Assembly (NCBI RefSeq): GCF_000439085.1
Contig: NZ_AUUA01000001.1
Span: 682,001 to 746,000 of the forward strand
Source: Leminorella grimontii ATCC 33999 = DSM 5078
GTDB taxonomy: Bacteria > Pseudomonadota > Gammaproteobacteria > Enterobacterales > Enterobacteriaceae
Reading direction: 5' to 3'
DNA: 64,000 bases
Position numbers and translations under genes: made by a program. Shown in pieces: positions 1-64,000 of the stretch (position 1 is the stretch's first letter; the number at the start of each line of letters is the position of its first letter). Below the pieces are notes generated by a model. The model was not told the origin of the DNA and did no database searches. It saw nothing but the letters and a program-made list of their open reading frames with translations.

Positions 1-314
1 AGGTTAATAACGATGCCTTCACGAGGCGCATCCGGCAGGATCATCTGAAGCGGGAGGATCAGCTCTGAGCCTGGTTTAGGCAACAGCGGGTCAACGTTAG
101 GGTTGGCTTCCAGCATGGCAATCAGGCCAATTTGATAATCCGCCGCGATGCGCTCCAGAGAACGCCCGTCGTTCGGAACAATCAGCACCCTATTCTCGCC
201 GATTAAACGGCTGTTGCTTGGTGGCAACTGATATTCCATTGCCTGGGCGAAGGCCGCCTGTCCTATCAACACTAAGGCCACAATGGCTTTACATACTGCA
301 AAAACACGGTTCAT
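1..314 (-). CDS. L,D-transpeptidase, N-terminal part (runs off window)
   Basis: The visible 104 codons match the N-terminus of the ErfK/YcfS/YbiS family of periplasmic L,D-transpeptidases. In E. coli these enzymes attach Braun lipoprotein to peptidoglycan. A signal peptide of about 25 residues (hydrophobic core IVALVLIGQAAFA) is followed by the family segment YQLPPSNSRLIGEN, a LysM-like module (LERIAADYQIGLIAMLEANP) and PGSELILPLQMILPDAPR, which leads into the catalytic domain. The catalytic YkuD domain with its SHGC(I/V)R cysteine lies beyond the window edge, so I cannot say which paralogue this is or whether it is intact. The start is supported by AGGA eight bases upstream of the ATG. It is divergent from tpx. 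Confidence 0.85.
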   Translation of the reverse strand, partial: MNRVFAVCKAIVALVLIGQAAFAQAMEYQLPPSNSRLIGENRVLIVPNDGRSLERIAADYQIGLIAMLEANPNVDPLLPKPGSELILPLQMILPDAPREGIVIN

Positions 315-624
315 GCTTAATTCCTAACCTTCTGCTATTAATCGGTCTCTTTGGCTGGTTCTCAAACACGGGCTTAGTAAATAACCGCCGGAGATTACTA
401 TTATGTCGCAAAACAGAGCCTTCACCTAGTTCAAGCGCACAAGAACGCCTTGAGAAATGGTAAGATTTCTTATCATACCCATGATTTATAAGTAAAAATA
501 GCTCGTCAATTATTTGCTATAAAAGACTCTATCTCTGTGATAACAATAATGATGTATTCAAAGCCGCTGAGATGGACTAAGATAATTAAATGTTAATTCA
601 AAGTAAATTATTATGGAGAACGTC
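315..624. other. Divergent intergenic region, transpeptidase gene / tpx
   Basis: This 310-bp gap is AT-rich towards tpx and must hold both divergent promoters. I cannot assign a convincing -35/-10 pair or operator. The short open frame at 218-463 overlaps the transpeptidase start and resembles no protein I know. Confidence 0.5.
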
Positions 625-1128
625 ATGGCACAAACCGTTACTATGAAAGGTAATCCCGTATCCGTTGGCGGTCAGCTTCCAAAAGCCGGCGCTTCAGTAA
701 AATCATTCACACTCACGGCCAACGATCTTTCCGACGTCAGCCTCAGCGCTTATAAAGGAAAGCGCAAAATTCTGAACATTTTCCCCAGTATTGATACCGG
801 CGTATGCGCTACTTCGGTAAGAACCTTCAACAAGCGCGCAGGTGAAGCGAATAACACCGTTGTATTGTGTATATCCGCCGACCTGCCCTTTGCTCAATCC
901 CGCTTTTGCGGCGCGGAAGGTCTTAGCAACGTCGTTACTCTCTCCGCTTTTCGCAGCCCCGATTTTAAGCAGGACTATGGCGTTGAGGTGCTCGACGGCC
1001 CGCTTAAAGGCTTAACCGCCCGCGCGGTAGTCGTGCTGGATGAAAATGACCGCGTGCTCTACAGCGAGCTGGTCAAAGAAATTTCCACTGAGCCAGACTA
1101 TGACGCAGCGCTGGCCGCGTTAAAATAA
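625..1128 (+). CDS. tpx: Thiol peroxidase (lipid hydroperoxide peroxidase)
   Basis: This is an atypical 2-Cys peroxiredoxin that reduces alkyl and lipid hydroperoxides with thioredoxin; E. coli Tpx is largely periplasm-associated. The 167-residue product has the peroxidatic cysteine Cys61 in [14 protein letters not shown] and the resolving cysteine Cys95 in [11 protein letters not shown], the same positions as in E. coli. An in-frame ATG lies at 613, but the chosen ATG at 625 matches the family N-terminus ([12 protein letters not shown]) and has GGAG seven bases upstream. The gene is monocistronic, ends in a hairpin and converges on tyrR, as in E. coli. Confidence 0.97.
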
Positions 1129-1146
1129 CGGCATCATAAAAAGCAA

Positions 1147-1174
1147 AGGGAGAACCGGCTGGCTCTCCCTTCTT
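1147..1174 (+). terminator. Terminator after tpx
   Basis: A GGGAGA/TCTCCC stem with a short GC loop is followed by a T-rich stretch. It lies between the convergent tpx and tyrR genes and may serve tpx mainly. Confidence 0.65.
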
Positions 1175-1199
1175 TATTTAGCTTTATTCAGCCTCGACG

Positions 1200-2759
1200 C
1201 TATTCGCTTTCCGCCTTCGCCTGCTGGCTCAGCCCATACTCCCGAAGCTTATTGGCTATTGCCGTATGCGATACGCCCAGCCTCTTGGCCAGCTTACGGG
1301 TGCTAGGATAACTGCCGTAGAGCTGCGTCAGCACCGCACACTCAAACCGCTTGCAGATTTCGTCCAGCGAACCGTCCATGATGTCGTTGTTGAGCATCAT
1401 CTCGGCCGTCACTTCGGGCAGAACGATGTCTTTCGCCTGTAGCTCGCTGCCTTCCATCTGCGTTACCGCACGATAAAGCACGTTTTTTAACTGCCTTACG
1501 TTGCCGGGCCAGCCGTATTGGGTCAACAGCGGCGTAATATCCGGCGACAGACGCGGCTTCGTGATACCTAACTGGTCAGCAAACAGCGTAATAAACTGCT
1601 CGGCCAATGGCATAATATCGGGTACGCGCTCGCGAAGCGGCGGCAGCGTCAGCGTCAGCACGTTAAGGCGGTAGTACAGGTCTTCACGGAATACGCCCTG
1701 GCTGACTAAATTAAACAGGCTCTTTTGCGTCGCGCAGATAACGCGCACGTCGACGTGCACCTCTTTATCTTCACCAACCCGGCGGAAAGTGCCGTCGTTT
1801 AGAAAGCGCAGCAGCTTGCTTTGCATTTTAGGCGACATCTCGCTGATGTTATCCAACAGCACCGTTCCGCCATTCGCCTGCTCAAAAAATCCCTTTTTGG
1901 CTTCCTGCTGGGCGCTTCCCGCATGCCCATACAGTTCGCTTTCAACCACGTCGTCAGGCAGCGAGGCGCAGCTCAGCGCCAGAAAGGGCTTGTCGCGACG
2001 CGCGCTCCTCATGTGGCAAGCCTGTGCCAGAACGTCTTTTCCCGTACCGGTATCACCGACGATCAGCAGCGGCGCGTCCAGCATCGCCAGGCGGTTAGCC
2101 TGCTCAATCAGAGTCTTCATTTTACCACTGACGGAAACGATGTGGCTGAAGGCCTGATTGTCCGCCACGTTTTTATTTTGCAGCTGTCGTCCGATTTTAA
2201 CCGCCGACTTCAGCACCACGACGGCGCCGGTCACCGTTTTTTCGGCGCTTCCTTCATCGCTTTGGTATATCGGCATAATGTCCATCAGGTAATCCTGCCC
2301 GCGAACAATAACCCGCTCAGAGTGAGGCGTAATGCTCTCGCCTTCCAAATGGCGAAGGAAAGGATAGCCGTTAACCAGAACAGAGGCGGGCTGCGCCACG
2401 ATTTTATCTTCCGTCACGCCAAACAGCGCTAGCGCCGCAGAGTTAACTAAATCAATGCGCCCTTTCAGGTCGATAGACATAACGGGTTCCGGCAGCGATT
2501 CAAACAGCGCTTTCAACGCGCGCAGGCGCTGCTCCGAAGGCATGTAGGACACGGTCCGTACGTCGATAACGCCTTTAATACGCCGGATGCTGACCATTAG
2601 CGCGCTAAATACGTCAAAATCTATAGAGGAAAAGTTCAGATAAATCTTACCGCTGAGGTCAAGCTCAATGCCGCGAAGGTCGAGATGACGTTCAACCAGT
2701 AGATCGAGGAGTTCCCGGGTTAACCCCAGTCTGTCTTCGCAAAGGACTTCAAGACGCAT
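1200..2759 (-). CDS. tyrR: Transcriptional regulator TyrR
   Basis: TyrR represses or activates aromatic amino acid biosynthesis and transport genes in response to tyrosine, phenylalanine and tryptophan. The 519 residues (E. coli 513) show an N-terminal ACT domain (about 1-75), a PAS domain (about 80-190), an AAA+ core with Walker A GDTGTGKD near residue 235, and a C-terminal Fis-like helix-turn-helix (STRKLAKRLGVSHTAIANKL). The GAFTGA loop used by sigma-54 activators is absent: the sequence runs YGHAGSAQQEAKKGFFEQ. This fits TyrR, which works with sigma-70. The gene diverges from metY across 288 bp, in which I do not see a clear TyrR box. Confidence 0.97.
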   Translation of the reverse strand: MRLEVLCEDRLGLTRELLDLLVERHLDLRGIELDLSGKIYLNFSSIDFDVFSALMVSIRRIKGVIDVRTVSYMPSEQRLRALKALFESLPEPVMSIDLKGRIDLVNSAALALFGVTEDKIVAQPASVLVNGYPFLRHLEGESITPHSERVIVRGQDYLMDIMPIYQSDEGSAEKTVTGAVVVLKSAVKIGRQLQNKNVADNQAFSHIVSVSGKMKTLIEQANRLAMLDAPLLIVGDTGTGKDVLAQACHMRSARRDKPFLALSCASLPDDVVESELYGHAGSAQQEAKKGFFEQANGGTVLLDNISEMSPKMQSKLLRFLNDGTFRRVGEDKEVHVDVRVICATQKSLFNLVSQGVFREDLYYRLNVLTLTLPPLRERVPDIMPLAEQFITLFADQLGITKPRLSPDITPLLTQYGWPGNVRQLKNVLYRAVTQMEGSELQAKDIVLPEVTAEMMLNNDIMDGSLDEICKRFECAVLTQLYGSYPSTRKLAKRLGVSHTAIANKLREYGLSQQAKAESE

Positions 2760-3047
2760 GATAAAAGCCTTGTACCGTGGACGCTGTAATCGGGTGAGGC
2801 GCTATCATACCCGCAGACGCCCGCCAAATGAAGATAAGTGTCACAAAAAGTTGACAGATCTAACACTAAAACGCCGACAAAATGAAACTAGCTATCTCAA
2901 AATCACTTATCTCATGAATTTTAAGACAATGTTCTACCGTTAAGGGCTCTTTCTATTACATTGGAGAAATGAATTTTTTAGTTCCCTTTCTGCGAAAACA
3001 GTGATTAATTAACGTTTCCATAATAAATAACCTTATCGAGACACAGC

Positions 3048-4316
3048 ATGAAAGACGCAACGCTAGCCCTACACCACGGATTCCAATGTGACCCGGTAAC
3101 AAAATCCGTCGCCGTTCCTGTTTATCAAACGGTCGCCTATGAGTTCGACAATGCCCAGCACGGCGCGGATCTCTTTAATTTGGCGGTTCCCGGAAATATC
3201 TATACCCGCATCATGAACCCGACCAACGATATTCTAGAAAAACGCCTGGCGGCCCTTGAAGGCGGAATCGCCGGGCTGGTGGTATCCGCCGGCAGCGCCG
3301 CTATCACCTATGCCATACAAACGCTGGCCAGCGCTGGGGACAACATCGTCAGCACGCCCCAGCTTTATGGCGGCACCTATACGCTATTTGCCCACATGCT
3401 GCCCGGATTCGGCGTCAACGTGAAGTTTGCCCGCGACGACTCGCCGCAGGCCATCGCTGAACTTATCGATGAAAAAACCAAGGCGGTATACTGCGAAAGC
3501 ATCGGCAATCCCGCGGGCAACGTTGTTGATATAGAGGGATTGGCCAACGTCGCTCACGCCAAAGGCGTACCGCTTATCGTCGACAACACCGTCGCTTCGC
3601 CGGTCCTGTGCAAGCCAATTCAGTTCGGCGCGGACATCGTCGTTCACTCAATCACCAAATACGTCGGCGGTCACGGCAACTCGCTCGGCGGCGTAATTAT
3701 CGATTCGGGAAAATTCCCCTGGGCTGAACATAAAGAACGTTTTCCCATGTTCAGCACGCCGGAAGCCGCTTACCACGGCGTGGTCTATACCGACGCCTTT
3801 GGCCCCGCGGCTTTTATTGCCCGCGCGCGTACCGTACCGCTGCGCAACTGCGGCGCGGCGCTCTCTCCGATGAACGCTTTTCTGTTGCTTCAAGGACTAG
3901 AGACGCTGTCGCTGAGAATGGAACGCCACGTCGAGAACGCGCGTAAAGTGGCCGAATACCTGCAAAGCCACGATAAGGTTGGCTGGGTCAGCTACGCGGG
4001 CCTTCCCGATCACCCCCACTACGCGCTGGCGCAGAAGTATATGAACGGCACGCCGTCGGCGATCCTCTCCTTCGGCCTGAAGGGAGGATATGAGGCCGGG
4101 GTTCGTTTTTATGATGCGCTGAAGATTTTCAAGCGCTTGGTCAACATCGGTGACGCCAAGTCTTTGGCCTGCCACCCTGCTTCCACCACTCACCGCCAGA
4201 TGTCCGAAGAAGAACAGGCCAAGGCGGGCGTGAAGCCTGAGATGATACGCCTGTCTATCGGCATTGAGGCCATCGAAGATATTCTTGAGGATCTGAATCA
4301 GGCGTTAAGCGCCTGA
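3048..4316 (+). CDS. metY: O-acetylhomoserine sulfhydrylase family (MetY-like) PLP enzyme
   Basis: This is a 422-residue enzyme of the Cys/Met-metabolism PLP family. It most resembles O-acetylhomoserine aminocarboxypropyltransferases, which make homocysteine from O-acetylhomoserine and sulfide. Supporting signatures are VYQTVAYEF, GNIYTRIMNPTNDILEKR, ALEGG and the PLP lysine Lys204 in HSITKYVGGHG. The length of about 420-430 and the GNIYTRIMNPT block favour MetY over cystathionine gamma-synthase (about 385) or methionine gamma-lyase (about 398), but activity cannot be proved from sequence. E. coli has no counterpart between tyrR and ycjF. The gene stands alone, divergent from tyrR, with its own terminator. 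Methionine gamma-lyase remains a lesser alternative. Confidence 0.85.
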   Translation: MKDATLALHHGFQCDPVTKSVAVPVYQTVAYEFDNAQHGADLFNLAVPGNIYTRIMNPTNDILEKRLAALEGGIAGLVVSAGSAAITYAIQTLASAGDNIVSTPQLYGGTYTLFAHMLPGFGVNVKFARDDSPQAIAELIDEKTKAVYCESIGNPAGNVVDIEGLANVAHAKGVPLIVDNTVASPVLCKPIQFGADIVVHSITKYVGGHGNSLGGVIIDSGKFPWAEHKERFPMFSTPEAAYHGVVYTDAFGPAAFIARARTVPLRNCGAALSPMNAFLLLQGLETLSLRMERHVENARKVAEYLQSHDKVGWVSYAGLPDHPHYALAQKYMNGTPSAILSFGLKGGYEAGVRFYDALKIFKRLVNIGDAKSLACHPASTTHRQMSEEEQAKAGVKPEMIRLSIGIEAIEDILEDLNQALSA

Positions 4317-4337
4317 CGGCGGGCGTAAGCGTAAGAC

Positions 4338-4363
4338 AAAGGCCGCGAAAGCGGCCTTTTTAC
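4338..4363. terminator. Bidirectional terminator between metY and ycjF
   Basis: A perfect nine-base-pair stem, AAAGGCCGC and GCGGCCTTT, closes a GAAA tetraloop. It is flanked by A-rich and T-rich stretches, so it can end both convergent transcripts. Confidence 0.85.
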
Positions 4364-5424
4364 TATTTGTCCTTTCCTCCAACTTTCGACAGCCCGTTTT
4401 TAAGCTGGCCGATAAGCTGGGTTCTAAAATCGCCCAGCCGGGGCTTATCGCCGTCCAGCCAGGGCAGAGGTCGACACAGCTCCATCGCTTTGATGCCCAG
4501 ACGCGCTGTCAACAACCCTGCCCCGATGCCCTGCGCCGCGCGGGCCGAAAGCCTTGCCGTGATGTCTTGAGACAGCCAGTCCATACCGACTTCACGGATA
4601 AGCTCGCTGGCGCCGGCGAAGGCAATGTTTAGCAGCACCAGCTTAAACAGCCGAATGCGGCTAAAGTAGCCCAGCTCAATGCCGTAGATGTTGGCGATGC
4701 GGTTGATTAGGCGAATGTTGCGCCAGGCGATGAACGCCATATCCACCAGCGCCAGCGGGCTGACGGCGATCATCAGCGCCGATTCCGCCGCTGAACCGCT
4801 GATTTCCCGACGCGCCTGCTGATCCAACACGGGCTGCACCAGCTCGGCGTAGAGCGTAACCACCTCTCTGTCGTTTTGCGTTTCATGCAAAGAGGCCTGC
4901 CAACGGCGCAACGCGGGATGGCTGTTGTCAATTCCCGCCTGCTTGGCCAGCGTTTCGCAAAACGCGCGACCTTTGCCAAGCCCGTGGCTTTGCAGCAGTT
5001 CGCGGGCCGTATCGCGCTCCTGAGCCCGCTCTCTCAGGCGATAAAGCCGCCGCCATTCGGTAATCACCGAGCCCACTCCCGCCACGACGATAATCGCGCC
5101 TGCGCCGTAAGCGCCCAGCGTGATCCATTCGTGTTGAGCGATTGCATCGGAAATACGGTAAACCCCCTGAGCAATGACGCTAATGCCAAACAGCCCTAAG
5201 CCGAGCGTCACCATCTTTCGCCACAGGCTTTTTTTCGGCCTCAGCACGTTGGCGATTAGCCCTTCGGCTTCGCCTTCCGCCTCCTCGGCCTCAAGCTCCG
5301 GCGCCGTAGGATAAAAACGTTCGGCCTGCTCGTCATCAAACCGCTGATGGTGACGCAGCTCAGGTTCTTTTTCTTCGACCAGGGGCTTATCGAACTCGAT
5401 TCGTCCCTTGATGGGTTGGTTCAT
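4363..5424 (-). CDS. ycjF: YcjF/DUF697 inner-membrane protein
   Basis: This 353-residue protein has the same length as E. coli YcjF and matches it closely from SLWRKMV onward. Residues 1-65 are acidic and hydrophilic. Two membrane segments follow (about 70-90 and 100-122), then a conserved DUF697 region with [35 protein letters not shown] and [25 protein letters not shown]. Its biochemical function is not established. The start codon overlaps the ycjX stop by 4 bp, indicating translational coupling. Together with ycjX it forms the distal part of the phage-shock transcription unit here. Confidence 0.95.
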
Positions 5425-6818
5425 CTCAGTTTGTCTCCTAACAGGAACTCCATTACCGCGTCCAGTCGAATGTGCGGCAGCGGCGTATCGACGCTCATTG
5501 GCTTAGGCCGGAAAGCGTCGAAGTGGAAGCCCTGCGTTTGCCAAAAAGAGGGCTCCGGCAGACGAGCCGGAACTTCTCCGGGATAGACGGTTAAAAGCTG
5601 TCCATCCTCTAATCGGTGTCCTTTGAGCGCCGGCATTCGGTTTCCCTGATGCTCGATAATTCCGCTATCGGTCGCCTGTACGGAGGCAAGCCCGACGCAG
5701 TCCATGGTAATCCCCTCAAAGGCGGCATTCTGCCAGGCTTCCTGTACGAGCTGCTGAAGCAGGGAAACCAGATTGGCATGCTGGTCGGGCGTAATATGGT
5801 CCGCCTTGCTGGCGGCGAACATCAGCCTGTCGATACAGGGTGAAAAAAGCCGGCGGAAAAGAGAGCGCTGGCCGTAATGAAAGCTCTGCATCAGCTGCGT
5901 CATCGCCAGGCGCATATCGTTGAACGCCTGCGGACCGCTGTTTAGCGGCTGGAGACAGTCCACCAGCACGATTTGGCGATCGAAATTCAGAAAATGGTCC
6001 TTATAGAACCCTTTCACAATATGCTGACAATAATAGTCATAGCGCGCTTTCAGCATGCCGAAGTTAGTGTGCTTATCGGCCTGCGCAAGCCTGGGTTCAT
6101 TTTTCTCGTCGATCTCCGGCCAGGGGAAAAACTGCAGCACCGGCGCGCCGGCCAGCTCCCCAGGTAAAACAAACCGCCCCGGTTGGATAAAGTGCAGCCC
6201 CTCCTGTTTACACTGTTGCAGATAAAGGCTGTAGGCCTCCGAGATTTCCGCCAACAGGTTTTCATCTACTGGCCCCAGCGGGTCGCATTTACGGCACAGT
6301 TCCAGCCAAGGCTCGGCCCATTTGGCGCGTTCCCCTTGGCGGACGTCGTTCATTTGCCGACTCCATTCCAGATAGCTTTGTTCAAGCATCGGCAGATCGA
6401 GCAGCCACTCTCCCGGATAGTCGACAATCTCCAAATAGAGCGTCGAATGCGTCGTAAAATGGCGCATCAGGGAATCGTTGGAGCGAAAGCGTAACGCCAG
6501 ACGGATCTCGCTGACGCCGCGCGTCGGCACCGGCCAGCTTGGCGGCGTGCCATAGAGGGACGCCAGCCCTTCATCATAGGCGAAGCGGGAAATGCCGAAG
6601 TCCTGTTGAGGGATCCTTTTCACGCCAAGCAGGCGCTCTTCGCGCACGGCGGAGAACAGCGGCAGCCTGGCGCCGTTGTTGACGTTCAGCAGTTGATTGA
6701 CAAACGCCGTGATAAACGCCGTCTTGCCGCTGCGGCTAAGCCCGGTCACCGCCAGCCTTAGGTGACGATCCAGACCGCGATTAACCAGCGATTGAATTTC
6801 GTTCTTCAGTCGTTTCAT
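5421..6818 (-). CDS. ycjX: YcjX P-loop protein (DUF463), psp-associated
   Basis: This 465-residue predicted P-loop NTPase has the same length as E. coli YcjX. The Walker A motif is GLSRSGKT (residues 26-33). Other conserved blocks are [55 protein letters not shown] and QSFHYGQR. The family is regularly found next to psp genes and is part of the PspF-dependent response in E. coli, but its molecular role is unknown. The start overlaps pspD by 38 bp and the stop overlaps ycjF by 4 bp, so the three are probably co-transcribed. Confidence 0.95.
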
Positions 6819-7029
6819 CAGAAGCCTTCTTCATGCGGCGGGCGGTCAACGCTATTCCTTTTCTCAACAAAGGTTCGCCAAACAAAATTAAGGCCGTACG
6901 CGCCGGCCGCCACAGGTTAAGTTTCAATAGCAATGATAACACGAACGTCGGGCCGTAATATTTACTCAGGAAAAAGAGCAGCATCGCCAGCGTTTGAACG
7001 ACCTGCTGCCTTTTAAAAGAACGCGTCAT
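6781..7029 (-). CDS. pspD: Phage shock protein D
   Basis: This is an 82-residue basic protein with one hydrophobic stretch (TLAMLLFFLSKYYGPTFVLSLLL), in the position of pspD between pspC and ycjX. Similarity to E. coli PspD (73 residues) is weak but includes the RRP and EPLL segments and the arrangement of a hydrophobic segment followed by a basic tail. PspD is a peripheral inner-membrane protein of unknown function in envelope stress. It is separated from pspC by 98 bp containing a strong hairpin, and its 3' end overlaps ycjX by 38 bp. Confidence 0.75.
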   Translation of the reverse strand: MTRSFKRQQVVQTLAMLLFFLSKYYGPTFVLSLLLKLNLWRPARTALILFGEPLLRKGIALTARRMKKASDETTEERNSIAG

Positions 7030-7067
7030 TTTTTGAATTCCTTACCCGTGGAGCTTTGTATCAGACC

Positions 7068-7101
7068 GCGCCGAAGGTTCCTTAAGCAAGGAACCCGGCG
7101 C
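7068..7101 (-). repeat. Intercistronic hairpin between pspC and pspD
   Basis: The inverted repeat is GCGCCG plus GGTTCCTT on one side and AAGGAACC plus CGGCGC on the other, with an AAGC loop and a two-base AA bulge. It gives 14 base pairs. No T-run follows in the direction of transcription, so it is unlikely to be a full terminator. Partial attenuation or an mRNA processing or stability role is possible. Confidence 0.75.
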
Positions 7102-7127
7102 AGAAGGGAAAGTGTCGATTGAAGGCG

Positions 7128-7472
7128 CTACAGGCGACGAAAACGGCTTTCAACCTGAAAGGTGTCGGAGGTCAGATAGCGCTCCAGCTCGCGCAGGCGG
7201 CGTTCGCTCGCCTCCAGCTCCTGCGTCGCCTGATGAAGCCGCTGGCGAACCGGAATGCGGCTGTGTAACGAGGCTTCCGCGCTCGGGGCGCTGTCCAGAA
7301 AGAAAACCATGGTGAAATAAATCACGATGGTGATGAAGAAAAAGCCGAAAAACAGCGCCAGTACCGCCAGAATGCGTACAACGACGACCGGAATGCCCAA
7401 GTAGCGGGCGATCCCCGCGCAAACGCCGCTAATCATGCCCTCTTCAGGAATACGATATAGCTTGTTGTTCAT
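7128..7472 (-). CDS. pspC: Phage shock protein C
   Basis: This is an inner-membrane PspC-domain protein of 114 residues (E. coli 119). With PspB it senses membrane stress and recruits PspA away from PspF. The N-terminal block KLYRIPEEGMISGVCAGIARY is characteristic. A long hydrophobic span (about 30-60) follows, then a cytoplasmic or coiled C-terminal part ending in ASERRLRELERYLTSDTF, nearly identical to E. coli. The start overlaps the pspB stop by one base, consistent with coupled translation of the two partners. Confidence 0.97.
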   Translation of the reverse strand: MNNKLYRIPEEGMISGVCAGIARYLGIPVVVVRILAVLALFFGFFFITIVIYFTMVFFLDSAPSAEASLHSRIPVRQRLHQATQELEASERRLRELERYLTSDTFQVESRFRRL

Positions 7473-7705
7473 TAACGTTGCCTCCAGTTGGGATGCTCTT
7501 CGTCTAAAATAGATTCCAACGCCGCAATGCGCTCTTTCATTCGCTGAGCCTGTTCACTCAGCGCCATGAGGCGCTGCATATCCTGCGAGTTAAGCTGTCC
7601 GCCGTTACTCTGCTTATTGCGGTAGTGCAGCCAAAGCCAGATCGGGACAATAAACAGAATAAACAGCGTCAACGGTACGGCAAGTAAACCCATTAGCCAG
7701 CTCAT
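7472..7705 (-). CDS. pspB: Phage shock protein B
   Basis: PspB is a small bitopic inner-membrane protein that acts with PspC as a positive regulator of the psp response. The 77 residues begin with a membrane segment (about 3-27, ending in WLWLHYR) followed by a charged helical tail with DMQRLMALSEQAQRMKERI, typical of the family. It lies 75 bp downstream of pspA, with an 11-bp hairpin in the gap, and overlaps pspC by one base. Confidence 0.96.
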   Translation of the reverse strand: MSWLMGLLAVPLTLFILFIVPIWLWLHYRNKQSNGGQLNSQDMQRLMALSEQAQRMKERIAALESILDEEHPNWRQR

Positions 7706-7734
7706 TGATATTCCTTACTTTTGATGATTCGGGG

Positions 7735-7763
7735 GTCGCTTATCCGCCAAAGGGATAAGCGAC
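7735..7763 (-). repeat. Intercistronic hairpin between pspA and pspB
   Basis: A perfect 11-bp inverted repeat, GTCGCTTATCC and GGATAAGCGAC, closes a 7-base loop in the pspA-pspB gap. No T-run follows on the transcribed strand. It may set differential expression of pspA relative to pspBCD by protecting the pspA 3' end; this is inference. Confidence 0.8.
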
Positions 7764-7780
7764 ATAGCTACACCTGACTA

Positions 7781-8452
7781 TCAGGCTTCTTTATCTTTGT
7801 TCATCTTGGCCTTCAGCGCGGCCAGCTCGTTGTCGATCGCTTCGTTGACCTTCAGCTCGGTGAACTGCTGCTGTAGGCTCTTTTCTTTGCCAAAGCCAAC
7901 GCTTTGCGCTTCTGCTTCCATATGGTCGATGCGGCGCTCGAACTGCTCGAAGCGGGCCATCGCTGCATCGACCTTACCGCTGTCCAGCTGGCGACGGACG
8001 TCGCGTGATGAAGCGGCGGCCTGATGGCGCAGCGCCATTGCCTGCTGGCGAGCGCGCGTTTCGCTCAGTTTAGCCTCAAGTTCGGTAATATCGCTACGCA
8101 TACGCTCCAGCGTTTCGTTAACTAACGTCAGCTCTGACTCCAGAACGGCCACCAGATCGGCCACTTTCTGCTTTTCAATCAGGGCGGCGCGCGCCAGGTC
8201 TTCTTTATCTTTACGCAGCGCCAGCTCCGCCTTTTCCTGCCACTCGACCACCTGCGCCGTGGCTTGTTCAATGCGGCGGGTCAGCTGCTTCTTCTCGGCC
8301 AGCGCTCTGGCGGAGGTAGAACGAATTTCAACCAGCGTGTCTTCCATTTCCTGAATCATCAGGCGAACCATTTTTTCCGGATCTTCCGCTTTCTCCAGCA
8401 GAGTGCTGATATTGGCGTTTACGATGTCTGCAAAGCGAGAAAAAATACCCAT
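7781..8452 (-). CDS. pspA: Phage shock protein A
   Basis: This is a 223-residue PspA/Vipp1 (ESCRT-III-like) protein (E. coli 222), almost entirely coiled-coil. It begins with the amphipathic membrane-binding helix [19 protein letters not shown]. It has two jobs: it binds and inhibits PspF under normal conditions, and it assembles on damaged inner membrane to limit proton leakage. Conserved segments include [20 protein letters not shown] and [17 protein letters not shown]. It is the first gene of pspABCD-ycjX-ycjF, read from the sigma-54 promoter upstream and divergent from pspF. Confidence 0.98.
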
Positions 8453-8518
8453 GGCTGTGTTCCTCTTTATCTACGGTCGTTAATTAAGGTAGTGGCAAGA
8501 TGCCTTCCCTTTGCATAT

Positions 8519-8535
8519 ATCAAGAAGCGTGCCAA
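8519..8535 (-). promoter_or_regulatory. Sigma-54 promoter of the psp operon
   Basis: On the minus strand TTGGCACGCTTCTTGAT fits the -24 (TGGCAC) and -12 (TTGC/TTG) elements with correct spacing. It closely resembles the known E. coli pspA promoter. It lies 67 bp before the pspA start. The AT-rich stretch between it and pspF (about 8540-8620) is where PspF and IHF sites would be expected. Confidence 0.9.
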
Positions 8536-8629
8536 GTTTGCACAAAAAATTAACACACTGATTTAAAAGTAAATATATTTTTACTTGCCATCTGGCTATA
8601 AAAAATGATTTGATGAAAAAAACCAACTA

Positions 8630-9661
8630 ATGGCGAATTTAACCATGAATAGCGGTGTAAACAGCGGTATAGACAACCTAATCGGTCAGTCCAACAGCTT
8701 TATCGACGTGTTAGAACAGGCGTCCAGAGTCGCTCCGCTCACCAAGCCAGTGCTGATTATCGGCGAACGCGGCACGGGGAAAGAGCTTATCGCCCATCGA
8801 TTGCACTATTTGTCCAAACGGTGGCAGGGGCCGTTTATTTCGCTGAACTGCGCCGCTCTGAGCGATACCCTGCTCGATTCAGAGCTGTTCGGTCACGAAG
8901 CCGGCGCGTTCACCGGCGCGCAAAAGCGACACCTTGGCCGCTTTGAGCGTGCCGACGGCGGAACGCTGTTTCTTGACGAGCTGGCGAACGCCCCCATGCT
9001 GGTGCAGGAAAAGCTGTTGAGGGTGATTGAATACGGTCAGCTAGAGCGCGTTGGCGGCACTCAGCCTTTACAGGTGGACGTGCGCCTGGTCTGCGCAACC
9101 AACGAAGACCTCCCCGAACTGGCTCGTCAGGGGAAGTTTCGCGCCGACCTGCTCGATCGCCTGGCGTTTGACGTTATTAACCTCCCTCCGCTTAGAGAGC
9201 GGCGCTCAGACATCATGCTGCTGGCTGAGCATTTCGCCATTCAGATGTGTCGAGAACTGGAACGCCCCCTTTTCCCCGGCTTTACGCCGCTTGCCGTTGA
9301 TACGCTGATGGGCTATCGCTGGCCGGGCAACGTGCGAGAGCTGAAGAACGTGATTGAACGTTCCATTTATCGCAATAAGGATGCCGATGAACCGCTGAAC
9401 GATATTATTATCGATCCTTTCGTTCACACGCAAAGCGCAAAACAAAAAGATCCTTTATCGTCTGAAGCGCCTTTATCATCGCTTCCACCGCTGCCCGTCG
9501 ATCTTAAAGGCTGGCTGGCGCAGCAGGAGCGGGAGCTGGTTGAACAGGCCCTGATGAAGAGCCAGTACAACCAGCGGCAGGCGGCAAAGCTTTTATCGCT
9601 CAGCTATGACCAGCTGCGCGGCATTTTGCGTAAATATGAGCAGGGTAAGAAAGATGAATGA
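8630..9661 (+). CDS. pspF: PspF, sigma-54 activator of the psp operon
   Basis: This is a bacterial enhancer-binding protein with no receiver domain: an AAA+ module followed by a Fis-type DNA-binding domain. The 343 residues (E. coli 325) carry Walker A GERGTGKE (45-52), the sigma-54-contacting GAFTGA loop (92-97), Walker B GGTLFLDE and a C-terminal helix-turn-helix (YNQRQAAKLLSLSYDQLRG). The extra length is mostly a longer linker near residues 265-290 and a slightly longer N-terminus. It is divergent from pspA and inhibited by PspA. The ATG has no strong ribosome-binding site, so the start could be the ATG at 8645. Confidence 0.96.
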   Translation: MANLTMNSGVNSGIDNLIGQSNSFIDVLEQASRVAPLTKPVLIIGERGTGKELIAHRLHYLSKRWQGPFISLNCAALSDTLLDSELFGHEAGAFTGAQKRHLGRFERADGGTLFLDELANAPMLVQEKLLRVIEYGQLERVGGTQPLQVDVRLVCATNEDLPELARQGKFRADLLDRLAFDVINLPPLRERRSDIMLLAEHFAIQMCRELERPLFPGFTPLAVDTLMGYRWPGNVRELKNVIERSIYRNKDADEPLNDIIIDPFVHTQSAKQKDPLSSEAPLSSLPPLPVDLKGWLAQQERELVEQALMKSQYNQRQAAKLLSLSYDQLRGILRKYEQGKKDE

Positions 9662-9664
9662 CTC

Positions 9665-9696
9665 ACTATCGGCACTCCCGCGCCGATAGTTTTTTA
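9665..9696 (+). terminator. Terminator after pspF
   Basis: The stem ACTATCGGC and GCCGATAGT encloses an eight-base loop and is followed by six to seven T residues, immediately after the pspF stop. Confidence 0.9.
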
Positions 9697-9801
9697 ACCA
9701 CTCGACTCCTCAACCGCGATGAATACCGGTTAAAGATTGGGATGGCGGCTATACTCTTGTATAATCATCGGCTGACTTCCATAACCAAGATCTTTTGAGA
9801 T

Positions 9802-11478
9802 ATGCGTGGGTTAAAATTAGGGGCTTTGCTCTGTGCCAGCCTTGCGCTGCCCGTTCAGGCGGCGCCAAATGACGAATCTCCCGTGGAGGGCGCTGCGACA
9901 ACGCAGGCGGCGTCTCCCGCTGTCGACGTTCGTCAAAGCGGCTTCGTTTACTGCGTCAATGGCCTCATTGACAGCTTTAACCCGCAAATTGCCAACGGCG
10001 GCGTCATGGTGGATACCATTGCGGCCCAGCTTTACGATCGCCTGCTGGACGTCGATCCTCTTACCTATCGTCTGGTTCCCGAACTGGCCGAGCGTTGGGA
10101 AACGCTGGACAACGGCGCAGCTTACCGTTTTCATCTGCGCAAGGACGTACCGTTTCAGACTACGCCCTGGTTTACGCCAACTCGAAAAATGAACGCAGAT
10201 GACGTGATTTTCAGCTTTAACCGGATTTTTAACCCGGAAGCGCCCTATCACGCCGTCAACGGCGGCCATTACCCCTATTTCGACAGCATGCAGTTTTCCA
10301 ATACGGTTCGCGAGATTAAAAAAATCGACAGCTACACGGTCGAAATTCGGCTCAAGCAGCCGGACGCCTCCTTTCTGTGGCACATGGCGACGCACTATGC
10401 GCCCGTATTGTCCGAAGAGTACTCTCGCAATCTGCTGAAGATCGGAAAACAGGAACGTATTGACCGGCTGCCGGTCGGTACCGGACCGTTTTTACTCAAC
10501 GAATACCGTCCCGGTCAGTTTATTCGGCTACAGCGCAATGAAAGCTACTGGCGCGGCCTGCCCCGCATGCCGCAGGTGGTTATCGATCTGGGCGCAGGCG
10601 GGACGGGCCGCCTGTCAAAATTACTGACCGGTCAGTGCGACGTACTGGCCTACCCGGCCGCCAGCCAGCTGACTATTTTACGCGACGATCCCAGGCTTCG
10701 GATCTCTCTGCGTACCGGCATGAACGTGGCCTATCTGGCGTTCAATACCAGCAAGCCGCCGCTAAACGATAAGCGGGTTCGCCACGCGATCGCGCTGTCT
10801 ATTAATAACCCAAGGCTGATGCAGTCCATCTATTACGGCACGGCGGAAACGGCGTCCTCTATTCTGCCCCGTACTTCCTGGGCCTACGACAGCGAATCGG
10901 AAATTACCGAATACAACATTGAGAAAGCCAAGCAGTTGCTAAAAGAAGCCGGCGTCGGTCCTCTTCGCCTGCACCTGTGGGTTTCCACCGCGTCTCAAGC
11001 CTATAACCCAAGCCCATTGAAAACGGCGGAGCTTTTGCAGGCGGATCTGGCCCGCATCAATATCAAAGTCACCATCGTGCCGATTGAAGGCCGCTTTCAG
11101 GAAAACAGCTTAAGCGATGAGGACCACGATCTTACGCTTGCCGGGTGGGCGACCGACAGCAACGATCCCGACAGCTTCTTCCGCCCGCTGCTAAGCTGTG
11201 CCGGCATTGATTCACAGACAAACTACGCCCGGTGGTGCCACCCTGAGTTTGATAGTCTGCTGAATGAGGGCGTTATGGAGCAGGATCTTTCCTCCCGAAT
11301 AGCCATCTACCGTCAGGCGCAAAAGACGCTGGCGGATGAGCTGCCGATCCTGCCGCTGGCCTCATCGCTGCGCATTCAGGCCTACCGCTATGATATAAAA
11401 GGCTTGGTTCTCAGCCCGCTTGGCAACGTCTCTTTTGCCGGCGTGTATCGGGAAAAGGCGTCTAAGGAGCAGCAATGA
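9802..11478 (+). CDS. sapA: SapA, periplasmic peptide-binding protein
   Basis: This is the solute-binding protein (family 5, dipeptide/oligopeptide type) of the Sap transporter, linked in Salmonella and Haemophilus to antimicrobial peptide resistance. It has 558 residues (E. coli 547). The signal peptide is about 20 residues ([20 protein letters not shown]). An alanine-rich insert follows, then conserved blocks such as [56 protein letters not shown] and [19 protein letters not shown]. It is first in sapABCDF; the stop overlaps sapB by 4 bp. Confidence 0.97.
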
Positions 11479-12440
11479 TTATTTACTTACTTCGTCGACT
11501 GCTGCTGGCGCTGGTAACGCTTTTTATCCTGACTATCGTAGGGTTTAGCGTTTCTTACTATACGCTCCACGCGCCGCTGGCCAATGAGAGCGCGGTCCCC
11601 GCCTATATTCACTATATCGGCGGCCTGCTGAAGGGCGATTTTGGCGTTTCCGCTATCAACGGCGAGTCAATTAGCGAACAGCTGAAGTTCGTTTTCCCCG
11701 CGACGCTGGAGCTGTGCGTGCTGGCCTTTGCTATCTCCCTTGGGTTAGGCCTGCCGCTGGGAATTATGGCCGCGATGTTTAAACACAAGTGGCCCGATAA
11801 CGTCATTACTACAGTTTCCCTGTTCGGTTTTTCTATCCCCACGTTTTGGCTGGGCCTGCTGCTAACGCTGCTGTTTTCTCTGAATCTTGGCCTGCTGCCT
11901 GCCTCCGGGCGTTACGACCTGCTCTATCAAATTCCTCCAGTGACCGGCGTCGCCCTGATTGATGCCTGGATGTCCGACTCTCCCTATCGGGAGCAGATGA
12001 TGATTAGCGTTATCATGCACCTTATTCTGCCGGTTACGGCGCTGTCGGTTGCGCCGACAACGGAAGTTATTCGCCTGATGCGCCAAAGCGTTCTTCAGAT
12101 TATTGGTCAAAACTATATCAAAGCGGCCGCAACCCGCGGGCTCTCTCGTTTTACGATTATAAGGCGCCACGTGCTGCACAACGCGCTACCCATTATTTTA
12201 CCGAAGCTAAGCCTGCAGTTTTCGACCATGCTGGCGCTGGCTATCGTAACGGAAACCGTGTTTAGCTGGCCGGGATTGGGGCGCTGGCTCATTATCGCCA
12301 TTCGTCAACAGGACTTCGCCGTTATCTCGGCAGGAATCATCATCATGGGTGCGCTGGCCATCGTCGTTAACCTGCTGGCCGATATTTTTAACGCCATGAC
12401 CAACCCGTTGAAAAATAAGGAATGGTATGCTTTCCGATAA
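11475..12440 (+). CDS. sapB: SapB, ABC transporter permease
   Basis: This inner-membrane permease of 321 residues, the same length as in E. coli, belongs to the DppB/OppB type. It has an N-terminal membrane helix followed by a periplasmic stretch, then five more helices. The EAA-like coupling loop is [22 protein letters not shown] plus [20 protein letters not shown]. In E. coli SapBCDF has been reported to export putrescine, so substrate direction should not be assumed. Translation is coupled to sapA (4-bp overlap) and sapC (14-bp overlap). Confidence 0.97.
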
Positions 12441-13317
12441 CGTATACCGAGAAAAGAAGATGCCCAGCGCGCTGAACTACGTCTGGCATCATATCCACCG
12501 GGATATTCTGGCCATGATTGGCCTGTACGGCATGCTGTTTTTGATAGTGCTCTGCCTGTTTGGCGAAGCGCTCGCGCCCTATCAGCTCGATCAACAGTTT
12601 CTCGGCTATCAGCTGCTGCCGCCTTCCTGGTCGCGCCATGGGGACGTTTCCTTCTTCCTCGGCACCGACGATCTGGGCCGCGACGTGCTAAGCCGCCTGC
12701 TAAACGGCGCTGCGCCGACGGTTGGCTCGGCGATTCTGGTTACGCTGGCCGCTGCGCTGGTAGGTACTCTGATGGGCGTGCTGGCCGGCGTTAGCCGCGG
12801 GCTTCGCTCCGCATTTCTTAACCATATTCTCGACATTTTGCTGGCCGTTCCTTCCCTACTGCTGGCTATTGTGGTTGTCGCGTTTGTCGGTCCCAGGCTG
12901 GAACATGCGATGTTCGCCGTATGGCTGGCGCTGTTGCCGCGCATCATTCACACCATTTACCTCACCGTACATGACGAGCTGGAAAAAGAGTATGTGATCG
13001 CCGCGCGTTTGGACGGAGCGTCTACGAGCTATATCCTGTGGAACGGCCTGCTGCCGAATATCGCGCCGGTTTTGGTTTCTGAATTCACCCGAGCGCTGTC
13101 GATGGCCATTATGGACATCGCCGCACTCGGCTTTCTCGGCCTTGGCGCCCAGCTCCCCTCTACCGAATGGGGAACCATGCTGGGCGACTCTTTAGAGCTG
13201 GTATACGTCGCGCCCTGGTGCGTCATGTTGCCCGGCGCTGCGGTGATGATTAGCGTACTGCTGGTTAACCTTCTCGGTGAAGGCGTTTACCGCACAATTA
13301 CGACAGGTGATGAATAA
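12427..13317 (+). CDS. sapC: SapC, ABC transporter permease
   Basis: This is the second membrane subunit, 296 residues, of DppC/OppC type. After an N-terminal helix comes the conserved [20 protein letters not shown] segment, then the permease core with the coupling loop [25 protein letters not shown]. The proteins match E. coli SapC from [14 protein letters not shown] onward. It overlaps sapB by 14 bp and shares its final base with the sapD start (TAATG), so stoichiometric expression with the ATPases is likely. Confidence 0.97.
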
Positions 13318-14312
13318 TGCCGCTTCTGGATATTCGCAATCTGACCATTGAAATTATGACGCCGGACGGCCCGGTAAAGGCCGTTGACCGCGTAAGCCTG
13401 GCTCTGACCGAAGGTGAAATTCGCGGCCTGGTGGGCGAATCAGGTTCAGGAAAAAGCCTTATCGCCAAGGCTATTTGCGGCATTAGCAAAGACAGCTGGC
13501 GCATTACCGCCGATCGCTTTCGGCTCAACGACGTTGACCTTTTGAAGCTCTCACCTCGTCAGCGTCGAAAGCTCGTTGGCCACAACGTTTCAATGATTTT
13601 TCAGGAGCCGCAGTCCTGTCTCGATCCGATGGAGAAAGTCGGCAAGCAGATTGTTCAAACGATCCCCGGCTGGACCTACAAAGGCCGATGGTGGCAGCGC
13701 TTTAACTGGCGCAAGCATCGCGCAATAGAACTGCTTCATCGCGTAGGCATCAAGGATCATAAGGACATCATGAACAGCTATCCTTATGAGCTGACTGAAG
13801 GTGAATGTCAAAAGGTCATGATAGCTATCGCCCTGGCCAACCAGCCGCGGCTTCTGATCGCCGATGAGCCAACCAATGCGATGGAGTCTACGACCCAGGC
13901 GCAGATTTTTCGCCTGCTTGCAGGCATGAACCAGAATAACAACACGACCATCCTGCTTATCAGCCACGACCTGCAAATGATGAGCAAGTGGGCGACGCGC
14001 ATCAACGTCATGTACTGCGGACAGACGGTAGAAAGCGCCCCCTGCGAGGAGCTTCTGACGGCGCCCCATCACCCCTATACTCAGGCGTTGATCCGCGCAA
14101 TGCCGGACTTTGAGCGCGCGTTGCCCCATAAAAGCCGCCTGAATACGCTTCCCGGCGTCATCCCGTCACTGGAGCACCTCCCCATTGGCTGTCGCCTTGG
14201 GCCTCGATGCCCCTACGCACAAAAGAAGTGTATTGAAACGCCGCGCCTGCGCGACGTAAAGGGACACAAGTTCGCCTGCCATTTCCCGCTTAACTATGAG
14301 GAACCGTCCTGA
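13317..14312 (+). CDS. sapD: SapD, ABC transporter ATPase
   Basis: This is one of two ATP-binding subunits, 331 residues. It has Walker A GESGSGKS, Walker B LLIADEPT and a C-terminal oligopeptide-ABC extension with the cysteine-containing [14 protein letters not shown] segment. The ABC signature is atypical, LTEGE instead of LSGGQ. E. coli SapD has the same change, so this is a family trait and not damage. In E. coli SapD also supports Trk potassium uptake. It overlaps both neighbours by one base. Confidence 0.97.
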
Positions 14313-15124
14313 TGGATACGCTGCTTGAAGTCCGTAACCTGTCCAAGACGTTTCGCTACCGAACCGGCCTGTTCCGTCCGCATGAACTGGATGCGGTAAA
14401 GCCGGTCAGCTTTACGCTGAGAGAAAAGCAGACGTTGGCCATTATCGGGGAAAACGGCTCGGGAAAATCAACGTTGGCCAAAATGATATCAGGCATGATC
14501 AAACCCACCTCGGGCGATATCGTGATCGACGGACACCGCCTGGAGTTTGGCGACTATCGCTACCGCAGCCAGCATATCCGCATGATTTTTCAGGATCCCA
14601 ACACCTCCTTTAACCCGCGCCAGCGCATTGGCCAGCTGTTGGATATCCCTCTGCGGCTAAATACCTCTTTGGAAGCCTCTGAGCGAGAAAGGCGCATTAA
14701 TCTGACGCTGCGTCAGGTGGGGCTATTGCCCGAGCACGCTTACTACTATCCGCAGATGCTGGCCTCCGGGCAAAAGCAGCGGGTTGCCTTAGCCCGAGCG
14801 CTGATTTTGCAACCCAAAATTATCGTTGCCGACGAAGCGCTGGCGTCGTTGGATATGTCATTACGTTCACAGTTAATCAACTTAATGATGGAACTGCAGG
14901 AAAAACACGGTATATCCTATATCTACGTCAGCCAACATCTCGGCATGGTCAAACACGTCAGCGATCAGCTTATCGTTATGCAACAGGGCGAGGTGGTCGA
15001 ACGCGGCAATACGGCGGAAGTTATCGCTTCCCCGCTGCATGATATTACGCGCCGAATGATAAACAGCCACTTTACCGAAGCGCTGACCGCCGATCACTGG
15101 CGAAAGGACATTGCCCATATTTAA
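14312..15124 (+). CDS. sapF: SapF, ABC transporter ATPase
   Basis: This is the second ATPase of the Sap system, 270 residues. It has Walker A GENGSGKS, signature ASGQKQR, Walker B IIVADEALASLD and a switch histidine in VSQHLG. It is the last gene of sapABCDF and overlaps sapD by one base. No strong terminator is visible before fabI, 187 bp downstream, so some read-through is possible. Confidence 0.97.
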   Translation: MDTLLEVRNLSKTFRYRTGLFRPHELDAVKPVSFTLREKQTLAIIGENGSGKSTLAKMISGMIKPTSGDIVIDGHRLEFGDYRYRSQHIRMIFQDPNTSFNPRQRIGQLLDIPLRLNTSLEASERERRINLTLRQVGLLPEHAYYYPQMLASGQKQRVALARALILQPKIIVADEALASLDMSLRSQLINLMMELQEKHGISYIYVSQHLGMVKHVSDQLIVMQQGEVVERGNTAEVIASPLHDITRRMINSHFTEALTADHWRKDIAHI

Positions 15125-15311
15125 CCGTTTGTGCGGCCTCTTTTTCCTGCGCTTTACGCATAAAACGGGCGTAGGAGGAAATGGTCGTACGATGCAACGC
15201 GACAAAGGTGCACGATCTTTACAACAGGCATGATAGAATCGCACCGTTTTATTAACAGAGATCGTTTCGGACACATTCCGTCGGTCTATATTGACTACAA
15301 GGATCATAGCT

Positions 15312-16100
15312 ATGGGTTTTCTAACCGGTAAACGTATTCTGGTAACCGGCGTTGCCAGCAACCGCTCAATCGCTTTTGGCATCGCGCAGGCGATGAAACG
15401 CGAGGGCGCTGAACTGGCTCTGACATATCAGAACGACAGGCTGAAGTCGCGCGTAGAAGAATTTGCCGCCGAACTTGGCGCAAATCTCGTTCTGGCCTGT
15501 GACGTAGCGGAAGATGACAGCATTACTGCCCTGTTCTCTGAGTTAGGGAAAACCTGGCCTAAATTTGACGGTTTTGTTCACTCTATCGGCTTCGCTCCGG
15601 GCGACCAGTTGGACGGCGACTACGTTAACGCCGTTACCCGTGAAGGCTTCAAAATCGCTCACGACATCAGCTCCTACAGCTTTGTCGCAATGGCCAAGGC
15701 CTGCCGTTCAATGCTGAACCCAGGCGCTGCGCTGCTGACGCTATCCTACTTGGGCGCAGAGCGTGCTATCCCGAACTACAACGTCATGGGCCTGGCTAAA
15801 GCCTCTCTGGAAGCTAACGTACGCTATATGGCTAACGCCATGGGCCCTGACGGCGTTCGCGTTAACGCGATTTCCGCCGGCCCGATCCGTACGCTGGCCG
15901 CGTCCGGCATTAAGGACTTCAAAAAGATGCTGGCCCACTGCGAAGCGGTCACGCCGATCCGTCGCACCGTTACCATTGAGGACGTCGGCAACAGCGCCGC
16001 CTTCCTGTGCTCTGACCTTTCTGCCGGCATCAGCGGCGAAGTGGTTCACGTCGACGGTGGCTTCAGCATCGCCGCAATGAATGAATTAGAACTGAAATAA
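15312..16100 (+). CDS. fabI: Enoyl-[ACP] reductase (NADH)
   Basis: FabI catalyses the last reductive step of each fatty-acid elongation cycle. The start at 15312 gives 262 residues, identical in length to E. coli, and begins [10 protein letters not shown]; the upstream in-frame ATG at 15291 would add residues foreign to the family. The catalytic pair is Tyr156 and Lys163 in YNVMGLAK. Gly93, a known triclosan-resistance position in E. coli, is the wild-type glycine. AAGGA precedes the start by about ten bases. The gene is monocistronic with its own terminator. Confidence 0.98.
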
Positions 16101-16121
16101 TTTATTGATCGTTCATCAAAA

Positions 16122-16148
16122 AGCGGGCCGTCATCGGCCCGCTTTTTT
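16122..16148 (+). terminator. Terminator after fabI
   Basis: The stem AGCGGGCCG and CGGCCCGCT has a four-base loop and six T residues. It sits between convergent fabI and ppnP. Confidence 0.92.
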
Positions 16149-16153
16149 ACTTT

Positions 16154-16438
16154 TTACAGATAGCGACACAGATAGGCGCTAGTCTCACATACCTGAACCG
16201 TAAACTCGCTTTTTCCCGGAACGGGGAACGATTCTCCCACGCCAAAGGCAACCCACTCCGTCGAACCGGGCAACAGAACGTTTAATGAACCGGCAATGAC
16301 GGTCATCTCTTCCGGTTGGTTGGTGCTGAAATTATACTCTCCCACTTCCATTACGCCGACGCTCGAACGGCCAATGCTGCCGTTCTCAAAGCCGATAGAC
16401 TTTACTTTTCCTGCAAAATATTCATTTACGCTCAGCAT
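16154..16438 (-). CDS. ppnP: Pyrimidine/purine nucleoside phosphorylase PpnP (YaiE)
   Basis: This is a small cupin-fold enzyme that cleaves many nucleosides by phosphorolysis. The chosen start gives 94 residues ([20 protein letters not shown]), matching E. coli YaiE; an earlier ATG would add five residues. Conserved segments are [26 protein letters not shown] and the C-terminal TSAYLCRYL. In E. coli this gene lies elsewhere (near yaiL/aroM), so its position between fabI and rnb is a local difference. It is monocistronic and converges on fabI. Confidence 0.93.
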
Positions 16439-16671
16439 ATTCCTACCGCCCAATAGTTTAGAACCGCACTGCTTATAAAAAGCGAGGCTCTCTGGTTTTA
16501 AAAACAGTTAATGATGAAACGCCCTTACGTTCAGCATTCGCCGAGCCGTTCCTCTTTTGTAACATACTTTAAGCCGCTCCTCACCCATCAATTTATTCAA
16601 TTAGCTTGCCCCCACGCGGCGTTTTGTGTAAAAAGGCCATCATAAAACGCCTATTCACTACTGCGGAAAAT

Positions 16672-18615
16672 ATGTTTCAAGATAACCCGCTGCTTGCCCA
16701 GCTTAAACAGCAACTCCACGCCACCGCGCCTCGCGTAGAAGGCATCGTCAAAGCAACGGAAAAAGGCTTTGGATTTCTTGAAGCGGACAATCAAAAGAGC
16801 TACTTCATTCCACCGCCGCAGATGAAAAAAGTGACCCATGGCGACAGAATTATTGCAACGCTGCACTCCCAAAATGATAAAGAACAGGCAGAGCCTGAAA
16901 CGCTGGTAGAACCCTTTTTGACGCGCTTTATCGCCCGCGTGGTAAAAAAAGGCGAGCGCCTGTTCGTTCAGTCCGATCACCCGATGGTAAAAGACGTCTT
17001 TCCGGCAAAAGTGAAAAGCGGCGTTCCTACGCCGCTTAACGAAGGCGACTGGGTCGTTGCAGAAATGAAGGGCCACCCGCTCAGCGGAGAGCGCGGGTTC
17101 AGCGCGCTAATAACCGAATTTATCACCTTTAGCGGCGATCACTATGCGCCGTGGTGGGTGACATTGTCACGTCACCAGCTGGAGCGAGAGGCGCCGCAGT
17201 GGACCCCTTGCGACATTCAGGATGACGGCATTGTTCGTCGCGACCTAAGCCAGCTGCACTTCGTCACCATTGACAGTGAATCGACGCAGGATATGGACGA
17301 TGCGCTTTACGTTGAACGCGGCGATAACGACATTCTCAAGCTGTTTATCGCTATTGCCGATCCTACGGCCTACGTCAGCGAGGGAAGCGAGCTGGACGTT
17401 ATCGCACAAACACGTGTGTTCACCCACTATCTTCCCGGCTTTAATATTCCCATGTTGCCAAGGGATTTATCGGAAAATTTGTGTTCTCTTCAACCAAACG
17501 AGCGGCGCCCTGCACTTGTTTGTCAGGTATCCATCTCGGCTGATGGCGCTTTGAGTGAAGATATTGAGTTTTTCAGCGCCTGGGTAACGTCAAAAGATAA
17601 GCTGGACTACGACCACGTTTCTGATTGGCTGGAAGGCAAAGACGGCTGGCAACCGCAGAGTGAACCATCGGCTGAACAAATTCGCCTGTTGAACCAAATC
17701 GCCCTTCGCCGCATAGAGTGGCGCACTCAACACGCCCTGGTGTTTAAAGACAGGCCCGATTATCGCTTCATTTTAGGAGAAAACGGCGCCGTTTTAGATA
17801 TCGTGACCGAGCGCCGCCGTATCGCTAACCGCATCGTCGAAGAATCAATGATTACGGCAAACGTCTGTGCAGCTAGCGTATTAAAACAAAAGCTGGGCTA
17901 TGGAATATTCAACACCCACGCCGGCTTCGATCCCGCTCTGGTTGAACAGGCCGTCGACGTATTAAAAAATAACGGGATTAGTTTCGATAAAGATGAACTC
18001 TTAACGCTGGAAGGCTTCTGTCGCCTACGCCGTTTGCTTGACGCACAGCCAACGTCCTATCTGGACGGCCGCATCAGGAAATATCAAACCTATGCAGAGG
18101 TAAGCACTGAGCCAGCCCCCCACTATGGCCTGGGGCTTGAGGCCTATGCAACCTGGACGTCGCCGATAAGAAAGTACGGAGACATCATTAACCACCGCTT
18201 GCTTAAAGCGCTCATTCACGGACAACCGTCAACCGCGCCGGATCGGAGCGTTATCCAGCCGCTGAGCGATCGCCGCCGCGCAAATCGCCTTTCTGAACGA
18301 GACGTCAGCGATTGGCTCTACGCCCGATTTCTTCAGGATAAGGCCGGAAACGGCGTTCATTATCAGGCCGAGATTATTGACGTATCTCGCGGCGGAATGC
18401 GGGTCAGACTGCTGGATAATGGTGCAGTGGCCTTTGTACCGGCACCCTTTATCCATGCCGTACGCGATGAACTTACCTGTAGCTCAGAGAGTGGAGCGGT
18501 TATATTAAAGGGAGAGCCGCTATATCGTCAGGGTGACACTATCAGCGTGACGGTCGAAGAAGTTCGAATAGAGACCCGCTCAGTCATTGCCAGACCGGCG
18601 CCGTCGCTCGCGTAA
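16672..18615 (+). CDS. rnb: Exoribonuclease II
   Basis: RNase II is a processive 3'-5' exoribonuclease that degrades unstructured RNA. The start at 16672 gives 647 residues (E. coli 644) beginning [15 protein letters not shown], almost identical to E. coli; an upstream in-frame ATG at 16606 would add 22 non-homologous residues. Domains in order are cold-shock domains ([16 protein letters not shown]), the RNB catalytic core with the aspartate cluster [13 protein letters not shown], and a C-terminal S1 domain ([23 protein letters not shown]). It is monocistronic, ended by a strong terminator shared with the convergent csp gene. Confidence 0.97.
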
Positions 18616-18632
18616 TCACGCTGCGGCCAATA

Positions 18633-18657
18633 AAAAACCCGCCGAAGGCGGGTTTTT
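18633..18657. terminator. Bidirectional terminator between rnb and csp
   Basis: AAAAACCCGCC and GGCGGGTTTTT form an 11-bp stem around a GAA loop. The A and T tails allow termination of both convergent genes. Confidence 0.92.
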
Positions 18658-18674
18658 GGCTGCTGGGTGACACC

Positions 18675-18884
18675 TTATAGGGCTACAACGTTGGCAGCAG
18701 ACGGGCCACGTGGGCTGTCTTGAATAGAAAATTCAACGTGCTGGCCTTCTGCCAGAGTCTTGAATCCATCAGCAGCGATAGCAGAGAAGTGTACGAACAC
18801 GTCCTTGCTGCCGTCGGTTGGGGTGATAAATCCAAAACCTTTACTTTCGTTGAACCACTTAACGTGACCAGTTTTCTTAGACAT
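18675..18884 (-). CDS. Cold-shock-domain protein, CspC/CspE type
   Basis: This 69-residue single cold-shock domain binds single-stranded RNA and acts as a chaperone or antiterminator. RNP1 (KGFGFI) and RNP2 (VFVHF) are intact, and the C-terminus SAANVVAL resembles E. coli CspE. It has AGGAA eight bases before the ATG. The leader carries a motif shared with the csp gene at 23725. Whether it corresponds to cspC or cspE cannot be settled from sequence, so I give no symbol. Confidence 0.95.
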
Positions 18885-19281
18885 TACAAAAATTCCTATT
18901 GATATTTAACCTGCCAAAAAAGGCATATACGACCCATTCGGACTATCTATTAAGGACAAAAATCACTCATCGTTCCACTATTGTCATTAACCATAGGGAA
19001 GTCCAAAATGATTACCAAAGTAGCTCTCATTAATGGGTCAATTTCATTACCTCATATCTATTAAATTTAGGCAAGGTGTTTTCAACCACACAATTAAAAA
19101 TTAGATCGGGAGCACATAAATTACCACACGCCTTTTATAGAAACGGTTAAGCAGTTTTGATTCCATTTCTAATTCATCGAGTAGTAAATATACCAAAAAG
19201 GACAAAATTAAGACGCCCGTGCAACCTTTTTTATCTCATGATAAAATAGAAAGGTTAATCATAATACAATATGCTCAATTC
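18885..19281. other. AT-rich intergenic region between csp and ygjP
   Basis: This gap of about 400 bp holds the csp leader and promoter on the minus strand and the ygjP upstream region. The minus strand reads TGGCAGGTTAA at 18906-18916, 22 bases before the csp ATG. The rest (about 18950-19210) is AT-rich and I see no gene, clear operator or RNA structure in it. Confidence 0.5.
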
Positions 19282-19785
19282 ATGACAATGTTACAGTATT
19301 TAAACGGCTACCCCGAAACGCTTCGGCAACAGGTTAAGATTCTGATTGAAAGGGATCAATTGGGAACGTTCCTTTTGAAGCGCTATCCTACCCCTCACGG
19401 CTATACGACAGATAAGTCGTTATATCAATATGCTACTTTAATAAAAAATGAATATATAAGAAATTCATCGCAGCTAAGTAAAGTTTGCTATGACAATAAG
19501 ATTCACATTATTAAACATGCATTGGGTATGCACACGTCAATATCGAGAATTCAGGGAAGTAAATTAAAAGCCAAGAGTGAGATTAGAATATCAAATGTAT
19601 TCAAATTGGCGGCCGAACCCTTATTAAAAATGATCGTAGTTCACGAATTAGCCCACTTAAAAGAAAAGTCGCACAACAAAGACTTCTATCAATTATGCTG
19701 CTATATGGAACCGGAGTACCATCAGTTGGAATTCGATGCGCGACTCTATTTGACCTATCTGGAAAAATTCGGGCCACTCTATTGA
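19282..19785 (+). CDS. ygjP: YgjP-type putative metal-dependent hydrolase
   Basis: The protein aligns end to end with E. coli YgjP (167 residues), a zinc-metallopeptidase-like fold related to the WLM/DUF45 families. The zinc motif HELAHLKEKSH (HExxH-like with a third histidine) is followed by NKDFYQLCCYMEPEYHQLEFD. The start at 19282 (MTMLQYLNGYPE) gives 167 residues and matches the family. A GTG at 19219 would extend the frame by 21 residues, and neither start has a strong ribosome-binding site. In E. coli ygjP lies far from rnb, so it has moved here. The biochemical role is unproven. Confidence 0.9.
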   Translation: MTMLQYLNGYPETLRQQVKILIERDQLGTFLLKRYPTPHGYTTDKSLYQYATLIKNEYIRNSSQLSKVCYDNKIHIIKHALGMHTSISRIQGSKLKAKSEIRISNVFKLAAEPLLKMIVVHELAHLKEKSHNKDFYQLCCYMEPEYHQLEFDARLYLTYLEKFGPLY

Positions 19786-19810
19786 AAAAGCGAACAAAGG
19801 CGTTGGCGTT

Positions 19811-19987
19811 TTACTCCTCGTCCCAAAAGGCGACGCGCCCTTTTCCCGTATGATTTTCTCTGATTTCCTGAGCAACCAGCGCAATCGCTTCCCCGCTTCC
19901 CATGCCCTGAGCCATCAGCTCCTGAATGCGCTCAACCGCTTTTTGCTGCTCTTCATGATTTAACGTCGGAAAGTCTGCTGAAAACAT
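19811..19987 (-). CDS. yoaH: YoaH family (UPF0181) small protein
   Basis: This 58-codon gene encodes a protein very close to E. coli YoaH (59 residues): [20 protein letters not shown], then the family signature [20 protein letters not shown] and an acidic tail ending FWDEE. Function is unknown. In E. coli yoaH is divergent from pabB, which is followed by nudL and sdaA. Here yoaH is still divergent from nudL-sdaA, but pabB is missing from between them. Confidence 0.93.
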
Positions 19988-20098
19988 AAACGCCCTTTTA
20001 CACTGGCGAGCATCGGAGCGCCGTGCGCCCGATGGCCCAATAAAATCAATACGCTCTTGGCGCGAAGGAGATTATACTCCCATTTAGAGGTGTGAAAC

Positions 20099-20188
20099 AT
20101 GTACAAATTCATTGATCCAGAAGTTGCTAGTGGGTTTGGTGACTCAGCTTGGCTTAACGCTCAAAAAATCAAATTTCTACAGTCATGA
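20099..20188 (+). CDS. 29-codon upstream ORF coupled to nudL
   Basis: An ATG preceded by AGAGGTG (about six bases away) opens a 29-residue frame beginning MYKFIDPEVASGFGDS. It ends in TGA overlapping the nudL start (ATGA). The good ribosome-binding site and stop-start overlap suggest that it is translated and couples nudL translation. I recognise no family, and it does not resemble any part of PabB that I know. It occupies the place where pabB sits in E. coli. It could be a leader peptide, a newly arisen small protein or chance. Confidence 0.45.
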   Translation: MYKFIDPEVASGFGDSAWLNAQKIKFLQS

Positions 20189-20757
20189 ACAACGACATTC
20201 TCAATCACTTTATACGACGTTTCCAACTGCTGTCATTACCCGAAACGCCGCTCGGGCGACAGATAAAGCAGGCCGCCGTATTGATTCCAATCATTCGAAA
20301 AGAACAGCCATCGATCCTGCTCACGCGCCGTTCAAGAACGCTGCGCCACCATCCTGGGCAAGTGGCGTTTCCCGGCGGCGCCGTCGACATCAGCGACGTA
20401 AGCCTTAGCGCAACGGCGCTTAGGGAAGCCTGTGAAGAGATAGGCCTTGAGCCCAAAAATGTTGACGTATTAGGGCAGCTTCCCTCGCAGGACAGCATCA
20501 GCGGCTATCGGGTCACGCCCATTATCGGCCTGCTGCCCGATGGGCTACATTTTAGGCAAAATCGCGATGAGGTCGACGCCCTGTTCGAAGTCCCTCTAAC
20601 CCACATTCTGCGCATCCAAAACTACCGGACGATTAACGTGTTTCGCCGGGGCCAAGGTCATGATATTTACGTTATGCCGTACAAAGGCCACCTAATCTGG
20701 GGACTTACCGCAGCAATCCTTCGACAGCTGGCAATACAGGAAACGTTTTCAAGATAA
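20185..20757 (+). CDS. nudL: Nudix hydrolase NudL (putative CoA pyrophosphatase)
   Basis: This 190-residue Nudix protein belongs to the CoA-diphosphatase-like subgroup. It carries the UPF0035 signature LLTRRSRTLRHHPGQVAFPG and the Nudix box running from GGAVDI to REACEEIGL. The probable reaction is hydrolysis of CoA or its derivatives to 3',5'-ADP and 4'-phosphopantetheine, by family analogy only. The start overlaps a 29-codon upstream ORF. It is upstream of sdaA as in E. coli, but separated from it by a hairpin. Confidence 0.93.
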   Translation: MNNDILNHFIRRFQLLSLPETPLGRQIKQAAVLIPIIRKEQPSILLTRRSRTLRHHPGQVAFPGGAVDISDVSLSATALREACEEIGLEPKNVDVLGQLPSQDSISGYRVTPIIGLLPDGLHFRQNRDEVDALFEVPLTHILRIQNYRTINVFRRGQGHDIYVMPYKGHLIWGLTAAILRQLAIQETFSR

Positions 20758-20891
20758 CTATTTTCAGCCTGAATTAGATAAATGAGAAGAAAACGATTGC
20801 TTTAATAATCTTCTAATTTTATAGCTAGCCTCACGATAAAAAGACTATAATTAGCGAGTATTGTAAAACTAAATTTCACCCATATCTTTAT

Positions 20892-20936
20892 GCTCAGGCC
20901 AATTGACTAGTTCAATGAAATGACCTGAGCCGTTTT
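20892..20936 (+). terminator. Hairpin with T-run between nudL and sdaA
   Basis: GCTCAGG and CCTGAGC form the outer stem, with an inner ATTGA/TCAAT stem, followed by CGTTTTT. A TATAAT hexamer lies at 20846-20851, between nudL and the hairpin. It may simply end nudL, or it may lie in the sdaA leader and act as an attenuator. Confidence 0.7.
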
Positions 20937-20966
20937 TACATCATTTATTTCCCTGAGGAACCCCGC

Positions 20967-22334
20967 GTGATTAGCGTTTTCGACATGTTCAAAATTGGTA
21001 TTGGCCCTTCCAGCTCACATACGGTTGGGCCAATGAAAGCCGGCAAAGCGTTTGTCGACGATCTCTGCCGCAGCGGGATGTTAACTAATGTGAATCGTAT
21101 TGTCGTCGACGTTTATGGTTCACTCTCCCTTACCGGTAAAGGGCACCATACGGACATTGCCATTATTATGGGGCTGGCGGGAAATCAGCCCGATACGGTC
21201 GATATTGACAGCATTCCCGGCTTTATCCGTCGGGTAGAAGAAACGGAGCGCCTGTCGCTGGCCGCCGGCCAGCATGAGGTTCTATTTCCACGCGTAGGCG
21301 GCATGGTCTTTCACAGCGAAAACCTTCCCCGTCACGAAAATGGCATGAAAATCACTGCATTTGCAGGCGAACGTGCGGTATATAGTAAAACCTACTATTC
21401 CATCGGCGGCGGCTTTATCGTTGATGACGAAAACTTTGGAAAAGAGGACAAGAGTGAGATCAGCGTCCCCTATCCGTTCAAATCCGCCGAGGCGCTGCTG
21501 ACGCTTTGTAAGCAGTACGGGCTTTCTATTTCCGGGCTCGTTATGCAAAACGAACTCGCTATGCACAGCGTTAAGGAGATTGACAGCTACTTCGCCGCCG
21601 TCTGGCAAACGATGAAAGACTGTATCGATCGCGGAATGAATACCGAAGGCGTACTGCCCGGCCCACTTCAGGTACCTCGTCGCGCGGCGCCCCTGCGCCG
21701 TATGCTGCTGTCGTCTGATAAGCTGTCTAACGATCCGATGAACATCATCGACTGGGTAAACATGTTCGCGCTTGCGGTAAATGAAGAAAACGCCGCCGGC
21801 GGCCGCGTCGTCACCGCGCCAACCAACGGCGCCTGCGGCATCGTCCCGGCAGTATTGGCCTACTACGATCGCTTCATTCAACCGGTTTCCCCCGAAGCCT
21901 ACATCCGCTATTTCATGGCAGCGGGCGCCATTGGCACGCTTTATAAAATGAACGCCTCCATTTCCGGCGCTGAAGTGGGCTGTCAGGGCGAGGTAGGCGT
22001 AGCCTGCTCAATGGCGGCCGCCGGCTTAACGGAACTTTTGGGGGGAAGCCCTCAGCAGGTCTGCGACGCAGCGGAAATCGGTATGGAACATAACCTTGGA
22101 CTGACCTGCGACCCGGTCGCCGGGCAGGTACAGGTTCCCTGCATTGAACGTAACGCCATCGCGTCGGTAAAGGCCATTAACGCATCCCGAATGGCGCTTC
22201 GCCGCACCAGCGAGCCCAGGGTGTCGTTAGACAAAGTGATAGAAACCATGTACGAAACCGGTAAGGACATGAACGCCAAATACCGGGAAACCTCGCGCGG
22301 TGGGCTGGCGATTAAGGTCGTTCCCTGTGATTAA
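20967..22334 (+). CDS. sdaA: L-serine dehydratase
   Basis: SdaA is a 4Fe-4S enzyme that deaminates L-serine to pyruvate and ammonia. It has 455 residues (E. coli SdaA 454) and starts MISVFDMFKIGIGPSSSHTV. The beta domain (about 1-150) is followed by the catalytic alpha domain, with TNGACGIVPAVLAYY, MNASISGAEVGCQGEVGVACSM as separated blocks and the C-terminal LTCDPVAGQVQVPCIERN, which hold the cluster-binding cysteines. It is followed by a strong terminator. In E. coli sdaA and sdaB are close paralogues; the yoaH-nudL context supports sdaA. Confidence 0.95.
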   Translation: MISVFDMFKIGIGPSSSHTVGPMKAGKAFVDDLCRSGMLTNVNRIVVDVYGSLSLTGKGHHTDIAIIMGLAGNQPDTVDIDSIPGFIRRVEETERLSLAAGQHEVLFPRVGGMVFHSENLPRHENGMKITAFAGERAVYSKTYYSIGGGFIVDDENFGKEDKSEISVPYPFKSAEALLTLCKQYGLSISGLVMQNELAMHSVKEIDSYFAAVWQTMKDCIDRGMNTEGVLPGPLQVPRRAAPLRRMLLSSDKLSNDPMNIIDWVNMFALAVNEENAAGGRVVTAPTNGACGIVPAVLAYYDRFIQPVSPEAYIRYFMAAGAIGTLYKMNASISGAEVGCQGEVGVACSMAAAGLTELLGGSPQQVCDAAEIGMEHNLGLTCDPVAGQVQVPCIERNAIASVKAINASRMALRRTSEPRVSLDKVIETMYETGKDMNAKYRETSRGGLAIKVVPCD

Positions 22335-22354
22335 CGCGCATTTGATATAGCTAA

Positions 22355-22382
22355 AACGGCGCCTTTGGCGCCGTTATTTTTT
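22355..22382. terminator. Terminator between sdaA and rlmA
   Basis: The stem AACGGCGCC and GGCGCCGTT has a TTT loop and is followed by ATTTTTT. It separates convergent sdaA and rlmA. Confidence 0.9.
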
Positions 22383-23199
22383 ACCGCTTTCGGTAGAGCC
22401 GAACGTAGAAATCGGCCTCGCACTCAAAGGTCGTTTGCCCCTTTAATTCGGCAGTCAGCGCTTCGCTTGCACGCCAGGCAAATGGCGTCATTAACAACAG
22501 ATCCGCTGCCTGCATTCCCGTAAGCGTCATTGAATAACTTATTCTTTGCTGGCTAACGAACTCGAATCCGTCAATCTCTTCCAATATGTCATCATGCGGT
22601 TTCGCTTCGCGATAAATCAGCGCTTTTAACTGAAAAAGATGGCGCGGAGCGGGAACTGCCGTGACGATAACGCCGCCGCTCTTGACGACTCTTTTCAGCT
22701 CTTCATCTCTGCAGGGTGCGTAAATGCGCACAACGCCGTCGATTGCATCATCGGTAAACGGCAAGCGGTGGCTCGAAGCAACGCAGAACTCAATGCCGCT
22801 ATGGCGTTTGGCGGCGGCTCGTATTGCGTCCTTTGATATATCAAGCCCGTAGGCGGCAATGTTGCGACTAGCGCTAAGCGATCGTTCAATAAAGCCGGTG
22901 TAATAGCCCTCTCCGCAGCCAATATCCAATAAGGATAAATGGCCGTCTCTCGGTAACGCACTATCTAACAAATGCATTACCGTTTCGCATAGAGGCTGAT
23001 AGTGTCCGCCGTCTAAAAACCGCCGCCTTGCCTGCATCATCATTGCGTTGTCGCCGGGCAGCTTAGACTTCTTATGCTGTACGGGCATCAGGTTAACATA
23101 GCCTTCTTTTGCGCAGTCAAACTGGTGCCGATTATCGCACAGCCACGCTCTGTCATTTAGCCGAAGGGGTAAATGACAGAGAGGACACTGATAGTGCAT
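22381..23199 (-). CDS. rlmA: 23S rRNA (guanine-745-N1)-methyltransferase
   Basis: RlmA methylates G745 of 23S rRNA with S-adenosylmethionine. The 272-residue protein opens with a zinc-binding module whose ligands (Cys5, Cys8, Cys21, His25) are all present, followed by EGYVNLMPVQHKKSKLPGDN. The SAM-binding motif LLDIGCGEGYYTGF and the VRIYAPCRDEELKRVVKSGG segment are typical of the family. In E. coli rlmA is next to cspC, and here too a cold-shock paralogue lies just upstream. Confidence 0.95.
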   Translation of the reverse strand: MHYQCPLCHLPLRLNDRAWLCDNRHQFDCAKEGYVNLMPVQHKKSKLPGDNAMMMQARRRFLDGGHYQPLCETVMHLLDSALPRDGHLSLLDIGCGEGYYTGFIERSLSASRNIAAYGLDISKDAIRAAAKRHSGIEFCVASSHRLPFTDDAIDGVVRIYAPCRDEELKRVVKSGGVIVTAVPAPRHLFQLKALIYREAKPHDDILEEIDGFEFVSQQRISYSMTLTGMQAADLLLMTPFAWRASEALTAELKGQTTFECEADFYVRLYRKR

Positions 23200-23330
23200 A
23201 GGAGTTCCTAATGGACAAATGAGAAAAATGCGTTTTTACACAACAAACATGAAGGAAGTATACCATTAACGCCGCGCTAAGCCGACGCGTTAACGCATCC
23301 TTCCTTCACTGTGTATACGTCAATAACGGA

Positions 23331-23537
23331 TTAAAACGCAATAACGTCCAGAGCCGACGGGCCCCTTGAACTTCTCTGCGTAGAAAACTCAACGTGTTGG
23401 CCTTCAATCAGCTGCTTGGTCGACGTCGCAATGGCGTTTCGGTCAACGTAAACATCGGAAGTGCCGTCTAGGGGGGAGATCAAACCAAAACCGTGGTCTT
23501 TATCGAACCACTTTACATATCCAGTTCTTAAAGTCAT
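23331..23537 (-). CDS. Divergent cold-shock-domain protein with altered RNP motifs
   Basis: This 68-residue cold-shock-fold protein starts MTLRTGYVKWFDKDHGFGLI. Compared with the other two csp genes in this window, RNP1 KGFGFI has become HGFGLI, and RNP2 VFVHF has become VYVDR. The conserved aromatic at position 19 is Leu, Phe30 is Tyr, His32 is Asp and Phe33 is Arg. Core structural residues ([19 protein letters not shown]) are kept and the frame is intact. RNA binding is therefore probably changed or weakened. It lies at the cspC position next to rlmA. I cannot name a function. Confidence 0.85.
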   Translation of the reverse strand: MTLRTGYVKWFDKDHGFGLISPLDGTSDVYVDRNAIATSTKQLIEGQHVEFSTQRSSRGPSALDVIAF

Positions 23538-23675
23538 TGTTATACCTCTTACTTCAAAATTAATTTCAAATAGTCTATTTCCTTCTACAGTGAGTTATAA
23601 AAACGTCTGTACTTGGAGTCACAGGCAGTTATCGGTTAGTCCGATTTAAAACCGTGTTAAGAAAAACAGCCATAA

Positions 23676-23698
23676 AAAAACCCGCATCAGGATGCGGG
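23676..23698 (-). terminator. Terminator after csp (23725-23934)
   Basis: CCCGCATC and GATGCGGG form a stem with a two-base loop. On the minus strand a seven-base T-run follows, so it ends the csp gene upstream. Confidence 0.88.
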
Positions 23699-23724
23699 CT
23701 TCTTGTGCTAACGTCGCGTGCTGA

Positions 23725-23934
23725 TTACAGCGCGATAACGTTGGCAGCGGCCGGACCGCGCGGGCTATCCTGGATGGTATACTCGACTTTCTGGCCTTCA
23801 GCCAGGGTCTTGAAACCTTCGCTCATGATTGCAGAAAAGTGAACGAATACATCCTTACCACCATCATCTTGCTCAATAAAACCAAAACCTTTGCTTTCAT
23901 TGAACCACTTAACTTTGCCAGTTTTCTTGGACAT
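23725..23934 (-). CDS. Cold-shock-domain protein, CspC/CspE type
   Basis: This is a 69-residue cold-shock protein with intact RNP1 (KGFGFI) and RNP2 (VFVHF) and a C-terminus AAANVIAL. It is very similar to the csp at 18675 but differs in the RNP1-RNP2 linker (EQDDGGKD) and elsewhere. AAAGG precedes the start. The minus-strand leader contains TGGCAGGTTAA 23 bases before the ATG, as in the other intact copy. It lies in tandem with the divergent csp, separated by a terminator, so each has its own transcript. Confidence 0.95.
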
Positions 23935-24224
23935 CTTTAACTTACCTTTAATTTAGTTAACCTGCCATACATCATAGGGTATAGGCATTACGGCCAGATT
24001 CTCAGAGTTTACTTATGGAGGCACTAAGAAGATGTTCATCTAACAAGCGAAATCAAACGATAACGGCTTTAAGAGGGAACGAGCTTTACTCTAATGTCGT
24101 ACACATAAATAGGTCTGCAACACAGGCCGGGTTACATTTACTCATAATGCCCCGCATAACGCAAGCGTTTTCTTCCCTCTTTTGAATAAAAGAAATGCTG
24201 GCGTCATCAATCGGTTAAAACAGA

Positions 24225-25151
24225 TTAATAGAGCGATAACTCGCCCGCCGGGCGCGTTTTAAAACGACGGTGCAGCCACATGTACAGCTCCGGCGCTTTT
24301 AATATCTCTTTTTCCACAATTTTATTCATGAAGGCCGCGGCTTCAGCCGTATCCTTCATGGGGAACCCTTCAGGCGGTTCGGTAATCATTACCGTGTATC
24401 CACTGCCGTCAGCGTGGCGCTTCGGTGTAAAGGGCAAAATAACCGGATTGGCCTGACGCATCAAAATACTGGTTCCCACCGTCGTTGCCGCTTGAGGAAC
24501 GGCAAAAAACGGCGCAAAGACGCTGTTACGAGGGCCGTAGTCATGATCGGGGGCATACCAGAGGATCTCTCCCTTACGCAAAGCGCTAATCATGCCCTTC
24601 ACATTATGGCGGTCAATAAACGCTTTATTTGAGCGGCTGCGGCCTAAAAACTGAACCCAGTCCATCAGTTTGTTATTGTGGGCTCGATAAACGCCGATGC
24701 CGGGGTTGTACATGCCGTAGATTCGGCCGCCCAGCTCCAGCGTTAAAAAGTGGATTCCAACGAGAAGAACGCCTCGGCCCCCTTCCCTTATGCGAGACAT
24801 GATTTCGGGGTTGTCGATTTTACACCACTTTTTGATTCGGCTATCGGGCCAAAACCATGCCATTCCGGTTTCAAACAGCCCCATACCTAAAGCTTCAAAG
24901 TTCTCAACCAGCATTCTCTCTTTTTTATCCTGACTGAGCGCAGGAAAGCAGAGCTCGATATTTCTTCGCGCGATGTGGCGTCGGCGTGAAAGGAAGCGCA
25001 TAGAAAAACGCCCGATTCTGCTGCCGATAAAAAAGATAACGGGATAAGGCAGCTGAACCAGGAGATAGAGAAGCGCTAACCCAAACCATACGTGCCAATA
25101 CTTAGGCAGTAGGAAAGAATAGCGAAAACGCGGAGGCTTCATAACTGACAT
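24225..25151 (-). CDS. Lipid A late acyltransferase (LpxL/LpxP family)
   Basis: This inner-membrane enzyme transfers an acyl chain from acyl-ACP to Kdo2-lipid IVA. The start at 25151 gives 308 residues (E. coli LpxL and LpxP are 306) and is preceded by AGAGAGA; an ATG at 25202 lacks a ribosome-binding site and has no family support. A membrane helix (about 20-44) is followed by the acyltransferase core with catalytic His134 and Glu139 in HFLTLE, and YAPDHDYGPRNSVFAPFF. Internal blocks resemble LpxL, but ETGMAWFWPDSR and the C-terminus resemble LpxP, so the paralogue cannot be fixed. Confidence 0.92.
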   Translation of the reverse strand: MSVMKPPRFRYSFLLPKYWHVWFGLALLYLLVQLPYPVIFFIGSRIGRFSMRFLSRRRHIARRNIELCFPALSQDKKERMLVENFEALGMGLFETGMAWFWPDSRIKKWCKIDNPEIMSRIREGGRGVLLVGIHFLTLELGGRIYGMYNPGIGVYRAHNNKLMDWVQFLGRSRSNKAFIDRHNVKGMISALRKGEILWYAPDHDYGPRNSVFAPFFAVPQAATTVGTSILMRQANPVILPFTPKRHADGSGYTVMITEPPEGFPMKDTAEAAAFMNKIVEKEILKAPELYMWLHRRFKTRPAGELSLY

Positions 25152-25342
25152 ACAATCTCTCTGATTACTCGTAACACAATTAAAAACGGGCTGAAAAGCC
25201 ATTGTACAAAGAGAGATTAATGAGCCAGATAGGCAGATTAAAATGCCATTGATACAACGCTATCTATGCTCATTATGACAGATCGGATGTGTGAAAGTTC
25301 GTTTATCTAAAAAAAAACCAATAGATTGACAATTATTTAAAT

Positions 25343-26323
25343 TCACTCGGTTTTCTTTTCAATTCTCCGGGCATAGCGCTGCGCCATTACGGCACAAACC
25401 ATAAGCTGGATCTGGTGAAAAATCATTAACGGCAGCACCATCATTCCTACTGCCGCTGCGGGAAACAGCACGTTGGCCATCGGAATGCCGTTAGCCAGGC
25501 TCTTTTTCGAACCACAAAAAACGATCGTGATTTCATCTTCTTTAGAAAAACCCAGCGCGCGCGCAACCACCGTATTGACCACCAGCACGATAGCCAACAA
25601 AACAAGCGAGAAGAAAACGATGGTCAGCAGCGACCATCCATTGACCTTGTGCCAAATCCCCTCAACGACCGCTTCGCTGAAGGCCGTATACACAACTAAC
25701 AAAATGGAGGTTCTGTCCGTTTTGTTAATCAGCTTTTTGTGTCGCTCTACCCAATTGGCGATCAGCGGCCTGGCAAGGTGCCCGATAACAAACGGCACCA
25801 TCAGCTGAATAATGATATCGATAATGGCCTGTACCGTATCCGCACTCCCTTCCTGAGTATGCATCAACAGTCCGACCAGAATGGGGGAAAGGAACACCCC
25901 AAGCAGGCTGGAAGCCGAAGCGCTGCAAATGGCGGCCGCAACGTTGCCTCCGGCAATAGAGGTATAGGCGATGGCCGACTGAACCGTCGCCGGTAGCGCA
26001 CACAAATAAAGAAACCCTAAATAGATGCCGGAAGACATTACGCCAGGAACAAAAACGCCTAACCCGAGCCCTAATAAAGGAAACAGTATAAAGGTGCTAA
26101 ACAGCACGACCAGGTGCAAACGCCAGTGCCCTAGCCCATTGACGATATTCTGCCTCGACAGCTTGGCGCCGTGCATAAAAAACAGCAGCGCGATCGCCGC
26201 CTTGGTCAACCAGCCGAAAAAAACCTTGGCGTCACCTTCACAGGGGAACAGCGATGCAAGAACGACGACGGTAATAAGGATTAATAAAAAAGGATCGATC
26301 CGGAGGAACTTCAGCCACGACAT
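25343..26323 (-). CDS. yfeH: YfeH, bile acid:sodium symporter family transporter
   Basis: This polytopic protein of 326 residues has about nine to ten hydrophobic segments. It matches E. coli YfeH throughout, including FFMHGAKLSRQNIV, YLCALPATVQSAIAYTS, AGGNVAAAICSASASSLLG and ITIVFCGSKKSLANGIPMAN. The fold is that of the bile-acid/sodium and arsenite transporter superfamily, but the natural substrate is unknown. It is divergent from fhs, so both may be affected by the palindrome in their shared upstream region. Confidence 0.93.
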   Translation of the reverse strand: MSWLKFLRIDPFLLILITVVVLASLFPCEGDAKVFFGWLTKAAIALLFFMHGAKLSRQNIVNGLGHWRLHLVVLFSTFILFPLLGLGLGVFVPGVMSSGIYLGFLYLCALPATVQSAIAYTSIAGGNVAAAICSASASSLLGVFLSPILVGLLMHTQEGSADTVQAIIDIIIQLMVPFVIGHLARPLIANWVERHKKLINKTDRTSILLVVYTAFSEAVVEGIWHKVNGWSLLTIVFFSLVLLAIVLVVNTVVARALGFSKEDEITIVFCGSKKSLANGIPMANVLFPAAAVGMMVLPLMIFHQIQLMVCAVMAQRYARRIEKKTE

Positions 26324-26440
26324 GAAACAAACATCCCATACAACAAGCGTATTCTTTAATCTATGCTATTTTGCTGTAAAAGCAACCTGAAGCGCCCCGC
26401 TTCGTTCGATTCTCCATCCGAATATCCCGCAATTTGTATC

Positions 26441-26462
26441 AAGAAAACGATATCGTTTGCTT
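26441..26462. promoter_or_regulatory. Near-perfect palindrome upstream of fhs (candidate operator)
   Basis: A 22-bp inverted repeat with one mismatched pair is centred on AAACGATATCGTTT in the yfeH-fhs intergenic region, 88 bp before the fhs start. It resembles a LacI/PurR-type operator, but the half-sites are four bases further apart than in a PurR box, so the cognate regulator is unknown. No T-run makes it a terminator for either gene. Confidence 0.6.
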
Positions 26463-26549
26463 TTTTCCGTTCGGCTTTATGACATAATCCTGCCTTCGTA
26501 TCAGGCTATGTCCCACCCAACATGACGAACAGACAGGATCGTAGAAAGA

Positions 26550-28256
26550 ATGGCTTCTCAACCCGCATTAAAACCAATTAGCGATATTGCACTGCGTTAC
26601 GGCATTTCCTCTGAACACCTCATTCCCTATGGCAACGATGCGGCAAAAGTCGATTTATCGCTGCTGAACTCCCGCCCGGTCAAGGGAAAGCTGATTTTAG
26701 TTTCCAGCATTACGCCTACGCCTCTGGGCGAAGGAAAAACAGTGACCACCATTGGCCTAAGCCAGGGACTTAACGCAATCGGTCACGACGCGATCGCCTG
26801 CATCCGCCAGCCAAGCCTTGGGCCGGTTTTCGGCGTGAAAGGCGGCGCGGCCGGTGGCGGAAAAGCGCAGGTTTTGCCTATGGAGAAGCTAAACCTACAC
26901 CTCACCGGAGATATTCACGCCATCACCGCCGCACACAACCTTGCCGCCGCGGCGCTGGACGCCCGCCTGTATCACGAACAGCGGTTGGGCGATGCGTTTA
27001 CCGAACAGACTGGCCTACCCCGACTGAATATCGACGTCGAACACATTCTGTGGAAACGCGTCGTTGACCACAACGACCGAGCGCTGCGCCACATTGAGGT
27101 CGGCGTCGGCGGCGGCGTTAACGGCGTTGAACGTCAGGACGGTTATGACATCACGGCGGCGTCCGAGCTGATGGCCATTCTGGCCCTGTCTGAAAACCTG
27201 AAGGACATGCGCCAGCGCATTGGCCGCATCATTCTGGCGCTGGATACTCAAGGCCAGCCGATTACGGCAGAAAAGCTGGAAGTCGCCGGCGCGATGACCG
27301 TTCTGATGAAAGACGCCATTCAGCCTACGCTGATGCAGACCAGCGAAAATACGCCGGTGCTTATTCACGCCGGCCCGTTCGCCAACATCGCCCACGGCAA
27401 CTCTTCCGTTATCGCCGACCGCATTGCGCTTCAGCTTGCTGACTACGTCGTCACCGAAGCCGGCTTTGGTTCCGATATGGGAATGGAAAAGTTTTTTAAC
27501 ATTAAGTATCGCCAGTCGGGCATCAAGCCGTCCTGCGTTGTATTGGTCGCCACGCTGCGCAGCCTGAAGGCCAACAGCGGCAAGTTCAACATTAAGCCAG
27601 GCCAATCGCTGCCGCCTGAGATCGCCGAAAGCAACGTTGAGCTACTGGCTCAGGGATGCCAAAACCTCGGCTGGCACATCAACAACGCCAAGCGCTATGG
27701 CTTACCGGTAGTTATCGCCATCAACAAATTCCCGACGGATTCCGAGCAGGAGTTGGACTACCTGCGCGAATTTGCGCTTTCCTGCGGCGCCGTGGGCGTT
27801 GAGGTCAGCCGGGCATTTGCCGAAGGCGGTCAGGGTACGGCTGAGCTGGCCAAGGCCGTCGTGGCCGCAAGCCAGAATGAGGCAAAGGTAAACCTGCTTT
27901 ATCAGGACGAAGTGCCTTTACGCAGCAAGCTCCAAACGCTGGTTGATACCTACGGTGCAGACTCCTTGATATTAACCGAGCAGGCTGAAGCGCAGCTGGC
28001 CGCGCTGGAAAAGCAGGACTTCGGACGCCTTCCCCTGTGTATCGCCAAGACGCCGCTGTCTATCAGCGCCGATCCTTCGCTGAAAAACGTTCCGCAAGGG
28101 TTTTCCGTGACCATTTCATCGCTGAAAGTCTCGGCGGGCGCAGGCTTTATCCGCGCCTATGCGGGAAATATCATGACGATGCCCGGTCTGGGAACGCTGC
28201 CTGCCTATCGAAATATCGATCTTGACGACAATGGGGAGATCGTAGGATTAAGTTAA
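26550..28256 (+). CDS. fhs: Formate-tetrahydrofolate ligase
   Basis: This enzyme makes 10-formyl-tetrahydrofolate from formate, ATP and tetrahydrofolate, feeding purine and formyl-methionine synthesis. The 568 residues include the ATP-binding P-loop [10 protein letters not shown] (55-64) and family blocks [54 protein letters not shown] and [11 protein letters not shown]. The length fits the roughly 560-residue family. E. coli K-12 lacks this gene. It is monocistronic, with a terminator just before rsxA. Confidence 0.96.
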
Positions 28257-28324
28257 AATACCGCTCAATTCTTACCCAATTGTAGGTAATCCTCAATAAC
28301 CCTACGCTTACAGTGTTGTGCTCA

Positions 28325-28359
28325 AGCCGCCAATTACCGATAATACGGCGGCTTTTTTT
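28325..28359 (+). terminator. Terminator-like hairpin between fhs and rsxA
   Basis: AGCCGCC and GGCGGCT flank a 15-base loop and are followed by seven T residues. Only 15 bases separate the T-run from the rsxA ATG, so rsxA cannot have a promoter downstream of this hairpin with a normal leader. It may end fhs or act as an attenuator of the rsx operon. Confidence 0.85.
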
Positions 28360-28374
28360 CTTTTAGGCATCAAG

Positions 28375-28956
28375 ATGAGCGACTATTTGCTGCTTTTTGT
28401 CGGCACCGTTTTTGTCAATAACTTCGTTTTGGTCAAGTTTCTCGGGCTGTGCCCCTTTATGGGCGTCTCCAAGAAGCTTGAAACGGCGATTGGCATGGGG
28501 CTGGCGACTACGTTCGTATTAACGCTGGCGTCGATCTGCGCCTGGCTGGTGGAAAACTACATCCTGTCCCCACTGGGACTGGGCTATCTGCGCACGCTGG
28601 CGTTTATTTTCGTCATTGCGGTCGTAGTACAGTTTACCGAGCTGGCCGTGCGTAAAACCAGCCCGGTGCTCTACCGGCTGCTGGGCATCTTCTTGCCGCT
28701 GATTACCACAAACTGTGCGGTTCTGGGCGTCGCCCTGCTTAACGTAAATCAGTCGCACGGTTTTATGCAGTCAACGATTTACGGCTTTAGCGCCGCCGTT
28801 GGCTTCTCTTTCGTTATGGTGCTGTTCGCCGCGCTGCGCGAGCGTCTCGCGCTGGCCGACGTTCCTGCGCCGTTTAAAGGTTCATCGATCGCCCTGATTA
28901 CCGCAGGGCTGATGTCATTAGCATTTATGGGCTTCACCGGGTTGGTACGATTTTAA
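28375..28956 (+). CDS. rsxA: Electron transport complex subunit RsxA
   Basis: This is an inner-membrane subunit of the Rsx/Rnf complex, which in E. coli keeps SoxR reduced and elsewhere is an ion-pumping ferredoxin:NAD oxidoreductase. The start at 28375 gives 193 residues, exactly the E. coli length, and follows AGG by eight bases; an upstream start at 28318 would read through the fhs terminator. There are six membrane segments with conserved [20 protein letters not shown] and [13 protein letters not shown]. The stop overlaps rsxB by one base. Confidence 0.96.
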
Positions 28957-29534
28957 TGATTTCACTGTGGTCTAGCATCATTGCCCTGACGCTGCTTGCA
29001 CTGGTTTGCGGCGCGGTCTTGGGCTTTGCCGCGCGCCGGTTCAGAGTTGAGGCCGATCCCATCGTGGATAAGGTCGAGGCCCTGCTGCCCCAAAGCCAAT
29101 GCGGCCAGTGCGGCTATCCGGGATGCCGTCCCTATGCTGAAGCCGTAGCCAATCAGGGCGAAGCGATTAATAAGTGTGCTCCCGGTGGTGAAAGCGTCAT
29201 GTTAAAGCTGGCCGATACGCTGGGCGTAGAGCCTCAGCCTTTCGATCCGGACGTGGCGGAAATCAATCCGGTAAGAAAAGTTGCCGTCATTGATGAATAC
29301 AACTGCATCGGATGCACGAAGTGCATTCAGGCATGCCCGGTTGACGCCATTGTTGGCTCAACTCGCGCTATGCATACGGTAATAACGGCGCTCTGCACGG
29401 GCTGCGACCTCTGCGTCGCTCCCTGCCCAACGGACTGTATTGAAATGCGCCCGGTGCCCGAAACGACAACAAACTGGAAGTGGAATTTGCAGTCAATTCC
29501 GGTCAGGATCGTCGAGATAAATTCACATGTTTGA
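28956..29534 (+). CDS. rsxB: Electron transport complex subunit RsxB
   Basis: This is an iron-sulfur subunit of 192 residues, the E. coli length. An N-terminal membrane anchor (about 5-27) is followed by a CxxCxxxxC motif (CGQCGYPGC) with a further downstream cysteine, then two ferredoxin-type 4Fe-4S motifs, [12 protein letters not shown] and [12 protein letters not shown]. It relays electrons between soluble donors and the membrane subunits. It overlaps rsxA by one base and rsxC by 8 bp, consistent with tight co-expression. Confidence 0.97.
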
Positions 29535-31686
29535 TCTGTTCGCTCGATTCAAAAAAACCGCCCTGTGGGATTTCAAAGGCGGCATTCATCCTCCAGAGAT
29601 GAAGGATCAAACCCGTCACGTCCCCATTCGCCGCCTGCCGCTTCCCGAACGGCTATATATCCCTTTGCAACAGCACTCGGGGCCGGGAGGCGAGCTGCTG
29701 GTCAAAGTAGGCGACTACGTGCTGAAAGGCCAGCCGCTAACGGCCGGTACGGGCAGAGAGCTTCCCGTACACGCATCAACGTCGGGTACCGTGACCCATA
29801 TTGGCTTTTACCCCAGCACTCACCCTTCCGCGATCCCCGAGCGCTGCGTCCAACTGGAACCAGACGGCTTGGACAAGTGGGGCAAGATGCCGACGCTTGT
29901 AAACTATCGCGACTATGAGCCACAGCGGCTTATTGCCCATATTCATCAGGCTGGCGTCGCCGGGCTGGGCGGCGCCGTATTCCCCACCGCCAATAAGATA
30001 GACGGCGGCCTGAGCAAAACCAGGACGCTGATTATCAACGGCGCAGAATGCGAGCCCTACATCACGGCGGACGATCGCCTGATGCAGGAATACGCCGATG
30101 AGCTCGTACAGGGCTGTGAAATTCTTCGCCACGTCCTTGAGCCGGAAACTATCCTAATAGCCATTGAGGACAACAAGCCTGAGGCCATTAGTGCGTTAAA
30201 TAATGCGTTACAGCGTCACGAAAGTGGCGCAATAGAAGTTCGCGTTATTCCAACTAAATACCCTTCCGGCGGCGCCCGCCAGCTTACCAAGATCCTTACG
30301 GGCGAAGAAGTTCCACACCAAGGACGTTCGTCAGACATTGGCGTACTGATGCAAAACGTCGGTACGGTATACGCCATAAAGCGCGCCATCATCGACGGCG
30401 AACCTCTGCTGGAGAGGATCGTCACCTTAACGGGCGAAGCCATGGCGCACAAAGGCAACGTATGGGCCCTGTTGGGCACGCCTGTTTCATTTCTGCTTAA
30501 ACAGGCTGGCTATCGCCCGCAGACGCCGCCGCGCGTCATTATGGGCGGTCCCCTAATGGGATTTGTTCTTCCCGACGTGAAAGTCCCGATTACCAAAATG
30601 AGCAACTGCCTCATTGCGCCAACGGAAGAAGAAATCGCATCGCCCGAGCCGGAGCAGGCATGCATACGATGCAGCCAGTGTGCGGACGCCTGCCCGGCAG
30701 GCCTTTTGCCCCAACAGCTCTACTGGTTTAGCCGCGGAAAAGAACACGAAAAGGCTCGCGCCTATAACCTGTTTGACTGCATTGAGTGCGGCGCCTGCGC
30801 CTACGTCTGCCCAAGCCATATCCCCCTGATACAGTATTATCGGCAGGAAAAGGCCGAAATTCGCGATCTGGACGAACAGGCCGAACTCGCACGCTCTGCA
30901 AAAATTCGTTTTGAAGCAAAGCAGGCCCGTCTTGAAAGAGAAAAACAGGCGCGACAGCTAAGGCACAAGAAGGCCGAAACGCAGCCTGATAGCGAAGACA
31001 GCGAACTGATTCAATCCGCGCTGGAAAGAGTGAAAAAACGACGGGAAAGCGCCAGCAGAGTCTCTACGCCTCCGGTGATTAAATCCATCGAGGGCGCAGC
31101 CTTACCGGATAACGCCGCCGCCATCGCGGCCCGCCAGGCAAGAAAAGCCCAGCGTTTGGCTAATGCAAGAACCGAAGTCACGCCGTCAGAAGCTTCAACT
31201 CCCGCCGCTGACGACCGTAAGGCCGCGTTAGCGGCGGCAATTGCCCGCGCCAAGGCGAAAAAAGCCCAACAGCAGTCGGCGACGGCCAAAGAGGCTGCCG
31301 TTCAGGCTGCGCCAAAAGAAGAAACCGAACAGAACGATCGCAAAGCCGCCGTAGCTGCCGCCATCGCCCGCGCCAAAGCGAAAAAGGAGCAGTCACAGTC
31401 AGCGGAGCCTGACGTCGCCGCTCCCCTGCGGGAAGAGCACGCGCAGGACGACCGCAAGGTCGCCGTTGCCGCCGCTATCGCCCGCGCTAAAGCGAAAAAA
31501 GAGCAGTTGGCGCAATCAGCCTTATCCCCTGAGACGGATGAGACTGAAACGGCAGGACTTCAGGGAAAGAACGTCCCCCTGTCTGAAGCCGATGAGCGAA
31601 AGGCGGCCGTGGCACAAGCCATCGCCAGAGTAAAGGCGCGTAAAGCCCAACAGGCCGCCGCATTGACAACAGCGAGTGAAAAATAG
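29527..31686 (+). CDS. rsxC: Electron transport complex subunit RsxC
   Basis: This peripheral NADH/FMN-binding iron-sulfur subunit has 719 residues (E. coli 740). The NADH-dehydrogenase-like N-terminal half contains [13 protein letters not shown] and [20 protein letters not shown], followed by two 4Fe-4S motifs ([24 protein letters not shown]). The C-terminal third is a charged, alanine/lysine-rich region with four copies of a [17 protein letters not shown]-like unit. This tail varies among enterobacteria in copy number. The stop is directly followed by rsxD. Confidence 0.96.
31207..31656 (+). repeat. Four tandem-like coding repeats in rsxC
   Basis: Four imperfect copies encode a unit close to [17 protein letters not shown], separated by variable acidic/Gln-rich spacers. 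They begin near 31207, 31333, 31447 and 31591. The last copy has diverged ([11 protein letters not shown]). They form the predicted helical, basic tail of RsxC. Confidence 0.85.
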
Positions 31687-32736
31687 ATGTCGTTTCGTAT
31701 TACCAGCTCACCGTTCTCTCATTCCCAGCGTTCAACGCAAAGGCTGATGCTGTGGGTCATTTTGGCCTGCCTGCCGGGAATTGCCGCGCAGTGGTACTTC
31801 TTTGGCTACGGTACGCTGATTCAGATCGCGCTGGCCGTTCCTGTCGCCTTACTGTCAGAGGCGTTAGTATTGCGCCTTCGCCATCAGCCGATAAAAAACA
31901 GCCTGACCGATAATTCCGCGCTATTAACCGCCCTGCTGCTGGCCATCAGTATTCCTCCGCTCGCGCCTTGGTGGATTATCACTATCGGCACGCTGGCTGC
32001 TGTCGTCATCGCTAAACAGCTTTACGGCGGACTGGGGCAAAACCCCTTTAATCCCGCCATGGTAGGCTACGTTATTCTGCTGATATCGTTCCCCGTTCAA
32101 ATGAGCAGCTGGCTGCCGCCAGAGCCGCTACGAGCGACGACCATCACGCTTTTAGATTCAGTGAACCTGATTTTTACCGGCCATACCTCAAGCGGCGGCG
32201 ACGTATTTACGCTAATGCTTGGCGTTGACGGCATGAGTCAGGCGACGCCGCTAGATACGTTGAAAACCGGGCTGCGTGGCGGGCATGCGATAGCCGACGT
32301 GATGCAGGCCCCCGTTTATAACGATTTCGGCGGCGTAGGCTGGCAGTGGGTCAACGTTGGTTTTTTCATCGGCGGCCTTCTTCTTTTGATTAAACGAATC
32401 ATTCACTGGCACCTCCCCGTCAGCTTTTTATGCTCGTTGGGCGCCGTTTCTCTTCTGGGATGGTTGATTGACCCGAGCCACAACGCGGCCCCATGGTTTC
32501 ACCTGCTCAGCGGAGCGACTATGCTGTGCGCCTTTTTCATTATTACCGACCCGGTAACGGCCTCAACGACGGTTACGGGGCGGCTGATTTTCGGCGCGCT
32601 GGTCGGCGCACTGGTCTGGCTGATTCGAAGCTATGGCGGCTACCCGGACGGCGTAGCCTTCTCCGTGCTGCTTATCAACATGACCGTACCGTTGATCGAC
32701 CACTATACGCAGCCTCGCGCATACGGGCATCGGTGA
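31687..32736 (+). CDS. rsxD: Electron transport complex subunit RsxD
   Basis: This polytopic subunit of 349 residues has about nine membrane helices and is related to NqrB. The segment [12 protein letters not shown] carries the threonine to which FMN is covalently bound in the family. [12 protein letters not shown] and [16 protein letters not shown] are conserved. The ATG starts one base after the rsxC stop, and rsxG follows nine bases after this gene. Confidence 0.96.
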
Positions 32737-32745
32737 GGTAACGGC

Positions 32746-33375
32746 ATGCTGAACACCATGAGAAAGCACGGACTGACGCTGGCGCTCTACGCGGCGCTAT
32801 CAACGGCGTTAACTTCCGGCGTCTATTTAATGACGCGTTCAACGGTCGAAGAACAGGCCGCGCGCCAGCAAAAAGCGCTGTTTGACAACCTGTTGCCGCC
32901 CAGCGCCTATAACAACGCGCTGCAAAATGAATGTTACATTGTCACAGATGGCGCGCTGGGTAATGGCGCCCCCCATCGGCTTTACCTGGCTCGAAAGGAC
33001 GGTGCGCCCGTTGCGGCCGTGATTGAAACCACCGCGCCCGACGGCTATTCTGGCGCAATCCAACTTATCGTCGCCGCCGACTTTAACGGGACCACACTGG
33101 GCGTTCGTACGCTTGAGCATCACGAAACGCCGGGGCTGGGCGATAAAATCGAGCTGCGCATTTCCGACTGGATCACCAAATTTGCAGGGAAAACCGTTAA
33201 CGGCGAGCAGGACTCTCGCTGGGCCGTTCGCAAAGACGGCGGTGAGTTCGATCAGTTTACGGGGGCGACTATTACGCCACGCGCCGTCGTCAAAGCGGTA
33301 AAACGGACGGCGCTGTACGTTCAGACCCACCATTCCCAATTTAGCGCCCTTCCTCACTGTGAGGCTAAGCCATGA
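32746..33375 (+). CDS. rsxG: Electron transport complex subunit RsxG
   Basis: RsxG has 209 residues: one N-terminal membrane anchor (about 8-29) and a periplasmic FMN-binding domain. The flavinylation motif is TGATITP with Thr175 as the probable FMN acceptor (Thr174 in E. coli). [12 protein letters not shown] is another conserved block. The FMN is attached by the flavin transferase ApbE, which is not encoded in this window. The stop overlaps rsxE by 4 bp. Confidence 0.96.
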
Positions 33376-34067
33376 GTGAAATGAAAAACCTGCTCAGTCA
33401 GGGCCTGTGGAAAAACAACTCTGCGCTGGTTCAGCTGCTGGGCCTCTGCCCGCTTCTGGCAGTTTCCTCCACGGCCACCAACGCGCTTGGACTGGGACTT
33501 GCCACTACGCTAGTGCTGGTCTGCACCAACGTCGCCGTCTCGGCCCTGCGCCGCTGGGTGCCGCAGGAAATACGCATTCCTATTTATGTGATGATCATTG
33601 CGTCCGTGGTTACGGTCGTGGAACTGCTGATTAATGCTTACGCCTATGGCCTTTATCAGTCGCTGGGCATCTTTATTCCCCTTATCACCACCAACTGTAT
33701 CGTTATCGGGCGAGCCGAGGCTTTTGCTGCGCAAAATCCGGTAGCGCTGTCCGCCGTTGACGGTTTTGCTATGGGCATGGGCGCTACCTTTGCGCTGTTT
33801 ATTCTTGGCGCTATGCGCGAAATTTTAGGTAACGGAACGCTGTTTGACGGCGCTGACGCGCTGCTCGGCTCTTGGGCAAAAGTATTGCGAATTGAAGTCA
33901 TTCATCTAGACAGCGCCTTTCTGTTAGCAATTCTGCCTCCCGGCGCGTTTTTAGGCCTCGGTTTTCTTTTGGCGTTAAAATATGTTATTGATGCCAAAGT
34001 TAAAGCGTACAAAAAGAGAGTCGCCGTAGCCTCTGCTTCACAGCAAAGCCACGAACCCATTCAGTAA
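33372..34067 (+). CDS. rsxE: Electron transport complex subunit RsxE
   Basis: This inner-membrane subunit of 231 residues is homologous to RsxA and NqrD/E. It has about six membrane segments with [40 protein letters not shown] and [12 protein letters not shown]. It is the last rsx gene, in the order ABCDGE as in E. coli, and is followed after 11 bp by nth, with no terminator between them. Confidence 0.96.
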
Positions 34068-34078
34068 GGACACCCAGT

Positions 34079-34714
34079 TTGAATCAGGCAAAGCGTATAG
34101 AAATCCTCACTCGGCTTAGGGACAGTAACCCTAAGCCAACGACGGAGCTAAATTTCTCCACTCCGTTCGAGCTGCTTATTTCCGTTCTGCTTTCAGCGCA
34201 GGCCACGGACGTCAGCGTCAATAAGGCGACCGCCAAGCTATACCCTGTAGCCAATACGCCAGAAGCCATTCTGGCGCTCGGCGTAGACGGCGTGAAGGAA
34301 TACATAAAAACGATTGGTCTGTATAACAGCAAAGCGGAAAACGTGATTAAAACCTGCCGCCTGCTGATTGAAAAACACGGCGGCCAGGTTCCGGAAGACA
34401 GAGCCGCGCTGGAAGCGCTGCCCGGCGTGGGAAGGAAGACCGCCAACGTAGTGCTTAACACCGCCTTCGGATGGCCCACCATCGCTGTAGACACCCACAT
34501 CTTCCGCGTCTGTAACCGCACAAACTTCGCGCCGGGGAAGAACGTCGAGCAGGTTGAAGAAAAGTTATTAAAGGTCGTTCCAGCCGAATTCAAGGTAGAC
34601 TGCCACCACTGGCTTATCCTTCACGGCCGCTATACCTGTATTGCCCGTAAGCCCCGCTGCGGCTCCTGCCTGATTGAAGATCTTTGCGAATACAAAGAAA
34701 AGACCGAGATCTGA
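34079..34714 (+). CDS. nth: Endonuclease III (DNA glycosylase/AP lyase)
   Basis: Nth removes oxidised pyrimidines and cuts at abasic sites in base-excision repair. The 211 residues match E. coli over their whole length. The catalytic Lys120 in PGVGRKTANVVLN and Asp138 in VDTHIFRVCNR are present. The C-terminal 4Fe-4S loop is CIARKPRCGSCLIEDLC. The start codon is TTG at 34079, preceded by AAGGA, and this is the only start giving the family N-terminus NQAKRIEIL. Its use probably lowers translation relative to rsxE, with which it is co-transcribed. Confidence 0.95.
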   Translation: MNQAKRIEILTRLRDSNPKPTTELNFSTPFELLISVLLSAQATDVSVNKATAKLYPVANTPEAILALGVDGVKEYIKTIGLYNSKAENVIKTCRLLIEKHGGQVPEDRAALEALPGVGRKTANVVLNTAFGWPTIAVDTHIFRVCNRTNFAPGKNVEQVEEKLLKVVPAEFKVDCHHWLILHGRYTCIARKPRCGSCLIEDLCEYKEKTEI

Positions 34715-34946
34715 CCCGGTTGGGCTATCGAAGCGACCTTTCGCTGGCCCACTACTCTACCGCTTTTCCATTCCCACATGCTTAAACCGAGCTTTTAACT
34801 TTCACAACAAATATCAAACATTTCACCAACCGCGTAGCCTATACTAGATAGGTTAATCGCCCATTTCGGCGTCAACAAAGCGCGGCGGACACAGCATAGA
34901 AGCCGCCCGCGCGGACTCTATCACTAACGGATCGTGGAGTATAACA

Positions 34947-35552
34947 ATGAAGCTATTTTATAAGCCGGGCGCCTGTTCTCTGTCTCCCCATATCATTCTT
35001 AACGAAATCGGCCTTAGCTATTCCGTTGAGAAAGTCGACCTGGCGACCAAAAAAACGGAACACGGCGAAGACTTTTTAAAGGTCAACCCGAAGGGGCAAG
35101 TGCCTACGCTTCAGCTTGATGACGGTGATATTCTGACCGAAGGCGTCGCTATCGTGCAGTATCTGGCGCACCGCGCTCCTACCAAGCACTTAATGCCGCC
35201 AGCCGATACTAAGCCGTTCTACCATGCGCTTGAATGGTTAAACTTTATCTCTACTGAACTGCATAAGGGGTTTAGCCCCCTGTTTAACCCCAAAACGCCG
35301 GAAGAGTATAAGCAAGTGGCGAAAGAAAAGCTGTTCAACAGCTTTAGCTACGTAGACAGCGTGCTGCAGGCGCGTCCTTACATTCTCGGCGCCAGCTTCA
35401 GCGTGGCGGATGCCTACCTGTTCACCGTAACGCGTTGGGCGGCGGCGGTAAAACTGGATCTCAGCGGCCTGAAGGCGCTGGCGGACTATATGGCCCGTAT
35501 GGCTAACCGCCCTGCCGTTAAGGCTGCTCTTAAAGCCGAAGGCTTAAACTAG
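34947..35552 (+). CDS. gstA: Glutathione S-transferase
   Basis: This is a beta-class cytosolic glutathione S-transferase of 201 residues, equal to E. coli GstA. The beta-class catalytic Cys10 (MKLFYKPGAC) and His106 (STELHKGFSP) are present. NPKGQVPTLQLDDGDILTEG forms the glutathione site with cis-proline and the E(S/G) motif. The enzyme conjugates electrophiles. E. coli has dtpA between nth and gstA; here the 232-bp gap holds no gene. Confidence 0.95.
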   Translation: MKLFYKPGACSLSPHIILNEIGLSYSVEKVDLATKKTEHGEDFLKVNPKGQVPTLQLDDGDILTEGVAIVQYLAHRAPTKHLMPPADTKPFYHALEWLNFISTELHKGFSPLFNPKTPEEYKQVAKEKLFNSFSYVDSVLQARPYILGASFSVADAYLFTVTRWAAAVKLDLSGLKALADYMARMANRPAVKAALKAEGLN

Positions 35553-35568
35553 CAACGTGCGCATGTAA

Positions 35569-35591
35569 AAACGGGCCATTTTGGCCCGTTT
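35569..35591. terminator. Terminator between gstA and pdxY
   Basis: AAACGGGCCA and TGGCCCGTTT form a ten-pair stem with a three-base loop, flanked by A- and T-rich sequence. It can serve both convergent genes. Confidence 0.88.
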
Positions 35592-35617
35592 CTCGTAAAG
35601 AGAGGCTTACGGTCGAA

Positions 35618-36478
35618 TTACAGCTTTACGGCCTTAAAATGATGCTCCGGCGCGACGATGTTATCCTGCGCGGCCACGATCTGCAGCTCGTACTCACCTC
35701 TGCGCTGCGTTTCCAGCATGATTTCATACACTGCGGCGGTAACGTGTTCCAGCGCCTCAGGCAGCGGCTTTTCTTGCAGCAGGTTCACCAGCATCAGGCC
35801 GCTGGTAATATCCCCCACTCCGACCGGCTGGCGAGGGCCAAAGTCAACCAGCGGGCGGCTGATGTGCCAGGCTTCATCGGCGGTTACCAGCGCCATCTCA
35901 AAGCAGTCGGCACGATAGCCGGCTCGGCTAAGATGTTTCACCAGTATCACTCTGGGCCCTTTTCGACAAAGCTCTCGGGCCGCGGCAACAACCTCTTCTA
36001 CGCTGGCAATCGTTTTTCCACTCAGCTGCTCCAGTTCAAGCAGGTTGGGCGCCATCATGTCGCTTGCGGGCAGCGCTTCGGCACAGAAAAACTCCGCCAC
36101 GCCCGGCGCAACGATACACCCTTTTTCTGGATGCCCCATCACCGGGTCGCAAAAATACCAAGCGTCAGGATTGGCCGCCTTAACCTTTGCAACAACGTCT
36201 AGAATCGTTTTTCCCTGCTCCGGCGAACCAATATAGCCGCTCAATACGGCATTACAGCGGGCAAGCTGGTGGATCTCGTCAATGCCGCGGGCAATTTCCG
36301 CAATGTGGGCAGCCGGCATAACGCATCCCGTCCACTGGCGATATTGGGTGTGGTTGGAAAACTGAACCGTATTCAACGGCCAGACGTTAACCCCCATTCT
36401 GCGCATAGGAAACTCGGCGGCGCTGTTTCCCGCATGGCCATAAACAACGTGAGATTGGATGGAAAGTATATTTTTCAT
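35618..36478 (-). CDS. pdxY: Pyridoxal kinase PdxY
   Basis: PdxY phosphorylates pyridoxal in the vitamin B6 salvage pathway. It has 286 residues (E. coli 287) of the ribokinase fold. Conserved parts are [40 protein letters not shown] and the anion-hole/catalytic-base motif GVGDITSG. Pyridoxine 5'-phosphate oxidase (pdxH) is three genes away across tyrS, the same arrangement as in E. coli (pdxY-tyrS-pdxH). Confidence 0.96.
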
Positions 36479-36609
36479 AGTTAAAACGCGAACCTGAATT
36501 AAAAACGCAGTGAGGCCATTGTGTCAGAAACCGCTATCGCCGCGCTATGCGATGAGACAAAAAAATTCGGCCGCAGAGCGGCCGACGAAATGGAACGTAA
36601 TCTTTCCGA

Positions 36610-37881
36610 CTATTTCCAGGCGATCAGGCAATAGTGTTTCTTACCGCGGCGCAGCAGCGTATAGCGTCCGAACAGACGATCGCCGTCGGCAAAGGCATAT
36701 TCAGGGTTTGACTGTTTTTCGCCGTTGATCGTGACCGCATTAGAACTAATCATCGTTCTGGCCTGGCCGCGAGACGGAACCAGCTCGGCAGTAACCAGCG
36801 CCTGCTGCAGATCGGCGCCCTTTTCCAGCTCAATAACCGGCATGCCGTCCTGCGCCAGTTGGGCGAAGTCCTGCTCGGTCATCTCGGCCAACTCGCCGGA
36901 GAACAGGCTTTGGGTAATGCGCTGAGCGGCCTGAAGCCCCGCATCTCCGTGAACCAGACGCGTCACCTGCTCGGCCAGCACGTACTGCGCACGCGGCGCT
37001 TTACCGCTGTTCTTATCCTCTTCTTCCAAGGCGTCAATTTCTTCGATGCTCATGAAGGTAAAGAACTTCAGGAAGCGATAAACGTCCGCATCGGCCGTAT
37101 TGATCCAGAACTGATAAAACTTGTAAGGGCTGGTCTTATTCGCATCCAGCCAAATCGCGCCGCCTTCGGTTTTACCAAACTTGGTGCCGTCAGACTTGGT
37201 GATAAGCGGAACGGTGAAACCATAGGCCTGCTTCTGATGAAGGCGACGAGTAAGATCGATACCCGACGTAATGTTGCCCCATTGGTCAGAGCCGCCGATT
37301 TGCAGCTCTACGCCAAGCTCTTTATTCAGACAGGCGAAGTCGTAGGCTTGAAGCAGGTTGTAAGAAAACTCGGTGAAGGAGATCCCACTGTCGTCGCGGT
37401 TTAAGCGCTGCTTAACGGCTTCTTTATTGATCATCGCGTTAACAGAGAAGTGTTTACCGATGTCGCGCAGGAACGTTAGCACTTTCATGCCGCCGAACCA
37501 GTCGTAGTTGTTAGCCATCACGGCGCTGTTGGCGCCGCAGTTAAAGTCCAGAAACGGCGAAACCTGCTGGCGAATCTTTTCTACCCACTCGGAAACAGTC
37601 TCTTCCGTGTTCAGCTTACGCTCTGCGGCCTTAAAGCTGGGATCGCCAATCAGACCCGTCGCGCCACCGACCAAAGCAACCGGCTTATGGCCCGCCAGTT
37701 GAAAGCGCTTTAAGCACAGGAGCGGAACCAAGTGACCCAAATGCAAGCTGTCGGCCGTCGGATCGAAGCCGCAATAGAGAGCAATCGGCCCTTGCGCCAA
37801 CCGCTCCGCCAGCGCTTCTTCATCCGTAAGCTGGGCTACCAGCCCACGCTCTTGCAGTTGTTCAATCAGGTTTTTCGCCAT
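36610..37881 (-). CDS. tyrS: Tyrosyl-tRNA synthetase
   Basis: This class Ic synthetase charges tRNA-Tyr. It has 423 residues (E. coli 424). The HIGH-like motif is HLGH (47-50) after GFDPTADSL, and the KMSKS-like motif is KFGKT. The tyrosine-binding segment [10 protein letters not shown] and [11 protein letters not shown] are conserved, and the last 75 residues form an S4-type RNA-binding domain. A 131-bp gap separates it from pdxY and a 112-bp gap from pdxH. Confidence 0.97.
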
Positions 37882-37993
37882 CGATAGATAACTCCGTTGT
37901 TATAGTTTTACGCAGGCCTCAGGCCGCGTGGTTAAAACACATATTTTTGTCGAATGGGATAGCATAAACGCCGCCACGAATAATGACCAGTAC

Positions 37994-38641
37994 TTAAGGC
38001 GCTAAACGATCGATATTCCAATGAGTTTGCTCTCGCTGATACAGAAAACGGTCGTGAAGCCGATTTATGCGCCCCTGCCAAAACTCGATTTCGTTAATGC
38101 TGACGCGAAAGCCGCCCCAGAAGCTGGGCAAAGGCACTTCTCCCTGCAAAAACTTCTGCTTAAGTTCAAGAAACTTACCTTCAAGGACGCTTCGCGCCGA
38201 AATACGCGACGACTGTTGGGAGACCCAGGCCGCAATCTGGCTCTCTTTAGGCCGGGAATGAAAATATTTTAATACTTCTGTCGGCGACAGGCGTTCCGCT
38301 CTCCCGGAAACGATCACCTGGCGTTCAAACATGTGCCACGGGAACAGTAAACTTACCTGATTGTTTTGCGTAATCTCGCGCGCTTTTCGACTACCTAAAT
38401 TGGTATAAAAAACAAATCCCTTTTCATCGTAGTGCTTGAGCAGCACGATGCGCTGAGACGGGCGGCCGTTTTCATCCACCGTCGCTACGCACATCGCGGT
38501 CGGATCGGAAATCTGGGCCTCGCAGGCCTGCTTTAGCCAAAGCTCAAAAAGGGAAAGCGGATCTTCAGGAAGATCCTTTCTACGTAAGCCGCCCTGCGCA
38601 TACTCCCGACGCAAATCGGCAATGTTTTTTGAAGTGGGCAT
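37994..38641 (-). CDS. pdxH: Pyridoxine/pyridoxamine 5'-phosphate oxidase
   Basis: This FMN enzyme oxidises PNP and PMP to pyridoxal 5'-phosphate. The start at 38641 ([14 protein letters not shown]) gives 215 residues (E. coli 218); the longer frame to 38704 adds residues with no homology. Substrate and FMN contacts are in [18 protein letters not shown] and SRKAREI, and the C-terminal signature is [10 protein letters not shown] followed by WNIDRLAP. Confidence 0.96.
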
Positions 38642-38750
38642 CGTCAAAAAGCCTATCAGTGTGAAATGAGGCCCTATCTTGCACCCACTCCGGCAGGATT
38701 TCAAACGTGGACGAGAAAAAGCAATGCGTTACGGCGCGTTGACGGTGTAC

Positions 38751-38799
38751 AAAAATCCCGCCGGACTCGAGCGCCGTTTTGCGCTGACTCGGGCGGGAT
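38751..38799 (-). terminator. Terminator after mliC
   Basis: ATCCCGCC and GGCGGGAT form the base of a longer stem that includes an inner GCGC pairing. On the minus strand it is followed by five T residues. It lies just downstream of mliC and upstream of pdxH. Confidence 0.82.
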
Positions 38800-38814
38800 G
38801 TCAAAAAAGTCGGA

Positions 38815-39114
38815 CTATTTGATCAGCTGACATTCCCTGAGCCTGATATCTTCACCGCGCATAACGATGGCGCCGTCCCCTTTAGACCAAAAGGTATATT
38901 CCCCATCGCTGTATCTGGCGCCAGAGGCGGAAACGGCCTGAACCAGCCGACGGGACTGACCGTCCATCATGAGAGTGACGGAATCGCCGGCATTGTCCAG
39001 CGTCACTTCCAGCGTTTGCGTTTCACACTGATAAACCAACGTCTCTTTCGCGGCGTCCTGCGCGCTACATCCCGCTATCGCGATAACGGCAGCGATCGTA
39101 AACAGCTTTTTCAT
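38815..39114 (-). CDS. mliC: Membrane-bound lysozyme inhibitor (lipoprotein)
   Basis: MliC is an outer-membrane lipoprotein that inhibits C-type lysozyme. The start at 39114 gives 99 residues with a lipoprotein signal MKKLFTIAAVIAIAGC, in which Cys16 would be lipidated. The mature part has the MliC features LVYQCETQTLEVTLDN and SASGARYSDGEYTFWSKGD, including the inhibitory SGxxY loop. The frame is open upstream into anmK, but only this start gives a signal peptide. It follows anmK after 31 bp, so the two may be co-transcribed. Confidence 0.94.
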   Translation of the reverse strand: MKKLFTIAAVIAIAGCSAQDAAKETLVYQCETQTLEVTLDNAGDSVTLMMDGQSRRLVQAVSASGARYSDGEYTFWSKGDGAIVMRGEDIRLRECQLIK

Positions 39115-39145
39115 CGTGTTCCTCCCGTAAAGGTATTTTATTAAA

Positions 39146-40249
39146 TCAAGGAATATAAACTGCGCCCAAAACCGTCTCTCTGGATGCGCCGGTGACCGCC
39201 GGTAAATTTCCGGGTTCGCCGGACAGCGTTCTTGCCGCCAGCCAGGCAAACGCTATCGCCTCCATATCGTCACCGCTGATGCCGTAACTGTCCGTTGTTT
39301 CAACCGCTGACTCGGGCAAACATTCAGCCAGCCTCGACATCATTAACGGATTGCGCGCACCACCGCCGCATACCAGCAAACGATGACAGCCTCCGGCAGC
39401 GATAACCTGTTCAGCGATAGTTTGAACCGTAAATTCCACCAGCGTCGCCTGTACGTCCGCCGGCTCGAGATGCGAGAAGCCTTCAAGCTGCTCATGCAAC
39501 CATTGAAGATTGAAGCGCTCCCTTCCGGTGCTTTTGGGCGGGGGCTGCTGAAAATAGCGATCGGACATCAGTTTTGCCAGCAAGTCTGCGTTTACGCGGC
39601 CTTCACGCGCCCAGCGGGCGTCTTTATCAAAACCCTCGCCCTTGTGCTCCTGTATCCAGGCGTCCATCAGCATATTGCCCGGGCCGGTGTCGTAGCCGCT
39701 TACCGGCTGGCCTGGAATGAGTAAGGACAAATTGGCGATGCCGCCAATATTGAGAATAAAGCGTCTTTGCGTATCGTCGGCCAGCACGGCCTGATGAAAC
39801 GCAGGCACCAGCGGCGCGCCCTGGCCGCCGAAGGCCATGTCTTTACGCCTGAAATCGCCAACGGTGACGATGCCGGTCATTGCGGCAACGCGGTTGTTAT
39901 CGCCTAACTGCATGGTGAACGGCAGTTCCCCCGTCGGCTCATGCCACACGGTTTGACCGTGGCAGCCAATGGCCACAACGTCTTTTGATTCGATGCCGTT
40001 ATTTTTCAAAAGCCCCAGAACGGCCTCGGCAAACAGAATGCCCAGGCGCAGATCCAGGCGCCCCAAGTGGGAAAGCGTAACGGACTGTCCCTGACAGACG
40101 GAAAGGACATCCTGACGGATATCGTCAGGCATAGGATGGAAATAGCTGGCTTTTTGAATTACGGTAGCTTCAGCGATCGTCACCAAAGCTACATCAACGC
40201 CGTCAAGACTGGTTCCTGACATGATACCTATATAGTTACCCGCTTTCAT
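39146..40249 (-). CDS. anmK: Anhydro-N-acetylmuramic acid kinase
   Basis: AnmK hydrolyses and phosphorylates 1,6-anhydro-MurNAc to MurNAc-6-phosphate in cell-wall recycling. The 367 residues (E. coli 369) start [21 protein letters not shown], containing the phosphate-binding motif. [34 protein letters not shown] and [11 protein letters not shown] are the other conserved sites. It lies upstream of mliC and downstream of slyA, as in E. coli. Confidence 0.96.
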
Positions 40250-40354
40250 TCGTTCATCCCCGTGGCTTTTTTCGTCGTAACCGCTTGGGGCTATTAAAAC
40301 AAAAATACCCCCAGGATTGCCATATGAAAGAACGATAAGCGTGGGAACGAAACG

Positions 40355-40807
40355 CTATCCCTTACTGCTGATTTCCATGTCTGCGATATTTTTCTCAAAT
40401 TTACGAATGATCTCGGCAAACAGCGCCAGCTGCTCCTTCGGGATATCCCGTTCAATCCCTTTTCTAACGCCGTCAACAACGCTGTTCACTTGTTCCAGAA
40501 TTGGTTTGGCTTCTTCTGTCAAATTGATCTGCTTAGCTCTGCGGTCGCATGGACAAGGTTCTCTCTTTACGTATCCCATACCTTCCAGCTGGTCCAGCGT
40601 CCGAACCAGTGACGGCTGCTCGATGCCGATCGCTTTAGCCAACTGAATTTGAGACTGGTTTGGAGGCAGCCCGTTCAGATAATAGAGCGTCACCCAATGC
40701 GTTTGAGTGAGCCCGAGCGGCTTAAGCTGAAGGTCAATAATACTGCGCCAGCTACGGACCAAACGGGCAATATCTGCCCCTAAGGTATAATCGTTTTTTG
40801 AATTCAT
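40355..40807 (-). CDS. slyA: MarR-family transcriptional regulator SlyA
   Basis: SlyA is a winged-helix dimer that counteracts H-NS silencing and responds to small aromatic ligands. The chosen ATG gives 150 residues (E. coli 144); a TTG at 40822 is an alternative. The DNA-binding region with [20 protein letters not shown] is almost identical to E. coli, and [12 protein letters not shown] is conserved. [11 protein letters not shown] wing holds two cysteines. The neighbouring slyB of E. coli is absent. Confidence 0.94.
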
Positions 40808-41112
40808 AAGATAACCTGACAATTAGTGTAAAACATCAATAACATTAATACGTTTACAATTATTACGCCTTTCATCAAAAAAGACTAATAAATAAAGCAT
40901 CATTTCGAAATTAATCGACATTAATATGGATTTAATCTACCGTTAAAGCAACATTAAATAAAGGGGAAAGTGATGTGGCGTGCCACACCGCAAAGATAAA
41001 ACATGCTCAATACATTAATAAAACTGAACTTAACATTAAGTAATTATCAATTAAAAAGCGCCAACTTCGTCCTTTGGCGCTTATATAAAACTGACATCTA
41101 AAGCGTTTTAAA
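40808..41112. other. AT-rich region between slyA and sodC
   Basis: This roughly 305-bp gap holds the slyA promoter region (reading leftwards) and, at its right end, the sodC terminator. It is very AT-rich with many short ATTAA-type tracts, the composition H-NS and SlyA favour. No gene is visible. Confidence 0.5.
41052..41082 (-). terminator. Terminator after sodC
   Basis: AAGCGCCAA and TTGGCGCTT close a nine-base loop. In the sodC direction the stem is followed by a T-rich TTTTTAATT stretch. Confidence 0.85.
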
Positions 41113-41637
41113 TTATTTTATCACGCCGCACGCGGCTCTCGCGCCACCGCCGCCCAGAGCCTGCGGATGATCGTCATGGTTATCGCCGCCTGCGTGAACC
41201 ATTAGCGCAAGCCCCTTAATCTGGGCAATGGTTTTCAGACGCGGTGCAAGTACGGGATAGCTGGCCTTACCATCGCTATCAACGTAAATAGCCGGCAGAT
41301 CGCCCAAGTGCCCTTTGGCGTTATACGGCCCCAAGTGCTTACCGGTTTTTTCCGGATCAAAATGTCCACCGGCAGCCAGCGCGGCTACCGATTTACCGTC
41401 TTTCATACCGGCGTCGCAGCTGCCTTTTTCATGCACGTGGAATCCATGCACTCCTGCGGGAAGCGACGTCAGGTTTGGCGTAAACAGCAAACCATATTCC
41501 GTTTCCGTAATAGTGATATTACCGATAGATTGCCCAACTCCCTCAGCGGAAACACTATTCACTGGAACCTCTACGGTAGCGGCCTGAACGCTGGCGCAGG
41601 CCGCCAGTGCGGCTAAAGCGGTTAAATAACGTTTCAT
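41113..41637 (-). CDS. sodC: Periplasmic Cu/Zn superoxide dismutase
   Basis: SodC destroys superoxide in the periplasm. It has 174 residues (E. coli SodC 173). The signal peptide MKRYLTALAALAACASVQA is cut near residue 19. Copper and zinc ligands lie in GFHVHEKGSCD, GGHFDPEKTGKHLGPYN and VHAGGDNHDDHP, and a C-terminal cysteine (ARAACGVI) pairs with the CD cysteine. The gene is monocistronic with a terminator. Confidence 0.96.
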   Translation of the reverse strand: MKRYLTALAALAACASVQAATVEVPVNSVSAEGVGQSIGNITITETEYGLLFTPNLTSLPAGVHGFHVHEKGSCDAGMKDGKSVAALAAGGHFDPEKTGKHLGPYNAKGHLGDLPAIYVDSDGKASYPVLAPRLKTIAQIKGLALMVHAGGDNHDDHPQALGGGGARAACGVIK

Positions 41638-41801
41638 TGTTTTATCCTTTTAAAAATGCTTAATTATCTAAGCCTTTTTATTATGAGTCATCTATTGGTT
41701 AATTACATTTTTGCAACTTGGTAAAGTGACCAAAGTCACGATAACCGCTTGTAGAAGAACCATTTTTATATCGTATCGAAATATAAAAACGTGTGTACAT
41801 A

Positions 41802-42041
41802 TCAAAAAAGAGAGGGCTGGCTATGTGTGTCATCCTCTTTATCTACAGGTTTCCTGTTCTTAAGCATTTTCCGTTGACGGCATAAGCGTAGCACGTTCTG
41901 CTTTTCAGCATCCGTCATGCTCATCCACTGGAAACGCTCGTCCCTGCTTCTGAAGCAGCCCAAGCAGTAGCCTCGATTGTCAGATTGACAAATTCCACGG
42001 CATGGAGAGGGAATTGCAAAAAACTCTAACTGTTGAGGCAT
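41802..42041 (-). CDS. ydhL: YdhL, DUF1289 cysteine-rich small protein
   Basis: This 79-residue protein, the E. coli YdhL length, starts MPQQLEFFAIPSPCRGICQS. The family motif CxxxC...CxGCxR is complete (CRGICQSDNRGYCLGCFRSR), followed by DERFQWMSM and LRLCRQR. The cysteines suggest metal binding, but no function is known. The frame stays open upstream to 42209; those residues lack homology and are rejected. It is divergent from gloA. Confidence 0.92.
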   Translation of the reverse strand: MPQQLEFFAIPSPCRGICQSDNRGYCLGCFRSRDERFQWMSMTDAEKQNVLRLCRQRKMLKNRKPVDKEDDTHSQPSLF

Positions 42042-42337
42042 AGTTGTCTGCTTAGAGAGCGCAATAATTAAACGAAAGATTACTCTAAGGTAATAGATGC
42101 AGTTTGACCAGAAAGCAAGCAGCTTATTTGACTCGCCAAACCTCATCCCTCGAGCCTTGTTCTGCGTAAAAATGGCCGCCAGCGCCATCCGTGCGCAATT
42201 GCGGGTCACAGCCTGATTATCATATCGATGGAATATCAGTCCATTAACGATAAGAATAATCGTTTATTAATAACGACGCTCGGGTATACTTCATTACGCC
42301 TATCACTATCGCTTTTTTGTATTACGAGGACTGCAGC

Positions 42338-42745
42338 ATGCGTTTACTTCACACCATGATCCGCGTAGGTAACCTACAGCGCTCTATCGATTTCTATACT
42401 CAGGTTTTGGGCATGCGCCTACTGCGCAGCAGCGAAAATACAGAATATAAATACTCGCTGGCGTTCGTTGGCTATGGCGACGAAAGCCAGGGCGCCGTTA
42501 TTGAATTAACCTACAACTGGGGCGTGGAAAGCTATGAAATGGGCACCGCGTTCGGCCATATCGCTCTAGGCGTTGATAACGTTGCACAAACCTGCGAACA
42601 AATTCGCAGCGCCGGTGGCAAAGTGACGCGCGAAGCGGGCCCGGTCAAAGGCGGCACGACCATTATCGCCTTCGTCGAAGATCCGGACGGATACAAGATA
42701 GAGCTTATTGAAAACAAACAGGCCGCCAACGCGTTGGGCAACTGA
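42338..42745 (+). CDS. gloA: Lactoylglutathione lyase (glyoxalase I)
   Basis: GloA converts the methylglyoxal-glutathione hemithioacetal to S-lactoylglutathione. The start at 42338 gives 135 residues, identical in length to E. coli, and begins [16 protein letters not shown]. Metal ligands His5, Glu56 and His74 are present, with the fourth, Glu122, in [11 protein letters not shown]. Short length without the extra loop points to the nickel-dependent class. An ATG at 42317 adds seven residues and is less likely. rnt follows as in E. coli. Confidence 0.97.
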
Positions 42746-42756
42746 TCCCCTCTCGT

Positions 42757-42790
42757 CTATCGGGCGCATTTCGCGTCCGATAGTTTTTTT
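42757..42790 (+). terminator. Terminator after gloA
   Basis: CTATCGG and CCGATAG form the outer stem, with inner GC pairs, followed by seven T residues. Confidence 0.92.
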
Positions 42791-42892
42791 CGACCTATCC
42801 CGCAAAATGACCATTACCAAAGAGATTGCCGAGCATCTGGCTCCGTTTTTTGGCATAATGCCCCCTTTTAATCGTCCGCAAAACAGGTAAGT

Positions 42893-43546
42893 ATGGCTGA
42901 TACAAATACACAGAACTGCTTAAGCGAGCGCTTTCGCGGCTTCTATCCCGTCGTTATTGATGTAGAAACGGCAGGATTCGACCCTCGAACTAACGCCCTG
43001 CTGGAAATCGCCGCCTTTACCTTAAAGATGAACGAACAGGGTTGGTTAATTCCCGACCAAAGCCTGCATTTTCACGTCGCTCCCTTTGAGGGTGCAGTGT
43101 TATCGCCGGAGGCGTTGGCCTTTAACGGCATCGATCCCCATAATCCTTTACGCGGCGCGGTCAGCGAATATGACGCTTTGCACGCTATTTTTAAAATGGT
43201 GCGCAAAGGGATAAAAGACCAGTCGTGCAATCGAGCCATCGTCGTAGCGCACAACGCGGCCTTCGATCACGGATTTCTAATGGCCGCCGCTGAGCGTGCA
43301 GGCCTGAAGCGTAACCCCTTTCATCCTTTCGCTACGTTCGATACCGCGGCCCTGAGCGGCCTGGTGCTGGGACAAACGGTACTGGCGAAAGCCTGCATTA
43401 CGGCCGGGCTTCCCTTCGACAGCGCGCAGGCGCACTCTGCCCTTTACGATACCGAAAGAACGACCGCGCTCTTTTGTGAGCTGGTTAACCGCTGGAAGAA
43501 GCTGGGCGGCTGGCCGCTGACGCCGGAACTGTCCACTCACGGCTAG
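42893..43546 (+). CDS. rnt: Ribonuclease T
   Basis: RNase T is a DEDDh exonuclease that trims the 3' ends of tRNAs and other stable RNAs. It has 217 residues (E. coli 215). The first motif is [11 protein letters not shown] (Asp and Glu), and the others appear as [12 protein letters not shown] and [12 protein letters not shown] (final histidine and aspartate). Three-aromatic residues for CC recognition are in the conserved family positions (FHPFATFDT). It lies downstream of gloA, with a terminator in between. Confidence 0.96.
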
Positions 43547-43565
43547 ATAGCGTCCCTTAAACGAT

Positions 43566-43591
43566 ATCGGCCACCCCGAGGGATGGCCGAT
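43566..43591. repeat. Inverted repeat between rnt and grxD
   Basis: ATCGGCCA and TGGCCGAT flank a ten-base spacer in the convergent rnt-grxD gap. No T-run follows on either strand, so it is at best a weak terminator. Confidence 0.5.
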
Positions 43592-43621
43592 GCTTCACTG
43601 GTTTCGACTAATGAGAAACGC

Positions 43622-43957
43622 TTACGCTTCGTCCGCGCTTTGGGCTTTAGCCGCTTCCTTTAGCAGCGGCTGCAGTTCACCGCGTTGATACATTTCAAGA
43701 ATGATATCGCATCCGCCGATAAGCTCTCCATTAACCCAAAGCTGTGGGAACGTCGGCCAATTAGCATACTTGGGCAGCTCTGCCCGGATATCCGGGTTCT
43801 GTAAAATATCAACGTAGGCAAAACGCTCTCCGCAGGCAGAAATAGCCTGAACGGCCTGTGCGCTGAAGCCGCAGCTTGGCAGTTTAGGAGAGCCCTTCAT
43901 GTATAACAGGATTGGGTTTTCCGCGATTTGAGCCTGAATTTTTTCTACTGTGGTCAT
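43622..43957 (-). CDS. grxD: Monothiol glutaredoxin GrxD
   Basis: This glutaredoxin of the monothiol CGFS type binds 2Fe-2S clusters with glutathione and takes part in iron-sulfur assembly. The start at 43957 gives 111 residues (E. coli 115). The active site is LPSCGFSAQ with Cys29; YANWPTFPQLWVNGELIGGC is nearly identical to E. coli. An ATG at 43987 would add ten residues and is not supported by the family. Confidence 0.96.
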   Translation of the reverse strand: MTTVEKIQAQIAENPILLYMKGSPKLPSCGFSAQAVQAISACGERFAYVDILQNPDIRAELPKYANWPTFPQLWVNGELIGGCDIILEMYQRGELQPLLKEAAKAQSADEA

Positions 43958-44270
43958 GATTTGCTTCCTTAAGCAGACATTGCGCATTTTTGAGTATTGT
44001 AGCCTTGAATACGAACAGAAAAAACACTACTTTTCACAGGGATTTAAGCCAGGATGCCGATTTTCGCCTATCCTTTAGTGAGTTCGGGCATTCATGCCCC
44101 CGTTCGTTACGATGCTTTTTCCTTTTTTCTCTTTTAATATAGGAAAAAGTTGATAGAATTACCCAATATAACAAAGTTACAACATTTTATTTTCAAATGA
44201 GTCATGACGCATGGCCCTCAATCGCAGGCTATGTCGTCACAGAACTCTACTTTTATAAAAGGAGCAAATA
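43958..44270. other. Intergenic region grxD / sodB
   Basis: This gap of about 313 bp holds both divergent promoters. The sodB side (44110-44270) is AT-rich, and an AAAAGGAG ribosome-binding site lies eight bases before sodB. In E. coli this leader is a RyhB target, but I cannot demonstrate a RyhB pairing site here. Confidence 0.5.
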
Positions 44271-44849
44271 ATGTCGTTTGAATTACCCGCACTGCCTTAT
44301 GCCAAGAATGCCCTGGAACCCCATATCTCCGCAGAAACGCTGGAATACCACTACGGCAAGCACCATAACACTTACGTCGTTAACCTGAACAATCTGGTTA
44401 AAGGCGGCGAGTTTGAAGGTAAATCACTGGAAGAGATTATCATGAAATCTTCCGGCGGCATCTTCAACAACGCGGCTCAGGTTTGGAACCACACCTTCTA
44501 TTGGAACTGTCTGGCGCCTAACGCGGGCGGCGAGCCAACCGGCGCGCTGGCTGACGCTATCAACAAAGACTTCGGTTCTTTCGCCGCATTCAAGGAACAG
44601 TTTACCGACTCTGCCGTGAAGAACTTCGGTTCTGGCTGGACGTGGCTGGTGAAAAAAGCTGACGGCAAGCTGGCTATCGTGAACACTTCGAATGCCGCTA
44701 ACCCGATGACCGACGGCGATAAGCCTCTCCTGACGGCTGACGTTTGGGAACACGCGTACTACATCGACTATCGCAACGCGCGTCCTAAGTATATGGAAAA
44801 CTTCTGGGCGTTGGTTAACTGGGCGTTCGTCGCCAAGAATCTGGGCTAA
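44271..44849 (+). CDS. sodB: Iron superoxide dismutase
   Basis: SodB is a cytoplasmic superoxide dismutase of 192 residues. Metal ligands His27, His74, Asp157 and His161 match E. coli numbering. The outer-sphere glutamine (Gln70 in [11 protein letters not shown]) identifies the iron type over the manganese type. [20 protein letters not shown] and [16 protein letters not shown] are signatures. A strong terminator follows. Confidence 0.98.
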
Positions 44850-44874
44850 TCCCCCTTACCTAACGCTTTAAACG

Positions 44875-44910
44875 AAGCCGCCCTCTTTAGTTAAAGAAGG
44901 CGGCTTTTTT
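44875..44910 (+). terminator. Terminator after sodB
   Basis: AAGCCGCC and GGCGGCTT form the stem base, extended by TCTTTA/TAAAGA near the loop, followed by six T residues. It abuts the end of the kinase gene on the opposite strand. Confidence 0.92.
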
Positions 44911-46025
44911 CATTTATCGTCGACGAAGTACACGACCTCGTGCGCTTCATGCGGCGCCGGAACCTCAAGCTTATCCAGCATCCTGGCAAGCGCCGATTCT
45001 GCAACGGGGTAAGGCCTGTCGGCGTTCTGCTTTTTCCAGCGGGCAAAAGGAACCTCGATGTAAACTATCCTGACCTTTGCCCGATAGGCGACAAACAGTG
45101 AAACCAGCTGTTGGCGAAGCGAATACGTCAGGTTTGTCGCATTCCAGACAAAGTCGCTGCTTTGCCGCAATAGCTCTCTCGCCCGTTCCTTAGCCTGCTG
45201 AACCACCCAGCCGTTAGAGGCTTTGTCATTCGGCTCAATGCGGTGCTGCCGACGGATGTCGTCCAAACTCACGACCGGCATCCCCCGGCAGTATCGGTCC
45301 AGATAGCGATCCTTCCCCATCCCCGGCAGGCCGCACAGCATGGTCACCTGACATTCGCAATCGTCATAAGGTTGATAGTCAGCCTGCCCGCCCTCTTTTG
45401 AAAAGTAGACGAAACGCGCCAACGCAGAAGGAAACTCCCTCGCCTTTTTCCAACAGGCCTGTTCCATACAGTACAGTTCAAAAAGCTCAATACGCTCCAA
45501 AAGCGCCTGTCGGTCCCCACACTCGCGCCCGAGTACGTCAGCTTTAGCCAACGTTGCCAATAGCCCCATATCGCATCGCAGAGATGCCGCCAGCAGCGCT
45601 TTTTGCGGATCGGGCTTTTCCATGATCCACAGCGGCAGCCCGTGATGGCGAACAAGCGCTGCTATCTCTTCACGAAGAGCAAAAGGCGTAGGAACGTCTT
45701 TAAACAGGATCTGCCTGGCGCTAAGCTCGCCTCGTTTCGCATGCCCAGGAGAAACAATAGTGCCGTCTTCATCAATTCGGGTTGTGCTTCTCTTTTCTAC
45801 GTCGTGTAGCGCCGCCGCCGCCCAGAGGACTTCCTGACGCAGCAAAGAAAGCTGCTGATATTCCGGCAGTTCGACTAACGCACGCAGTACGCGCTGCGTA
45901 TGCTCAGCAACGTCGCCCTCGGCGTGATGCTTTGGATCCTGCATAACGCCGTGCATATCGGCAAAAAAAGAAAAGCGCTGCGTTAAGTGGCTCCACGACC
46001 TGTCGTCACTAAAGCGCCAGTTCAT
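44910..46025 (-). CDS. HD-domain / polynucleotide kinase fusion (HD-Pnk-like RNA end-healing enzyme)
   Basis: This 371-residue two-domain protein has an N-terminal HD phosphohydrolase-like domain (about 30-200) with His42, the HD pair His74-Asp75, and HH at 127-128. The C-terminal P-loop kinase domain (about 225-371) has Walker A GLPGMGKD (232-239), SLDDIRR, the polynucleotide-kinase-like WNATNLTYSLR and a lid RPYPVAESALARML. This matches the published HD-Pnk architecture (Runella), a 2',3'-phosphoesterase plus 5'-OH kinase. The start at 46025 has GGGGAGG eight bases upstream and overlaps the RNA ligase gene by 17 bp. The P-loop ends in Asp where Ser/Thr is usual. Substrate is inferred. Confidence 0.85.
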   Translation of the reverse strand: MNWRFSDDRSWSHLTQRFSFFADMHGVMQDPKHHAEGDVAEHTQRVLRALVELPEYQQLSLLRQEVLWAAAALHDVEKRSTTRIDEDGTIVSPGHAKRGELSARQILFKDVPTPFALREEIAALVRHHGLPLWIMEKPDPQKALLAASLRCDMGLLATLAKADVLGRECGDRQALLERIELFELYCMEQACWKKAREFPSALARFVYFSKEGGQADYQPYDDCECQVTMLCGLPGMGKDRYLDRYCRGMPVVSLDDIRRQHRIEPNDKASNGWVVQQAKERARELLRQSSDFVWNATNLTYSLRQQLVSLFVAYRAKVRIVYIEVPFARWKKQNADRPYPVAESALARMLDKLEVPAPHEAHEVVYFVDDK

Positions 46026-46734
46026 GCTCGCCTCCCCGATCGTTACGCTCATAGCGGAGCTGCGCCCTTTTCCAGCTGCGTTTCCAGTGAACGTCGGTCT
46101 TTACGTGATTTTTTCGAACATACTTAAAGACGTTGTGCGCAAATGCCTCTACGGGATATTCATCCTGATTTCGGCTGACAACCCCCTCCATAGAACAGGG
46201 TTGATTTGTATGCGTATCCCACGAATCAAAACCGCTGGGCCCTTGGGACGTTTCAATAATTTGCCGGCTGAACGCGACTCCATCACTGGCGCTGTCGATA
46301 TTAAGCTCGGGTACCCGAGGAAAATCAAACAGGGCCGCGTAAAATCCAACCTCTTCCCAGCTTAGCCAACAGTCTTTGCAGCGTACCGCAAAGACGAAAA
46401 AGTCATGCTCCAAACGGCGGTATTCAATCGAATGAATAGCGTATAAATTTTCACCAAAGATTTCGATGTCGTTTAAGTCGTTCTTAATCAGCGCCCAGCG
46501 CTGACGAATTTTCTGCGTCCACGCCGACTGCGTCGGCGCTGCATGAGAGCGTGCAAATACGCCGTACTTATTCAGGCAGTTGTTTTCGCCGTCCAACTTT
46601 TCGGTATGCACCAATGCCTCAATGCGGGAAACGTCATCCCACCACGTAGGGTTAATGCGATCGTCGCTGGTAGTACCGGGCGAAAACGGATAGTGATAGG
46701 TCCTGCCGTATTTCCTTGATTGTCCATTCATCAT
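46009..46734 (-). CDS. RNA ligase family protein (nucleotidyltransferase superfamily)
   Basis: This 241-residue ATP-dependent RNA ligase-like protein shows the ordered nucleotidyltransferase motifs: I, EKLDG with Lys46 as the predicted adenylation site; Ia, ARSH (61-64); III, IFGEN (92-96); IIIa, FFVFAVR; IV, MEGVV (182-186); V, FKYVRKN (203-209). The start at 46734 has AGGA about eight bases upstream; an upstream TTG at 46806 is much weaker. It is translationally coupled to the HD-kinase gene, giving an end-healing plus end-sealing pair. Its fold group (Rnl2/Rnl5-like or other) and RNA substrate cannot be set from sequence alone. Confidence 0.88.
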   Translation of the reverse strand: MMNGQSRKYGRTYHYPFSPGTTSDDRINPTWWDDVSRIEALVHTEKLDGENNCLNKYGVFARSHAAPTQSAWTQKIRQRWALIKNDLNDIEIFGENLYAIHSIEYRRLEHDFFVFAVRCKDCWLSWEEVGFYAALFDFPRVPELNIDSASDGVAFSRQIIETSQGPSGFDSWDTHTNQPCSMEGVVSRNQDEYPVEAFAHNVFKYVRKNHVKTDVHWKRSWKRAQLRYERNDRGGEHELAL

Positions 46735-46990
46735 GTTTATTCCTATGTCTACGAGTGCGCGCAGTTTCGCCGCGCGGTAGACGCTGTCCTCATGAGTAAT
46801 GGTCAAAAGGCAACTGTGTCTGAAACGAGCGCACGGTCTGTTTACCCAGGCTAGCGGGCTATTTTAACGAGAAAAAAGCGTAATAACGGAGGAGATTAAA
46901 CGCAGTGTAGGTGAAAGCGCGCGAATATTAACAGGATAGAGAGAGGATTGCCAATAGCGGGGAGCACAAATTCTCACCGCTATTGTTCAA
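46735..46990. other. Region upstream of the RNA-repair operon
   Basis: This 256-bp gap lies between the ligase start and the end of ycfH, both on the minus strand. I see no sigma-54 promoter or gene in it. An ATTAAAC-rich stretch lies around 46860-46930. The ycfH block has no obvious terminator here, so read-through into the ligase is possible. Confidence 0.45.
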
Positions 46991-47770
46991 TTACGGCAGT
47001 TCAACCTTAAAAAGCTGACGGAAGTTATGGCTCGTTGCCTGCGCAAACGCTTCAAGCTCAACGCGCTTTAAAACGGCCAGGTATTCGGCCACGTCGCGCA
47101 CGTAGGCGGGGCGATTCTCCTTGCCGCGATGGGGCACCGGCGCTAAATAAGGCGAATCGGTTTCAATCAGCATGCGGTCTAATGGCACGTAGCGCGCCGC
47201 TTCCCTAAGCGCGTCCGCGTTGCGGAACGTCACAATGCCGGAAAACGAAATATAAAAACCAAGATCCAACAGCTGCCTTGCCGTATCGCAGTCTTCGGTA
47301 AAACAGTGCAGTACTCCGCCGCAGTCTCTCGCATTCTCTTCTTTCAGAATAGCGAGTGTATCTTTACGCGCGTCGCGAGTATGAACAATCACGGGCTTAT
47401 TCAACGCATTGCCAACCTGAATATGCTGTCGAAAGCTAAGCTGCTGTAGCGGAATATTATCCTGCTGATAATAGTAATCCAGCCCGGTTTCTCCCAGCGC
47501 CACTACGCGAGAAGCCGCAGCCAAAGCCTGAAGTTGCTCAAGCCGATACGGCTCATCGAGATTTAGCGGATGAACGCCGCAGGAAAGAAAGACGTTCGAG
47601 TACGCAGCGACGCTGTCATAAAGCGCCTGAAAGCCTGGCAACGTTGTAGATACTGCCAGGCAGGCATGAACGTCACGGCGCTTGGCCTCCGCCAGAACGC
47701 CGTTCAGATCGACGCCCTGCTTGTCGAAGTCTAAAGCGTCAAGGTGACAGTGTGAATCAACTAAGTACAT
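46991..47770 (-). CDS. ycfH: TatD-family metal-dependent hydrolase YcfH
   Basis: This 259-residue TIM-barrel metallohydrolase matches E. coli YcfH (265). Metal ligands are in the N-terminal VDSHCHLDALDF, and in ALGETGLDYYY, PVIVHTRDA, LHCFTED and IETDSPYLAPVPHRGKENRP. Relatives are DNases or proofreading nucleases, and the exact substrate is unproven. It follows holB by 27 bp, in the E. coli order tmk-holB-ycfH. Confidence 0.95.
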   Translation of the reverse strand: MYLVDSHCHLDALDFDKQGVDLNGVLAEAKRRDVHACLAVSTTLPGFQALYDSVAAYSNVFLSCGVHPLNLDEPYRLEQLQALAAASRVVALGETGLDYYYQQDNIPLQQLSFRQHIQVGNALNKPVIVHTRDARKDTLAILKEENARDCGGVLHCFTEDCDTARQLLDLGFYISFSGIVTFRNADALREAARYVPLDRMLIETDSPYLAPVPHRGKENRPAYVRDVAEYLAVLKRVELEAFAQATSHNFRQLFKVELP

Positions 47771-47797
47771 AAGAAATATTGCTCAAAGAACCCAACG

Positions 47798-48793
47798 TTA
47801 AGCTAATCCGCTCTCCGTTTGGTTTAACATATTGGTTAATAAAAGCTCGCGATTTATGCCGGCGACCGTCTGCAGTTCGCGCCGACACGCAAGCCAGCGC
47901 TGCGTTATACGGTTAATCTGCCCTGGGGACATAATGACCGCCAATCGCTGTACGGTATCGATCGCATCCTGATTGACAATATAGCTCCCCGCGCCCTGCT
48001 GATGCTTAACGACGTCCAGCAGCAGCGAAACGCTCCAGTGGATGCGCTCGGCCGCATTGTCTTCATTGAGCAGCGGCAAAAGCAGCAGCAAATCGCGCCG
48101 TTCAAAGGCTTCAGCCATCCGCTGACAAATCGCCGCGCGCGCGGCCCAGACGTCAGACGTTAACAGCTGCTGCGCGGCAACGGGCGCGCCGTTGCTTAAT
48201 CGCAGCGCGGTGCGCAGGCTGTCCGGCTGTCCGGCGTTCTGCCGGCGCAGCCACTCAACGCTAAACGCCTCATCCGGACACGCAAGCAGCCAATGCAGGC
48301 ACCGGCTTCGAATGGTCGGCAGCAGCGCAGAAGGCTCGTGACAAGACAGCAAAAAGTAGGTGTGTTCCGGGGGCTCTTCGAGGGTTTTTAGCAGCGCGTT
48401 GGCCGCCGCTTCGCTCAGCCGTTCCGTTTCACGGATCCAGGCGACCTTAACGCCGCCCTGCTGCGCACGGTTGTAGAGCGTTTCCGTCAGCTGGCGCACC
48501 GTTTCAACGCCGATAGCCGTTTTGCCCTTTTCCGGTTCGACAACGTGCCAATCCGGGTGGGTTCCCGCCTTCATCATGTGACAATTATGGCAGACGCCGC
48601 AGGTTTTCTCCCCCTGCGGTTCCTGACACATCAACCAGTATCCCAACGCCTGAACCAGCGGCTCATCGCCGCAGCCAGGGATCGACTGCAGCAGCAGCGC
48701 ATGATGGCTGCGATCGGAGGAGTATTGGGCAACCAGCTGCCGGTATGCAGGGGTCAGCCACGGATACCAAATCACGCGTTTTTCTCCAACCAC
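47798..48793 (-). CDS. holB: DNA polymerase III delta' subunit
   Basis: HolB is part of the clamp-loader complex of the replicative polymerase. It has 331 residues (E. coli 334). The zinc-binding cysteines lie in [10 protein letters not shown] with an upstream cysteine, and the AAA+ fold includes [19 protein letters not shown] and [11 protein letters not shown] (SRC motif). Delta' lacks a functional Walker A, as expected. It overlaps tmk by 22 bp. Confidence 0.95.
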
Positions 48794-49407
48794 TGCCTTA
48801 CGGCGGTACGAATATCCGACGTCACCTGCTCTAAAGGCTGAGACGCGTCGATAGTAACGATCGAGCAGTCCTGCTCGGCCAACTCTCTATAGCGCTCGCG
48901 AGTACGCTCAAAAAAGGCCAAAGACTCTTTTTCTATGCGGTCCAAAGCGCCTCTTGCTCTGGCTCTCGCCAAACCCTGCTCGGGAGGAATATCCAGATAA
49001 AGCGTCAAATCGGGGTGGAAATTGCCTAAAACGGCGTCTCTAAGGGTCGTCATCAGCCCTGCATCGATGCCTCGGCCGCCTCCCTGATAGGCCTGAGACG
49101 AAAGGTCGTGCCGATCGCCTATCACCCACTCTCCCTGCGCCAGAGCCGGTTTTATTACGTTCTCGACCAGCTGCACGCGTGACGTGTACATCATCAGCAG
49201 TTCGGCTTTATCCGTAATTCGTTCATCGTGCACACCCTCTTTGACCAGCGCACGCAGTTTTTCCGCCAGCGGCGTACCGCCAGGCTCTCGCGTAAAGCGG
49301 ATATGTTCGATGCCCCAACGCTTAAGTTCAGAAACAACGGTTTCCCGCGCGGTGGTTTTCCCCGCGCCTTCCAGCCCTTCAATAACGATAAACTTACCCT
49401 GAGTCAT
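48772..49407 (-). CDS. tmk: Thymidylate kinase
   Basis: Tmk phosphorylates dTMP to dTDP. It has 211 residues (E. coli 213). The P-loop is GLEGAGKTT, followed by the DR-like [14 protein letters not shown], the dTMP-binding [16 protein letters not shown] and the lid [12 protein letters not shown]. It lies two bases downstream of mltG and overlaps holB, all in one operon. Confidence 0.97.
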
Positions 49408-49409
49408 TA

Positions 49410-50429
49410 CTATTTTCCCGCTCGAAGCGTTTGCAAATACTGACGAACCGCCTGATTGTGACTTTGCAGGTTGGTGGTAAACGTATGGCCGCCCTTACCG
49501 TCGGCGACAAAATACAGATAGTTGGTCTTCGCCGGATGCGCCGCGGCTTTCAAAGAGGCCAGCCCCGGCATGGCGATGGGCGTCGGCGGCAGTCCGTCAA
49601 TTGTATAGGTATTGTAGGGCGTCGGCGTAGTTAAGTCTTTACGGGTAATGTTGCCGTTATACTGGCTACCCATACCGTAGATCACCGTCGGATCGGTCTG
49701 CAGCTTCATGCCAATGCGCATGCGGTTGATAAAGACGGAAGCCACCTTGTCGCGTTCGGCGTCCACCGCCGTTTCTTTTTCAATAATCGACGCCATGATC
49801 ACCATTTCATACGGCGTCTTATACGGCAGGTTTTCTTCGCGCCCCGCCCAAACTTCGTCTACGGTCTTCTTCATTTTATCGTGGGCGCGCTTAAGCAACG
49901 CCAGATCGGTCGTCCCGGCCGTATAGTTATAGGTATCCGGATACAGCCAACCTTCCGGGTGAACCGGGGAGTCAATTGCCAGCTTCTCCGCGATCTGCGC
50001 TTCGCTCAGCCCCTGCAGTGAATGCTTCACATAAGGCGCCTGTTCAAGCAGCGGGATCCAGTCCTGCACTCGCGTGCCTTCAATGAATCGAATAGAAAAC
50101 TGAGCCTCTTTTCCGGAGCGAAAAAGCAGCAGCATCTCTTTCACGTCCATATCCGGCGTCAGCTGGTAGGTTCCCGCTTTAAATCCGCCCAGTTCCGGCT
50201 TGAGGCGCAGCAGCCACGGCAGCGGTTTAACGTCCCCGATAACGCCTTTATCCACCAGGAGTTTGCCAAGCGCCGCCTGTCCGGTTCCCGCAGGAAGCGT
50301 AAAATAAACGGCGTCTTGAACGCTAAGCGGCGTCTGTTCGTATTTTTGCAGCCATTGATACCCGACAAAGGCTCCGGCAGCTCCTGCCAGAATTGCGACG
50401 GCTAAAATCCCTATGAGTTTTTTCTTCAT
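49410..50429 (-). CDS. mltG: Endolytic murein transglycosylase MltG
   Basis: MltG cleaves nascent glycan strands and sets their length. The ATG at 50429 gives 339 residues (E. coli 340): membrane anchor at about 4-24, a LysM-like subdomain, and the YceG catalytic domain with the catalytic glutamate (Glu217) in [20 protein letters not shown] and [21 protein letters not shown] are conserved. A GTG at 50441 is an alternative start. In E. coli pabC precedes it, but here fabF is the next gene. Confidence 0.93.
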
Positions 50430-50583
50430 TGCCCTGGTCACTTAATGGGTGGTTTTAAACGCGGTTACTGTATGACGCTATCGTGGTACTACAATACCAA
50501 ATTCTATAAGCAAAACGGCCCGGTGAATATACCGGGCCGTCTTAATTATATTATTGCGACGGCTCCGCAGAGCCGCTCACTGC
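50430..50583. other. fabF-mltG gap without pabC
   Basis: This stretch of about 150 bp has no gene, only a terminator at 50511-50540. In E. coli the 4-amino-4-deoxychorismate lyase gene pabC (about 810 bp) occupies this place. No pabC fragment is recognisable here. Confidence 0.75.
50511..50540 (-). terminator. Terminator after fabF
   Basis: ACGGCCCGGT and ACCGGGCCGT form a ten-pair stem with a six-base loop. On the minus strand it is followed by TTTTG. It separates the fab cluster from mltG-tmk-holB. Confidence 0.87.
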
Positions 50584-51825
50584 TTAAACCTTACGGAACA
50601 GCACAGAACCGTTGGTTCCGCCGAAGCCGAAAGAGTTACACAGCGCGTATTCCATCCCCTTAACCTGGCGCGCTTCGTGAGGCACAAAGTCCAGATCGCA
50701 CCCTTCGTCCGGATTGTCCAGGTTGATAGTAGGAGGTATCGCCTGATCGCGCAGCGCAAGAATAGAGAAAATAGACTCTACCGCGCCGGCTGCGCCCAGC
50801 AGGTGGCCCGTCATTGACTTGGTTGAGCTGACCATCACGCGCTTGGCGTCTTCTTTGAAGATCGTTTTCACCGCTTGCGCTTCAGCTTTATCCCCGGCAT
50901 TCGTTGAGGTGCCGTGTGCGTTGACGTAGCCAATTTGTGACGGCGTCACGCCTGCATCGCGCAGCGCGTTTTCCATAGCCAATGCGGCGCCCGCGCCGTC
51001 TTCCGGCGGTGACGTCATGTGGTAGGCATCGCTGCTCATACCGAAGCCGACGACTTCAGCGTAGATCTTGGCGCCGCGCTTCTTGGCGTGGTCGTACTCC
51101 TCCAACACCAGAATGCCCGCGCCGTCGCCCAGCACAAAGCCGTCGCGGTCTTTGTCCCAGGGGCGGCTCGCCGCCTGCGGATTATCGTTACGCGTAGACA
51201 GCGCGCGGGCCGCGCCGAAACCGCCAACGCCTAACGGCGTACTCGCCTTTTCGCCGCCGCCGGCTACCATGACGTCCGCATCGCCATAGGCGATAATACG
51301 CGCCGCATGGCCAATGTTGTGAACGCCAGAAGTACAGGCCGTAGCAATAGAGATACTAGGACCTCTAAAGCCATAAATAATGGATAAATGGCCTGCGATC
51401 ATGTTCACGATCGTCGAAGGCACAAAGAATGGGCTCACCTTGCGCGGACCGCCGGTCATCAAAGCGCCGTGGTTTTCCTCAATCAGGCCAAGACCGCCAA
51501 TGCCAGAGCCGATGGCGGCGCCGATGCGAGGCGCATTTTCCGGGGTAATTTCAATACCGGAATCTTTAATAGCCTGCATGCCGGCTACGATACCGTATTG
51601 AATAAAGGGATCCATTTTTCTCGCGTCTTTACGCGAAATAAAATCGTCTGAATTAAAACCTTTTACTAAACCAGCAAAACGCGTGGCAAAGGCGCTGGTG
51701 TCGAAATGGTCAATAAGGCTGATACCGCTCTGCCCGGCAAGAAGAGCCTGCCATGTAGTCTCTACAGTGTTGCCGACAGGGGATAACATGCCCATTCCGG
51801 TCACTACAACTCGACGCTTAGACAC
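50584..51825 (-). CDS. fabF: 3-oxoacyl-[ACP] synthase II
   Basis: FabF extends acyl-ACP with malonyl-ACP and has a temperature-dependent role in cis-vaccenate formation. It has 413 residues of the thiolase fold. The catalytic cysteine is in [14 protein letters not shown], and the two histidines are in [14 protein letters not shown] and [11 protein letters not shown]. It is downstream of acpP, with a terminator after it. Confidence 0.97.
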
Positions 51826-51912
51826 GTTGAATCCTCCAGAGGGGGGAATGACTTGTTGTTGGATATGAAAAAACTTAGGCGGTCGAGTGACCGCCTAGAT
51901 AGATATGTCTGA

Positions 51913-52149
51913 TTACGCGTTAGCAGCCGTGATGTAATCAATCGCCGCTTGAACCGTAGTAATCTTTTCTGCTTCTTCGTCTGGAATCTCAGTATCAAAC
52001 TCTTCTTCCAGAGCCATAACCAGCTCAACGGTGTCAAGAGAATCAGCGCCCAGGTCTTCTACGAAAGAAGCACTGTTTTTGACTTCTTCTTCTTTAACAC
52101 CCAGTTGCTCAATGATAATTTTCTTAACACGTTCTTCGATAGTGCTCAT
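51913..52149 (-). CDS. acpP: Acyl carrier protein
   Basis: AcpP is the 78-residue acidic carrier of fatty-acid intermediates. Ser37 (Met counted) in [13 protein letters not shown] takes the 4'-phosphopantetheine group. It is almost identical to E. coli AcpP and sits between fabG and fabF. The upstream 153-bp gap from fabG suggests its own strong promoter. Confidence 0.99.
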
Positions 52150-52302
52150 ACTCTTAAATTTCCTATCAAAACTCGCTAACGCGATGGTTTTCGTAGTTTA
52201 TTCAATGTTGAAAAAGATGCAACCAAATATAGGCTGGTCGAACCAGAATTTTGAACCAACTTGCTAAATTTAGCGCAAATTGAACAAAAATTCATCGATT
52301 CT

Positions 52303-53037
52303 TTACAGCATATACATGCCACCATTCACATGTAAGGTTTCACCCGTAATGTATCCAGCTTCATCAGAGGCCAAAAATGCAGCAGCGCTGGCAATCTCTT
52401 TTGCGTCGCCTAAACGGTTTGCGGGAACCTGTGACAAAATGCCTGACCGTTGTTCATCTGTCAATGCACGCGTCATGTCGGTCTCGATAAAACCGGGAGC
52501 GATGACGTTAACCGTAATGCCTCTGGAGGCAACCTCACGCGCCAGCGATTTGCTAAAACCGATAACTCCGGCCTTAGCCGCGGCGTAGTTAGCCTGCCCT
52601 GCATTACCCATTGTACCAACAACTGAGCCAATAGTAATTATGCGGCCATAACGTTTTTTCATCATGGCGCGCATAACGGCCTTCGACAGGCGGAAAATGG
52701 CGGTCAAGTTGGTATCAATAATGTCCTGCCACTCTTCGTCTTTCATACGCATCAGCAGGTTATCGCGCGTAATGCCGGCATTGTTGACGAGAATATCAAC
52801 ATCGCCAAATTCCGCACGAATCGCCTCAAGCGTCGATTCGACTGAAGCGGCGTCGGTGACGTTCAGCGCCAGGCCTTTGCCCTGTGCGCCCAAATATTCG
52901 CTAATAGACTGAGCGCCGCTTTCTGACGTAGCCGTGCCGATGACGCGTGCGCCCTCAGCGGCCAGTCGCTGTGCAATAGCTTTGCCAATCCCGCGGCTGG
53001 CGCCGGTGACAAGAGCAATTTTTCCTTCTAACTTCAT
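52303..53037 (-). CDS. fabG: 3-oxoacyl-[ACP] reductase
   Basis: FabG is the NADPH-dependent short-chain dehydrogenase that reduces beta-ketoacyl-ACP. It has 244 residues. The cofactor motif is TGASRGIG, with NNAGITRDNLLMRM and the catalytic YAAAKAG Tyr-Lys pair. It lies 33 bp after fabD and ahead of acpP. Confidence 0.98.
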   Translation of the reverse strand: MKLEGKIALVTGASRGIGKAIAQRLAAEGARVIGTATSESGAQSISEYLGAQGKGLALNVTDAASVESTLEAIRAEFGDVDILVNNAGITRDNLLMRMKDEEWQDIIDTNLTAIFRLSKAVMRAMMKKRYGRIITIGSVVGTMGNAGQANYAAAKAGVIGFSKSLAREVASRGITVNVIAPGFIETDMTRALTDEQRSGILSQVPANRLGDAKEIASAAAFLASDEAGYITGETLHVNGGMYML

Positions 53038-53070
53038 GCAGTTCCCCTTTAGGATAAATTCGGTTTTCGC

Positions 53071-54000
53071 TTACCCTTCAAGCGCGCCTTGCAGGCTGGC
53101 AGGATCGTTGACCGCAGCCGCGGACAGAGTGTCCACAATGCGCTTAGTCAAACCGGTCAGCACTTTACCTGGCCCCATTTCCAGAAGATGGGTCACGTTT
53201 TGCGACGCCATAAACTCAACGGTTTCCGTCCAGCGAACGGGGCTATAAAGCTGGCGAACCAGCGCGTCGCGAATCGCATCGCCGTCGGTCTCAGCTTTTA
53301 CGTCTACGTTATTGATAACGGCGATCTTCGGTGCGCTAAACTCAATGTCTTTCAACGCCTGAGCCAGCTTGTCGGCCGCGGGCTTCATCAGCGCGCAGTG
53401 GGACGGAACGCTGACGGAAAGCGGCAGCGCGCGCTTGGCGCCAGCGGCTTTACATGCGGCGCCCGCGCGTTCGACGGCTTCTTTATTGCCGGCGATAACA
53501 ACCTGCCCTGGCGAGTTAAAGTTGACGGGCGCAACGACCTGCCCCTGAGCGGACTCCTCACAGGCTTTGGCAATTTCATCGTTGCCAAGACCAATGATGG
53601 CGTACATCGCGCCGGTACCTTCCGGCACGGCGTCCTGCATCAGCTTGCCGCGCAGCTCAACCAGGCGAACGGCGTCTTTAAACGCCAGAACGCCGGCGCA
53701 AACCAGCGCAGAGTATTCACCCAGGCTATGGCCCGCCAGCATCGCTGGGGCCTTACCGCCCTTTTGCTGCCATACGCGCCAAACGGCGACCGAAGCGGCC
53801 AGCAGCGCGGGCTGCGTTTGCCACGTTTTGTTCAACTCGGCTTCCGGCCCCTGCTGGACCAGCTGCCATAAGTCATAGCCGAGCGCCTCAGAGGCTTCGG
53901 CAAACGTTTCTTTTACCAGTGAATTCTCTTCGGCCAATGCGGCGAGCATGCCTACGGACTGAGATCCCTGGCCCGGAAAAACAACGGCAAATTGACTCAT
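53071..54000 (-). CDS. fabD: Malonyl-CoA:ACP transacylase
   Basis: FabD transfers malonate from CoA to ACP. It has 309 residues. The N-terminal VFPGQGSQ, catalytic nucleophile serine in AGHSLGEYSALVCAG and histidine in SVPSHCALM are all present. It follows fabH by 22 bp. Confidence 0.98.
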   Translation of the reverse strand: MSQFAVVFPGQGSQSVGMLAALAEENSLVKETFAEASEALGYDLWQLVQQGPEAELNKTWQTQPALLAASVAVWRVWQQKGGKAPAMLAGHSLGEYSALVCAGVLAFKDAVRLVELRGKLMQDAVPEGTGAMYAIIGLGNDEIAKACEESAQGQVVAPVNFNSPGQVVIAGNKEAVERAGAACKAAGAKRALPLSVSVPSHCALMKPAADKLAQALKDIEFSAPKIAVINNVDVKAETDGDAIRDALVRQLYSPVRWTETVEFMASQNVTHLLEMGPGKVLTGLTKRIVDTLSAAAVNDPASLQGALEG

Positions 54001-54022
54001 ACTTTTATTATTCCTGATGCAG

Positions 54023-54976
54023 TTAGAATCGAATTAACGCTGAGCCCCAGGTGAAACCACCGCCAAAGGCCTCAAGCAAAATTAACTGGCCGCGCTGAAT
54101 ACGACCATCGCGCACCGCTTCGTCCAGCGCGGACGGAACGGAAGCCGCCGAGGTGTTGCCGTGACGATCGAGCGTAACGACAACTTTTTCCATCCCCATG
54201 CCCAGCTTTTTGGCCGTCGCTGAAATAATGCGTAGGTTCGCCTGGTGGGGAACCAGCCAGTCCAGCTCGGACCTGTCGATACCGTTCGCCCCAAGCGTTT
54301 CGTCAACGATATGGGCCAGCTCCGTCACCGCGACTTTAAATACGTCGTTGCCCTTCATGGTCAAGAAATCGGGTTTGGAAGGATCTACGCGATCGTGATT
54401 CGGCAGCGTCAACAGTTCGCCATAGCGGCCGTCGGCGTGAAGATGCGTCGAGATGATACCGGGTTCTTCGGACGCCCCGATAACCACGGCGCCCGCACCG
54501 TCGCCAAACAGAATAACCGTTCCGCGATCGGCTGGATCCAACGTGCGGCTAAGGGCGTCAGACCCCACAACCAGCGCGGTTTTTACAAAACCGGTTTTAA
54601 TAAACTGATCGGCCACGCTCAGCGCATAGGCAAAGCCCGCGCAGGCGGCGGCGACGTCAAAGGCGGCCGCGTCTTTAATGCCTAAATAATTTTGAATCTC
54701 ACAGGCCGCGCTTGGAAACGCATTGCTTGACGACGTAGTAGCAACAATAATCAGGCCGATATCGCTTTTATCGATACCCGCCATTTCGATTGCCTTATCT
54801 GCCGCGTGACACCCCATTGTCGCTACGGTTTCATCCGCCGCAGCAATATGACGCTGACGAATGCCGGTACGGGACACGATCCACTCGTCGCTGGTTTCCA
54901 CCATCTGCTCTAAATCAGCATTGGTACGCACTTGTACAGGCAGGTAGCTGCCTGTACCGAGAATTTTTGTATACAT
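54023..54976 (-). CDS. fabH: 3-oxoacyl-[ACP] synthase III
   Basis: FabH starts fatty-acid synthesis by condensing acetyl-CoA with malonyl-ACP. It has 317 residues, like E. coli. The catalytic cysteine is in [12 protein letters not shown], histidine in [12 protein letters not shown] and asparagine in [13 protein letters not shown]. It follows plsX by six bases. Confidence 0.98.
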
Positions 54977-54982
54977 GAAATG

Positions 54983-56011
54983 TCATTCACTCTTAGGTAA
55001 TACCGCCTGAAGACGAGCGGCAATTTGCATGGGCACGCTGCGTTGCACGGCCTGTATGGCCTGCTCTATGGCTACAGCAAAAGCCTGTTGATTAGCCGCA
55101 CCGTGACTTTTTATCACCGTACCGCGTAATCCTAACAGACAAGCCCCGTTATATCGATCGGGATTTAAGTGTCCGAAACGTTTAGATAAACGTTTTTTGA
55201 ACCAATAGCTAAAGATCTTCATCCACCAGGTCGGCCTGCGCTTCCCCGATGAAAGTAAAGAAAGGAAGACTCGAATAACGCCTTCGAGCGTTTTCAGCGT
55301 TACGTTGCCGACAAAACCATCGCACACCAATACGTCGGTTTTCCCGGTTAAAAGATCGTTCCCCTCAAGGTAGCCGATATAGTTTATCTGCTGTGCATTC
55401 TTGAGTATAGCGGCGGCGGCCTGAATATTATCAAGACCTTTGGTCTCTTCTTCACCAATATTCAGCAGCGCAACGCGAGGATTATCGACCTGTAAAATCT
55501 CTTCCGCCATCACCGCGCCCATTACCGCAAACTGCACCAGCATGTCGCCGTCGCACTCTACGTTGGCGCCCAGGTCAAGAACCAGCGTTTTGCCGCCCTG
55601 CTGATTCGGAATCGCCGACACCAGCGCGGGGCGTTCTATGCCGTCAAGTGGCTTGAGCATAAGCTTTGCCAGCCCCATGAGCGCCCCGGTGTTGCCGGCA
55701 CTGACGCACGCCATCGCCTCTCCGCTTTTCACTAAGTCCAAGGCAATGCGCATGGACGTCCCTCGACTATTGCGAATAGCCTGCGACGGCTTCGCGTCAT
55801 TAGCCACCATGGACTCAGCGGGAATAATTTCAAGACGGGAAAGAACCTCGGACGAGGCGGATTTGAGCAGCGGCTCGATATTAGAAGAGAGACCAACCAA
55901 CTTAATGATTAGTTCTGAATTAGAAGCCAATGCCTGCAAAGATGCAGGCACTGTGACGCAGGGACCGAAGTCCCCGCCCATAGCATCTAACGCAATGGTT
56001 AGACTTGCCAA
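54983..56011 (-). CDS. plsX: Phosphate acyltransferase PlsX
   Basis: PlsX makes acyl-phosphate from acyl-ACP for phospholipid synthesis. It has 342 residues (E. coli annotated 356). [12 protein letters not shown] at the N-terminus, [31 protein letters not shown] and [15 protein letters not shown] are family blocks. The start is 14 bp after the rpmF stop, in the operon order rpmF-plsX-fabH. Confidence 0.96.
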
Positions 56012-56025
56012 GGTATCACCTAAAA

Positions 56026-56196
56026 TTACTTAGCGATTACCTTGCGGCCACGGTAGTAACCGTTAGCGGTAACGTGGTGACGCAGGTGGGTTTCACCAGA
56101 AACTTTATCCACGGATACTGCAGCGGTAGTCAGTGCATCGTGAGAACGACGCATGCCACGTCTTGAACGGGTACTTTTGTTCTGTTGTACGGCCAT
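56026..56196 (-). CDS. rpmF: 50S ribosomal protein L32
   Basis: L32 is a 56-residue basic ribosomal protein (E. coli 57). It begins [20 protein letters not shown] and ends RGRKVIAK. The gene lies between yceD and plsX as in E. coli, tying ribosome and membrane-lipid synthesis in one operon. The sequence [13 protein letters not shown] is near-identical to E. coli. Confidence 0.98.
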
Positions 56197-56212
56197 CGAC
56201 CTTACTCCTCGG

Positions 56213-56734
56213 TTACTTTTGCTTTAAACTGGCTAATACGGCAAATGGATTTGGCTTCTCCGCCTCGGGAGGCAGCTCGCCAAACGTCATTTCCGCGTCG
56301 GACACTTCACAGTGTTCATGTTCATGCACCGGCACGATCGGCAAAGACAGAATGAGTTCATCCTCTGTCAAAGCCAGCAGATCGATTTCGCCAAACTCAT
56401 CGACGTCGACCGGCTCATAACCTGCCGGTAATGCTTCAGCCTGCTCATCATTTTTGACCGGACTGAAACAATACGTTGCCTGAACGGTGTATGCATAAGG
56501 CTGATTGCAGCGCTGACAGAGCAGCGTAACGGGAACCGTCGCCTTTCCGTTCAACACGACCAAGCGCTGATTATCGATAAAAAACGATAGCTCAGCCTCA
56601 ATATCACCATCCACGCTCTCTACCGACTCGGCTAAACGCGTAGCCTGCTCTGCGGTATAAACACCGGCATAGTCCAGGCTTTTTTGAGCCGCGCGAAGCG
56701 AATCGATAGTTAAGGGTAATTTTACCTTTTGCAT
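56213..56734 (-). CDS. yceD: YceD, DUF177 protein, 23S rRNA accumulation protein
   Basis: This 173-residue DUF177 protein (E. coli YceD 173) starts the rpmF operon. In other bacteria and in plant plastids the family affects 23S rRNA accumulation. The cysteine pair in [10 protein letters not shown] and the acidic [20 protein letters not shown] block are conserved, and the C-terminus [10 protein letters not shown] is typical. The spacing to rpmF is 16 bp. Confidence 0.95.
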
Positions 56735-56984
56735 AGGGCGCGCATATTAACGTTGTCATGGCCTTTAGTCAAAGGAAAAGCGCGAGATACGCGCTAAAAA
56801 CGTGCTTTTTGACCTAAAGGGCTTTCAATAAGGCGCGTAGTTTAAGATAGACGACGTCGTTTCGCTACGTCTATTAATAGAAATCCCCTTTTCTTCTTTG
56901 TATGTTTACATTTTCTTTCACTATTTGTGCTCGATAAAATAAACCGGGTACACTGCCGCTTCTCACAACAGCTTTGGAAACGCT

Positions 56985-57575
56985 ATGACTTCGCTAATCC
57001 TCGCCTCAACGTCGCCCTATCGCCAGTCCTTATTATCAAAGCTTGCGCTTCCCTTTACGGCGCTGGCTCCCGACGTTGACGAAACGCCACTTCCGGGCGA
57101 ATCCGCGGATGAACTCGTCGTTAGGCTGTCAAAGCTAAAAGCGCAGGCCGTTGCGCTTAAGCATCCGCAGTCGCTGGTGATTGGTTCCGATCAGGTTTGC
57201 GTGCTGAACGGGCAGATTGCAGGTAAGCCGCTCACGCGCGAAAATGCCGTGGCGCAGTTAACTCTGGCGAGCGGGAATGCCGTTACGTTTTATACCGGAC
57301 TTTGCCTTTATATACCGCAGACAAAAACCTATCGGACGGTATGCGAACCGTTCATCGTCCACTTCCGTACGTTAAGTAAAGACGAAATAGAAGCCTACGT
57401 AGACAAAGAACAGCCGCTGTACTGCGCCGGCAGCTTTAAGTCGGAAGGTTTGGGCATTACGCTGTTCAAACGCTTGGAGGGCCGAGATCCCAATACGCTC
57501 GTCGGCCTGCCGCTGATTGCGCTGAATAGACTATTGCTGGAGGCCGGAGTAAATCCGCTGCTGAACAATAAGTGA
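56985..57575 (+). CDS. yceF: Maf-like nucleotide pyrophosphatase YceF
   Basis: This Maf/HAM1-like enzyme has 196 residues (E. coli YceF 194). E. coli YceF hydrolyses 7-methyl-GTP and related nucleotides. The motif [14 protein letters not shown] opens the protein; [28 protein letters not shown] and [16 protein letters not shown] follow. It is divergent from yceD and ends in a shared terminator with rluC. Confidence 0.95.
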
Positions 57576-57590
57576 CATTGTCACTAATGA

Positions 57591-57627
57591 AAGGCCGCCT
57601 ACGATAAAAGCAAAGGCGGCCCTTTTT
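57591..57627. terminator. Terminator between yceF and rluC
   Basis: GGCCGCCT and AGGCGGCC flank a 13-base loop and are followed by a C-plus-T5 tract. It lies between convergent genes. Confidence 0.85.
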
Positions 57628-57641
57628 CCTGCATTCAAACG

Positions 57642-58595
57642 CTATTTCGCGCCGCGCAAAACGGTCAAACAGCGACGCAGCCTATCATCCATTGGCGCTT
57701 CAACACGCATCGTCTCCCCCGTTGCCGGGTGTTCAAACCTTAGCGCCGCTGCGTGCAAAAACAGCCTGTCCAGGCCCGTCCCCGCAAGCTGCGCGTCAAA
57801 TTCTCGATCGCCGTAGCGGTCGTCAAATGCAATAGGATGCCCTGCGTGCAGCGCATGAACGCGAATCTGGTGGGTTCTTCCCGTCACGGGGCTGGCCTTG
57901 ATAAGCGTCGCAAATGAAAAACGCTCTTCTACCTTAAAGCGCGTCTCTGAAGGCTTGCCTTCGGCATCAACTCGAACAATACGCTCTCCGCTTTGCAGCA
58001 CGTTCTTAAGCAGCGGCGCCTGCACCACCTTACAATGGGACTGCCACTGCCCTCTGACCAGCGCCAGATAGTCCTTTTGCATGGTTTTAAGCCTGAGCTG
58101 TTCGTGAAGCGAACGCAGCGCAGAGCGCTTTTTCGCCACTAACAGCACCCCCGAGGTCTCTCTGTCGAGGCGGTGAACCAGTTCAAGAAAGCGCGCGTCC
58201 GGCCTTAACGCACGAAGCCCTTCAATCGCGCCGAAGCTTAAGCCGCTGCCGCCGTGAACCGCCGTTCCGGAAGGTTTATTCAATACCAGCAGATGCTCAT
58301 CTTCAAAAATGATGCAGTGCTCCAGCGCCGCGACCTTGTCCAATTTGGCTGAAACGACGTTTTCGACCTTCTCGGCCACTCTGACGGGCGGAATGCGCAG
58401 TATGTCTCCATCTTCCAACTTATACTCCGGCTTAATGCGCTTTTTGTTCACGCGCACTTCTCCCTTGCGCAGGATTCGATAAATCATGCTTTTAGGGACG
58501 CCTTTAAGCTGGGCGATCAGGAAGTTATCGACCCGTTGACCGGCCGTATCGGCCGTTACGGTGACCATTTGTACTGTAGGTTGATGTGTTTTCAT
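57642..58595 (-). CDS. rluC: 23S rRNA pseudouridine synthase RluC
   Basis: RluC makes pseudouridines at positions 955, 2504 and 2580 of 23S rRNA. It has 317 residues (E. coli 319). An S4 domain (about 20-80) is followed by the RluA-type catalytic domain. The catalytic aspartate lies in LVHRLDRETSGVLLVAKK, and GRTHQIRVHALHAGHPIAFD is conserved. It is divergent from rne, as in E. coli. Confidence 0.96.
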   Translation of the reverse strand: MKTHQPTVQMVTVTADTAGQRVDNFLIAQLKGVPKSMIYRILRKGEVRVNKKRIKPEYKLEDGDILRIPPVRVAEKVENVVSAKLDKVAALEHCIIFEDEHLLVLNKPSGTAVHGGSGLSFGAIEGLRALRPDARFLELVHRLDRETSGVLLVAKKRSALRSLHEQLRLKTMQKDYLALVRGQWQSHCKVVQAPLLKNVLQSGERIVRVDAEGKPSETRFKVEERFSFATLIKASPVTGRTHQIRVHALHAGHPIAFDDRYGDREFDAQLAGTGLDRLFLHAAALRFEHPATGETMRVEAPMDDRLRRCLTVLRGAK

Positions 58596-59206
58596 GGCGC
58601 AGAGTTTAACACGATCGTTTTTTGCTAAATATGCCTTGATGAAATTGTTTTGTGTCTACACTTAAGATAAGCCCCGTTTACGCCATCAAACGGTTTAAAA
58701 CATGCTGTGGATAAAAAAATATCCTCCGTCACCGAGGGCAATCGGCGTACGGTTTTCAACACCTTTTCCACAACATTATGCTTAAGTGCAAAAGTCACCT
58801 TGCCATAATGCCTTTGGCAGTTAATAATGTGGCTGATTTTCTGCCTTATTCACTCTGAACCAAGAGTAATAGGCAAAAAATGACATTTGCAGATAGCTCA
58901 AACGGTGCAGCAATGGCGTAAGACACGGTGAGTATCGGGCAATGAGCGGGCTGCTGCGAGCGGCTTGGATGGACACATAGAAAACCGGTTTGCACTGAGA
59001 TGATTCAATATCGGTCGCCGATTTTCCTGATAAAAAGCGCCGTTTTTTGCAAAGCAGAAACGGGCTTACCGAGATAATGCGCCCCTGCGCAGGCGACAAC
59101 CGTGAGGTTGACGATCCTGCTATAAGACTCGGGGCCGTCGGTTAATGCCATCTATTGACACCTCTCGCGCAGACTCAGTGGACAATAGAAAAATGAGTAC
59201 TTTTTA
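58596..59206. promoter_or_regulatory. rluC-rne intergenic region with the rne leader
   Basis: This 611-bp region is gene-free. In E. coli the rne mRNA has a 361-base leader that mediates autoregulation, and a comparable leader is expected here. I see a perfect DnaA-box 9-mer TTATCCACA on the minus strand at 58706-58714 and a one-mismatch copy TTTTCCACA on the plus strand at 58764-58772. A four-codon ORF (59193-59207) ends in TAATG at the rne start. I cannot mark the promoters with confidence. Confidence 0.6.
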
Positions 59207-62200
59207 ATGAAAAGAATGTTGATTAACGCAACTCAACAGGAAGAGTTGCGCGTTGCTTTAGTTGATGGACAGCGTTTGTATGACTTAGATATTGAAAGTC
59301 CTGGCCATGAACAAAAAAAGGCAAATATTTACAAAGGAAAGATCACCCGCGTAGAGCAGAGCCTGGAAGCAGCCTTTGTTGACTACGGCGCAGAACGTCA
59401 CGGTTTCCTCCCCTTTAAAGAAATTTCTCGCGAATACTTTTCCTCCGGCGTCGGCGGCCGTCCTAACATTAAGGATGCCGTTCACGTAGGTCAGGAAGTC
59501 ATCGTTCAGGTCGATAAAGAAGAGCGCGGCAATAAGGGCGCCGCGCTGACAACCTTTATCAGCCTGGCGGGCAGCTATCTGGTTCTGATGCCGAACAACC
59601 CTCGCGCCGGCGGCATCTCCCGTCGTATCGAAGGTGAAGATCGCCAAGAGCTTAAGGAAGCGCTGGACTCGCTGGAAATTCCTGACGGCATGGGGCTTAT
59701 CGTCCGTACCGCCGGCGTTGGGAAATCCGCCGAAGCCCTTCAGTGGGACCTCTCCTTCCGCTTAAAGCATTGGGAAGCCATCAAGAAAGCGGCCGAAAGC
59801 CGTCCTGCTCCATTCCTGATTCACCAGGAGAGCAACGTCATCGTTCGCGCTTTCCGCGATTACCTTCGTCCCGATATCGGCGAGATCCTGATCGATAACA
59901 TCAAAATTCTCGACTTGGCCAAAGAGCACATCGCTGCGCTAGGCCGTCCGGACTTCAGCAGCAAGATTAAGCCCTATACCGGTGAAATCCCGCTGTTTAG
60001 CCATTACCAAATCGAATCCCAGATTGAGTCTGCCTTCCAGCGCGAAGTGCGCCTGCCTTCCGGCGGCTCAATCGTTATTGACACCACCGAGGCGCTGACC
60101 GCCATCGACATCAACTCCGCTCGCTCTACCCGCGGCGGCGATATTGAAGAGACGGCGTTCAACACCAACCTCGAAGCAGCGGACGAAATTGCGCGTCAGC
60201 TGCGCCTTCGTGACCTGGGCGGCCTTATCGTCATCGACTTTATCGACATGACGCCGGTTCGCCATCAGCGTGAAGTGGAAAACCGCCTGCGCGACGCCGT
60301 TCGTCAGGACCGCGCCCGCATTCAGATTGGCCGCATTTCTCGCTTTGGCCTGCTGGAGATGTCCCGCCAGCGCTTGAGCCCGTCGCTGGGCGAATCCAGC
60401 CATCATATCTGCCCTCGCTGCAGCGGCACCGGTACGGTTCGCGACAACGAATCGCTCTCTCTGTCCATCCTTCGCCTGATTGAAGAAGAGGCGCTGAAGG
60501 ACAACACCAGAGAAGTCGATGCGATTGTCCCTGTTCCTATCGCCTCTTACCTGCTTAACGAGAAGCGCGAAGCCATTAACGCCATTGAACGCCGCTCCGG
60601 CGGTAAAGTACGCGTTGTGGTCGTTCCCAACGACAACATGGAAACGCCGCACTACGAAGTTATCCGTAAGAAGCCGGGTGAAGAAAGCCAGGTGCTTAGC
60701 TACATGCTGCCTCAGCTGCACGAAAGTGAAATCGAGTCGGAAGAGGAAGTTTATCACGAGCGTAAAGCGCCCGAGCAGCCTGCTCTGGCCAGTTTCTCTA
60801 TGCCTGCTGACAGCGCGCCTCTAGAAGAAACCAAGGCTCTGCCTGCTCCCGTCAGTACGGCTGCAACAGCGCCTGCCGCACCAGGGCTGCTTAGCCGCCT
60901 TGTTAGCGGACTGAAGAACCTGCTTGCCTCTCCGGAACCGACTAAACCGGTAGTCGAAGAGACAAAAGAAAAGTCTTCATCCGAGAGGCCGGATCGCCGA
61001 AATAATCGCCGCAGCGGCGGACGTAAAGAGCGCGGTGAACGTACCGAGCGCACTGACCGCAACTCCGAGCGCCAAACTCGTGAAGCTGGTCAGGAATCTC
61101 GCCGCAATAACCGTCAAGCGCAAAGTCAGGATGCCGCAACTGAAGGCAGTGCTGATAACCGTCGCGAAACCCGCGCCGAGCGTCAACGTCGCCGTAACGA
61201 AGAAAAGCGCCAACAGCAGGCTGTAAATCAGCAAAACGACGCCATCGTTGAAAGCGCAGCGGAAGACGCCGTCACAGAAGAAGAGAAGCCCGTTCCGACC
61301 CAGCGCCGCCAGCGCCGCCAGATGTCGCAAAAAGTTCGCACTGCGACTCAGGGCGAACGCAGCGCAGACGCCGTCGAAAGTACCACTGCGCCAGTACCGC
61401 CGACCGAGAAAGAAGAAATCAAGCTTCTGCCTCAGGCTAACGTAGCTCAGGAAAACGGCGTCGCGTCAGAAAACGCTGAAAAGAATGGCTTTACCAATAA
61501 CGGTGGTGAAAACAACGGCATGCCTCGTCGTTCTCGCCGTTCGCCTCGCCACCTGCGCGTCAGCGGGCAGCGTCGCCGTCGCTATCGCGATGAGAAGTAC
61601 CCAACCGTATCAGCGATGCCTTTAGCTGCTGCCGTTGCTTCTCCCGAGCTTGCGTCAGGTAAGGTGTTTATCAACTATGCGGCAATCGCCGCCGCTCAGG
61701 CCGCCCTGCAGGAAGACGCCGTTCAGGCTGAAGTTCAGAGCGACGTTCAAGAGCAGGTAGCCGTTTCCAGCGTCGTTATCGCTGAAGGCGTGCAGCAGCC
61801 GGAAGTCGTTGAGTCTCCGATAGCTGAGGTCGCTGCAATTCCGGCGGTAGAAGCCGTAGCAGCAGCGCCTGAAGTGGTTGAAGCAGTGATTCAGCCTTCC
61901 GCTGAGCCGGTTGAGACTGAAGCTGAGGCCGTTGCCGTACAGCAGGAAGAAACCGTTCACGTTCAACAAGAATCAACGCCGGACGTTCTGACCTCGATTG
62001 AAACGCCTGCGCCGATCCGCGTAGAAACCATTCAACCGGCTAGCCATGCCTACGGCGCGTCCGCTTCTGCGCCCGCCGCCAAGCCAGTCATGCCGGAAGA
62101 AACGGCTGAACCCGTGGTTCAGGAAGCGGCTCCAAAGCCGTTTGAAGAACCCGCAGTTCAGGCTGTTACTGTGGTAGAACAAACCGTGCGCGAGCAAAAC

Positions 62201-62389
62201 GTCTCCAGCGCTCCGGCCTTTAAGCCTGCTGCTGTACCGATGGACGACGCGGAGCCCGCTCCCGTAGCGCAAGCGCCTGTCGTTTCAACCGACGCCTCGG
62301 CGCAGAACGCCAAAGGTTCTGCAGGCGGCCATTCGGCAACCAGCCACGCGGCTGCCCCGGCGGCAAGGCCTGCTCCCATTGACGACTAA
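59207..62389 (+). CDS. rne: Ribonuclease E, degradosome scaffold
   Basis: RNase E is the essential endoribonuclease for mRNA decay and tRNA/rRNA processing, 1060 residues (E. coli 1061). The catalytic half has an S1 domain, a DNase I-like domain with the Asp residues in TAIDINSAR and [10 protein letters not shown], and a zinc link CPRCSGTG. The C-terminal half is an unstructured scaffold with a membrane-binding helix ([15 protein letters not shown]), an Arg-rich stretch, the RhlB-binding [20 protein letters not shown], a repetitive acidic region, and the C-terminal [19 protein letters not shown] that fits the PNPase site. The ATG has no clear ribosome-binding site. Confidence 0.97.
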
Positions 62390-62402
62390 CCGTCAATAAC
62401 AC

Positions 62403-62432
62403 AAAAAACCCGCCGTTTGGCGGGTTTTTTTA
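62403..62432 (+). terminator. Terminator after rne
   Basis: AAAAACCCGCC and GGCGGGTTTTT form a stem with a four-base loop, with T continuing to 62432. It is followed by the convergent monooxygenase gene. Confidence 0.93.
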
Positions 62433-62482
62433 TGGTTCGCTTTAAGCGCCCGGCCAATATAAACGGCCAGGCTTGGAGAAAT

Positions 62483-62773
62483 TCAGTACACTTTATGCAT
62501 CAGGTTAATAACCAAAGATTCAACCTTACCTTTCGTGAACTGCGCAAACGAGGTGAAGTGCTCAGACTGGCTGTGCAGATCTAACGCTTCCTGTGACGCC
62601 CAGCGTTCAATAAAGACGTACACCATGGGATTTTGATTATCCTGATGCAGGTCGTACTGGTGACAGCCCTCTTCAGCCCTGCTGCTGTCAACGATCTTTT
62701 TCAATGCTTCCACTAAAGGCGCCTGAAAGTCGCTCTTAATCGTCAACGTAGCCACAATGGTAATTTCACTCAT
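62483..62773 (-). CDS. Antibiotic biosynthesis monooxygenase (ABM) domain protein
   Basis: This 96-residue single-domain ABM protein starts MSEITIVATLTIKSDFQAPL. It has the family pattern SRAEEGCHQYDLHQDNQNP and VFIERWASQEALDLHSQSEHF. Family members include quinol monooxygenases such as YgiN; the substrate here is unknown. The start at 62773 has AAAGGA nearby; the frame remains open to 62857 without homology. It lies between rne and the trp operon and is transcribed divergently from trp. E. coli has no such gene at this location. Confidence 0.85.
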   Translation of the reverse strand: MSEITIVATLTIKSDFQAPLVEALKKIVDSSRAEEGCHQYDLHQDNQNPMVYVFIERWASQEALDLHSQSEHFTSFAQFTKGKVESLVINLMHKVY

Positions 62774-62910
62774 TATTGATTTTTCCTTTGCCGTAAAAAG
62801 TGTACTTTCGGTATTCTCTCCTCTAACGAACTTTTTAGCCAGCCTCTTAAACTTCATCTTTCACACTATTTTTACTTAATCGGCCATTTTTCTTTATGCG
62901 GATAAAAGCG

Positions 62911-62945
62911 TTGACACTTCGCCTTCAATCCAGTTAACTAGTACA
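62911..62945 (+). promoter_or_regulatory. trp operon promoter and TrpR operator
   Basis: TTGACA at 62911 and TTAACT at 62934 are spaced by 17 bp, exactly as in the E. coli trp promoter. The -10 region overlaps CAGTTAACTAGTACA, which keeps the right half (ACTAG) of the TrpR operator and a degenerate left half. Confidence 0.9.
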
Positions 62946-62970
62946 CAAATACTCCCAGAGAGATACGCTC

Positions 62971-63045
62971 ATGATGACAATGACTACAGCTGCAACACGC
63001 CCCCTCTCGGCCAAGACGTTAATCTGGTGGCCAGACAAGCCTTAA
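62971..63045 (+). CDS. trpL: trp operon leader peptide
   Basis: This 24-codon leader begins MMTMTTAATRPL and has tandem Trp codons at 63025-63030 followed by PDKP and TAA. GAGAGA precedes the ATG by about eight bases. Trp-starved ribosomes would stall at the two Trp codons and favour the antiterminator. The sequence is quite unlike the 14-codon E. coli leader ([14 protein letters not shown]) and longer, yet the WW position relative to the attenuator is kept. ATGs at 62974 and 62980 are alternative starts. Confidence 0.88.
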   Translation: MMTMTTAATRPLSAKTLIWWPDKP

Positions 63046-63082
63046 CGGCGGGTCGGCTTTCTGCTGTAAAAAGAACGCCTAT

Positions 63083-63105
63083 AGCCCGCAGCCTGCGGGC
63101 TTTTT
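63083..63105 (+). terminator. trp attenuator
   Basis: AGCCCGCA and TGCGGGCT form an eight-pair stem with a GCC loop, followed by T residues. GCGGG at 63048-63052, just after the leader stop, can pair with CCCGC at 63085-63089 to make an alternative antiterminator. Between it and trpE lie about 60 bp. Confidence 0.88.
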
Positions 63106-63164
63106 AGTGCCCGCCGTTCGGTAAGTTTGATAAAAACGCAAAACAAATACGGTGATAAGACGCT

Positions 63165-64000
63165 ATGCCAATACAGAAACCCGCTTTACAGATCGTCACG
63201 GTAGAGACGCCCTACCGAAACGATCCCACGGCCATATTCAGCCAGCTCTGCCATCAACGCCCGGCCACGTTGCTGCTCGAGTCCGCAGAGATAGACAGCA
63301 AGCAAAATCTGAAAAGCCTTTTGGTTATCGACAGCGCGCTGCGCATTACCGCTGACGGGCATCGCGTAACGCTGCAAGCATTGACGGAAAACGGCGACCG
63401 CCTGCTCACGCTGTTAGACGAGCGGCTATCGAGCGACGTAGCCCATAGAAGCGGCCCACGATTCAGAGAGTTGGTTTATTCTCCCCCTGACGCCGCACAG
63501 GATGAAGACGCGCGCCTGAAGGCAAGCTCCGTCTTTGACGCCCTACGTCAGCTCTTATCGCTGCTTGAGGTCCCCGCAGATCAGAAAGAGGCCATGCTGA
63601 TAGGCGGGCTGTTTGCCTACGATCTGGTCGCCGGTTTTGAAGACCTGCCCCAGCTTAAAAGCGATCGCAACTGCCCGGACTACTGCTTTTATCTGGCCGA
63701 GACGTTATTGATCCTCGATCACCAAAACCGCGAATCGCGCCTGCAGGCCAGCCTGTTCGTCCCCCACCGGGACGATGCCGAAAGAAGGCGCCTGAAGGCG
63801 CGCTTAAGCGAGCTTCAAACCCAGCTCCTTGAACCGCCGTCGGACATTCACGCCGTCGCGCTCGAAAGCATGCAGCTTGACTGCGATCGCAGCGATGAAG
63901 ACTACGGCCGAATCGTTCAGGAGCTACAGGAGTCCATCCGCCAGGGCGATATTTTTCAGGTTGTTCCTTCCCGGCGCTTCACGCTTCCCTGTCCTTCGCC
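63165..64000 (+). CDS. trpE: Anthranilate synthase component I, N-terminal part (runs off window)
   Basis: TrpE converts chorismate and ammonia or glutamine-derived ammonia to anthranilate with TrpG. Only 278 codons are visible. They match E. coli TrpE closely: PATLLLESAEIDSKQNLKSL, which includes the feedback-inhibition residue Ser40, GGLFAYDLVAGFEDLPQL and GDIFQVVPSRRFTLPCPSP. The remaining C-terminal catalytic part, including the chorismate-binding motifs, is beyond the window. The start is the ATG after the attenuator. Confidence 0.97.
   Translation, partial: MPIQKPALQIVTVETPYRNDPTAIFSQLCHQRPATLLLESAEIDSKQNLKSLLVIDSALRITADGHRVTLQALTENGDRLLTLLDERLSSDVAHRSGPRFRELVYSPPDAAQDEDARLKASSVFDALRQLLSLLEVPADQKEAMLIGGLFAYDLVAGFEDLPQLKSDRNCPDYCFYLAETLLILDHQNRESRLQASLFVPHRDDAERRRLKARLSELQTQLLEPPSDIHAVALESMQLDCDRSDEDYGRIVQELQESIRQGDIFQVVPSRRFTLPCPS

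What the first reader, a model, noticed from the sequence alone, without database searches (positions are those of the whole stretch)
44910..46734. Two-gene RNA-repair cassette: RNA ligase coupled to an HD-domain/polynucleotide kinase
The ligase shows motifs I, Ia, III, IIIa, IV and V in order with a candidate adenylated Lys46. The partner joins an HD phosphohydrolase-like domain to a P-loop kinase with a WNATN motif. The genes overlap by 17 bp, so end healing and end sealing are co-expressed. HD-Pnk enzymes from Runella are known, but I do not know of a described function for this pair in enterobacteria. A natural hypothesis is repair of RNAs cut by tRNA- or rRNA-targeting nucleases. The target is inference.
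Basis: partly seen in the sequence, partly recalled or inferred. Interest (0 to 1): 0.75.

Follow-up and report, generated by a model that had tools for sequence, protein, structure and literature searches.

The report
RNA end-repair gene pair in enterobacteria
Two overlapping genes encode enzymes that should trim and rejoin broken RNA ends, and they tend to occur in the same bacteria as a known system that repairs ribosomes cut by toxins, which suggests what this puzzling enzyme pair is for.

Summary
On the minus strand, a 241-aa ATP-dependent RNA-ligase-fold protein (46009-46734; PF09414; TEKLDGEN with Lys46) overlaps by 17 bp a 371-aa HD-Pnk (44910-46025; HD + P-loop kinase). Both parts belong to known families: relatives of Deinococcus radiodurans DRB0100 (33% identity; its adenylated Lys40 aligns with Lys46) and DRB0098 (28%), and of Runella zeae HD-Pnk (52%). 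The pairing is conserved: 18 of 18 ligases in 198 genomes of the host's family, and the 80 best named loci. So it is a new member of a known kind.

What I did not find in the papers I could search is its company. The cassette co-occurs with PrfH, marker of the RtcB2-PrfH system that repairs ribosomes cut by colicin E3: 14 of 18 cassette genomes against 10 of 106 others of at least 3 Mb. A Cas1 control is much weaker, and the link survives a phylogenetic pairs test (median p 0.03). In Serratia, some Bacteroidota and two other genomes the genes are neighbours.

Best reading: a heal-and-seal RNA-repair arm beside RtcB2-PrfH after ribotoxin damage. Activity, target (RNA or DNA) and induction are untested; published Deinococcus work keeps DNA repair a serious rival.

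The parts
46009..46734 (-). ATP-dependent RNA-ligase-fold protein, 241 aa, first gene of the cassette
   Evidence: PF09414; ORF; model pLDDT 90.8; fold match to Naegleria and T4 Rnl2 ligases
46597..46599 (-). codon of Lys46, predicted adenylated lysine of motif I
   Evidence: invariant in 41 rows; aligns with Lys40 of DRB0100
44910..46025 (-). HD-Pnk, 371 aa, second gene (longest ORF runs from 46052)
   Evidence: PF01966 + PF13671; start by ribosome-binding site and relatives; model pLDDT 95.7
45621..45911 (-). HD phosphohydrolase domain as matched by Pfam
   Evidence: residues 48-144 of P0001
44958..45347 (-). P-loop polynucleotide kinase domain as matched by Pfam
   Evidence: residues 236-365 of P0001; fold match to bacterial Pnkp kinase and T4 Pnk
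46009..46025 (-). 17-bp overlap of the two reading frames
   Evidence: sequence
46925..46954 (-). sigma-70-like promoter candidate TTGGCA-18-TAATAT upstream of the ligase
   Evidence: 1 found where shuffles give 1.6 on average, so not evidence of function

Best explanation
A two-enzyme heal-and-seal repair cassette. Steps inferred from homology: (1) the HD domain removes 2',3'-cyclic phosphate, 2'- or 3'-phosphate from the 3' end of a broken strand; (2) the P-loop domain phosphorylates the 5'-OH; (3) the ligase adenylates itself on Lys46 with ATP, passes AMP to the 5'-phosphate and seals the 3'-OH/5'-PO4 break. The physiological substrate is most likely RNA of the translation apparatus (tRNA or rRNA) cut by ribonuclease toxins. 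The cassette would be a second repair arm beside the RtcB2-PrfH ribosome-rescue system, for breaks that RtcB2 does not seal. Shown here: gene structure, conserved catalytic residues, predicted folds, conserved adjacency, co-occurrence and frequent linkage with RNA-repair genes. Shown in print for homologues: adenylation at the equivalent lysine and 5'-kinase activity. Inferred: sealing, RNA as the target, ribotoxin damage as the trigger.
For: Family and motifs. Confident models. Ligase model best matches Naegleria nick-sealing RNA ligase (Z 15.0, 181 aligned, rmsd 3.0) and T4 Rnl2 (Z 14.6), ahead of T4 Rnl1 (Z 11.8) and DNA ligases (Z 11.5 or less). HD part matches a chain titled tRNA processing enzyme, named Poly A polymerase (Z 16.8, 173 aligned, rmsd 3.0); kinase part matches bacterial Pnkp kinase (Z 17.8, 149 aligned, rmsd 2.4), tRNA(Sec) kinase and T4 Pnk. 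Lys46 aligns with adenylated Lys40 of DRB0100 (PMC1997131). Adjacency 18 of 18 and 80 of 80. RtcB, PrfH, KptA or RlaP within about 6 kb in 19 of 80 named loci, 14 genus-level groups, identity confirmed for one representative each. PrfH in 14 of 18 cassette genomes versus 10 of 106 others of 3 Mb or more, Fisher p 4e-9; Cas1 control 12 of 18 versus 43 of 106, p 0.045. Pairs test on an rpoB tree: 6.3 concordant, 0.2 discordant of 9 pairs, median p 0.031; Cas1 2.9 versus 1.8, median p 1. RtcB2-PrfH-ligase-HD-Pnk runs in L224 and Serratia L061 and L065; with KptA and a few other genes in L414. 25 of 49 named cassette genomes carry PrfH, 9 of 10 Enterobacterales; 7 of the 25 within 6 kb.
Against: No activity was measured. 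Purified DRB0100 did not ligate DNA or RNA (PMC1997131, passages), and later work reports DNA end joining with DRB0098 and PprA (PMC5128194, PMC3893189, passages). In the window genome the pair is not next to RtcB2-PrfH: about 634 kb apart on one contig. 4 of 18 sampled cassette genomes (G043, G046, G067, G189) and 24 of 49 named ones lack PrfH over the cut-off; 8 sampled genomes have PrfH with no HD-Pnk match at all. Ligase frames are interrupted or partial in 2 of 18 sampled genomes and partial in L108, L110 and L115 among the 80 while HD-Pnk stays open, so sealing is not always kept. In viral contigs only 10 of 80 ligase loci have HD-Pnk within the held flanks. The pairs-test p ranges from 0.008 to 0.375 over random pairings.
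Confidence: 0.6

Rival explanations
1. DNA strand-break repair: the cassette heals and seals DNA ends after oxidative or radiation damage, as proposed for the Deinococcus DRB0098-DRB0100 operon.
For: The D. radiodurans operon holds the same two families. It is induced by irradiation and its kinase acts on a DNA oligonucleotide (PMC1997131, passages); the ligase is reported active on DNA with PprA and DRB0098 (PMC5128194, passages); HD-Pnk is linked to radiation and mitomycin C resistance (title of Schmier and Shuman 2018, seen only in the reference list of PMC9146567). The window copy sits beside sodB.
Against: No LexA-type CTG-N10-CAG box in the 300 bp before the ligase in the window and in 21 of 22 enterobacterial loci; the one match is 137 bp upstream in Escherichia sp.. 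A DRB0100 disruption was fully radiation-resistant (PMC1978522, passages). Neighbours and co-occurring genes are RNA-repair genes. Ligase fold is closest to nick-sealing RNA ligases.
Confidence: 0.2
2. An anti-phage or counter-defence function: the pair restores tRNAs cut by suicidal anticodon nucleases, as T4 Pnkp and Rnl1 do for the phage (recalled).
For: Homologues of the ligase are in 24 phage records, the 20 listed all over 300 kb; HD-Pnk lies next to the ligase in a 462-kb phage and near it in 10 of 80 viral-contig loci. Mechanism identical at the enzyme level.
Against: No PADLOC match beyond a weak Cas3-type HD hit. In the seven genomes of the host's clade it sits in one stable chromosomal place, tatD-cassette-sodB, not in an evident defence island or prophage. 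Co-occurrence with anticodon nucleases was not tested.
Confidence: 0.12
3. The ligase is not a strand-joining enzyme in vivo but another kind of nucleotidyltransferase (for example an adenylating or capping enzyme), with HD-Pnk as the working repair enzyme.
For: DRB0100 adenylates itself but the purified protein ligated nothing (PMC1997131, passages); motif V is K-x-V-R in place of the recalled KxK; no further domain follows; ligase frame interrupted or partial in some genomes with open HD-Pnk.
Against: Motifs I, Ia, III and IV are invariant, and it comes with an end-healing enzyme that makes exactly ligase substrates.
Confidence: 0.08

Closest known systems
Deinococcus radiodurans DRB0100-DRB0099-DRB0098 operon
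   Same: Same ligase family (33% identity, Lys40 = Lys46), same HD-Pnk architecture (28%), ligase gene first.
   Different: Deinococcus has a TIGR02452 gene (PARG in PMC11833690, passages) between them; the window has none and its frames overlap. The Deinococcus operon is radiation-induced; no SOS-type box was seen here.
Runella-type HD-Pnk (Munir and Shuman 2017, recalled, not seen)
   Same: 52% identity to Runella zeae HD-Pnk, with the same kind of ligase directly upstream.
   Different: Both Runella loci have KptA nearby; the window has not.
RtcB2-PrfH ribosome-repair operon (PMC9223846, passages)
   Same: Tends to be present in the same genomes and in some is the direct upstream neighbour.
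   Different: Unrelated proteins; RtcB-type ligases join 3'-phosphate or cyclic-phosphate to 5'-OH ends without prior healing (established knowledge of RtcB).
T4 RNA ligase 2 / Naegleria RNA ligase
   Same: Nucleotidyltransferase fold (Z 14.6 and 15.0).
   Different: 16-17% identity; the window protein is a bare nucleotidyltransferase domain without the extra domains recalled for these enzymes.
Bacterial Pnkp1-Rnl-Hen1 complex (PMC4411300, start of abstract seen in the listing)
   Same: Kinase domain fold (Z 15.4) and the idea of a repair complex against ribotoxins.
   Different: The 3'-end enzyme here is an HD domain; no Hen1 gene beside the window pair.

Membership tests
HD-Pnk end-healing enzymes | N-terminal HD domain with H...HD...D motif fused to a C-terminal P-loop kinase | tested here: met
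   Pfam HD and AAA_33; invariant H42, H74-D75, D163, G237-K238, D255 in 31 rows; model pLDDT 95.7
HD-Pnk end-healing enzymes | operon-like pairing with a putative ATP-dependent polynucleotide ligase | tested here: met
   17-bp overlap; 80 of the 80 best named loci
HD-Pnk end-healing enzymes | 5'-OH kinase and 2',3'-phosphoesterase activity | not testable with these tools
   homology only; kinase shown for DRB0098 in PMC1997131, its 3'-phosphatase left open there
DRB0100-type ligase family | adenylation domain only, about 210-240 aa, TEKLDGEN, K-x-V-R in motif V, found with HD-Pnk | tested here: met
   33% identity over 227 columns, E 1e-22; shared motifs
DRB0100-type ligase family | self-adenylation on the motif I lysine | not testable with these tools
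   shown for DRB0100 K40 in PMC1997131 (passages)
Rnl2 RNA ligases | nucleotidyltransferase motifs I, Ia, III, IIIa, IV, V in order | tested here: met
   fold match Z 14.6 to T4 Rnl2; motif V differs in form
Rnl2 RNA ligases | C-terminal helical domain of about 90 residues (recalled) | tested here: not met
   protein ends about 30 residues after motif V; no such domain in the model
RtcB2-PrfH system | physical linkage of the cassette to rtcB2-prfH in this genome | tested here: not met
   G000 C1:91396-93050 versus C1:726913-728734; linked in L061, L065 (same place as L219), L224 and L414
Pnkp1-Rnl-Hen1 complex | Hen1 methyltransferase gene beside kinase and ligase | tested here: not met
   window neighbours are Fe superoxide dismutase and a TatD-family hydrolase

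The most novel reading that the evidence does not exclude
HD-Pnk plus its ligase is the missing second arm of the PrfH ribosome-rescue pathway: PrfH empties the jammed ribosome, RtcB2 reseals the colicin E3-type 16S rRNA cut, and HD-Pnk-ligase heals and seals the breaks RtcB2 does not repair, such as anticodon-loop cuts (RtcB2-PrfH gave no protection from colicins D and E5, PMC9223846, passages). This would give a physiological role to an enzyme family so far tied to radiation resistance.
Probability: 0.35. Interest if true: 0.75.

Novelty: new member of a known kind. Interest (0 to 1): 0.52.

Why it matters
HD-Pnk and its partner ligase are widespread, yet their job is disputed: a published knockout and published biochemistry in Deinococcus disagree on DNA repair. 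The link to RtcB2-PrfH in Enterobacterales, where genetics is easy, turns 'what is this pair for?' into a simple test with defined ribotoxins. If the link is right, bacteria keep two chemically different RNA-rejoining routes for toxin damage to the translation machinery.

Tried and rejected
Rfam search of 44000-48000 at gathering scores found nothing. LexA-box scan: negative for the window and 21 of 22 loci. PADLOC: nothing beyond a weak Cas3-HD match. E. coli genomes: no DNA match to the cassette, but that search needs close DNA identity, and a homologue exists in Escherichia sp. (L071). PDB sequence search found no close solved relative of the ligase and, for HD-Pnk, kinases and an HD-bearing poly A polymerase. 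RtcA as a second RNA-repair marker: 5 of 198 genomes, 4 of them with the cassette, but all four lie in the host's clade and the pairs test is uninformative. Co-occurrence with anticodon nucleases was not tested. The first rpoB tree had 8 rows on the wrong strand; it was discarded and rebuilt. The tree holds 120 of the 124 genomes of 3 Mb or more; G028, G069, G147 and G162 were left out: two had their rpoB match in pieces, one was not in the listed rows and one (G069) I passed over. PrfH matches in G012 and G042 are partial and were counted as present. In the phylum sample I took as full-length HD-Pnk only the 6 matches over 300 bits that span both domains; most of the 212 matching genomes show HD-only or kinase-only matches.

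Papers: searches for HD-Pnk + ligase, RNA ligase + polynucleotide kinase + HD domain + operon (28), Runella slithyformis + polynucleotide kinase (29), RNA-repair terms, DRB0098 (36), end-healing terms (42), PrfH + RtcB (102), PrfH + polynucleotide kinase (103) and DRB0100 (119) showed no paper linking HD-Pnk to PrfH in the listings or the passages seen. Burroughs and Aravind 2016, the likeliest place, is not held, so 'not in print' is not claimed. Twelve papers were opened, as passages only (PMC1997131 also as outline and abstract); none was read whole.

Full report
1. What is there. On the minus strand between a TatD-family hydrolase gene and the (plus-strand) Fe superoxide dismutase gene lie two overlapping genes. 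The first, 46009-46734, encodes a 241-aa protein matching Pfam RNA_ligase. The second, 44910-46025, encodes a 371-aa protein with an HD domain and a P-loop kinase domain. The mechanical ORF starts at 46052, but the ATG at 46025 has a strong ribosome-binding site and matches the start of relatives.

2. Residues and folds. In 41 ligase rows (homologues 34-74% identical to the window) Y9, R11, H14, S18, D25, K46, D48, G49, N51, R62, E95, H101-I103, E183-G184, K204, V206, R207, H210 and others are invariant. In 31 HD-Pnk rows (28-68%) Q29, H34, E36-G37, H42, H74-D75, K78, H95, G99, H128, D163, G237-K238, D255, R258, R304, N334, R337 and others are invariant. AlphaFold2 models are confident. The ligase model is closest to Naegleria RNA ligase and T4 Rnl2 and is a bare nucleotidyltransferase domain. 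The HD half resembles the HD region of a tRNA-processing enzyme (I recall an A-adding enzyme) and the kinase half the bacterial Pnkp kinase and T4 Pnk.

3. Adjacency. In 198 genomes of the host's family, as the tool groups it, HD-Pnk is found in 21 (one a 90-residue fragment, G082; one a weak HD-only match, G081) and the ligase in 18; all 18 ligases lie beside HD-Pnk. G151 has HD-Pnk with only a divergent ligase directly upstream (E 7.5e-7). All 80 have the ligase upstream on the same strand: 68 with frames that can overlap, 8 within 60 bp, 4 further apart (66, 138, 157 and 786 bp). These 80 are the closest relatives, so the figure does not describe remote ones. Of nine loci from plasmid and phage records (L041-L049) the ligase profile found a partner in 5 (L041, L042, L043, L047, L049); annotation names an RNA ligase close upstream in two more (L046, L048); none was seen beside L044 and L045. 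Ligase frames are partial in L108, L110 and L115 and interrupted in G143 and G180/Budvicia, with HD-Pnk open.

4. Evolution. Enterobacterial sequences form one side of a branch in both trees (HD-Pnk 100/96, ligase 99/97), placed among Bacteroidota sequences. This suggests one old transfer between the phyla; the trees are rooted at the midpoint, so the direction is not proven. In all seven sampled genomes of the host's clade (Budvicia and Limnobaculum among the named records) the cassette has the same place, tatD-cassette-sodB (only part of sodB is in the stretch held for G060). In Klebsiella, Phytobacter and Escherichia sp. it lies elsewhere, with an MFS transporter gene on one side and luxS on the other.

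5. RNA-repair company. Clustering of flanking proteins and searches with representatives (identities) found RtcB in 11, PrfH in 7, KptA in 6 and RlaP in 3 of 80 named loci; 19 of 80 have at least one, in 14 genus-level groups. PrfH over its cut-off occurs in 25 of 49 searched cassette genomes, one match each (9 of 10 Enterobacterales, 16 of 39 others; L075 was not searchable), and 7 of these 25 lie within 6 kb of the cassette. By chance, with a 12-kb target in genomes of 4-11 Mb, far fewer than one would be expected (my estimate). L224 shows rtcB2-prfH-ligase-HD-Pnk in one run. L414, from another family of the order, has KptA and NADAR genes upstream and two other genes between prfH and the ligase.

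6. Co-occurrence without linkage. In the 198-genome sample PrfH is over cut-off in 24: 14 of 18 cassette genomes and 10 of 180 others (Fisher p 5e-12). For genomes of at least 3 Mb it is 14 of 18 and 10 of 106 (p 4e-9), and by genus 12 of 14 and 10 of 81 (p 8e-8). Only 2 of the 14, G078 and G148, have it within the 8-kb flanks. Two of the ten others, G151 and G082, carry HD-Pnk or a fragment of it. The control Cas1 gives 12 of 18 and 43 of 106 (p 0.045), and is itself associated with PrfH (17 of 55 and 7 of 69, p 0.005), so some background association exists. On an rpoB tree of 120 genomes, independent pairs differing in the cassette go the same way for PrfH in 6.3 and the other way in 0.2 of 9 (median p 0.031, range 0.008-0.375); for Cas1 2.9 and 1.8 (median p 1). 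In 299 genomes of the phylum, 6 have full-length HD-Pnk and 12 PrfH, 5 both; outside the host family it is 2 of 3 and 7 of 284 (p 0.003).

7. Host. The window genome (G000, 4.2 Mb) holds rtcB2-prfH on the same contig about 634 kb away (C1:91396-93050) and a second RtcB (C1:877494-878621).

8. Comparison with what is known. Deinococcus DRB0100 and DRB0098 are the characterised homologues. From passages of PMC1997131: DRB0100 adenylates itself, K40A abolishes this, no ligation of DNA or RNA was seen, and DRB0098 is a 5'-kinase. From passages of PMC5128194 and PMC3893189: LigB (DRB0100) was reported active with PprA and DRB0098. From passages of PMC1978522: a DRB0100 disruption was radiation-resistant. 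From passages of PMC9223846: RtcB2-PrfH protects E. coli from colicin E3 but not from the tRNA-cutting colicins D and E5. From passages of PMC6514570: PrfH-RtcB is predicted to rescue ribosomes attacked by RNases. Munir and Shuman 2017 on Runella HD-Pnk is recalled only.

9. Verdict. The cassette is real, conserved and of a known kind. Its membership in the HD-Pnk and DRB0100-type ligase families is well supported; its membership in Rnl2 proper is not. The new element is the association with RtcB2-PrfH and other RNA-repair genes, which favours RNA of the translation machinery as the target but does not prove it.

Noticed in passing
L039/L040 (G143, same genus) and L006/L028 (G180) with named L051 (Budvicia): The ligase gene is interrupted (two overlapping pieces in G143; an in-frame TAG near the start in G180/Budvicia) while HD-Pnk stays open: 2 of 18 sampled cassettes. 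Sequencing error is not excluded.
   Followed up: partly
L414:8667-15837 (G204): A dense RNA-repair island on one strand: NADAR, KptA, RtcB2, PrfH, a proteasome-fold protein, a small phosphatase-like protein (my reading), ligase, HD-Pnk, with a second RtcB further along.
   Followed up: partly
L224:6526-7788: In G148 the rtcB2-prfH-ligase-HD-Pnk run is next to a baseplate-hub (GPD, VgrG-like) gene (PF05954), hinting at a phage-tail or type VI secretion neighbourhood.
   Followed up: no
L225:6961-9032, L415, L416, L047: A second HD-Pnk branch (about 40% identity or less) has a much more divergent ligase directly upstream, so partner ligases have been swapped or have diverged strongly.
   Followed up: partly
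L042:4868-7077: Ligase homologues in phage records sit in very large phages (the 20 listed of 24 are all over 300 kb); a 462-kb phage carries ligase and HD-Pnk side by side, the ligase with an extra N-terminal part of about 140 residues, perhaps HNH-like (Pfam found only RNA_ligase).
   Followed up: partly
L057 and L058: Xenorhabdus vietnamensis carries two copies of the cassette on two contigs with the same profile scores.
   Followed up: no
NZ_OL790811.1 and NZ_OL790812.1: Two 4-Mb Proteus mirabilis records are filed as plasmids in the plasmid collection; they look like chromosomes.
   Followed up: no
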